The notes under the pieces are model-generated. The model saw only the letters and a program-made list of their open reading frames with translations. It made no database searches and was not told where the DNA came from. From positions 1 through 30,510 of the IMG/VR virus record IMGVR_UViG_3300027851_000093: DNA of 30,510 bases. One strand, written 5' to 3'. How positions within the stretch are numbered: the first letter of the stretch is position 1; every line of letters begins with the position of its first letter. Source of the stretch: a virus. Of the stretch, positions 1-30,510 are shown piece after piece. Both the position numbers and the translations under genes were made by a program.

Positions 1-1
1 C

Positions 2-30
2 AACCCGCCCGAGAAATCGCGGCGGGTTTT
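2..30 (+). terminator. Rho-independent terminator at the left edge
   Basis: An 8-bp perfect inverted repeat (AACCCGCC at 2-9, GGCGGGTT at 21-28) encloses an 11-nt loop and runs into a T-tract. It should end transcription of a gene left of the window. The bases after it (TTTTGCATT, then GAGGC) closely match those after the terminator at 12196-12222. Confidence 0.8.
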
Positions 31-71
31 GCATTTGAGGCGCGGGACGGCGAAAGCCACTGCGACACGCG

Positions 72-605
72 ATGAACTTCTATGTGTACGAACTAATCGA
101 CCCGCGAGATGGTTCGGTGTTCTACGTGGGTAAAGGCCAGAGATCACGCATCAAGGCGCATGAAGCCGAAGCCCGCAAAGGCAAGCAATCCCCAAAGTGC
201 GAAATCATCCGCGCGATATGGGCAGGCGGTCATCAAGTCCAGTCGCGGATCGTTAAGCGATTCAAGACAGACATTGAGGCGTATAAATACGAAGCCGAGC
301 GGATCGCTGAGATTGGCCGTGACAAGTTGACGAACCGCCGCGATGGCGGGATCGGTGGCCGCGTAAAGTTTGGGGCGGTGGTTTTGCTTGAGGAGGCGAA
401 AAACCTTCTGTGGTGTATCAAGCAGTGGGCAAAGCTGGGAAGCTTCGCCAAAGTTTCGCTAGGCGCTCTTGGCGAAATCGACATGATCCCGATCATTCAA
501 GGATACAAAGACCGGATTGCTGAAATCGCCAAAACGACTGGATGGCAACCCATCATTGAGGAGGGCGAACGTCTAGGCATCGTGGTTGAGGTGAGCCATG
601 CCTAG
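72..605 (+). CDS. GIY-YIG family endonuclease, probably free-standing homing endonuclease
   Basis: This 177-aa protein opens with a GIY-YIG nuclease core. YVYELIDP at residues 4-11 is the first motif strand, YVGKG at 18-22 is the second, followed by a basic helix with R/K/H residues. A conserved acidic helix (YKYEAERI) comes near 70-77 and TNRRDGGIGG near 86-95. GIY-YIG enzymes cut DNA, and phage free-standing versions usually act as homing endonucleases. The C-terminal half, about residues 100-177, is not recognised and may bind the target. The gene lies between a terminator and the terminase genes, and its stop overlaps the next start by 8 bases (598-605). No strong Shine-Dalgarno is seen before the ATG at 72. 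A repair or defence nuclease is the alternative. The fold is fairly certain and the homing role is inferred from placement. Confidence 0.75.
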   Translation: MNFYVYELIDPRDGSVFYVGKGQRSRIKAHEAEARKGKQSPKCEIIRAIWAGGHQVQSRIVKRFKTDIEAYKYEAERIAEIGRDKLTNRRDGGIGGRVKFGAVVLLEEAKNLLWCIKQWAKLGSFAKVSLGALGEIDMIPIIQGYKDRIAEIAKTTGWQPIIEEGERLGIVVEVSHA

Positions 606-843
606 AAAGGGTCGCCCAGCTGGCTTTCGCATGGACGATAGCCACAGGACTAAAATCGCAAACTCGCAAATTCTCAACAGGTTAATTGGCCACGTCGAAG
701 GAACCGTTGAGTTGAGCGGCTCACAAGTCACCGCAGGCATCGCGCTGTTGAAAAAGGTGCTGCCAGACTTGTCCAGCAACGAAGTTCACGGGACAGGAAA
801 AGACGGCTCACACGTCCTGACCATCAAGTGGGCCGATGACTGA
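598..843 (+). CDS. Putative terminase small subunit
   Basis: This short basic protein (81 aa) lies directly upstream of, and overlaps by 8 bases, the large terminase gene, the usual place for the small terminase subunit that recognises packaging DNA. The sequence starts MPRKGRPAGF and contains a helical segment (residues 20-40) followed by SGSQVTAGIALLKKVLPDL. That second segment resembles the C-terminal helices of small terminase-like proteins, with a typical phrase for counting multimeric subunits before the large subunit. It ends HVLTIKWADD. The GAGG at 588-591 is a good Shine-Dalgarno for the ATG at 598. It is shorter than most small terminases, so the assignment rests mainly on position. 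Confidence 0.6.
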   Translation: MPRKGRPAGFRMDDSHRTKIANSQILNRLIGHVEGTVELSGSQVTAGIALLKKVLPDLSSNEVHGTGKDGSHVLTIKWADD

Positions 844-2095
844 GGTAGTCATACCCTACGCGCCGCGCCCGCAGATGAAGGCATTCCACGCGCGCAAGGA
901 ACGCTTCGCCTGCCTCGTCGCACATCGCCGCTTCGGCAAGACCGTGGGCGCAATCAACGACCTGATCAGGGACGCCACGAAGATCAAGCGCGATAACGTC
1001 CGCGTCGGCTACATCGCGCCGTTCTACAATCAGGCCAAGGCCATCGCATGGGACTACGTGAAGCACTTCACGTCCGTCATTCCTGGCATGTCCTACAACG
1101 AAAGCGAACTGCGGGCTGACTTCCCCAACGGTGCAAGGCTTCGCCTGTTCGGTGCCGACAACTACGATGCCATGCGCGGGCTATACTTCGACGCGGTTGT
1201 CTTGGATGAACCCGCAGACTTCCCCGCCAATGCGTGGCCGACGGTGATCCGCCCTGCGCTGGCAGATCGGCAGGGACGGGCAACGTTCATCGGAACGCCA
1301 AAGGGCAAGAACGAGTTCTGGGAAATCTACGATAAGGCAACACGTGACCCCGACTGGTTCACGCTGATGCTCCGCGCGTCCGAAACCGCGATCCTGCCGC
1401 AGATCGAACTGAACGACGCGCTAAAGACCCTCGGCCCTGATCGGTATGACCAAGAGTTTGAATGCAGCTTTGAAGCCGCAATCATCGGGGCATACTACGG
1501 CAAGGTAATGCGGGAGATGACGGAAGCGGGGCGCATTCGCCGCGTCCTGCATGATCCGGCCATCGGCGTAGTGACCGCGTGGGACTTGGGGATGAGCGAC
1601 ACCACGTCAATCATCTTCGCGCAGTATGTCGGAACCGAAATTCGGATCATCGACCACATTGAGGAAAGCGGGCAGGGGCTGGCTTACTACGCCAAGCTGC
1701 TTGCGGAAAAGCCGTATAACTACCTGTGCCACGTGCTGCCACATGATGCACGGGTGCGGGAACTTGGCACGGGCGTGAGCCGCGTTGAAACGCTGGAAAG
1801 CCTCGGGGTGCGGAATATCAGCATCTGCCCGAATGTCCCGATTGAGGACGGCATCCAGCAAGTCAGGCTTGCACTGCAACGGACCTACATCGACGAGGGC
1901 TGTAACAGGCTGATCGAAAGCCTGCGGCAGTATCAGCGCGATTGGGACGAGAAGGGCAAGACGTGGCGGTCACGTCCTCGCCACGACTGGACAAGCCATA
2001 GCGCAGACAGCGCGCGGTATCTGTTCGTCGGATACCAGCCTGTCGCGGACGAATGGGGCAAGCCTCTGCGGCGGGCGCTAAAGGGTTTCGCATGA
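836..2095 (+). CDS. terL: Terminase large subunit (ATPase-nuclease)
   Basis: This is the DNA-packaging motor, which translocates phage DNA through the portal and cuts it. At 419 aa it has normal length. The ATPase domain shows a Walker A motif, AHRRFGKT, at residues 29-36 and a Walker B motif, VVLDE, at 121-125. A coupling-like segment FIGTPKGKNEFWE follows near 150-165. The RNase H-like nuclease half starts near VVTAWDLGMSD, with Asp250 a probable metal ligand, and ends with DWTSHSADSARY near 384-396, which supplies the late acidic residue. The start overlaps the putative small subunit and the stop overlaps the next gene as ATGA, so the three genes are probably translationally coupled. It fits the terminases of SU10/P22-type podoviruses, although the exact packaging type cannot be read from sequence alone. 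Confidence 0.95.
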   Translation: MTEVVIPYAPRPQMKAFHARKERFACLVAHRRFGKTVGAINDLIRDATKIKRDNVRVGYIAPFYNQAKAIAWDYVKHFTSVIPGMSYNESELRADFPNGARLRLFGADNYDAMRGLYFDAVVLDEPADFPANAWPTVIRPALADRQGRATFIGTPKGKNEFWEIYDKATRDPDWFTLMLRASETAILPQIELNDALKTLGPDRYDQEFECSFEAAIIGAYYGKVMREMTEAGRIRRVLHDPAIGVVTAWDLGMSDTTSIIFAQYVGTEIRIIDHIEESGQGLAYYAKLLAEKPYNYLCHVLPHDARVRELGTGVSRVETLESLGVRNISICPNVPIEDGIQQVRLALQRTYIDEGCNRLIESLRQYQRDWDEKGKTWRSRPRHDWTSHSADSARYLFVGYQPVADEWGKPLRRALKGFA

Positions 2096-3240
2096 GCATT
2101 TGGGATTACTTCACGCCGGAAGCGGGGCAAGCGCGCCGCCAATGGCTAGAGGGGCAGGCCGATGGCTTGCTGACCTACGTGCCGCCCGAACTCCGTCCTT
2201 GGCTTGGCATTGCAAACGAGTTGAACCCCGTCACCAGCATGGAGCGGGCCGGATCGTCCGCGCGTCGTGTGGCTGACCCGTCGCTGTCGGGATGGGAACG
2301 CATGGCGGCGGTGGGGGATACGGCCAGCAACATGGCGGCGGTTGTCGCGCCGATGGTTGCGGGGGCCAAGGGCGCGGTTCCTGCGGTGCAGGCTGCGGAA
2401 GACGCGCTTATGGGCTGGTCCACGGCGGCGGGTGTGCCGGGGTTCATCGCGGATGAAGCTGGCAACTTGCGGCTCGGTGCTTCGGATGCAGTTGCCACGC
2501 GCGGCGCGCAGATCATGGACATGCTCAAGGCAGGCCGTGGCGCGGAAGTCACCGACGACATGCTGGACATGGGCGATCCGGTGGCAAACGCGCGGCTGAA
2601 CGAATGGCTGTTTAACAACTACGACCTGCCGATGGATGCGGCTTCGCGGGCAGCGCGCAAGGCGGAAATGGGCTTTGACGCTGACCTTATGCACGGCACG
2701 GATGCTATTTTCCCGGCGTTTAAATTGGGCGATGGCTCAAATACTGGCGTATCTGCCCCGGCAGTTTTCTTAACTGATAGTCGCAATGTGGCGCAGTCAT
2801 ATGGCGATAACGTAATGGACGTTTCCGCCCGGATTGAACAGCCGCTAACCTTTGACTTTGGGGGGAAATCTACAGCTTATTTTGACGGCGCGACCAGAAC
2901 CCCAAGCGACCTTGCAAAACGGGTTAGTGAAGTTGCAAGCGACGTTCGCGGCAACGCTTTAGACCCCGAAAGTGATCTTGCATATGACTTGCAGGACGTT
3001 GGCTTTGACTACCTGTGGAATACCGACATTGACGCCGCAGAAATGCGGAATGTGGTGGATAGCGCCGGATCAATGTTTGGCGGAGACGTCGCAAATAACG
3101 TCGCCGTATTTGACCCGCGAAACATCCGCCTGCGATCTGCCCGCTTCGACCCACGCCTCGCGCATCTTCGCAACCTAAGCGCGGCTGTCGCCTTCGCCCC
3201 GTTTGTCGGCCTTCTCGGCCAAGACCCCGAAGCCAACTGA
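2092..3240 (+). CDS. Phage protein with C-terminal ADP-ribosyltransferase-like (polyvalent-type) domain
   Basis: The protein has 382 residues from the ATG that overlaps the terminase stop as ATGA. Residues 1-130 are Ala/Gly-rich and start SIWDYFTPEAGQ, like proteins beside terminase genes in other podophages. Residues about 185-355 resemble the ART family of phage polyvalent proteins: a lead-in RAARKAEMGFDADLMHGT with His201-Gly-Thr, a glycine/phenylalanine strand GVSAPAVFLTD, then A-x-SYG with Tyr237, and a final strand AVFDPRNIRL near 338-347. In the family a Gln or Glu usually sits just before the final strand, and here that place seems to be Asn336, so activity is uncertain. The ART part uses more A/T-ending codons than its surroundings, suggesting separate acquisition. 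If packaged, it could be injected to modify host proteins. That role is inference. Confidence 0.7.
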   Translation: MSIWDYFTPEAGQARRQWLEGQADGLLTYVPPELRPWLGIANELNPVTSMERAGSSARRVADPSLSGWERMAAVGDTASNMAAVVAPMVAGAKGAVPAVQAAEDALMGWSTAAGVPGFIADEAGNLRLGASDAVATRGAQIMDMLKAGRGAEVTDDMLDMGDPVANARLNEWLFNNYDLPMDAASRAARKAEMGFDADLMHGTDAIFPAFKLGDGSNTGVSAPAVFLTDSRNVAQSYGDNVMDVSARIEQPLTFDFGGKSTAYFDGATRTPSDLAKRVSEVASDVRGNALDPESDLAYDLQDVGFDYLWNTDIDAAEMRNVVDSAGSMFGGDVANNVAVFDPRNIRLRSARFDPRLAHLRNLSAAVAFAPFVGLLGQDPEAN

Positions 3241-3249
3241 GGCAATCCC

Positions 3250-3333
3250 ATGAAAAAACCCGTCTTCAAGCCCTGCAAGGGCTGTCCTTCGCCTGCGAAG
3301 TGCAAAGCCGCTGGCAAGTGCAAGGCTAAGTGA
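3250..3333 (+). CDS. 27-aa Lys/Cys-rich peptide, possible zinc-binding knuckle
   Basis: This tiny gene encodes 27 residues with four cysteines in the order C-x2-C-x5-C-x4-C and eight lysines, ending in KCKAK. The TGA at 3331-3333 overlaps the ATG of the adaptor gene by one base (TGATG), the coupling style seen throughout this operon, which supports it being real. It starts 10 bases after the ART gene. Cys spacing suggests binding of one metal ion, but no family is recognised. It was chosen because it exactly fills the gap between two coupled genes. Confidence 0.6.
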   Translation: MKKPVFKPCKGCPSPAKCKAAGKCKAK

Positions 3334-3947
3334 TGGCACTCGCCACCTTCGCGGACCTGAAAAGCGCCATCGCGGATTTTCTCAATCGCGATGACCTCAC
3401 GGCGGTGATCCCGTCCTTCGTCGCGCTGTGCGAAGCGGACATGAACCGCAAGCTGCGCGCAATCCCGATGGAAACCCGATCCACGGCCACGCTGGACGCG
3501 CAGTATTCCAGCCTGCCCACGGATTGGCTTGAGACGATCAGCATTCGCATCAGCGGCGCGGACCAAAGGCTCACGCTGGCATCGCTGGCCGAGATTGCCG
3601 ACCTGCGCGCATGGAACGACGACGAAGCGGGCAAGCCCACGCATTACGCGCACGTCGCGGGCGGGTTGGAACTGTATCCGACGCCGGATGATACATACAC
3701 GGCGGAACTGGTGTATTACGCCAAGCCTGCGGCCCTGTCTGCGGATGGGGATGATAACTGGATACTCACCAGCCATCCCGACGCCTACCTTTACGGGTCG
3801 CTGATGCATTCCGCGCCGTATCTGAAGGACGATCCTCGGATTTCGGTATGGGCCGAGCTTTACGCCAACGCCATCGCGTCGATCAACCAAGCCTCGCAGG
3901 ACGCCAAGCACAGCGGCACGGGGCTTCGTCTACGGTTCAAGCGATGA
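3333..3947 (+). CDS. Head-to-tail adaptor protein (SU10/gp6-like)
   Basis: The 204-aa protein is the likely adaptor ring that sits under the portal and joins the capsid to the tail. Its start, MALATFADLKSAIADFLNR, followed by a helical segment with CEADMNRKLR at about 34-43 and a beta section (LPTDWLETISIRI), is typical of podophage adaptor proteins. The phrase GGLELYPTPDDTYTAELVYYAKP around 110-132 and a C-terminal helix with HPDAYLYGSLMHSAPYLKDD near 145-165 are also characteristic. The ATG at 3333 is preferred over an in-frame GTG at 3330 because it overlaps the stop of the Cys-rich peptide. Its own stop overlaps the next start as ATGA. Confidence 0.75.
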   Translation: MALATFADLKSAIADFLNRDDLTAVIPSFVALCEADMNRKLRAIPMETRSTATLDAQYSSLPTDWLETISIRISGADQRLTLASLAEIADLRAWNDDEAGKPTHYAHVAGGLELYPTPDDTYTAELVYYAKPAALSADGDDNWILTSHPDAYLYGSLMHSAPYLKDDPRISVWAELYANAIASINQASQDAKHSGTGLRLRFKR

Positions 3948-4111
3948 CATGGACGACGCAGCCGAACCAGCCGGAAGCATGGGCCTCATGGCTTCTGCAA
4001 GACGGCCAATGGTCTGACAGCGGGTTCTGGGACGATACGCAGGTCTGGGATGACGGGCTGACGTGGGCCGAAGTGCCGAACCAATCCGAGACATGGACGC
4101 CGCAGGGGTAA
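3944..4111 (+). CDS. 55-aa tryptophan-rich small phage protein
   Basis: This is a short acidic protein with eight tryptophans in 55 residues. Two similar segments, PNQPEAW near the start and PNQSETW near the end, suggest an internal repeat. The ATG overlaps the adaptor stop as ATGA, so it is expected to be translated. No signal peptide or membrane segment is present. Its place between the adaptor and the fibre gene points to a minor virion or tail-assembly role, but no function is recognised. Confidence 0.6.
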   Translation: MTWTTQPNQPEAWASWLLQDGQWSDSGFWDDTQVWDDGLTWAEVPNQSETWTPQG

Positions 4112-4114
4112 ATC

Positions 4115-5251
4115 ATGCCGACACTCACGACGACTTACGGGTTCAGCAAGCCAACCATCGGCGGCGACGGTGACGATTGGGGCGATGACATCAATCTGAC
4201 GTTTGACATGCTGGACGACATTCTCGACGGCACGTCGCCCATCACCCCAGCGGCGGGCAATGACATCGAAATCCGTGGCACGAATGCGGCGACGAACACT
4301 GTCACGACGCTGCTGACGCTCAATTCGCAGTCATCGGGAACGCCTGCGGCTGGCATCGGCGCGGGCTTGGCTTTCGCGGCGGAAACGGCGGCGGGCAATA
4401 CCGAAGTCGGGGTTGTGCTGGAAGCTGTCACGACTGACGTGACAGGGGCAAGCGAGGACTTTGACCTCGTGATCAAGACAATGGCAGCGGGCGCGGCGGC
4501 GGCTGAGCGGTTGCGTCTGTCGTCTTCGGTGGCAACCTTCGCCACGGGCATCAACATGACTGCGGGTGGCTTGCAACGGGGCGGCGTGAATGCCTACGCT
4601 CTGCGGTCTGTCACATACCTCACCAGCGGCACGGCGGCGACCTATACCACGCCCACGGGGTGCCGTGCGCTGCGTGTGACGGCTATCGGTGCAGGTGGTG
4701 GCGGTGGCGGCGTTGACGGGCAGGGAGCAGGCACGGCAGCGGCAGGCGGTGGCGGTGGCCCCGGCGCTGAGGTCGTGAAGTTCATCACATCGCCGGAAGC
4801 GAGCTACACCTACACCATCGGCGCGGCTGGCACGGGTGGCGCAGCGGGGGCCAATGACGGCGCGGCTGGCGGCAACACGACCTTTGCGGGCGGGGCTGTA
4901 AACCTTGCTGCGAATGGCGGCGCGGGCGGTGCTGGCATCACTGGCGCTTCTGGCAACACCTCCGGCGGGGCGGGTGCTGGCGGCACGGGAACGGGCGGCG
5001 ACCTCAACATCGAAGGCAGCCGTCAAGCGCGCGCGCGCACGGTCGGGTCAACGATTTACATCGGCGGGCTTGGTGGCAGCACCCGCTTTGGCGCGGGCGG
5101 AAACTCTGGTTCGATCCTCGCCGATGGCGCGGGTCAGGCGGCGTCTGGCTATGGCTCAGGCGGCGGTGGCGCAAGCGTTGCGGGCGCGGCGACGAACTAC
5201 GCAGGCGGCGACGGCACGGGTGGCCTGATCATCGTGGAGGAATATTTCTGA
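4115..5251 (+). CDS. Tail fibre-like protein with glycine-rich C-terminal domain
   Basis: The 378-aa protein looks like a fibre or receptor-binding component. The N-terminus, TYGFSKPTIGGDGDDWGDDIN at about 6-26, is a common phage fibre attachment phrase. Residues 30-160 are beta-rich repeats of the kind seen in fibre shafts. From about 175 the typical glycine-rich domain starts with TAATYTTPTGCRALRVTAIG followed by a long Gly/Ala run (GGGGG appears twice), then SYTYTIGAAGTGG and many GGAGG units to the end. Such domains form compact Gly-rich folds at fibre tips. The stop overlaps the next gene by one base (TGATG). The beta-helix protein at 18449 is a second candidate receptor-binding protein, so this may be a shorter accessory fibre. 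Confidence 0.75.
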   Translation: MPTLTTTYGFSKPTIGGDGDDWGDDINLTFDMLDDILDGTSPITPAAGNDIEIRGTNAATNTVTTLLTLNSQSSGTPAAGIGAGLAFAAETAAGNTEVGVVLEAVTTDVTGASEDFDLVIKTMAAGAAAAERLRLSSSVATFATGINMTAGGLQRGGVNAYALRSVTYLTSGTAATYTTPTGCRALRVTAIGAGGGGGGVDGQGAGTAAAGGGGGPGAEVVKFITSPEASYTYTIGAAGTGGAAGANDGAAGGNTTFAGGAVNLAANGGAGGAGITGASGNTSGGAGAGGTGTGGDLNIEGSRQARARTVGSTIYIGGLGGSTRFGAGGNSGSILADGAGQAASGYGSGGGGASVAGAATNYAGGDGTGGLIIVEEYF

Positions 5252-5649
5252 TGCGCCTCGTCCAGATCGCCAATGGCAAAGTCGTCAATGCGTCCATCGC
5301 CAAAGCAGGACAGGCCATTCCCCAAGGCTGGATTGCATCGGACACCGCGCAAATCGGGTGGGACGTGGTAAACGGCCAGCCCGTTGCACCTGTGAAGCCC
5401 GCGCCTGCGGTGGTGGTGCCTGACAAGGTATCGCGGTTCCAAGCCCGCGCTGCGCTGATGCAGGCCGGATTGCTGGATCAAGCCGAGGCAGCGGTGGCAC
5501 AGGCTGGACCTCTGGCGCAGTTGGCATGGGCTGACGCGGTGGAGTTTCGCCGCACTTCGCCCACGATCAACGCGCTTGCCCCGGCTTTGGGGCTGACCTC
5601 GCAACAGATTGACGCCCTGTTCATCGCTGCGGCTCAGATCGAGGCGTAA
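5251..5649 (+). CDS. Tail-fibre-associated protein, possible assembly chaperone
   Basis: This 132-aa protein starts one base inside the stop of the fibre gene. The first 45 residues (VQIANGKVVNASI, then IPQGWIA and IGWDVVNGQPV) form a small beta domain frequent in phage tail accessory proteins. A Pro/Ala/Val linker at about 46-60 leads to a helical C-terminal part with VSRFQARAALMQAGL and FRRTSPTINALAPALGL. That helical part recurs in phage tail proteins of unknown role. Position right after the fibre suggests an assembly or attachment partner. The function is inference. Confidence 0.55.
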   Translation: MRLVQIANGKVVNASIAKAGQAIPQGWIASDTAQIGWDVVNGQPVAPVKPAPAVVVPDKVSRFQARAALMQAGLLDQAEAAVAQAGPLAQLAWADAVEFRRTSPTINALAPALGLTSQQIDALFIAAAQIEA

Positions 5650-5651
5650 AC

Positions 5652-7121
5652 ATGCCCCTAGTTCCGCTGCAACTGCCCCCCGGCGTATATCGCAACGGGA
5701 CGGATTACCAATCCGCAGGACGGTGGCGTGATGCCTCGCTTGTGCGGTGGACGGACGGCACGATGCAGCCTGTCGGTGGCTGGCAAAGCAGGACCACGGT
5801 TGCCAGCAACAAGGCCATGCGCGGGGCTTTGGCGTGGCGCACCCTCACGGGGGATAGATGGCTGGCCTTTGGATCGTATGAGAAGCTCTACGTCGCCAAT
5901 CCCGCCGGAACGGTGACGGACATTACACCCGTCGGGTTTACCGCCGGAACATCGGACGCCGAGGTTAACCTTGGCTATGGCGGCGGGTTCTACGGGACGG
6001 GTGTATACGGAACGCCGCGCCCTGACGTGGGCAATTACGGCGAAGCAACGACCTGGGCGATGGACACATTTGGTGAACTGCCCGTGTTCTGCACCCCCGA
6101 CGATGGCGTGATCTACGAGTGGAACCTGAACGTCGCCAATGACGCAACGGCGGTGACGGGTGCGCCTGTTGATAACCTGTCCTGCATGGTGACGGAAGAA
6201 CGGTTTCTGGTCGCTCTGGGGGCGGGTGGAAACCCCCGCAAGGTGCAATGGTCCGACCGTGAAGACAGGAACACGTGGACACCTGCCGGAACGAATGAAG
6301 CCGGTGACATCGAGTTGCAGACTTCGGGCCAGATCATGCTTGGCCTGCGGACCCGTGGGCAATCGCTGATCCTGACCGATCTTGATGCCCATACCATGAC
6401 GTATCTTGGCCCGCCCTTTGTCTATGGGTTTGAGCGTGTCGGGTCGGCGTGTGGTGCTGTCAGCCGCAAATGCGCGGCGGCGGTTGATGCTGGTGTTTTC
6501 TGGATGGGGCGCAGGGGGTTTTACCGCTATGCAGGCGGCGCCGTCGAGGAAATCCCGTGCGAAGTGCTGGACTATGTGTCTGGTAGCCTGAACGACGCGC
6601 AGCAGTCCAAGGTTTACGCGGTCGCCAATGCGCGGTTTTCGGAAATCTGGTGGTTCTATCCCACGTCTTCGGAAAACGACAGCTATGTGGTCTATAACTA
6701 CAAGGAGAACCACTGGTCGATCGGTTCGATTGCCAGAACGGCAGGCGTCGATGCGGGCGTGTTCTCAACGCCTGTATGGTGCGGGACTGACGGGATTGCC
6801 TATAACCATGAGATCGGCAGCACCTATGGCGGGGCTTCGATCTTCGCGGAAAGCGGGGCCATTCAGATCGGGATGGGCGATAACGTCGCCGCCGCGCTGA
6901 TGCTGATCCCCGACGAGGGAACGCAAGGACAGGTCACGGCCACGTTCAAAACCCGCTTCCATCCGAATGACACGGAACGGGAATATGGGCCTTACAGCAT
7001 GGCCAACCCCACGGACGTAAGGTTCACGGGACGGCAGATCGCCATGCGCGTGACGGGAACTGAAGCAAATTGGCGGTGGGGTGTGCCTCGGCTTGAAGTC
7101 AAAGCGGGGGGGCTGCGATGA
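5652..7121 (+). CDS. Tail nozzle / DNA-stabilisation protein (gp10-like beta-propeller)
   Basis: This is a 489-aa virion protein likely to form the tail hub or nozzle that plugs the DNA channel. It begins MPLVPLQLPPGVYRNGTDYQ, with PPGVYRNGT and then RWRDASLVRW(T)DG typical of podophage tail proteins of the gp10/nozzle kind. Repeated blade-like beta units follow, with Trp/Tyr/Gly phrases such as WRTLTGDRWLAFG, RKVQWSDREDRNTWTP and VYNYKENHWSIG, as expected of a beta-propeller. A cluster around 105-125 (GYGGGFYGTGVYG) is glycine/tyrosine-rich. It lies after the fibre genes and couples to the next gene by ATGA. The exact counterpart (nozzle or stabilisation protein) cannot be decided from sequence alone. 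Confidence 0.65.
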   Translation: MPLVPLQLPPGVYRNGTDYQSAGRWRDASLVRWTDGTMQPVGGWQSRTTVASNKAMRGALAWRTLTGDRWLAFGSYEKLYVANPAGTVTDITPVGFTAGTSDAEVNLGYGGGFYGTGVYGTPRPDVGNYGEATTWAMDTFGELPVFCTPDDGVIYEWNLNVANDATAVTGAPVDNLSCMVTEERFLVALGAGGNPRKVQWSDREDRNTWTPAGTNEAGDIELQTSGQIMLGLRTRGQSLILTDLDAHTMTYLGPPFVYGFERVGSACGAVSRKCAAAVDAGVFWMGRRGFYRYAGGAVEEIPCEVLDYVSGSLNDAQQSKVYAVANARFSEIWWFYPTSSENDSYVVYNYKENHWSIGSIARTAGVDAGVFSTPVWCGTDGIAYNHEIGSTYGGASIFAESGAIQIGMGDNVAAALMLIPDEGTQGQVTATFKTRFHPNDTEREYGPYSMANPTDVRFTGRQIAMRVTGTEANWRWGVPRLEVKAGGLR

Positions 7122-7324
7122 AACTTCCGCAACCGCAAGGGCAATACAGCCGCTTGGCCGAAATGGAGCGCAACCGCCAGATTGAAGCGGCGGATGCCCT
7201 GAACTTCAAGCGGAACAAGGACGTGGAAATCGTTGACGGGCGGCTGATCCTTCGCAGCCCGGACGGCACACGCTGGTCCATCACCATCGACAACGCCGGG
7301 GTTATTTCCGGCGCATCCATCTAG
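7118..7324 (+). CDS. 68-aa phage protein of unknown function
   Basis: This small protein starts by ATGA overlap with the tail nozzle gene. Residues 10-35 form a charged amphipathic helix (RLAEMERNRQIEAADALNF), and residues 38-68 form beta strands (VEIVDGRLILRSPDG, then WSITIDNAGVI). The second part resembles a short fibre-like or tail-tip strand unit. Position within the tail block suggests a minor tail or assembly factor. No family is recognised. Confidence 0.6.
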   Translation: MKLPQPQGQYSRLAEMERNRQIEAADALNFKRNKDVEIVDGRLILRSPDGTRWSITIDNAGVISGASI

Positions 7325-7333
7325 GGGCAGAAC

Positions 7334-8032
7334 ATGGGACTTTTGAGCGGATTGTTCGGGGGCAGTTCCTCGGAAACCACGGTGCCGGATTGGGTGCGTG
7401 ATCCGATTGAGCGGAACGTCAACCGTGCTGAGCGTGTCGCCGATATGGGATACGTCCCGTATTTCGGGCCGGACGTTGCCGCGTTCACCCCGATGCAGAA
7501 TGCGGCCTTCGACGGCACGAACATGGCGGCAAGTGCCTTTGGGATGCCCTCTGCCACGGGCAACGGGATGCCCGAACCCAAGACATACAGGGGTGGCATT
7601 CAGGGCTATTCATCCGGCCCGCTGTATAAGGACGCCTTGAAGCGGCTGGAGCGGCAGAACCCGAAACTCTACCAAGCCTTGGTTGCCATGAACCAGCCGC
7701 AGATGGCTCAGCCGCAGGCACCGGGCCAGCCCAATTCGCTGGCAAGCCTGTGGTGGGCCATGACCAACGGCGACATTACCAAGGATCAGTTCAACAGCAT
7801 GTTCAATATCGGCATGATCCGGCCCGGTTCGCAAGGCGGTGGCCCTGCCAGCACAAGGGGATTGCCTACTGGATCGGGCGGCGGGACGACTTCGATCAAC
7901 ACCCCGCTTTCATACGCGCCGGGCGGCGTGAATACGGCCAACCCCGGCTCGATGTTCAACCAGACTGCCGCAGGGCTGACGGGTGGGTTTAGCTTCGGCC
8001 CGTCCCGTCCTGTGTCCAATCCTCGGAGGTAA
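7334..8032 (+). CDS. Putative internal virion / ejection protein
   Basis: This 232-aa protein starts MGLLSGLFGGSSSETTVPDW, the kind of glycine-rich hydrophobic N-terminus found in podophage ejection proteins that are released into the host envelope. Residues 60-85 contain FTPMQNAAFDGTNMAASAFGM. The centre has a basic helix (YKDALKRLERQNPKLYQALVAMN) and the tail is Gly/Ser/Pro-rich low-complexity sequence. It belongs to a run of four to five similar genes between 7334 and 11998, consistent with a set of ejected proteins that make the trans-envelope DNA channel. The role is inferred from composition and order. Confidence 0.55.
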   Translation: MGLLSGLFGGSSSETTVPDWVRDPIERNVNRAERVADMGYVPYFGPDVAAFTPMQNAAFDGTNMAASAFGMPSATGNGMPEPKTYRGGIQGYSSGPLYKDALKRLERQNPKLYQALVAMNQPQMAQPQAPGQPNSLASLWWAMTNGDITKDQFNSMFNIGMIRPGSQGGGPASTRGLPTGSGGGTTSINTPLSYAPGGVNTANPGSMFNQTAAGLTGGFSFGPSRPVSNPRR

Positions 8033-8035
8033 GCC

Positions 8036-8635
8036 ATGTTTGCATTCAGCCAACAGGGGCAAGCGCCCAACGTCATGCAGACCTCGGCGAACCTGTTCAA
8101 TCAGGCCGCACAAGGGCCGAATATCCAAGCCTTCATGAACCCATACACGCAAAGCGTGATCAACACGACTGCGGCGGACATGGAACGCGGGCGGCAAATG
8201 ACGATCAACGACATCGGGGCGTCGGCCAGCGCGGCAGGGGCTTTCGGCGGATCGCGTCATGGCATTGCCGAGGCGGAAAGCAACCGCGCGTATTACGACA
8301 ATTTCGGGCGCACGATGGCGGGCCTGCGGTCCGATGGGTATAACAACGCGGTCACGAATGCGTTCCAGAACCAGATGAACCAGAGCGCGCTTGCGGGGCA
8401 GGGGTTCGGGTTCGGGCAGTCGATCAATCAGCAGCAGATGCAGCAAGGGGCTTTGCAGCAGGCATTGCAGCAGCAGCTCATCAACGCCGCAAAGCTGCAA
8501 TATGGCGGGTTCACAGGCGCCGGCAAAGACGGCGTGGCGCTGTTGAACAGCGTCCTTGCGAACATGCCGAATGTCGGGACGCAAACGCAAACGTCCAACC
8601 CCGGCCTGTTCGGTATGCTTTCCACGTTCCTGTGA
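8036..8635 (+). CDS. Putative internal virion / ejection protein, Gln/Ala-rich
   Basis: The 199-aa protein has IQAFMNPYTQSVINTTAADMERGR near residues 34-57 and ASAAGAFGGSRHGIAEAE near 63-80. The phrase AxxGAFGGSRHG recurs in podophage internal virion proteins. Residues 105-150 form a long Gln/Ala-rich helix (NQQQMQQGALQQALQQQLIN), likely coiled-coil. The start lies 4 bases after the previous stop with a good GGAGG Shine-Dalgarno (8025-8029). It probably acts with its neighbours in DNA ejection. No enzymatic motif is seen. Confidence 0.6.
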   Translation: MFAFSQQGQAPNVMQTSANLFNQAAQGPNIQAFMNPYTQSVINTTAADMERGRQMTINDIGASASAAGAFGGSRHGIAEAESNRAYYDNFGRTMAGLRSDGYNNAVTNAFQNQMNQSALAGQGFGFGQSINQQQMQQGALQQALQQQLINAAKLQYGGFTGAGKDGVALLNSVLANMPNVGTQTQTSNPGLFGMLSTFL

Positions 8636-8642
8636 GGCTGAC

Positions 8643-9299
8643 ATGGAGCAACAAGTCCTTGCCGGATTGGTGCAGCGTGGCATCCCCTTGCACATCGCGC
8701 AGGGCATCGTTGCGAACCTCATCGCGGAAAGCGGGCTAAACCCCGGCATCAACGAAATCGCCCCGCTTGTGCCGGGTTCCCGTGGGGGCTACGGGCTGGC
8801 GCAGTGGACAGGCCCGCGCCGTCGCCAATACGAAGCCTTCGCGGCGCAACGTGGGGTTTCACCTGACGACCTGAACGCGCAGTTGGACTTCCTGCAATGG
8901 GAGTTGCAGAACACGGAGCGGGGCGCGTGGGACAAGCTGCAAGGCGCGTCTGACCCTATCGAAGCCGCGCGGATTTTCTCGGACAGCTTCCTTCGCCCCG
9001 GCATCCCGCACATGGACCGCCGCTTGAGCGAAGCCGCGCGGATTGCGGGGCTGAATTACGGGCCGATGCCTGCGGGCGCAATGGCAGGGATTGCGCCGCA
9101 GTTTCCACAGCAGCAGGAAGATCCTTTGGACGGCATGGGGCTATTCTCGCGCATTGCGGCGATGAACGGCATTGCACAAGACGCGGACGCCTCGCCGTTG
9201 AAGAACCTGTGGAACATCATCACGGGCGCGAAGGCCGATCCCGCGACGATGGCAGCAATCAAATCGCGCCCTTCTGGGCTTCTGGGAATGTGGGGTTAA
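8643..9299 (+). CDS. Virion-associated lysozyme-like protein (phage tail lysozyme family)
   Basis: The first 130 residues resemble the phage tail lysozyme domain, which cuts peptidoglycan during entry. The N-terminal helix (VLAGLVQRGIPLHIAQGIV) runs into NLIAESGLNPG, where Glu29 is the likely catalytic acid. GGYGLAQWTGPRRRQ near 48-63 is the hallmark second motif of the family. A helical section DLNAQLDFLQWELQNTE and FLRPGIPHMDRRL complete the domain. Residues 135-218 are a Gly/Pro/Met-rich extension with no known fold. I chose the ATG at 8643 rather than one further upstream because it follows the previous stop by 8 bases. This enzyme is distinct from the muramidase at 21614, which is for final lysis. 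Confidence 0.75.
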   Translation: MEQQVLAGLVQRGIPLHIAQGIVANLIAESGLNPGINEIAPLVPGSRGGYGLAQWTGPRRRQYEAFAAQRGVSPDDLNAQLDFLQWELQNTERGAWDKLQGASDPIEAARIFSDSFLRPGIPHMDRRLSEAARIAGLNYGPMPAGAMAGIAPQFPQQQEDPLDGMGLFSRIAAMNGIAQDADASPLKNLWNIITGAKADPATMAAIKSRPSGLLGMWG

Positions 9300-9302
9300 G
9301 AC

Positions 9303-10355
9303 ATGGGATTGCTTGACGGCATTTTGGGCCCTGCCGGAAGTGAGCAGCGGTTGCAGATGAAGATGGGCCTCATGGGCCTGACGCACAACCCGAACCAGCA
9401 GTTGATGGCGCAATGGTCGAACGACCTTGCCGACATGCGGGGTGAGCGGAAGACGACCGAGGCGAACAACCGCACGCTGGAATGGCTTCGTTCTCAGGCA
9501 TCGCAATACCCGCAGCTTGCGCCGCTTTTGGGCGCGGCAGAGACGGGCAGCGTTGACATGGGAACCGTGGTCAACTCGGCCTTCCAGATCATTCAGGAAG
9601 CCAGCAAGCCGCAGGTTGCTGACCCGTGGGATGGCGTCAAGGTCATCGGGGATGAAGCTGTGCGGATGGGGCCGAATGGGGCCGAAGTGGTTTACAGCGG
9701 CGGGCCGGATGAACCGCTTGTTTCAATCAACACGGGCGAAAACAGCAGCGCATTCAACAAGAAGACCGATGAAGCGGCAGCAACGCGCTTTGACCAGTAT
9801 ATCCAAGGCGGTGCAGATGCGACCCGCATGATGGGCGACATTCAGACGCTTACCACGCTTGGAACGCAGATTGAGACGGGCGCTACGGCAGAGGCAATGG
9901 CCGCGATTGGCCCGTATGCGGAAGCGTTGGGCATCGACGTAGCTGGTCTGGACGCCGCGCAGGCATACAAGGCCATCGTTGACCGCATGGCACCTGCTAT
10001 GCGCCCGCCGGGGTCTGGTGCATCGTCCGACTTCGACGCGCGGCAGTTCCTGTCCAGCTTGCCCGCGCTTGGGCGGACGCCGGAAGGCAACCAGATCATT
10101 CTGGACACGCTCACATCAATCCAGCGGCACAAAATGGCGGCGGCGGAAATCGCGGCGCGCGCATTGCTTCCCCCCGGCGACCCGAACCGCATGACGTGGC
10201 AGGAGGCTGAGGCGGAAATTCGCAAGCTCGGCAACCCGTATGAGACGTTCAACGAGTATCGCAAGCGCGCGCCCAAGCCGACGAAGACGGAAACGCCTGC
10301 GCCTGTCGATGATGGCATCCCGACTTACAATCCTGAAACGGGAATGTGGGAATGA
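9303..10355 (+). CDS. Putative internal virion protein, 350 aa
   Basis: This protein starts MGLLDGILGPAGSEQRLQMK, similar in style to the protein at 7334, and is mostly predicted helical with an acidic/Gln composition. Residues 25-60 contain THNPNQQLMAQWSNDLADMR. Residues 100-150 hold a short beta patch (DPWDGVKVIGDEAVRMGPNG). A segment near 280-310 reads AAAEIAARALLPPGDPNRMTW. It ends PTYNPETGMWE, a phrase seen at the ends of phage internal proteins. It follows the lysozyme-like gene by 3 bases and couples to the next gene by ATGA. Its likely role is DNA ejection or internal core; no specific function is shown. Confidence 0.55.
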   Translation: MGLLDGILGPAGSEQRLQMKMGLMGLTHNPNQQLMAQWSNDLADMRGERKTTEANNRTLEWLRSQASQYPQLAPLLGAAETGSVDMGTVVNSAFQIIQEASKPQVADPWDGVKVIGDEAVRMGPNGAEVVYSGGPDEPLVSINTGENSSAFNKKTDEAAATRFDQYIQGGADATRMMGDIQTLTTLGTQIETGATAEAMAAIGPYAEALGIDVAGLDAAQAYKAIVDRMAPAMRPPGSGASSDFDARQFLSSLPALGRTPEGNQIILDTLTSIQRHKMAAAEIAARALLPPGDPNRMTWQEAEAEIRKLGNPYETFNEYRKRAPKPTKTETPAPVDDGIPTYNPETGMWE

Positions 10356-11998
10356 CAGAATTTATTGAAGTCCCGCTGCCAGATGGCGGTAAGGTTCGCT
10401 TTCCGAAGGGTATGTCTCGTGCCGACATGGCAGCGGCCCTGAATAAGCTGGAAAGCGCAAAGCCTATCACCATTGGCGGGCGCGTGGCCGATGCCGCGAA
10501 ATCGCTTGGCTCCGGCATTGTTCGCGGTGCTGCCGCACTTGCAGACATGCCGGGTGCTTTGGTGTCTGGTGCTGGCGACCTTGCGGCAAGCGGCGTAGAG
10601 TATCTGGGCGCACCGGAAGTCGCTAAAGGCTTGCGGGATGCAATGCGCAACACCCCGCTTGGCAGCGGCGACACGATGGGGCAGGGTGTCGATATGGTGG
10701 CCCCCAATGTGCGCCCGTTTGACCCCAGAACAACGGTCGGGGAATACGCGCAGACTGTTGGCGAATTTCTACCCGGATCAATGCTTGGGGGCGGCGGCAC
10801 GGTCGGTAATGCCATCCGCTACGGCGTTCTGCCCGGCCTTGCGTCTGAGGCGGCAGGGCAAGCAACAGAAGGGACTGCGGCAGAACCGTATGCGCGATTT
10901 GCTGCCCCGATTTTGACAACGCTTCTTACGGGACGCCCAACTAGTAACGCTTCGCCCATTCTGCCGACCGATCCGGAAGACGCTAAGATGGCCGAAACGC
11001 TTTTGCGGAGCGGCATTCGCCCGACCGTTGGCCAGACCACGGGAAGCGACTTTATGCGGAGGCTTGAAGGGTCTTTGGACGTTCTGCCGCAACAGGCGGA
11101 CGATGTGACCGCAGCGGCGATGAAAACGACAGGCAGCAACGCCACGCGCGCAACGCCTGAGGCGCTTAAGCAAGCATCCGACGAAATCGTAACGGTCATG
11201 AACCAAGCCGTTGATGGCGTCAGTTTCAAGCCAAATTCCGGCATGGCGCAGCAAGCTGATGACGTTGTGAAGGATTACCTGCGCAGCACCGCACAGGGCA
11301 ACATCGTTCCAGATGTGCGGAATATCGCAGATGAGATCATGGACGCGGCCACCAGCCCGAAGGGCGCAACGCTTGATCTGTCAACGCTAAAGGACTGGCG
11401 TTCCCGTCTCGGCAGGTTGCTTCAAAGCAATGATCCGCAGGTGCGTGACGCAGCTTGGGGGCTACGCACCATCATCGACGACGCCACCGAGGCGCAACTG
11501 GTGGCGGCGGGCCGTGAAGCCGACGTGGCACGTCTTGCAACTGCCCGCCAGCAATATCGCAACTGGATTGCCATTGCGGACGCGGCCACGCGCGCCGGGG
11601 CTGAGAACGGCATTCTTAGCCCTACACAACTTTATCAATCCATCGTCAGGTCGCAGGGCCGCCGCAACGTTGCTGTAGGTAACACGACTGAACTCGGCGG
11701 TCTGGCCCGTGCTGCCGCTGGCATCTTGCGGCCCGCAAGCACTGTCGCCCCCGGCGCGGTTCGCAGCGCGTCACCCCAAGCTATTGCGGGCCTCATCGGC
11801 GCTGGGGCTGCTAACGCGCTGGTGCCGGGTTCACCATTCGTGGCTGGCTTGCTCGGGGCTGGTGCGGGCGTTGCGGCCACAAGTGCAATGCAGGCGGCAA
11901 TGCGTTCAACGCCTGTGCAATCGCTTCTAATGGACCCCGCGATGCGTGGCGCGCAGTCGTTGCTGACAGTGCCGGGGGCTACGGCAGGTCAACGCTAG
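10352..11998 (+). CDS. Putative large internal virion / ejection protein, 548 aa
   Basis: This is the largest of the ejection-type proteins. I chose the ATG at 10352, which overlaps the previous stop as ATGA, instead of the in-frame ATG two codons earlier. Residues 1-35 (FIEVPLPDGGKVRFPKGMS, then ADMAAALNKLE) form a small domain common at the N-terminus of phage injection proteins. Residues 45-90 are Gly/Ala-rich and hydrophobic (GSGIVRGAAALADMPGALVS). The middle is helical with many Asp/Thr/Arg residues. The last 110 residues contain two hydrophobic Ala/Gly-rich stretches (ASPQAIAGLIGAGAANALVP and FVAGLLGAGAGVAATSA), probable membrane-active helices. This suits a protein that forms part of the DNA conduit. 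Confidence 0.6.
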   Translation: MTEFIEVPLPDGGKVRFPKGMSRADMAAALNKLESAKPITIGGRVADAAKSLGSGIVRGAAALADMPGALVSGAGDLAASGVEYLGAPEVAKGLRDAMRNTPLGSGDTMGQGVDMVAPNVRPFDPRTTVGEYAQTVGEFLPGSMLGGGGTVGNAIRYGVLPGLASEAAGQATEGTAAEPYARFAAPILTTLLTGRPTSNASPILPTDPEDAKMAETLLRSGIRPTVGQTTGSDFMRRLEGSLDVLPQQADDVTAAAMKTTGSNATRATPEALKQASDEIVTVMNQAVDGVSFKPNSGMAQQADDVVKDYLRSTAQGNIVPDVRNIADEIMDAATSPKGATLDLSTLKDWRSRLGRLLQSNDPQVRDAAWGLRTIIDDATEAQLVAAGREADVARLATARQQYRNWIAIADAATRAGAENGILSPTQLYQSIVRSQGRRNVAVGNTTELGGLARAAAGILRPASTVAPGAVRSASPQAIAGLIGAGAANALVPGSPFVAGLLGAGAGVAATSAMQAAMRSTPVQSLLMDPAMRGAQSLLTVPGATAGQR

Positions 11999-12096
11999 AT
12001 GAAGGAAACGACGACGCCATAAATGAGGAATGCCGCCGCTGTCGTCATCACGACGAACAACGCCAATAGCGTCAAAGCTGCCAGCACGTCCTTCAT
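11995..12096 (-). CDS. Possible antisense 33-aa single-span membrane peptide
   Basis: On the minus strand an ATG at 12094-12096 follows a GGGGG Shine-Dalgarno and opens 33 codons ending in TAG at 11995-11997. The product starts MKDVLAALTLLALFVVM and is nearly all hydrophobic after Asp3, consistent with one transmembrane helix. It fills most of the otherwise gene-free space between two late gene blocks and faces the opposite way to them. A weak minus-strand promoter (TTGTTT, 18 bases, TAGGCT) lies upstream. It could be a small membrane regulator or a chance ORF. Confidence 0.35.
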   Translation of the reverse strand: MKDVLAALTLLALFVVMTTAAAFLIYGVVVSFI

Positions 12097-12138
12097 CCCC
12101 CAAGCCTACCACCACACGGGGCGGAAAAACAACAGGGT

Positions 12139-12167
12139 TTGATCCCGCCGCAAAAATCCGCTATCCT
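12139..12167 (+). promoter_or_regulatory. Candidate sigma70-type promoter ahead of the portal gene
   Basis: TTGATC at 12139-12144 and TATCCT at 12162-12167 are separated by exactly 17 bases, which is optimal for a vegetative promoter. Each hexamer matches four of the six consensus bases. Transcription would start near 12174 and at once meet the terminator at 12196-12222, giving a short leader RNA before the portal gene. Confidence 0.45.
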
Positions 12168-12195
12168 CTGCGGGACTAATCATGTCCTGCGCCAA

Positions 12196-12222
12196 GCCTC
12201 GCCCTAACCGGCGGGGCTTTTT
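12196..12222 (+). terminator. Rho-independent terminator or attenuator before the portal gene
   Basis: GCCTCGCC (12196-12203) pairs with GGCGGGGC (12210-12217) through 8 pairs including one G-T, with a 6-nt loop and five Ts. It can end readthrough from the ejection-protein genes. Because a candidate promoter lies 30 bases upstream and the portal ATG 18 bases downstream, it could also attenuate the head operon. GAGG at 12230-12233 is the portal Shine-Dalgarno. Confidence 0.8.
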
Positions 12223-12239
12223 GCATTCCGAGGCCACGT

Positions 12240-14321
12240 ATGAAGCCCAAGAAGCTGTCACAGGACCAGATACAGTCCACGCTCACAAACGCCATTCAAG
12301 AAGCCGTCAGCTTCATTGAAAGCGAAATTGCGCCGGACCGTATCAAGGCCCAAAAATACTTCGACGGGCATGTTGACCTTGGCCACGAAGAAGGCCGCTC
12401 CAAGGTTGTCGCTACGAAGTGCCGTGACACCATCCGTGCGGTGAAACCGTCGCTTATGCGCGTTTTCCTGCAATCCTCGCGTCCGGTGGAGTTTGTCCCG
12501 CGCCGCCCGCAGGCCGTGCAGGAAGCCGAACAGAAGACGCAATACGCCTCGTATATCTTCGAGCGCAATGACGGCTTCATGCTTCTGAGCGATGCGTTTG
12601 ACGACGCGTTGAAGAAAAAGGTCGGCATCCTCAAGGCATGGTATGAGGAAGCCGCCGAAGTCGAAGTGGATGACTACACCGGGCTGAGCGAAGAGCAGAT
12701 TGCGTTCCTCGCGTCCGATCCCGAAGTGGAAATCCTTGAGCAGGAAGCCGAACAGGAAGCTGTGATCGGCCCGGACGGGATGATGGTTTCCCCGGCAACG
12801 TATAGCGCCAAGGTTGCCAGAACTTCGCGCCGTGGCGAAATCAAGATCAAGGCCGTCGCGCCTGAAGATTTCTTCGTGGATCGGTCGGCCACGTCCATCG
12901 AGGATTGCTACGTCTGCGGCAACTCCACCGAAGCCCGCGTGGGGGAAGTCGTGGATATGGGGTTTGACTTCGAGACCGTCTACGACCTCGCCGGGGTGGG
13001 TGACAGTTCGGTTGACGAGGAAGAAGAACTGCAACGTCGCGGGTGGGACAGCGAAGACGAGCAGGACCACAACGACCCGTCAATGCGGAAAATCCTGCTG
13101 ACGGAAGCCTACATGAAGATGGACATTGAAGGCACGGGCGTTCCCCGGCTTTACAAGTTCATCTGCGCGTCTGAGAAATACACCATCCTTGATTACGAAC
13201 TGGCAGACGTGAACCCGTATGCCGTGTTTGAAGTTGACCCCGAGGCGCATACGTTCTTCGGTCGGTCGCTGGTGGACATCATCATTGACGATCAGGACGC
13301 CGCCACGTCGCTTCTGCGGGGCTTGCTGGATAACATCGCAATGGTGAACAACCCGCGTCTCGTTGTGGGGCCGGGCGTCAATATGGATGACGTGCTGAAT
13401 AACGAGATCGGCGCAGTCATCCGTGCAAAAGACATCAACGCCGTGAGGGAGTTGACCATCGGCGGCATGGCATCGTCCGTGCTTCCGGCCATCGGCTATT
13501 ACGATGAAGTCATTCGCGGCAAGACGGGGGTTTCCGGCGCTGGCATGGGGCTGGACGCCGATGTGCTGCAAAGCCAAACCGCCCAAGGCGTGAACGCGGC
13601 GGTTCAAGCAGCAAATCAGGTTTCGGAACTGATCGCCCGTCACTTGGCCGAAGGCGGCATGAAGCGGCTGTTCAAGATCATCGCGCAGCTTGCACGGCAG
13701 CACCCGAACCCCGACGAAATGATGCGCGTCAACGGGCAGTTCGTTCCCGTCGATCCGCGTTCTTGGACGGCTGATGCTGACCTGATCTGCAATGTTGGAT
13801 TGGGAACGGGCAAGCACGAAGAACGCGCAATGGTTCTGCGGGAAGTCCTGCAAAGCCAGATGAACCTGTGGCAAGCCTACGGCCCGTCCAATGGCCTCGT
13901 TACCATGACGAACATCCGCAACACCTTCGCGGATATTCTCACCCACGCGGGCTTGCACAACACGGAACGGTATTACCAGCCGATGGACCCGCAACGGGAA
14001 CAGATGCTGGCCCAGCAGGCGGCACAGGCAGCGCAGGGTCAACAGCAGGCAAGCGACCCCAACGCGGCGTTCATGGCCGCAGAGCAGATGAAGGTATCGG
14101 CCCGCGTTCAAGCCGACATGGCGAAGAACCAAATCGACGCCGAGCGGGCGCGCATGGAAGACGACCGCCTGCGCGATCAAATGGCGCAAGACCTCTACAT
14201 CAAGCAAGCCGAAATCGCCGCCAAATACGGCGCGCAGGTAAACATCGCGGCCATCAAGGCCGAGCAGGACGCCATGCGCCAAATGCAACCGCCGATGATG
14301 CCCCAAAGGATGCCTCGGTAA
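12240..14321 (+). CDS. Portal protein (SU10-like)
   Basis: The 693-aa protein forms the dodecameric ring at the capsid vertex through which DNA passes. Its length and layout suit podophage portals. An N-terminal helical region leads to RSKVVATKCRDTIRAVKPSL at about 54-73, and FVPRRPQAVQEAEQKTQYASY and KKKVGILKAWYEE mark the core wing region. The acidic stretch EVEILEQEAEQEA is an insert. Residues about 330-470 contain the ASEKYTILDYE and AHTFFGRSLVDIIIDDQDA stem-type phrases, then the GKTGVSGAGMGLD segment, typical of portals in this group. The last 90 residues are a Gln/Ala-rich helix resembling the portal barrel. It opens the head gene block after the terminator at 12196. Confidence 0.9.
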   Translation: MKPKKLSQDQIQSTLTNAIQEAVSFIESEIAPDRIKAQKYFDGHVDLGHEEGRSKVVATKCRDTIRAVKPSLMRVFLQSSRPVEFVPRRPQAVQEAEQKTQYASYIFERNDGFMLLSDAFDDALKKKVGILKAWYEEAAEVEVDDYTGLSEEQIAFLASDPEVEILEQEAEQEAVIGPDGMMVSPATYSAKVARTSRRGEIKIKAVAPEDFFVDRSATSIEDCYVCGNSTEARVGEVVDMGFDFETVYDLAGVGDSSVDEEEELQRRGWDSEDEQDHNDPSMRKILLTEAYMKMDIEGTGVPRLYKFICASEKYTILDYELADVNPYAVFEVDPEAHTFFGRSLVDIIIDDQDAATSLLRGLLDNIAMVNNPRLVVGPGVNMDDVLNNEIGAVIRAKDINAVRELTIGGMASSVLPAIGYYDEVIRGKTGVSGAGMGLDADVLQSQTAQGVNAAVQAANQVSELIARHLAEGGMKRLFKIIAQLARQHPNPDEMMRVNGQFVPVDPRSWTADADLICNVGLGTGKHEERAMVLREVLQSQMNLWQAYGPSNGLVTMTNIRNTFADILTHAGLHNTERYYQPMDPQREQMLAQQAAQAAQGQQQASDPNAAFMAAEQMKVSARVQADMAKNQIDAERARMEDDRLRDQMAQDLYIKQAEIAAKYGAQVNIAAIKAEQDAMRQMQPPMMPQRMPR

Positions 14322-14324
14322 CAC

Positions 14325-14564
14325 ATGTCACAAATCAAGCAACGTGCCGCCGAAGCCCGCGCGCTTCTGGCGAATGAAGCCCTTTTGTCCGTCCTGTCCG
14401 AAATCAAGGACGACGCGACAGCCGTGTTTCTCAATCCCTTCTCAGGAATTGAGGAAATCGCCCGCGCCCATGAGGGCGTGAGGGCCGTTGAAACCGTCCT
14501 AGCGGCCCTGAATGCGCGGATCGACGCGCAGACGGTCGAGGACAAAAAAGGATCTGCACCGTGA
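14325..14564 (+). CDS. Small helical protein between portal and scaffold
   Basis: This protein has 79 residues and is nearly all helix (RAAEARALLANEALLSVLSE, then IEEIARAHEGVRAVETVLAAL). Small helical proteins of similar size lie at this spot in many podophage head operons, but their job is unknown. Its stop overlaps the GTG start of the scaffold gene (GTGA). An assembly-accessory role is plausible from position only. Confidence 0.65.
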   Translation: MSQIKQRAAEARALLANEALLSVLSEIKDDATAVFLNPFSGIEEIARAHEGVRAVETVLAALNARIDAQTVEDKKGSAP

Positions 14565-15502
14565 CTGGCACGACAGACCCGCTTGAGGCAGCGGTCAATA
14601 GCCTATTGATGCCCGAAACTCCGGAAGAAACGGCGGAAGCACCCGTTGAAGAACGGCCCGAACCCGAAGAAACCGAAGTCGAGGAAGTCACCGCCGAAAC
14701 GGATGAGGCGGAAGAAGAACCATCCGTAGAGGATGAAGCCGAAGACCAGCCCGAACCGGAAGCGCCTTCCAAATACACCGTCAAGGTTGACGGCAAGGAA
14801 GTGGAAGTAACGCTTGACGAGTTGATGCGCGGCTATTCAGGTCAGGCGTATATCCAGCGTGGGATGCAGGAAGTTGCCGAGGCCCGGAAACAGGCCAAGG
14901 AACAAGCCGAAACCCTCGCACAGCAGCAAGCCGCCGTAATTGCGTTGGTGCAAGAAATCCAAACGCAAGGCGTCGTCCAAGCCCCTCAGCCGCCCAACCC
15001 CGACTTGGTTAAAACGGACCCCTTCGGCTATGTCGAAGCCAAAGCCCGGTATGATCAGGAAATGGTGCAATACCAGCGGCAGCAGGCCCAGCTCCAAGCC
15101 CTTCAAGCGCAACAGGCTCAGATCGAGCAAGTGCAGCGCCAAGAGGTTCTCGCGGAACAGGCCCGCATTCTCAAGGAACGCATTCCCGAATTTGCCGACG
15201 CCAAAAAGGCAGGCGAATTGCAGCGGAAACTGTGGACCTTCGGAAAAGAGGCATACGGTCTTTCAGACGCGGAATTGTCGCAGATTACCGACGCCCGCGT
15301 TGTGATGGCCCTGCATGACGCCATGCGTTACCGCGAACTTCGCGCCGGGACGGTTCCCGCCAAAAAGGCCGAACCACCGAAAACCGTGAAGCCCGCCGCC
15401 AAACGCCCGGAACCCGCGCAGCTTGCCCGCGCCCGTGAACTTGAAAAAGCAAGGAAGTCAGGGAAGCCCGAGGCTTTCATTGACCTCTTGCTGCAACGCT
15501 AA
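14561..15502 (+). CDS. Scaffold protein
   Basis: This protein directs capsid assembly and leaves before or during DNA packaging. It has 313 residues and starts at a GTG that overlaps the preceding stop, with AAAGGATC upstream. Residues 14-68 are extremely acidic and repetitive in Glu/Pro (PETPEETAEAPVEERPEPEE). A small beta patch KYTVKVDGKEVEVTLDELM (70-88) is a recurring scaffold element. It is followed by a long Gln/Ala/Glu coiled coil (about 100-215) and a basic C-terminus rich in Lys/Arg/Pro, the part that usually contacts the capsid protein. The position directly before the capsid gene is standard. Confidence 0.85.
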   Translation: MTGTTDPLEAAVNSLLMPETPEETAEAPVEERPEPEETEVEEVTAETDEAEEEPSVEDEAEDQPEPEAPSKYTVKVDGKEVEVTLDELMRGYSGQAYIQRGMQEVAEARKQAKEQAETLAQQQAAVIALVQEIQTQGVVQAPQPPNPDLVKTDPFGYVEAKARYDQEMVQYQRQQAQLQALQAQQAQIEQVQRQEVLAEQARILKERIPEFADAKKAGELQRKLWTFGKEAYGLSDAELSQITDARVVMALHDAMRYRELRAGTVPAKKAEPPKTVKPAAKRPEPAQLARARELEKARKSGKPEAFIDLLLQR

Positions 15503-15520
15503 ACTCCAAGGAGTAGGGTC

Positions 15521-16477
15521 ATGGCTCAGCCGACCGCAACGCTTTCCTCGTATGATGTGCGAGGCATTCGGGAAGACCTGCAAGATGTGATTTATGACAT
15601 CTCGCCGGAAGAAACCCCGTTCTACACCAAGTGCGCCAAAGCAAAGGCGGCGAATACATACCATGAGTGGCAGACCGATGCGCTTCGGTCGTCCGCCGAC
15701 AACGCGCACATCGAAGGCGACGACACCGTTGCCGAAGTGCGCTCGGCGACGACCCGTTTGGGCAACTACACCCAGATTTTCAAGAACGCGGTCGTCATCC
15801 CCGGCACCGATGTTGGCCTGAATAAAGCGGGCCGCGCGCGGGAAATGGCGTATCAGGTTCTGAAAATCGCCAAGGAACAGAAGCTGGACATCGAGAAGGC
15901 TCTGTTTGCCAACCAAGCCCGCGCGGCGGGTTCGGACACCACGGCCCGCCGTCTGGCCGGTGCGCCTGCGTGGCTCACCACCAACACCAACTTCCAGTCT
16001 GGTGGCGGCGGTGCGGACCCCACGGGCGACGGCACCAACGCGCGGACGGACGATAGCGCGCCTGCGGCGTTCGATCAGACCCGTTTCGACGCGGTGATGC
16101 AGTCCATTTGGCAGTCGGGCGGCAAGCCGGATACGGTTTACCTCTCTGCCTTCCAGATGAACAAGGCCCTTGGCTTTGTGGGGAACAACTCGCAGCGGTC
16201 CACCATCACGGCGGAAGCGGAAAAGGTCATCAAGCACATGGCCGTCTACGTGACCCCGTGGGGCACCGTGGAGTTTGTCCCGACCCGCGAGAACCGTGGC
16301 CGCGACGTGTTCATCATGCAGGATGACATGTGGGCAGTTGGCATTCTTCGTCCGACCAAGAACGAAGAACTGGCCAAGACGGGCGACAACGAAAAGCGCC
16401 AGATCCTGACGGAACTGACCCTCATTTGTAAGAATGAGAAGGCTTCCGGTGGCGTATTTGATTGCAGCACCTCGTGA
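15521..16477 (+). CDS. Major capsid protein (SU10-like HK97 fold)
   Basis: This 318-aa protein is the shell subunit. The N-terminal phrase SYDVRGIREDLQDVIYDISPEETPFYTKC (residues 9-37, read in two parts) is the standard start of the SU10-like capsid family. EWQTDALRSSADNAHIEGDD at about 47-66, TTRLGNYTQIFKN at 73-85 and AREMAYQVLKIAKEQKLDIE at 105-124 form the spine helix and A-domain start. Residues 145-180 are a flexible Gly/Asp/Thr stretch. The C-terminal half has VYLSAFQMNKAL and VEFVPTRENRGRDVFIMQDDMW, the usual P-domain closing motifs. A strong AAGGAG Shine-Dalgarno lies upstream, in keeping with very high expression. Confidence 0.92.
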   Translation: MAQPTATLSSYDVRGIREDLQDVIYDISPEETPFYTKCAKAKAANTYHEWQTDALRSSADNAHIEGDDTVAEVRSATTRLGNYTQIFKNAVVIPGTDVGLNKAGRAREMAYQVLKIAKEQKLDIEKALFANQARAAGSDTTARRLAGAPAWLTTNTNFQSGGGGADPTGDGTNARTDDSAPAAFDQTRFDAVMQSIWQSGGKPDTVYLSAFQMNKALGFVGNNSQRSTITAEAEKVIKHMAVYVTPWGTVEFVPTRENRGRDVFIMQDDMWAVGILRPTKNEELAKTGDNEKRQILTELTLICKNEKASGGVFDCSTS

Positions 16478-16492
16478 TAGGAGACGAGAACA

Positions 16493-16933
16493 ATGCCTTC
16501 TCAGTATTTCGACACCTACGGTATTGTAACCGTCACCTCTTCGACGGTCACGATCACCCCTGACGCGCATGTTGGCCAGCGCGTTGTGATGAACCGCGCG
16601 GCGGGTATCACCGCCACGCTTCCTGCGGCGACGGGTTCGGGCAACCGCTACGAATTCATCGGCGCAGTGGATGCATCGGGCAGCCAGATCATCCGCGTTG
16701 CTGACAACACCGACGTGATGATGGGCGTGGCCTATCTGGGCAACGACAGCGCGGGCGCTTCGTGCTTCTACACCGCTGACGACAGCGACACGATCACCCT
16801 GAATGGCAACACTCAGGGCGGTCTCAAGGGCTGGCGCGTTGTGCTGGATGATATCGCGACCAACACTTGGGCGGTGATGGTCTACTCGGAAGCATCCGGG
16901 GCCGAGGCTTCGCCGTTCACGGCTGGCGTCTGA
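16493..16933 (+). CDS. Putative capsid decoration / head protein
   Basis: This 146-aa, beta-rich, Gly/Ala/Thr-rich protein directly follows the capsid gene and has a good Shine-Dalgarno (GGAG). Phrases such as GQRVVMNRAAGITATLPAATG (about 28-48) and GWRVVLDDIATNTWAVMVYS (about 113-132) are compatible with a beta sandwich. That pattern suits a minor head or decoration protein that stabilises the shell. No enzymatic motif, signal peptide or membrane segment is seen. A separate fibre or tail role is possible, but the position favours the head. Confidence 0.6.
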   Translation: MPSQYFDTYGIVTVTSSTVTITPDAHVGQRVVMNRAAGITATLPAATGSGNRYEFIGAVDASGSQIIRVADNTDVMMGVAYLGNDSAGASCFYTADDSDTITLNGNTQGGLKGWRVVLDDIATNTWAVMVYSEASGAEASPFTAGV

Positions 16934-16940
16934 TCTGAGC

Positions 16941-16973
16941 GGGGGCGGCTCCGGTCGCCCCCATTCACGGGGG
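16941..16973 (+). promoter_or_regulatory. Two mutually exclusive GC hairpins over a Shine-Dalgarno
   Basis: GGGGGCG at 16941-16947 pairs with CGCCCCC at 16956-16962. The CCCCC inside the latter (16958-16962) can instead pair with GGGGG at 16969-16973, which is the likely Shine-Dalgarno for the ATG at 16978. Only one of the two can form at a time. The first lacks a T-run, so it may be a weak terminator or stabiliser after the capsid genes. Confidence 0.45.
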
Positions 16974-16977
16974 TTCC

Positions 16978-17334
16978 ATGATCATTTGGGTTCAACTCAC
17001 CTGCGCCGATTTCGAGATCGGCGGGGAACAATACCGCACGGGCGATGTGATGACGCTCGGCGACGCACAGAAGCTGCGTAAGCGCCACAAGGACACGACA
17101 TATGAAACTGTCGCAGGAAGTCCATCTGGACGAGAACAGGCTGATAATCAAGGAAACCCACGACTTCAACCCGGTGCTGGACAAGGCATCGGTGATGCGG
17201 TCGCACGGGATGACGGACTTCGGCGAAAGCAAGCTGGTGGGTTTGATCCCGATGAAGCTGTGGGCCGAGTGGGCAAAAAAGTGGGGCGTCCGCGCGGACG
17301 ACCACGGCGCGATGAAGGAAGTTCTCGCGCGTGA
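16978..17334 (+). CDS. Small phage protein, long out-of-frame overlap with the next gene
   Basis: The first 45 residues (IIWVQLTCADFEIGGEQYRT, then GDVMTLGDAQKLRKRHKD) look like a real small beta/helix protein with a normal composition. From the codon near 17102 to the stop at 17334 the frame lies across the next gene in another phase, and its product becomes Gly/Arg/Asp-rich (GRVGKKVGRPRGRPRRDEGS), typical of a shadow translation. The true protein is probably the N-terminal part and may end early in relatives, or the whole overlap may be used. A GGGGG Shine-Dalgarno precedes the start. No function is recognised. Confidence 0.5.
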   Translation: MIIWVQLTCADFEIGGEQYRTGDVMTLGDAQKLRKRHKDTTYETVAGSPSGREQADNQGNPRLQPGAGQGIGDAVARDDGLRRKQAGGFDPDEAVGRVGKKVGRPRGRPRRDEGSSRA

Positions 17335-17386
17335 ATTACAGAACCCCGACAACGCGCACTTTCGCGTGTGGGGCGGTCGCTTCTAA
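17102..17386 (+). CDS. 94-aa head-region phage protein, unknown function
   Basis: This protein has a natural composition (starts KLSQEVHLDENRLIIKETHDF) and reads as a real small protein: beta strands, then FNPVLDKASVMRSHGMTDFGESKLVGLIP, then a helix MKLWAEWAKKWGV and an ending NPDNAHFRVWGGRF (each part given separately by position). AAGGA lies 8 bases before the ATG. It overlaps the frame of the gene at 16978 by 233 bases, which is unusual. Its place between capsid and spike-base genes suggests a head completion or virion-associated role, but this is only position. Confidence 0.75.
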   Translation: MKLSQEVHLDENRLIIKETHDFNPVLDKASVMRSHGMTDFGESKLVGLIPMKLWAEWAKKWGVRADDHGAMKEVLARELQNPDNAHFRVWGGRF

Positions 17387-17401
17387 CACATGGGGTAAGC
17401 T

Positions 17402-17647
17402 ATGCCTGCCATTCGTCTGACTACGCCGGGCCGTTGGGCTGCGGTGACGCCTTCGGATTCCACTGACCTGACGGGTTCGGTCGGGCTGTATATCGGCGGG
17501 ACGGGGAACGTTGCCGTGCGGACGCTGAACGCGGCGGGAACGACTGTCACGTTCTCGAATGTGCCTGCGGGTTCGTTCATTCCGGGGAACTTCACCCGCG
17601 TGATGGCCGCGACGACTGCAACGCTTATTCTGGCGGCGTTTGAATGA
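17402..17647 (+). CDS. Head-spike base protein, RcGTA rcc01079-like
   Basis: This 81-aa beta protein matches what I remember of the spike base family found in the Rhodobacter capsulatus gene transfer agent and related phages. The hallmarks are AAVTPSDSTDLTGSVGLYIG at residues 13-32, GNVAVRTLNAAGTTVTFSN next, then a small-residue turn VPAGSFIPG and a final RVMAATTATLILAAF. In that agent the protein sits on capsid vertices and carries head fibres that help attach to the host capsule. Here it lies downstream of the capsid and decoration genes and overlaps the lectin-like gene by ATGA, which may therefore encode the fibre it carries. That pairing is inference. Confidence 0.7.
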   Translation: MPAIRLTTPGRWAAVTPSDSTDLTGSVGLYIGGTGNVAVRTLNAAGTTVTFSNVPAGSFIPGNFTRVMAATTATLILAAFE

Positions 17648-18447
17648 GCCTCGCGCTTGGCCTTGGTCTGGGTCTGCCTTTCGGCGGGTTGGACTTCTCG
17701 CCCGCACGGCTGTTCGCCGCGAATGAGCCGGGGTTCTGGGGTGAAGTCGCGCCTGCCTATCTGTGGCAGGACACGGCCCGCACGACGCCGGTAACGGCTG
17801 ACGGTGATCCTGTCGCGTCATGGCAGTTGAACACCGCAACGGGCGTGATTTACGCCACACAATCGACGGCAGGAAACCGCCCGATCTACAAGGCCAGTGC
17901 GGGATTGCATTGGCTGGAATTTGACGGCGCGACGAGCAACCGTTGGCTGGTCACGCCGACAATCACGCCGGGAACAAACATGGCACAGGTTTTTGCCGGG
18001 GTGCGGAAGCTGAGTGATGCGGCGAGTGGCGTTATTCTTGAGACAAGCGTAAACTTTAACGTAAATAATGGCGCAATTTTAATGACGGCCCCGAATTCGG
18101 TAGGCGCGAGTTACAGTTATGGGAGCATGGGGACGCTTAACCGCGCGGCTACATACACAAACGCGGCGGTTGCCGCGCCGAATACAAGCATCCTCGCTGG
18201 GCTGTCTCAAATCTCTACAGATACGCTTCTGTTGCGGGTGAACGGCGCTCAAGTTGCATCTACCATACTTGATCAAGGCACAGGTAATTACCTTGCCTAC
18301 CCGCTTTACATCGGTAGCCGTGGCGGCACTACATCTCCGTTTAACGGGCGCATATACGGACTGATTGTCCGCTTCGGCGCAAACCTATCTGCCGCGCAGA
18401 TCACCCAAGCGGAAAGCTGGATGAACCAGCGAACACGGGCTTACTGA
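17644..18447 (+). CDS. Concanavalin/LamG-like virion surface protein
   Basis: This 267-aa protein has the build of phage lectin-fold proteins. After a Gly-rich lead (GLGLGLPFGGL) comes the phrase PAYLWQDTARTTPVTADGDPV (about 37-57), a well-known start of this group in phages. It is followed by HWLEFDGATSNRWLV near 92-106, a mid-domain strand pattern, and a final YPLYIGSRGGTTSPFNGRIYGLIV with SAAQITQAESWM. Such domains bind carbohydrate. The ATG overlaps the spike-base stop, so the two are probably made together. Bases 17990-18310 are visibly A/T-richer than the flanks, suggesting recent exchange of the binding part. Head fibre or receptor-binding accessory are both possible. Confidence 0.65.
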   Translation: MSLALGLGLGLPFGGLDFSPARLFAANEPGFWGEVAPAYLWQDTARTTPVTADGDPVASWQLNTATGVIYATQSTAGNRPIYKASAGLHWLEFDGATSNRWLVTPTITPGTNMAQVFAGVRKLSDAASGVILETSVNFNVNNGAILMTAPNSVGASYSYGSMGTLNRAATYTNAAVAAPNTSILAGLSQISTDTLLLRVNGAQVASTILDQGTGNYLAYPLYIGSRGGTTSPFNGRIYGLIVRFGANLSAAQITQAESWMNQRTRAY

Positions 18448-18448
18448 C

Positions 18449-20518
18449 ATGACGATTGCAAACGGTGAAATCGGATCATCTGTCCGCGCGAAGCTAAACC
18501 AGTCCTTTGCGGACATTGCCACGCTGTCTGCTTCGCTGTCGTCGCAGTCGTCGTCTTTGTCCTCGGTATCAAGCCGCACGACTTCGCTTGAAATCCGCGC
18601 GGCAAAGTCCATTGCCAACGTCGCCACATTGCTTGCTGACGCGGCGTTGACCTATGCGGCAGGATCAACCAATTCCGTAGCGGCGGGCGACATTATCCAG
18701 ACCCGCGCAGAAGGCTTCTCCTACGAAGTCGCGGCATCAGGTGCATCTGACCATCATGTGACTACGGCGGGGGGGATGAAGCTATACATTCTGCCGAATG
18801 GTGCGGGTGAAATTGAGTGGGGCGCTACGGGTGCCGTTTCGGGCGCTTCAAACCACGGGACACAATGGACTGTGGCTGGTGCGGCGCTTTCTCGCGCAGG
18901 CACGAAAGTTCTGCGCGTTGGGCCGGGGACGTGGCGGTTCCAATATGTGACCATGCCGGAAGGAATCGTGGTCAAATGCGCCAAGTGGCTGACTGTTTTT
19001 AAGCCTGTCAGCATTGACGACCGAGCCATCTTCACGATGGACAGCGGATCGGCTGTTTCCTTCATAGATGGCTGCACTTTTGAAGATGCGACATTTGAAG
19101 GCGGTGAGGTTACTCCAACTTTTTCGGAGCAACAACACCTTATCACCATTCACGGGGTTGATGGGGCTTCGTTCATTGGCTGCACATTCAAGGGATGGCG
19201 AGGTGATGCGCTTTATCTAGGTTCGTCCGATAGCGGCGGCACGACCGAGCGGCACAATCGAAACGTGCAGGTTTTGCGCTGCTACTTCGATGGCGTAAAC
19301 AATGAAAATCGTCAGGCTATTTCAGTTATTGACGTTGATGGTCTCTGTGTCCGTGACAACGTATTCGTGAACTGCACCAAGTCTACGATGCCCGGTGTCA
19401 TTGACCTTGAGCCGAACACTAATGCGTTCCATGTCATCAGGAACGTCTGGATCGATGGCAACAGCTTTGAAAATTGCGGGGGTAATGTCGGCACGGTTGC
19501 GATCTTTATCCCCGCAGTTGTGTCGCTACCCAAAAACATCAACATTCTGAACAACAAGGCGCGCAGCTTGGCGCTTTCTTCCGGTGGCGGCTTCTTTGGC
19601 TGTATCGTGAACCGCGTCACAACCGATACTGATGCCGATATGGCCGTGCTGGTTGAAGGCAATGATGTTCGATCTTTGGTCGGTAGGCCGTATCAGATCA
19701 TTAGCGGAAAAGGTATTCGCGCCCGACGCAATGTTTTTTCAGACGCATCACTGGCTTCGATTGTCAGCTTCAACACTGCGCTGGCTTATGCCCGCGATGT
19801 GGCCATTGCCGATACATTCATCCGATGCGGCTCCGGCGAGTCGCAAGGCATGAGTGTTTTTTCGGCAGACTATGTCGATCTGACAGGCAGCATTTTTGAT
19901 GACTGCGCCAATGGTGGGGCGGGGGCTTGTGCGATCCGCTTCAATACTGGGACGAGTTCCTACGTCAAACTTAACGACATCAAGATTGTTTCCCCGACCG
20001 GGAAAACGCTGCGGGCAGTTCAGAAGGAAGCGGGCCATACCTTTACTCCTGACACAAATCAGCACTACGGATGTCAGTGGGGGACGCTGGTCAACGCCTT
20101 TGAGGCGCATCAGAGCGACAGCCTATGGACGGTTTACACACCTGTCGCGGAGGGTGCCACGTCTGCGGGTTCTGGAACATATACTCGCCAATATGGGCGG
20201 TGGCGGCGGATCGGTAAGCAGGTCTTTTTTGAGCTTGAAATCGTCCAGTCAAGCCACACCGGAACGGGCCTTCTGGAATTGTCTCTGCCTGTGCAAGCGG
20301 ATGCGTCGTCTAACAATGAACTGAGACCTATCGCGGTAATGCTGGACGGTGTTTCGACCACTGGCGGTCAAATTGGCGCTATCAACCCCGGCGCTACTGC
20401 GGGCGGAGTGACGGGGTGCATCCGCTGCTATCACACCGCCACCGGAGCGATAGCTCAGACCGTTATTCCCGCTGGCGCTGCGACGTTCCGCGCGTCTGGC
20501 ACTTACATGATGGAGTGA
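18449..20518 (+). CDS. Tailspike protein with right-handed beta-helix
   Basis: This is a 689-aa probable receptor-binding tailspike. Residues 1-55 form a helical, Ser-rich head-binding part (SVRAKLNQSFADIATLS, then a coiled run of SSQSSSLSS). A connector AAGDIIQTRAEGFSYEVAAS followed by SGASDHHVTTAGGMKLYIL (about 83-115) is the phrase that often precedes a pectate lyase-like domain. From about 150 to 520 short strands with N/G/C turns repeat, for example FIDGCTFEDATFEGG, RNVQVLRCYFDGVNN and VWIDGNSFENCGGN, as expected of a beta-helix. The last 120 residues form a different beta domain. A depolymerase activity toward capsule or O-antigen is plausible but no catalytic residues could be fixed. 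It ends the head/spike block before the terminator at 20576. Confidence 0.75.
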   Translation: MTIANGEIGSSVRAKLNQSFADIATLSASLSSQSSSLSSVSSRTTSLEIRAAKSIANVATLLADAALTYAAGSTNSVAAGDIIQTRAEGFSYEVAASGASDHHVTTAGGMKLYILPNGAGEIEWGATGAVSGASNHGTQWTVAGAALSRAGTKVLRVGPGTWRFQYVTMPEGIVVKCAKWLTVFKPVSIDDRAIFTMDSGSAVSFIDGCTFEDATFEGGEVTPTFSEQQHLITIHGVDGASFIGCTFKGWRGDALYLGSSDSGGTTERHNRNVQVLRCYFDGVNNENRQAISVIDVDGLCVRDNVFVNCTKSTMPGVIDLEPNTNAFHVIRNVWIDGNSFENCGGNVGTVAIFIPAVVSLPKNINILNNKARSLALSSGGGFFGCIVNRVTTDTDADMAVLVEGNDVRSLVGRPYQIISGKGIRARRNVFSDASLASIVSFNTALAYARDVAIADTFIRCGSGESQGMSVFSADYVDLTGSIFDDCANGGAGACAIRFNTGTSSYVKLNDIKIVSPTGKTLRAVQKEAGHTFTPDTNQHYGCQWGTLVNAFEAHQSDSLWTVYTPVAEGATSAGSGTYTRQYGRWRRIGKQVFFELEIVQSSHTGTGLLELSLPVQADASSNNELRPIAVMLDGVSTTGGQIGAINPGATAGGVTGCIRCYHTATGAIAQTVIPAGAATFRASGTYMME

Positions 20519-20575
20519 CGGGATTGTTGCCGCACCCAAAATACTGTGTTTTATTCGGGGTAGCTTATTATGTCC

Positions 20576-20602
20576 AACGCCATCCTTCGGGGTGGCGTTT
20601 TG
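20576..20602 (+). terminator. Rho-independent terminator with TTCG tetraloop before the lysis genes
   Basis: AACGCCATCC (20576-20585) pairs with GGGTGGCGTT (20590-20599) in 10 pairs with one G-T and a stable TTCG loop, running into TTTT. It separates the tailspike from the lysis cassette. The TTTTGCGTT then CGGGG downstream and the ATGTCC just upstream parallel the element at 12182-12235. A weak promoter-like TTGTTG (20524-20529) with TGTTTT 17 bases later lies upstream. Confidence 0.85.
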
Positions 20603-20617
20603 CGTTTCGGGGATGCC

Positions 20618-20860
20618 ATGAGCCTGATTGAGAACATAGAGCGGATCGGGGTGAACCTGACCACGGCGGTATTCGGCGCGCTTGGTGCGGGATGCTTGTG
20701 GATAATCCGCAATGTTCTGACCAATCGGGAAAAAGTGGAAATTCTTGAGCGCGAAATGAGGCATCGGCAACAGCAACGCGACGAAGACAGGGCGGCGTTG
20801 TCGGACGTGCGGGAAAGCGTAAAGCGGATTGAGGGCTGGATCATGGAGCGGGGCAAATGA
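20618..20860 (+). CDS. Holin-like small membrane protein
   Basis: This 80-aa protein has one hydrophobic span at about 11-30 (IGVNLTTAVFGALGAGCLWI) and then a charged coiled-coil tail (EKVEILEREMRHRQQQRDEDR). This layout is like that of XhlA-type lysis proteins, which sit in the inner membrane and help the endolysin. The frame is open upstream to an ATG at 20570, but I chose 20618 because it follows the terminator and a CGGGG Shine-Dalgarno. Its stop overlaps the ATG of the old muramidase start (ATGA at 20857-20860), so it was originally coupled to the endolysin gene. Holin is inferred from position and topology. Confidence 0.6.
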   Translation: MSLIENIERIGVNLTTAVFGALGAGCLWIIRNVLTNREKVEILEREMRHRQQQRDEDRAALSDVRESVKRIEGWIMERGK

Positions 20861-20919
20861 AGGGCAACCTTGAGGCATCCCTGCGGCTTGTGCTGGCCCA
20901 TGAGGGCGTCACCGTCTAA
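20857..20919 (+). pseudogene. Orphaned 5' end of the muramidase gene
   Basis: An ATG in ATGA overlap with the holin-like gene opens MKGNLEASLRLVLAHEG and then runs into three foreign codons (VTV) and TAA. These 17 residues match the start of the intact muramidase at 21614 (MKSNLDAALRLVLAHEG) at 14 positions. The bases agree at only 34 of 51 positions by my hand count, mostly differing at codon third positions. This is the original gene start, cut off from the rest by the HNH insert. The break falls right after the catalytic HEG. Confidence 0.85.
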
Positions 20920-21538
20920 TTTTTTCGACTGCATCGTGCGGGTCTTCCCCAAGGTATCTAACCCTGCGGTGCAGCGATTTATAGTTGACGCCCATCAAAG
21001 CGGCGAAGTCTTTTAAGATCAGCTTTGCTCCATCGTGGTATACAAGCACGTTGTCCGTTCGCGTTCTTGCTTGTTCCGAAATCGTCGCCCATCGGCAGTT
21101 TTCCGGATTGTATCCTTTGTGCGGGTCGATCCGATCTAGCGTGTGACCCTCTGGGCATTCGCCCATGTCTTCAAGAAAGTTACTGAAGCCGTCGAGCCAT
21201 CGCTGGCACATGGTGATGCCACGCCCGCCATAAATGGGAAACTTTGGGTCTTTTGGATTGGTGCAGCGCCCCTTGGCGTGCTGGTAGCTCTTCAGCGTCT
21301 TGCTGGACACTCTGCCTACGCGGTGGCCGTGCGTAACTGATCGCTCACGAGTTACTTCTTTACGCAAGCACCCACAGCTGCGGGTGTTTCCGCTCTTCAC
21401 GTGTGAAATCTGCGTCTCGATTGACCCGCCGCATTCACACTGAAAAAGCCAGCAGGTTTTCCCATTGTGCGGTTCCAACCGTTTAACAGCGGTGAGCCGA
21501 AAGAATTTGTTTCCGGTTTCGTCAATGCGCGCGTTCAT
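20909..21538 (-). CDS. HNH homing endonuclease inserted in the muramidase gene
   Basis: This 209-aa protein is of the phage HNH type. Residues 25-60 hold a small Cys zinc site (CWLFQCECGG, then RSCGCLR). A central helix with AKGRCTNPKDPKF and YGGRGITMCQRW leads to the HNH core, where GHTLDRIDPHKGYNPENCRW near 133-152 has the conserved D-R-I-D and N-C-R-W. A C-terminal helix-turn-helix-like segment (DFAALMGVNYKSLHRRV) may read the target. The stop codon lies inside the junction with the broken muramidase start, and the gene runs against its neighbours. Codons are A/T-richer than those of the phage genes around it. Such enzymes cut uninterrupted alleles so that their own gene is copied in. Confidence 0.85.
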   Translation of the reverse strand: MNARIDETGNKFFRLTAVKRLEPHNGKTCWLFQCECGGSIETQISHVKSGNTRSCGCLRKEVTRERSVTHGHRVGRVSSKTLKSYQHAKGRCTNPKDPKFPIYGGRGITMCQRWLDGFSNFLEDMGECPEGHTLDRIDPHKGYNPENCRWATISEQARTRTDNVLVYHDGAKLILKDFAALMGVNYKSLHRRVRYLGEDPHDAVEKIRR

Positions 21539-21567
21539 ATGAACAACTCACTTTGTGGGCCTATGGA

Positions 21568-21596
21568 AGTCTACAGAAATTTAACGTGCGCTTCAA
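21568..21596 (-). promoter_or_regulatory. Candidate minus-strand promoter for the HNH gene
   Basis: Read on the minus strand, TTGAAG (21596-21591) and TAGACT (21573-21568) are exactly 17 bases apart, each matching the sigma70 hexamers at four of six positions. The HNH ATG at 21538 would be some 20-25 bases downstream of the start. This would allow the insert to be expressed against the lysis transcript. Confidence 0.4.
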
Positions 21597-21613
21597 CCTA
21601 TGATGGGGACGTG

Positions 21614-22369
21614 ATGAAATCTAATCTTGATGCAGCGTTGCGATTGGTTTTAGCGCATGAAGGCGGCTATTCGGACAATCCCGCCGATCCCGGTGGGAAA
21701 ACCAATCGCGGCGTGACGCAGCGGGTATACGATGCCTATCGAAAGCGCAAAGGGCTGGGCATCCAATCCGTCCGTGGGATTTTGGCGGATGAAGTGGCTG
21801 AGATTTACAAGCACCAGTATTGGGACGCCGTGCGGGCCGATGATCTTCCTGCGGGGCTGGATTACGCGGTGTTTGACTACGCGGTGAACAGCGGGCCGCG
21901 TCGGGCAATACAGGATCTTCAACGCACTCTTGGCGTGACGCCTGACGGGATTATCGGCTCTGTCACCCTTGCCGCGATTGGCGACGTGTTCACCGTCATC
22001 GACAGGCTATGTGAACGGCGGCTGGCGTTCCTTCGTGGGCTGAAGCATTACAAGACGTTTGGCCGTGGATGGGAACGGCGCGTGGCGGAAGTTGCCGATG
22101 CAGCGGTGGCAATGGCGCAGGGTTCGGTGGCGGTAGTGCCGACCGAGGCAACCCCGAAAGCGGAAGAAGCCCCGAAGACGGCGGCGCAATCATCGACCGT
22201 GCAAGCAAGCGCGGTGCAGATCGTGTCTGGCGCGGGGGCTGGGGTGGCGGCGATTGGCGCGCTGGATGGCGTGGCGCAGATCGTGGCGATTGCCTTTGTG
22301 GGCATCATTGTTCTGGCCGCTGCATACATCATGCGGGAACGGATTAAGAAGCTAGCGGAGGGCGTCTGA
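21614..22369 (+). CDS. N-acetylmuramidase endolysin (GH108-like) with C-terminal membrane segment
   Basis: This is the lysis enzyme that cuts peptidoglycan. Residues 12-36 contain the family signature, with His15-Glu16-Gly-Gly the catalytic site (Glu16) followed by YSDNPADPGGKTNRGVTQ. Residues 83-121 resemble the usual C-terminal PG-binding part (LDYAVFDYAVNSGPRRAI, LGVTPDGIIGSVTL). A Pro/Ala/Lys linker (about 170-200) leads to a hydrophobic C-terminus, IVAIAFVGIIVLAAAYIM near 223-240, suggesting membrane anchoring as in holin-associated muramidases. I chose the ATG at 21614 because it aligns with the old start at 20857 and has GGGGAC before it; a longer frame reaches 21467 but is not family-like. 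The first 17 codons come from the HNH insert, so the enzyme is chimeric. Stop and next ATG overlap as TGATG. Confidence 0.85.
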   Translation: MKSNLDAALRLVLAHEGGYSDNPADPGGKTNRGVTQRVYDAYRKRKGLGIQSVRGILADEVAEIYKHQYWDAVRADDLPAGLDYAVFDYAVNSGPRRAIQDLQRTLGVTPDGIIGSVTLAAIGDVFTVIDRLCERRLAFLRGLKHYKTFGRGWERRVAEVADAAVAMAQGSVAVVPTEATPKAEEAPKTAAQSSTVQASAVQIVSGAGAGVAAIGALDGVAQIVAIAFVGIIVLAAAYIMRERIKKLAEGV

Positions 22370-22596
22370 TGCATCGCCTCAAGCTATGGCTAGGCGCCGC
22401 TGTAGGGCTTGTTCTGGCCTTCGTGGGCGCGTGGGTAGCGGGAAGGCGGGAAGGGCGTCAGGAAGCCCGCACAGACGCGCTGCGGGGCGATGCCAAACGG
22501 CACGAAAGGATGAACGATGCTGAGATTGGCATTGGTGCTGCTGACGCTGACAACGTTGCTTGGTTGCGTCAATTCCACGAACGGAACAGCCGTTGA
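22369..22596 (+). CDS. Rz-like inner-membrane spanin subunit (short)
   Basis: This 75-aa protein has an N-terminal membrane anchor (LWLGAAVGLVLAFVGAWVAG, residues 6-25) and a charged helical tail (RREGRQEARTDALRGDAKRH). It starts inside the endolysin stop and partly encloses the lipoprotein gene at 22517 in another frame, the classic Rz/Rz1 arrangement. Spanins fuse inner and outer membranes at the end of lysis. At 75 aa the periplasmic part is short for an Rz protein, so the call rests on context. Confidence 0.6.
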   Translation: MHRLKLWLGAAVGLVLAFVGAWVAGRREGRQEARTDALRGDAKRHERMNDAEIGIGAADADNVAWLRQFHERNSR

Positions 22597-22714
22597 CCGC
22601 CTCAAAGCGCCAGCGGCAAGACATGCCGAGGCATTGGCTGGGGAAGATATGGCGCAAGCGCGGGCGTCGGGCCGTGAATTGCTGGCCCTTCTTGCGGCAT
22701 ATGCGGGGTGGTAA
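22517..22714 (+). CDS. Rz1-like outer-membrane lipoprotein
   Basis: This 65-aa protein begins with a signal peptide ending in the lipobox LTTLLGC, where Cys17 would be lipidated after cleavage. The mature part is small and Ala-rich with many charges (AGEDMAQARASGRELLALLAA). The first 80 bases overlap the Rz-like gene in another frame, which is typical of Rz1 genes. It would bridge from the outer membrane to the Rz-like protein. Confidence 0.7.
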   Translation: MLRLALVLLTLTTLLGCVNSTNGTAVDRLKAPAARHAEALAGEDMAQARASGRELLALLAAYAGW

Positions 22715-22850
22715 GTAGCTCGGTTAACCTTGCACCGAAAGGTAGCGACCGTATGCATCCGACGACTTCGCGGATCATCCCGCGCGATTTGCTTGCCCCC
22801 GCTACGCAGTAACAAGCGACCCGTGCAATATACACCATCAGGGGGCGGAA

Positions 22851-23045
22851 ATGAACCCTTGCGTTGCGTTCTTCTCCGCCATTTCCCGCGCCATACACGA
22901 CACGCTTTTTGACGGCCCGTCGCAGACCTTGTGCGCGCGGGCTTGGGAACATCGCCACCATCGCGCATGGCGACTGTGGGTTCTGATCTTCGGCGCGAAC
23001 CACTGCCGAGAGGCGCATGCATTCTGGCGGCGCAATCGGCCCTGA
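22851..23045 (+). CDS. 64-aa protein of unknown function after the lysis genes
   Basis: This small protein is rich in His/Trp/Cys/Arg (LCARAWEHRHHRAWRLWVLI in the middle, NHCREAHAFWRRNRP at the end) and starts MNPCVAFFSAISRAIHDTL. A GGGGGCGG Shine-Dalgarno is close before the ATG. Residues 36-46 form a short hydrophobic stretch. I recall similar small proteins near lysis genes in Rhodobacterales phages, without a known job. The Cys/His content could bind a metal. The preceding 22715-22850 gap holds only a 19-codon ORF of doubtful reality. Confidence 0.6.
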   Translation: MNPCVAFFSAISRAIHDTLFDGPSQTLCARAWEHRHHRAWRLWVLIFGANHCREAHAFWRRNRP

Positions 23046-23059
23046 CAGGACTTCACCCC

Positions 23060-23338
23060 ATGAAAGCCATCCTTGCCGCCATTGTCGCGGCCCTGCCGTC
23101 CGTTGCCTATTCCCAAGCCTGCGGGGGCTATGCAGATGCAGCCGAGGCACTCACCGTGCAGTTCGGCGAAACCCGCGCATCATCCGGCCTTGCGCCTGAC
23201 GGGCAAACGCTCGTGGAAACATGGGCAAACCCTGCGACGGGAACATGGTCGATCCTGTTTGTCACGCCTGACGGGAATGCCTGTCTGATGCTATCGGGCA
23301 GCAACTGGACCGCCCACGCGCAGGGAGTGGACGCTTGA
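23060..23338 (+). CDS. Secreted small protein with signal peptide
   Basis: Residues 1-19 (MKAILAAIVAALPSVAYSQ) form a signal peptide, with cleavage expected around AYSQ-AC. The mature part (about 73 aa) has two cysteines (in ACGGYADA and NACLM), which could form a disulphide in the periplasm. Key phrases are ALTVQFGETRASSGLAPDGQ and TGTWSILFVTPDG. I remember similar periplasmic proteins in Rhodobacterales phages, of unknown function. The ATG at 23060 is chosen since it begins the signal peptide. The stop overlaps the TTG start of the phosphoesterase gene (TTGA). Confidence 0.6.
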   Translation: MKAILAAIVAALPSVAYSQACGGYADAAEALTVQFGETRASSGLAPDGQTLVETWANPATGTWSILFVTPDGNACLMLSGSNWTAHAQGVDA

Positions 23339-24402
23339 CCCATCCGAACCAGCTTGTCGGCAGGGCGTTGGATGCCAGCGAAGTCGAGCGGCGTCTGATG
23401 ACCATTCGCGCAAACGGTGGCAACGTATCAAAATCAGCGCGGGAACTCGGCATACCTCGCCCAACCTTGGAACACTTCTGGCACAAATACAAAGACCGCG
23501 CCGCGCCGAAGGTCTTGCAGGAACTTGGCTATGATCTGACAGCCAATGACCGCACCCCTGCGGATGCTTGGGCGGCTCACGCTTCCGTTGCTGAGCGGAA
23601 GATTGCAGACGCACTTTCGCGGCGGTGGCGGTCCATCTTTCGGCCCCGTGGCCCCTTCGTGATCTTCCATAGCACCGACGAACACCTGGACGACGACGCC
23701 ACGCCACTGCGGCTGATCGAAGCCGACATTCAGGCGGCCCATGATCTCGGCGCAATCATGGTCCACGGCGGCGACATGCTGAATAACTGGCCTATCGGCG
23801 GCAAGTTGGCAAAGCAATGGGCCGAACAATCCTGCACCCTGCCAGACAGCCTTCTGCGGGCGCAGCACTTCATCAGCATGTTCAAGCCGGACGTTTACGT
23901 TCACGGCAACCATGAGGAAATGAACCCCTATCTGGTCAACCTCATCCAAGGTTGGATGCCCAAAGCGGCGATAACCGATCACTGGTCCGTCAACTTCACC
24001 GTCGAGGCGCAGGGCGGGCGGGATATTCGCGTGATCCTGTCGCACAAGTTTCAGAAGGGTAGTTCTTACTTTCACCCGCACCACGGCGTGATCCGCGAAG
24101 CCTACGAAGGCGAGGATGCAGACCTTTACCTTGAAGGGCATCTGCATGTGTCTGGCGTCCTGTATCGCACCCTGCCGGAACGCGGCCTGTCCCTGACGGC
24201 GGTATCGTCGGCGGGATACAAGGTGGTAGACAAATACGCGGCCCGTATCTCGCGCGGCGGCAAGGTTCCCAAGCTGAAAGGGCGCTGTCACTGGATCGTC
24301 GTGGATCCCATGACCGAGGACGGCCATGCCTGCATCGCCTTTGACTGCCCGCGTCAGGCGGAAGCCTATTTCAACGGCCTGCAAAATCTGAGGGCGGCAT
24401 GA
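23335..24402 (+). CDS. HTH-metallophosphoesterase (calcineurin-like)
   Basis: The gene starts at TTG within the previous stop and has GGAG upstream. Residues 15-50 form a helix-turn-helix-like DNA-binding part (RANGGNVSKSARELGIPRPT). The catalytic domain has the standard motifs of calcineurin-like phosphoesterases: D-x-H with Asp115 and His117, GGD with Asp147, GNHE with Asn192-His193, a further His237, and GHLH with His269 and His271. It should bind two metal ions and hydrolyse phosphodiester bonds, possibly in nucleic acids. The role in phage growth is not known. With the HTH part it may act on DNA. The gene sits in an accessory set after lysis and its stop overlaps the next start (ATGA). 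Confidence 0.8.
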   Translation: MTHPNQLVGRALDASEVERRLMTIRANGGNVSKSARELGIPRPTLEHFWHKYKDRAAPKVLQELGYDLTANDRTPADAWAAHASVAERKIADALSRRWRSIFRPRGPFVIFHSTDEHLDDDATPLRLIEADIQAAHDLGAIMVHGGDMLNNWPIGGKLAKQWAEQSCTLPDSLLRAQHFISMFKPDVYVHGNHEEMNPYLVNLIQGWMPKAAITDHWSVNFTVEAQGGRDIRVILSHKFQKGSSYFHPHHGVIREAYEGEDADLYLEGHLHVSGVLYRTLPERGLSLTAVSSAGYKVVDKYAARISRGGKVPKLKGRCHWIVVDPMTEDGHACIAFDCPRQAEAYFNGLQNLRAA

Positions 24403-24542
24403 CAACCTTTCACTGCGACGAGGACGGGCTTTGCATCTACGTGGACGGGCGGAAGGTGGCGACGATTGAACCGCAGTTCTTCGCCGCGCTGCTGTATCAG
24501 CTTGCAAAGGCCATGCGGGGAAGCATCAAGCCGATTTCGTGA
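24399..24542 (+). CDS. 47-aa protein coupled to the phosphoesterase gene
   Basis: This gene starts by ATGA overlap with the phosphoesterase stop. The product starts MTTFHCDEDGLCIYVDGRKV and continues ATIEPQFFAALLYQLAKAMR, an N-terminal beta hairpin with two cysteines followed by one helix. No family is recognised. It is the last gene of the rightward block, facing the integrase across 24543-24709. Confidence 0.6.
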   Translation: MTTFHCDEDGLCIYVDGRKVATIEPQFFAALLYQLAKAMRGSIKPIS

Positions 24543-24709
24543 CTTCGCGCCGTTTCAAAGTTGCCAGAAAGTTCATGAAATGTCCTGCACTTTCGCGAAT
24601 GGCTAAGGCCATGAAAACGTGTCGTTTTCCACAGTGTTCCTGAACCACTTCCATCGGCGCTTAAGTATTTGTTTTTCTTGAGCGCGCGCAAAGTGTTTCC
24701 AATGGTGGC
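24543..24709. other. Convergent intergenic region with inverted repeats, candidate attP/terminators
   Basis: This gene-free stretch lies between the 3' ends of the plus-strand block and the integrase. It has four inverted repeats: GAAAGT (24567-24572) with ACTTTC (24589-24594); ATGGC (24599-24603) with GCCAT (24608-24612); GAAAACG (24613-24619) with CGTTTTC (24623-24629); and GCGCTTAAG (24657-24665) with CTTGAGCGC (24677-24685), a 9-bp stem with one G-T. The palindrome TTCATGAA is at 24572-24579. The sequence is A/T-richer than the genes. Phage attP sites often lie beside int, and convergent terminators are also needed here. I could not identify an attachment core. Confidence 0.4.
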
Positions 24710-25726
24710 TCAAAATTCACGTTCCGGTCTTGTTCTGTTCCGCGCCTCTTGTGCTTCCTTGGCCCGTGCCTTCTGCATGGCTGGCCCCGCATAAAGTTTG
24801 ATCATCGCCTGCCCCGAATGGCCCGTGATGGCGCGCACGTGGTCGGCGGTCATCCCCGGCAAACTGGCAATCTCAGACGCCGCCGAATGGCGCAGCGCGT
24901 GAATGTCGTAAGCCTCGGCCCCAATGGCCCGTCGAAGGGCCATCATGTTCTTCCACGCGAGATTGTAAGACACGCGCAGCCCGTTATCCTGCGCGACGAT
25001 GAACAGCCCCTTGCGCGGCGTTGCGGCGAGGATAGCCCGCAGTCGCGCGGTTAGGGGAATGTAGATCGGGTGAGGCTTCTTCCCCTTAGTCTTGGCAGGG
25101 ATGATGGTGATGCCGTCCGCGTCCATATCGCTCCACCGCATCGACAGCACGTCATTCACCCGCTGGCCCGTGCCGATCAGCATTTCGAACAGCAATAGGT
25201 CACGGCCTTTTGCTGTCGCGCGGGCGGCGTCAATCAGATCCTGCGGCCACGGGTGGCGCGTCTTGCCTGTCGGTTCCAGCTTCGCCGCGACGATGGCGGG
25301 GTTTGTCTTGGCCCAATCATTTGCCTGCGCCCATGTGTAGAGCGACGACAGGCACCCTATTTTGCGGTTCGCATCGGTCGGCTTGTCGGCCAGCGCGTCC
25401 CGCATGGCATTGACATGGCGCACCGTGATGCTGTCAGGGTTCAAATGCCCGATTTTCTCGGCGAAGTATTCCAGATGCCGCGTGTATGACTTGCGCGTGT
25501 TGCTTGCCAGCTTCGCCCATTGCGGTGACTTGCGGTAAGCCTCGATAACCTTGGATATGGTCTTGGCCGGTGCCACCACATCGCCGCGCATGTGCTTGGC
25601 GTATTCCACCGCAAATTCAGCCGTGCCGGGGCGCGAGTGCATCCGCGCGCAGATGCCCCCTCGCACGAAATACAGGTATCCCTTGCGGCCCTTGGCATAG
25701 ACGTGCGGGGGAAGTCCGCGCCTCAC
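24710..25726 (-). CDS. int: Tyrosine-recombinase integrase
   Basis: This 338-aa enzyme integrates the phage into the host chromosome. The C-terminal catalytic domain shows Arg189 in GTGQRVNDVL, a Lys in TKGKKP (about 214-217), His276-x-x-Arg279 in HALRHSAAS, His303 in TGHSGQ and the nucleophile Tyr312 in IKLYAG. The N-terminal part has an arm-binding-type strand (GYLYFVRGG) and a core-binding helical domain (SYTRHLEYFAEKIG). I prefer the GTG at 25724-25726, which overlaps the previous stop (GTGA) and has GGAGG 5 bases before it, to the in-frame TTG four codons upstream. It is the last gene of a long minus-strand operon rather than having its own visible promoter. Confidence 0.9.
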   Translation of the reverse strand: MRRGLPPHVYAKGRKGYLYFVRGGICARMHSRPGTAEFAVEYAKHMRGDVVAPAKTISKVIEAYRKSPQWAKLASNTRKSYTRHLEYFAEKIGHLNPDSITVRHVNAMRDALADKPTDANRKIGCLSSLYTWAQANDWAKTNPAIVAAKLEPTGKTRHPWPQDLIDAARATAKGRDLLLFEMLIGTGQRVNDVLSMRWSDMDADGITIIPAKTKGKKPHPIYIPLTARLRAILAATPRKGLFIVAQDNGLRVSYNLAWKNMMALRRAIGAEAYDIHALRHSAASEIASLPGMTADHVRAITGHSGQAMIKLYAGPAMQKARAKEAQEARNRTRPEREF

Positions 25727-25896
25727 TTGCGCCTCCAATCAATCAGGTCTGCGGTATCGCCCTTTGCCTCTGGGGCGGGCTTTACGTCAATCGTGCCATC
25801 TGGTGCTATGGTGACAGCGCACCCTGCCGCGACCCAATCCTTTACCATGCGATGCAGCACGTCAGAGCGGATGCCTAATGGCGTTTGCTTACCCAT
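25723..25896 (-). CDS. 57-aa protein upstream of integrase, possible excisionase
   Basis: The chosen ATG at 25894-25896 gives a 57-aa protein; the longer frame to 25998 is read from inside the neighbouring gene. It has a helix (IRSDVLHRMVKDWVAAG) and a strand pair VTIAPDGTIDVKP. Small proteins of this form are common next to int in Rhodobacterales phages, and an excisionase or other DNA-binding role is likely but unproven. The start overlaps the previous gene by 8 bases and the stop overlaps int by 4. Confidence 0.5.
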   Translation of the reverse strand: MGKQTPLGIRSDVLHRMVKDWVAAGCAVTIAPDGTIDVKPAPEAKGDTADLIDWRRK

Positions 25897-26206
25897 CGCG
25901 GCCCCCTTCCATCGCGCGGAGGATGGCGAGCAACCACGCGCGGGCATCCACGTCATCCTCGCCAACATACTGGTCTGGCAGTTCTGTGTGCGGCTCATCC
26001 CACAGCGGCATGACGAATGCGCTGCCGTTGGTTATGTCGAATATCCACCCAGGCAACAGCGCGTCATGCATCGCCTTGGCGGCGTCGAGGGAGCCTTCAA
26101 ACGCGGGGCGGAAGTGGCGATGAACTTTTTCAGGCAGGACCGCTTGCACATCGGCCATGTCCCATCCATCGTCGGCAACGTCTCCAATCAGCTTGCGGAT
26201 GGTCAT
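25889..26206 (-). CDS. 105-aa phage protein, unknown function
   Basis: The start is set at the ATG at 26204-26206, preceded by GGAGG and overlapping the previous gene as ATGA. The protein begins MTIRKLIGDVADDGWDMADV and has a helical central phrase (SLDAAKAMHDALLPGW) and a C-terminal helix (ARAWLLAILRAMEGG). LDAAxAMHDALLPGW is a phrase I recall from several Rhodobacterales phage proteins of unknown role. It is probably cytoplasmic; a DNA-metabolism accessory role is suggested only by the operon. Confidence 0.6.
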   Translation of the reverse strand: MTIRKLIGDVADDGWDMADVQAVLPEKVHRHFRPAFEGSLDAAKAMHDALLPGWIFDITNGSAFVMPLWDEPHTELPDQYVGEDDVDARAWLLAILRAMEGGRDG

Positions 26207-26355
26207 GTGCGGCCCTCCTTGATCCACCGGATTGTGAGCCGCAGCCAGCCGATGCAGACCGCAACAGCCAGACCCACGGCTGATAGCGCCGTTGCCAGCA
26301 TGAGAACATCCATCGCCACGGCCATGCTTGCCAGTGCCAGAGTGTGCAGGCTCAT
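26203..26355 (-). CDS. 50-aa membrane protein
   Basis: This small gene encodes MSLHTLALASMAVAMDVLML followed by a second hydrophobic run (ATALSAVGLAVAVCIGWLRL) and a basic end (TIRWIKEGRT). It probably crosses the inner membrane one or two times with a positive cytoplasmic tail. It overlaps both neighbours by four bases (ATGA), so it is translated with the operon. Similar tiny membrane proteins in early operons often affect host membrane or exclusion functions, but nothing specific is shown. Confidence 0.6.
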   Translation of the reverse strand: MSLHTLALASMAVAMDVLMLATALSAVGLAVAVCIGWLRLTIRWIKEGRT

Positions 26356-26948
26356 GTGCGGCCCCCGTCGATCAGGGCGGACAGGACGATTGCCGGATCG
26401 GTTTCCGCGCCCGTCACATAGCCCTTCGCCCGCGCATCGTTCAGGGCGCCCACAAGGCGGGCGATGCGGCGATCACGCGCGGCGATTGTCCGTTTCAACT
26501 TGCCAGCATCCTCTTGCAGTTCGGACGGCGCGTCGATCAGGGCGAGGATGCGGCGCTGAAGGGCTTGAACGGTGTCGCCTGCCGTGATGGTTGCTGCCGC
26601 CTCCCGCAGCGCATCCGCCCGTGCGGTGGCAAGAGCGGCCTCGGCAATCTTTGCGGCAAGTTCCCATGCCGCCCGCTTGATTACCGCGTCATCCCGCTCC
26701 CGCTCCAAGGCTTCGATGCGGTCTCGCAACGCATGTCCGTGGCTTGCGCGGCGGGCCAGTTCGTTACCTTGGATTTCCAGTTGTTCCTCTTGACCGCGAT
26801 TGAGGCTTTCCAAGGCTTCGTAGATGTCGGCGCGGACGTAGGTCACGGCGCTAGGATCATCGTCGGGCGCGGGGCTAGGCCAGTCCCATCCGTATTCGTC
26901 CAGCGCAGCAAGCCTGACCCGTTCCGGCGCTTTCAGATCGTCAGCCAT
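26352..26948 (-). CDS. 198-aa coiled-coil protein
   Basis: I chose the ATG at 26946-26948. The first 45 residues (ADDLKAPERVRLAALDEYGW, WPSPAPDDDPSAVTYVRADI) look like a phage early-protein lead in which Ala/Asp/Pro and Tyr/Trp residues are clustered. From 50 to 190 the protein is mainly long helices with heptad-like Glu/Arg/Leu residues (RDRIEALERERDDAVIKRAA), likely coiled-coil. The stop overlaps the next start by ATGA. Early operon proteins like this are common but uncharacterised. Confidence 0.6.
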   Translation of the reverse strand: MADDLKAPERVRLAALDEYGWDWPSPAPDDDPSAVTYVRADIYEALESLNRGQEEQLEIQGNELARRASHGHALRDRIEALERERDDAVIKRAAWELAAKIAEAALATARADALREAAATITAGDTVQALQRRILALIDAPSELQEDAGKLKRTIAARDRRIARLVGALNDARAKGYVTGAETDPAIVLSALIDGGRT

Positions 26949-27468
26949 TGTGGGCCTCCATTTCTGCGAGGGCGGCGAGGAACGACACCACGGCCAATTC
27001 GACCCGCTGCCCTTCGCTGACACCCGTTGCTTGCTGGAAGGCGGTGATAGCCGCGCCGAACGCATCGGTGACTTCGGGCCTGTCGTTCTCGTCCTGAACG
27101 TGGGCCAGCGTCGCGCGGGCAAGCCCCGCCACATCCGGCGCGGGGGCGGGCGTCAGGTCCAGGGCGGCGAGGATGCGGGCGGCGCGGACTGCCTCAATCT
27201 CGCGTTTCTGCCCTTCTGAAAATGCAGTATAGGTCCGCTCACTCAGGGCGCAGTAAGCGTTCCACCCTGTTTCACGGAGCAGCCACACCAGTGGCCTCAC
27301 CCGCACCGCAGGCACGGCGGCGGGAAGGGCGGCGATGGCTTTCTGGTATCGCCGTTTAGCCATCTGCGCCTGAAGTGGGGAAATACCTTCTTGGCTTGCC
27401 TTCTGGTCAATAAGCGCAAAGACCGCAGTCAGCACATCCCCGAGCCGGATCAGTTTATCATCGTTCAT
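26941..27468 (-). CDS. 175-aa protein, unknown function
   Basis: The ATG at 27466-27468 has GGGGA 5 bases before it; another ATG at 27471 and a GTG at 27480 are in frame. The protein starts MNDDKLIRLGDVLTAVFALI, a helical lead often found in phage proteins of this class, then has PLVWLLRETGWNAYCALSER near 60-80. The remaining part is helical with many Ala/Asp/Glu residues (VTDAFGAAITAFQQATGV). No catalytic motif is recognised. It is located between the Ref-like nuclease and a coiled-coil protein. Confidence 0.6.
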   Translation of the reverse strand: MNDDKLIRLGDVLTAVFALIDQKASQEGISPLQAQMAKRRYQKAIAALPAAVPAVRVRPLVWLLRETGWNAYCALSERTYTAFSEGQKREIEAVRAARILAALDLTPAPAPDVAGLARATLAHVQDENDRPEVTDAFGAAITAFQQATGVSEGQRVELAVVSFLAALAEMEAHNG

Positions 27469-27821
27469 CATTTCCCCCACGGGTTATTCCACTCATTTGC
27501 AAGCATGTCGCGGACTACGGGCAGATAATCGGTGTCCATGCCGAATGTGCGTTCCCATTCGGCCTTGTTCGTGTGTATTCCCGCTGCGCCGCGATGGTGC
27601 GGATAGCAGAGCGGGATGGTTTCAAAGTCGCTGGCTTTGCGCTGGCCGAACCGCCCGCTGATGCAATGATGGACTTCAACCGGATGCGCCCCACAGCATA
27701 CGCAGGGCAGGGCGGCGACACGGGCCATGTGTTCCCGTGCGGCCTTGGTTCCCCGCGCGGGCTTGGGCTGCTTTAGCCCCATCGGCGGCTTGCCCGCGAG
27801 ATTGCCGGGGCGCGCGTTCAT
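27468..27821 (-). CDS. Ref-like RecA-dependent nuclease (HNH fold)
   Basis: This 117-aa protein fits the Ref family, known from phage P1, which cuts DNA at RecA-held displacement loops. After a basic N-terminus it has Cys40-x2-Cys43, then His51-His52 in VEVHHCISGRFGQRKASD, and PLCYPHHRGA with Cys72 and His75-His76, the expected zinc/catalytic arrangement. The final third reads EWERTFGMD, also family-like. The gene start overlaps the stop of the inserted HNH gene (ATGA), and before that insertion it would have directly followed ninB. Its function fits the recombination operon. Confidence 0.75.
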   Translation of the reverse strand: MNARPGNLAGKPPMGLKQPKPARGTKAAREHMARVAALPCVCCGAHPVEVHHCISGRFGQRKASDFETIPLCYPHHRGAAGIHTNKAEWERTFGMDTDYLPVVRDMLANEWNNPWGK

Positions 27822-27826
27822 GCGGC
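27818..27826. repeat. Direct repeat at the downstream end of the HNH-AP2 insert (TCATGCGGC)
   Basis: TCATGCGGC at 27818-27826 is identical to 28348-28356, exactly 530 bases apart, and on the minus strand reads GCCGCATGA. The outer GGG-A/G-A/G context (GGGAGG against GGGAAA before GCCGC) also matches partly. The repeats include the last codons and stop of each upstream gene and the ATG of the next. Confidence 0.8.
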
Positions 27827-28351
27827 CCTCCCATGATTTTGGTGATAGCCGTGCTGTTTTTCAGCTTCCTTTCTGGCGGCAACGGCGGCTTCAAACGAGT
27901 GAAACACGCCTAGGTAAATGTTGCCCGTGTCCGTCCCGATGTATGCGCGCCAACGTCCCGGCAAGTGTTCTGAAACACCATTTACGCCCGTGCGGTTCTT
28001 CGCGGACCGTTTACGGTTTCGGCAGTTTTCTTTTCGGCTAACAACGCGGAGGTTTTCAATCCTGTTGTCATCACGCCGACCATTGATGTGGTCAATGTCG
28101 CCGTTAGGCCAGCATCCGTAGAATAAAAGCCAAGCAACTTGATGGGCGCGGTGGCACTTTCGGAGTATCATTCCAGAGCGATACCCGTTCGCATTTACGC
28201 GAAAGGCTTCCCGCCCCGCATATCTATTGTTCCAGCGGATCATTTCCCCATCAGACTTAAAGAAGTCTCTGGGTCTTTTTGACCAGTAAAGCTTCCCAGT
28301 CGTCGGCTCGTAAGTGAGCAATGTCCGGTAAGTTTCAATTTCCCAGATCAT
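27818..28351 (-). CDS. HNH homing endonuclease with AP2 DNA-binding domain
   Basis: This 177-aa protein starts at the ATG at 28349-28351, which overlaps the ninB stop. The first 60 residues are a small beta domain with FRVNANGYRSGMIL. The HNH core follows, with RAHQVAWLLFYG and DIDHINGRRDDNRIENLR near 86-103. Residues about 118-165 form an AP2-type DNA-binding domain (NRTGVNGVSEHLPGRW, then YLGVFHSFEAAVAARKEAE). Such free-standing proteins are homing endonucleases. The gene splits the ninB-ref pair but has ATGA overlaps on both sides and 9-bp repeats at its ends, so coupling is kept. Codons are A/T-richer than its neighbours, supporting recent arrival. Confidence 0.88.
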   Translation of the reverse strand: MIWEIETYRTLLTYEPTTGKLYWSKRPRDFFKSDGEMIRWNNRYAGREAFRVNANGYRSGMILRKCHRAHQVAWLLFYGCWPNGDIDHINGRRDDNRIENLRVVSRKENCRNRKRSAKNRTGVNGVSEHLPGRWRAYIGTDTGNIYLGVFHSFEAAVAARKEAEKQHGYHQNHGRAA

Positions 28352-28356
28352 GCGGC
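28348..28356. repeat. Direct repeat at the upstream end of the HNH-AP2 insert (TCATGCGGC)
   Basis: This is the partner of the repeat at 27818-27826, and it carries the ninB stop and the HNH start. Removal of the 530 bases between the two copies would restore a ninB-ref junction with one ATGA overlap. Confidence 0.8.
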
Positions 28357-28728
28357 TTTCCCTAGGGCTATGCCGTGACGGGCGGCGTATTCGTGGATGC
28401 ATTCGATCAGATCGGCCATTTGCGCCTTCGTTAGCTTTGATGAGCGGAAACCAATCGGAAACGGGCCAGACCCGTCCAATCCATCAGCGAAGCGCACTTG
28501 ATGCCCAACGAGGTGCATGAAGGCGCACTTCCATGTTTCCGGCGTCCAGTTGCGCCCTTCTGGCTTTGCCATGCTAATAGTCGTCAGCAATTGCCAAAGC
28601 AGGCTGTTCTGGTCTACCGTTCGCTTGGGCGGGGCGATGGTCAGCACCGCACCGATCGGCGCGGCGTCAACCAGCTTGTGTGCCTGATCGCGGCGATAGC
28701 GGCTGTCGAGGATCAGCGTTTGCGTCAC
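28348..28728 (-). CDS. ninB: NinB-like recombination protein (lambda Orf family)
   Basis: This 126-aa protein matches the NinB/Orf family, which helps load annealing proteins or RecA onto single-stranded DNA. It has KRTVDQNSLLWQLLTTIS near residues 35-52, where the DQN-LLW phrase is the family mark, then WTPETWKCAFMHLVG near 61-75 and SSKLTKAQMADLIECIHEYA near 95-114. I chose the GTG at 28726-28728, overlapping the previous stop (GTGA), over the in-frame upstream start at 28758. It couples directly to the inserted HNH gene. Confidence 0.85.
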   Translation of the reverse strand: MTQTLILDSRYRRDQAHKLVDAAPIGAVLTIAPPKRTVDQNSLLWQLLTTISMAKPEGRNWTPETWKCAFMHLVGHQVRFADGLDGSGPFPIGFRSSKLTKAQMADLIECIHEYAARHGIALGKAA

Positions 28729-28916
28729 GGCTGCATCACCCCGAAATCCTCGCGCCACACCTGAGACACGGCGGCGCTGATGGTGTCTTCGTCAAAGCCC
28801 AACTCGGCCATTTCGCGGCGGGCGTATTGCTTTGCCAGCGTTTCCGCGACGAGGCCCACGGCTAGGGCCTCGCGCAGATACTTTCGGGCGATGATACGGG
28901 CGGAACGCGGGGGCAT
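28725..28916 (-). CDS. 63-aa helical protein
   Basis: This basic helical protein reads MPPRSARIIARKYLREALAV and EMAELGFDEDTISAAVSQVW. It looks like a small DNA-associated or protein-binding helix bundle. Its start overlaps the previous stop by one base (TAATG) and its stop overlaps ninB (GTGA). I do not recognise a family. Confidence 0.65.
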   Translation of the reverse strand: MPPRSARIIARKYLREALAVGLVAETLAKQYARREMAELGFDEDTISAAVSQVWREDFGVMQP

Positions 28917-29188
28917 TACAGCACCTGCGGGGCGAAGGGTATGTCTTCGCCAAGGTCGGCGTTGCCGCGCCCGCCTGCGCCGTAGCCGGACTGTTGCGAC
29001 TGCTGGCGTTCCTCGCGCGGGGGCGACATCAGCACCATCACGCGCCCGTCAGCGTCGGGCAGGGGAAGCGCGTCAAACACAAGCTGAAAGCCGTCGCCGT
29101 TCTTCGTGGGAAAGGCGCTGCCCACGTTGATCCAGAATGTTTTGTCATTGCGCTTGCGGGGCGATGTGAGCGTGTAGCGGGTGGTCAT
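28916..29188 (-). CDS. 90-aa SSB-like small protein
   Basis: This protein starts MTTRYTLTSPRKRNDKTFWI and then has VGSAFPTKNGDGFQLVFDAL followed by PLPDADGRVMVLMSPP, the core of a small beta protein I recall from Rhodobacterales phages. A Gln/Gly-rich linker leads to GEDIPFAPQVL, which resembles the acidic tip (DDIPF) by which single-strand DNA-binding proteins recruit partners, although here it is seven residues short of the end. With ERF, exonuclease and NinB beside it, a single-strand DNA-binding role is a reasonable guess. It overlaps the exonuclease gene by ATGA. Confidence 0.55.
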   Translation of the reverse strand: MTTRYTLTSPRKRNDKTFWINVGSAFPTKNGDGFQLVFDALPLPDADGRVMVLMSPPREERQQSQQSGYGAGGRGNADLGEDIPFAPQVL

Positions 29189-29826
29189 GCGGCTTGCTCC
29201 ATGTTGTAGCGTGTGCGAAGGGCTTCAACCTTCGCGTCAAGTTCGTTTAGAAAGGCGCGGATTTCGCTTTCCATTTCGGCAATGAAAGCGTCGTCGCGGT
29301 GAACGCGGGAAACCCAAATCTGCATTGCGTCTGGCAGGCGTGGATCAAAGCTAACGAAGTCGCACCACGCGCGGCCAGTGCAGGCCATTTGCGCCTGCAT
29401 CTGCGTGACGTATTTCCCCGGCACAGTTTCCGTCAGCAGCGTTTCAATGTGCGTCGAGGTGTTTGGGCATTTGATTTCCACAAGCCCATCGTCAGCCACC
29501 AGCCCGTCAGGCGATGCGCCAAAATGCTGGATTGCGCCGTGCAGGACAAAGCCCGTCTCGATCACAGGGCGATCCATCAGTATTTCATAGGCGGCGCGGG
29601 CCTGCGGCTCAGTGTCCGTTCCCCACTGCATCGCGGCGTTGCTAAACCGATCCGCTTGCTGTCCGGTCAGGCGTTCAACCACTAGTTCTGCCATGTAGTT
29701 GGCGCGGCTGGCGCTGTATCCTGTCTTGGTCTTTGCCATCAGATCGGCAACGCGCGACCCGGTGACTTTGCCGAGGCGGGCGGCAAACCACGCCTCGGTG
29801 CGCTGATCGTCACTGAGCGGCAACAT
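29185..29826 (-). CDS. YqaJ/lambda-type recombination exonuclease
   Basis: This 213-aa enzyme should degrade one DNA strand to leave single strands for annealing. Motifs are the helix TEAWFAARLGKVTGSR at 10-25, GTDTEPQARAAYE near 69-81, then GASPDGLVADDGLVEIKCPN near 103-122, where the Asp and the E-x-K give the metal site, and QMQAQMACTGRAWCDFVSFD at 142-161. These are the standard elements of the YqaJ viral recombinase fold. It follows the ERF gene with a 17-base overlap, forming an annealing protein plus exonuclease pair. Confidence 0.88.
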   Translation of the reverse strand: MLPLSDDQRTEAWFAARLGKVTGSRVADLMAKTKTGYSASRANYMAELVVERLTGQQADRFSNAAMQWGTDTEPQARAAYEILMDRPVIETGFVLHGAIQHFGASPDGLVADDGLVEIKCPNTSTHIETLLTETVPGKYVTQMQAQMACTGRAWCDFVSFDPRLPDAMQIWVSRVHRDDAFIAEMESEIRAFLNELDAKVEALRTRYNMEQAA

Positions 29827-30421
29827 CGGTTGCCTCCATCATCTGCGCGGCCTTCTTGCGAAGCTGCGCCATCGCGCGATCCCATTGCTGGACATTCAAT
29901 TCTTCCAGCGTCTTCGCGCCAAGCCATTGGGCTAGCTTGGCCGCGTCTGTCCCCGTCTGTTCGATCAGATCATTCATCGCGATGAACTGATCCGCGTTGA
30001 TGTTCGGCGCGCGGACAGGCTCAGTGACAACTGGCGCGGCCTTGGAGGCGGCGTTGCCATCATCATCTTCGGGGGCGATGCCCGTGAGGCTTTCAACGCC
30101 GATGCGCTTGGCGTAGGTGGTGGCGGACTTCATGCCTTGCATGTTGTTGCGATCCACGATCAGCGGCACGTCGCAGTGAATGTGCGTGTCGGTCATGCCA
30201 TGCGAAAGCGTGGTCCGCATCATCAGGCCGTGTTCATCTCGGATCATGCTGTGATACATGGCGATGCCGTTTGCCGAGAGGGCAGGGACAACGACAGCCA
30301 CCACATCGGCAAGGTCGGCATACTTGGACTTGAAGGCCGGATTGACCGCGCCCTTGACGACCGTTCCCATGCCAGCCTGAGCGGCGGCAAGCGCGGCGTA
30401 AATGTTTTTGTGTTCGGTCAT
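29810..30421 (-). CDS. erf: ERF-family single-strand annealing protein
   Basis: This 203-aa protein matches ERF, which anneals complementary single strands during phage recombination. The family phrases are seen in order: NIYAALAAAQAGMG, NPAFKSKYADLADVV near 27-41, LSANGIAMYHSM near 48-59, TTLSHGM near 70-76, then MKSATTYAKRIGVESLTGIA near 97-116 and PEDDDGN at 117-123. The rest is a linker and a C-terminal helical tail (AKLAQWLGAKTLEELNVQQW). The start overlaps the previous gene as ATGA. Confidence 0.9.
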   Translation of the reverse strand: MTEHKNIYAALAAAQAGMGTVVKGAVNPAFKSKYADLADVVAVVVPALSANGIAMYHSMIRDEHGLMMRTTLSHGMTDTHIHCDVPLIVDRNNMQGMKSATTYAKRIGVESLTGIAPEDDDGNAASKAAPVVTEPVRAPNINADQFIAMNDLIEQTGTDAAKLAQWLGAKTLEELNVQQWDRAMAQLRKKAAQMMEATDVAAQ

Positions 30422-30510
30422 GGTGTCACCACTGAGAAAAAGAGGATCAGGGCATAGCAGACGGCCACAAGGGCCATCGCTTCGGTGAGGGCGGTGAGAT
30501 ACGCGCGGAT
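30418..30510 (-). CDS. Partial membrane protein at the right edge
   Basis: The frame is open from the window edge to a TGA at 30418-30420 that overlaps the ERF start (ATGA). The visible C-terminal 30 residues are IRAYLTALTEAMALVAVCYA, then LILFFSVVTP, a hydrophobic membrane-spanning end. It probably starts beyond the window; the only internal ATG would give a 19-aa peptide. No function can be assigned. Confidence 0.55.
   Translation of the reverse strand: MRAYLTALTEAMALVAVCYALILFFSVVTP

Follow-up and report, generated by a model that had tools for sequence, protein, structure and literature searches.

How can an endonuclease gene sit inside a phage muramidase gene and leave that gene whole? 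As a rule, homing genes can occupy essential genes only by means of a self-splicing intron or an intein. The question is raised by a locus in a 30.5 kb metagenomic phage record (IMGVR_UViG_3300027851_000093) with an SU10-type portal, and the whole analyzed stretch of 30,510 nucleotides is referred to here as the window. The lysis cassette of the window is located downstream of the tail genes and consists of a holin-like gene, a muramidase stub, an antisense HNH gene, a GH108 muramidase gene and an Rz-like spanin gene. The holin-like gene (20570-20860, plus strand) encodes one predicted membrane segment followed by a coiled coil and has no match in Pfam, PHROG or NCBIfam. Elsewhere in the window, the minus strand encodes an integrase (phrog_1; 24713-25738) and a RecE-like exonuclease with an Erf-like annealing protein (29188-30421), indicating that the phage carries its own recombination genes and is probably temperate. 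A second HNH gene on the minus strand (27821-28402) belongs to a different family (phrog_99, E 5.8e-60).

The stub (20857-20919, plus strand) starts within the ATGA at 20857-20860, where it overlaps the end of the holin-like reading frame. Its translation from the ATG at 20857 begins with MKGNLEASLRLVLAHEG, the product of 17 muramidase codons (20857-20907), which are followed by VTV and a TAA stop codon (20917-20919). The left cut is exact: the last muramidase codon of the stub is codon 17, which encodes the Gly of HEG, and an earlier note on this DNA had placed the break there. The codon usage of the stub is phage-like (z +0.79). Moreover, in the portal relatives L118, L125 and L134 (65-72% portal identity), the order of holin-like gene, ATGA and lysin is kept in all three, and the 4-base overlap is spelled AAATGAAG in L134, as in the window. 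The stub thus sits exactly at the lysin start of the lineage. The lysins found at this position are amidases in L118 and L125 and a GH24 protein in L134, as named from sequence, and the lysin of the window belongs to yet another family. Judged by codon usage and the conserved operon junction, the stub is the native muramidase start, now displaced.

The HNH endonuclease gene (20909-21538, minus strand) has its stop codon at the stub junction and exhibits non-native codon usage (z -4.69). It encodes a 209-residue protein that matches the phrog_374 profile over residues 1-206 (E 1.5e-61). In the AlphaFold model of the protein (mean pLDDT 89), the N-terminal part is rich in beta strands and contains cysteines, the core has a beta-beta-alpha fold and the C-terminal region is helical. 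Neither a sequence search nor Foldseek found anything significant among solved structures, and the best structural match of the model, PacI, is weak (VIA-align Z 5.7, rmsd 2.8, 74 residues). The protein retains 18 of the 20 columns that are conserved at 95% or more in the family. It keeps R136, N147, W150 and Q156, and R136, N147 and Q156 are invariant or nearly so among relatives. Departures from the family (124 relatives) are found at N159 (98%), which is replaced by Thr, and at C32 (97%), which is replaced by Phe. These two substitutions suggest that the present copy may be inactive or losing activity. Loss of activity is frequent in homing genes after fixation.

A complete muramidase gene (21614-22369, plus strand) stands on the other side of the HNH gene, and the two genes diverge from a 75-base leader (21539-21613, plus strand) with a GC content of 45% and a codon-type z of -3.8. 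A GGGG five bases ahead of the muramidase ATG may be the ribosome site. The muramidase consists of 251 residues with a C-terminal hydrophobic segment, and its GH108 domain is complete (PF05838, E 1.1e-28, profile positions 2-85 of 85, HEGG present); its best relative among solved structures is 7dnp (E 1.3e-42). Codons 1-17 of the gene (21614-21664, plus strand) form the replacement start and are recoded. New codons 2-17 have a z of -3.29, in the lowest 0.4% of 5279 phage windows of 16 codons each. The native body (codons 18-156) is near the phage codon usage (z -1.0). Farther downstream, the C-terminal segment (22166-22366) shares 66-71% identity with the same-locus lysins of L134 (15900-16100) and allied phages. 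Those lysins are of the GH24 type, so catalytic domains have been swapped on a common C-terminus. The sequence agrees with the arrangement that the earlier note had described, in which a stub in the ATGA overlap ends in three foreign codons and a stop, an antisense HNH gene follows and an intact muramidase begins at 21614.

The foreign-looking HNH gene, leader and new codons lie between a native stub and a native body, which indicates that an HNH-bearing segment was imported and brought a new 5' end with it. A codon-likelihood scan places the right end of this tract at codon 13-17, GC3 alone places it at codon 5-33, and the right boundary, as estimated from composition only, is consistent with codon 17. 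Replacement of the muramidase 5' end by a foreign HNH-carrying segment is well supported. The import of a new N-terminus, which the earlier note had proposed, stands to the extent that codon usage, the GH108 match and the conserved junction point to a foreign 5' end that came with the HNH gene, a displaced old end and a complete gene.

What process delivered the segment? We consider it fairly probable that a terminus-replacing homing insertion produced the ~757-base segment at 20908-21664, which comprises the HNH gene, the leader and recoded codons 1-17. The donor would be a phage with an HNH gene just 5' of a related GH108 muramidase gene, and its HNH enzyme would break the recipient muramidase gene at or near the HEG/G codons. 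Repair would be templated by the donor. Homology on the body side would connect the donor muramidase start with the recipient body, and at the opposite junction the broken end at recipient codon 17 would be linked to the 3' terminus of the HNH gene. The outcome would be a whole muramidase gene with its own start signal and the old 17 codons left as a stub. The native site would be absent at both junctions: the stub is cut off from its downstream half, and in the new start the upstream half is spelled differently. The carrier would thereby escape cutting by its own enzyme, and loss of the element by recombination between the two starts would be hindered by their low DNA identity. For further spread, the stub and the holin gene on the left and the muramidase body on the right could serve as homology arms. 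We infer the cutting, the direction of repair, the immunity and the further mobility.

The earlier note had pointed to a conserved functional site as the target of the enzyme. The Glu of HEG, the catalytic residue of the GH108 family, is identical in 98% of 66 homologues. The HEG/G codons are indeed conserved, yet they are not the top-conserved 21-base stretch of the gene, given that codons 81-94 are more conserved.

Loci with an HNH gene 5' of a lysin gene represent the expected kind of donor. The Pseudomonas phages D3, PSA04 and phi297 carry another phrog_374 HNH gene (38.5% identity) just 5' of the lysin gene, in the same divergent arrangement as in the window. Unlike the window, these phages carry a lambda-R-type lysin, and D3 has no displaced lysin start on the far side of its HNH gene. 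Among GH108 loci, phage Pam1 contains an HNH gene of the PF01844 type (1776-2492) followed after 8 bp by a GH108 lysin gene (2501-3010) on the same strand. A Pseudochelatococcus chromosome locus, probably a prophage, contains an HNH_3 gene (3376-3927) followed after about 64 bp by a GH108 lysin gene (3992-4786), also on the same strand. With the window included, HNH genes of three families thus lie directly 5' of the lysin gene in at least 3 of 83 non-identical GH108 loci, which is a minimum figure given that just three HNH queries were used. The Pam1 gene was ruled out as the same element by its different HNH family, its same-strand orientation and the lack of a stub. HNH-family loci were collected using the consensus protein of the HNH alignment as the query. 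A coding duplication across the HNH gene was found in 1 of 113 unique flank pairs, and that one, counted in, is the window locus. The other high-scoring flank pairs proved to be low-complexity or out-of-frame matches and provided no second case. A donor search using the DNA of the leader and the new start found no match in phage records.

The structure predicted by homing is also predicted by mosaic replacement, in which ordinary phage recombination fused a cassette of HNH and lysin genes with the resident operon inside the conserved HEG codons and the HNH gene was a passenger. The RecE-like and Erf-like genes of the window are in keeping with such an event, as are the HNH-lysin neighborhoods at other loci and the modularity of lysins in this phage group. 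However, the foreign tract apparently stops inside codons 1-17 or directly behind them, and codon 17 is also the position of the left cut. Mosaic replacement needs two independent coincidences to account for these ends, whereas one break at codon 17 explains both. We regard mosaic replacement without homing as unlikely, albeit with a substantial residual chance.

The relationship between the two starts bears on a second explanation, in which the muramidase start was duplicated locally (for example, by slippage or repair), the HNH gene landed between the copies and the copies then diverged. The stub and the new start match at 14 of 17 residues and 34 of 51 bases, with 5, 1 and 11 mismatches at the first, second and third codon positions, respectively; the hand counts in the earlier note were exact. 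Their local alignment scores 71 (BLOSUM62), and the 113 mismatched flank controls reach 49 at most. Both starts contain Leu5, which is present in 2% of homologues, and this shared rare residue is what a local duplication would leave. However, the 17 base differences are accompanied by only three residue changes although one copy is dead, and when one copy was allowed to drift freely in simulation, three or fewer residue changes were reached in 0 of 1000 runs. Local duplication with one drifting copy is thus excluded, as the earlier note had argued from the base changes. Moreover, the non-native codons are found in the live copy, not in the dead stub. Local duplication is very improbable. The divergence of the two starts, as their sequences indicate, predates the insertion, and the shared Leu5 suggests that the new start was probably derived from a rather closely related muramidase in a phage whose codon preferences differ.

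The earlier note had proposed a comparison with related phages that carry an uninterrupted allele, and this comparison yielded no close allele. Searches of viral contigs, genomes and phage records and a search via the portal protein turned up nothing beyond distant homologues and relatives with a different lysin, and no muramidase at more than 60% identity was found in viral contigs. The sole other contig found of the same phage (100% portal identity) ends short of the region. Since the source is a metagenomic virus record, an assembly chimera of two phage variants deserves attention. The identical runs between the two starts are short, making a repeat-driven misjoin at the left junction unlikely, and the reading frames end and start sensibly on both sides. 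We assign little chance to a chimera. The idea that the stub and the downstream gene make up one protein, either as two subunits (like NrdA split by mobE) or by splicing, draws on the known splitting of phage genes by HNH insertions (PMC2988022) and is scarcely credible here. The downstream gene lacks nothing and contains HEGG, an Rfam search of 20500-22400 with E up to 1 gave no match to an intron or any other RNA family, and a protein made from the stub plus the downstream reading frame would contain residues 1-17 twice.

The replacement start exhibits a further feature. A perfect 12-bp inverted repeat (21640-21651 and 21698-21709, plus strand; 17 bp with G-U pairs) pairs the recoded start with codons 29-32, and its loop includes the split point between codons 17 and 18. 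It is the sole perfect inverted repeat of at least 11 bp with a loop of up to 80 nt in the whole window. The old start pairs over 8 bp only, and none of 84 homologues exceeds 10 bp. When these 17 residues are spelled with random synonymous codons, the repeat arises in about 0.05-0.1% of draws, and the RNA fold of the repeat stretch has a z of -2.7. The window-wide chance expectation is about 0.15 such repeats by hand calculation, a value to be read in light of the repeat having been spotted after the fact. The repeat may be a product of chance, a hairpin inherited from the donor or a functional element. If it was inherited from the donor, the foreign tract would end near codon 32-34. A role as a terminator or as a block of the ribosome site is unsupported because the repeat lies within the coding region and leaves the start codon uncovered.

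Homing with replacement of a gene end has precedents outside phages. WHO elements in FBA1 of Torulaspora and Lachancea yeasts have been shown experimentally to involve both cleavage and resistance (Coughlan et al. 2020, PMC7282813). As proposed for the window, the WHO endonuclease gene carries the replacement end of its target, homing leaves the target gene whole and resistant, and what used to be its end persists as a displaced fragment (PMC7282813). Unlike the window, with its 5' end, HNH enzyme and phage genome, WHO replaces the 3' end using an intein-derived LAGLIDADG enzyme plus a zinc finger in a yeast chromosome. Fungal mitochondrial mORFs provide foreign C-termini to atp6, atp9, cox2 and nad3, with Allomyces atp6 as the first case (Beaudet et al. 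2013, PMC3630166). They likewise pair a mobile endonuclease reading frame with a foreign host-gene end whose divergence is mainly synonymous, and the native end remains downstream (PMC3630166). The mORF atp6 copies share 63.5% DNA and 91% protein identity (PMC3630166), compared with 67% and 82% for the two starts in the window. The mORFs differ from the window in acting at the 3' end, in using LAGLIDADG or GIY-YIG enzymes, in their mitochondrial location and in the native uninterrupted alleles at hand for comparison (PMC3630166). The window shares with WHO and mORF loci an endonuclease gene beside a complete target and a target end that differs from the displaced native copy; by codon usage and the conserved operon junction, the replacement end is foreign and the displaced end native.

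Free-standing T4-type homing endonucleases such as SegF and MobE resemble the window gene as phage homing genes that lie outside introns, beside or inside an essential gene, with insertions reported in functionally critical regions (PMC2988022). These insertions split the host gene into two coding regions, and gene-end replacement is absent from the excerpted part of that account (PMC2988022). The open-access literature searched yielded no description of a phage element that replaces a gene end. Homing as the cause of the insertion and immunity by recoding are likely. The intronless placement of a homing gene inside a gene, as put forward in the earlier note, agrees with the lack of an Rfam intron, but the idea is not new in principle, given the 3' end replacements by WHO and mORFs.

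A broader proposal, which we put forward tentatively and at somewhat less than even confidence, is that the window contains a new kind of phage homing element, in which an HNH gene carries the recoded 5' end of its target. Each insertion of such an element would re-found the start of the target gene, give immunity and discard the old start. The inverted repeat may belong to this element, either through re-founded lysin regulation or as a trace of codon writing. WHO and mORFs constitute a third way, the replacement of a gene end, for a homing gene to occupy an essential gene. If the proposal is true, the HNH-borne 5' end version would represent an independent origin of end replacement in bacterial viruses, and the 51 bp of replaced coding DNA would make it a very small testable system. 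It would also suggest one source of the mosaic lysin genes of phages.
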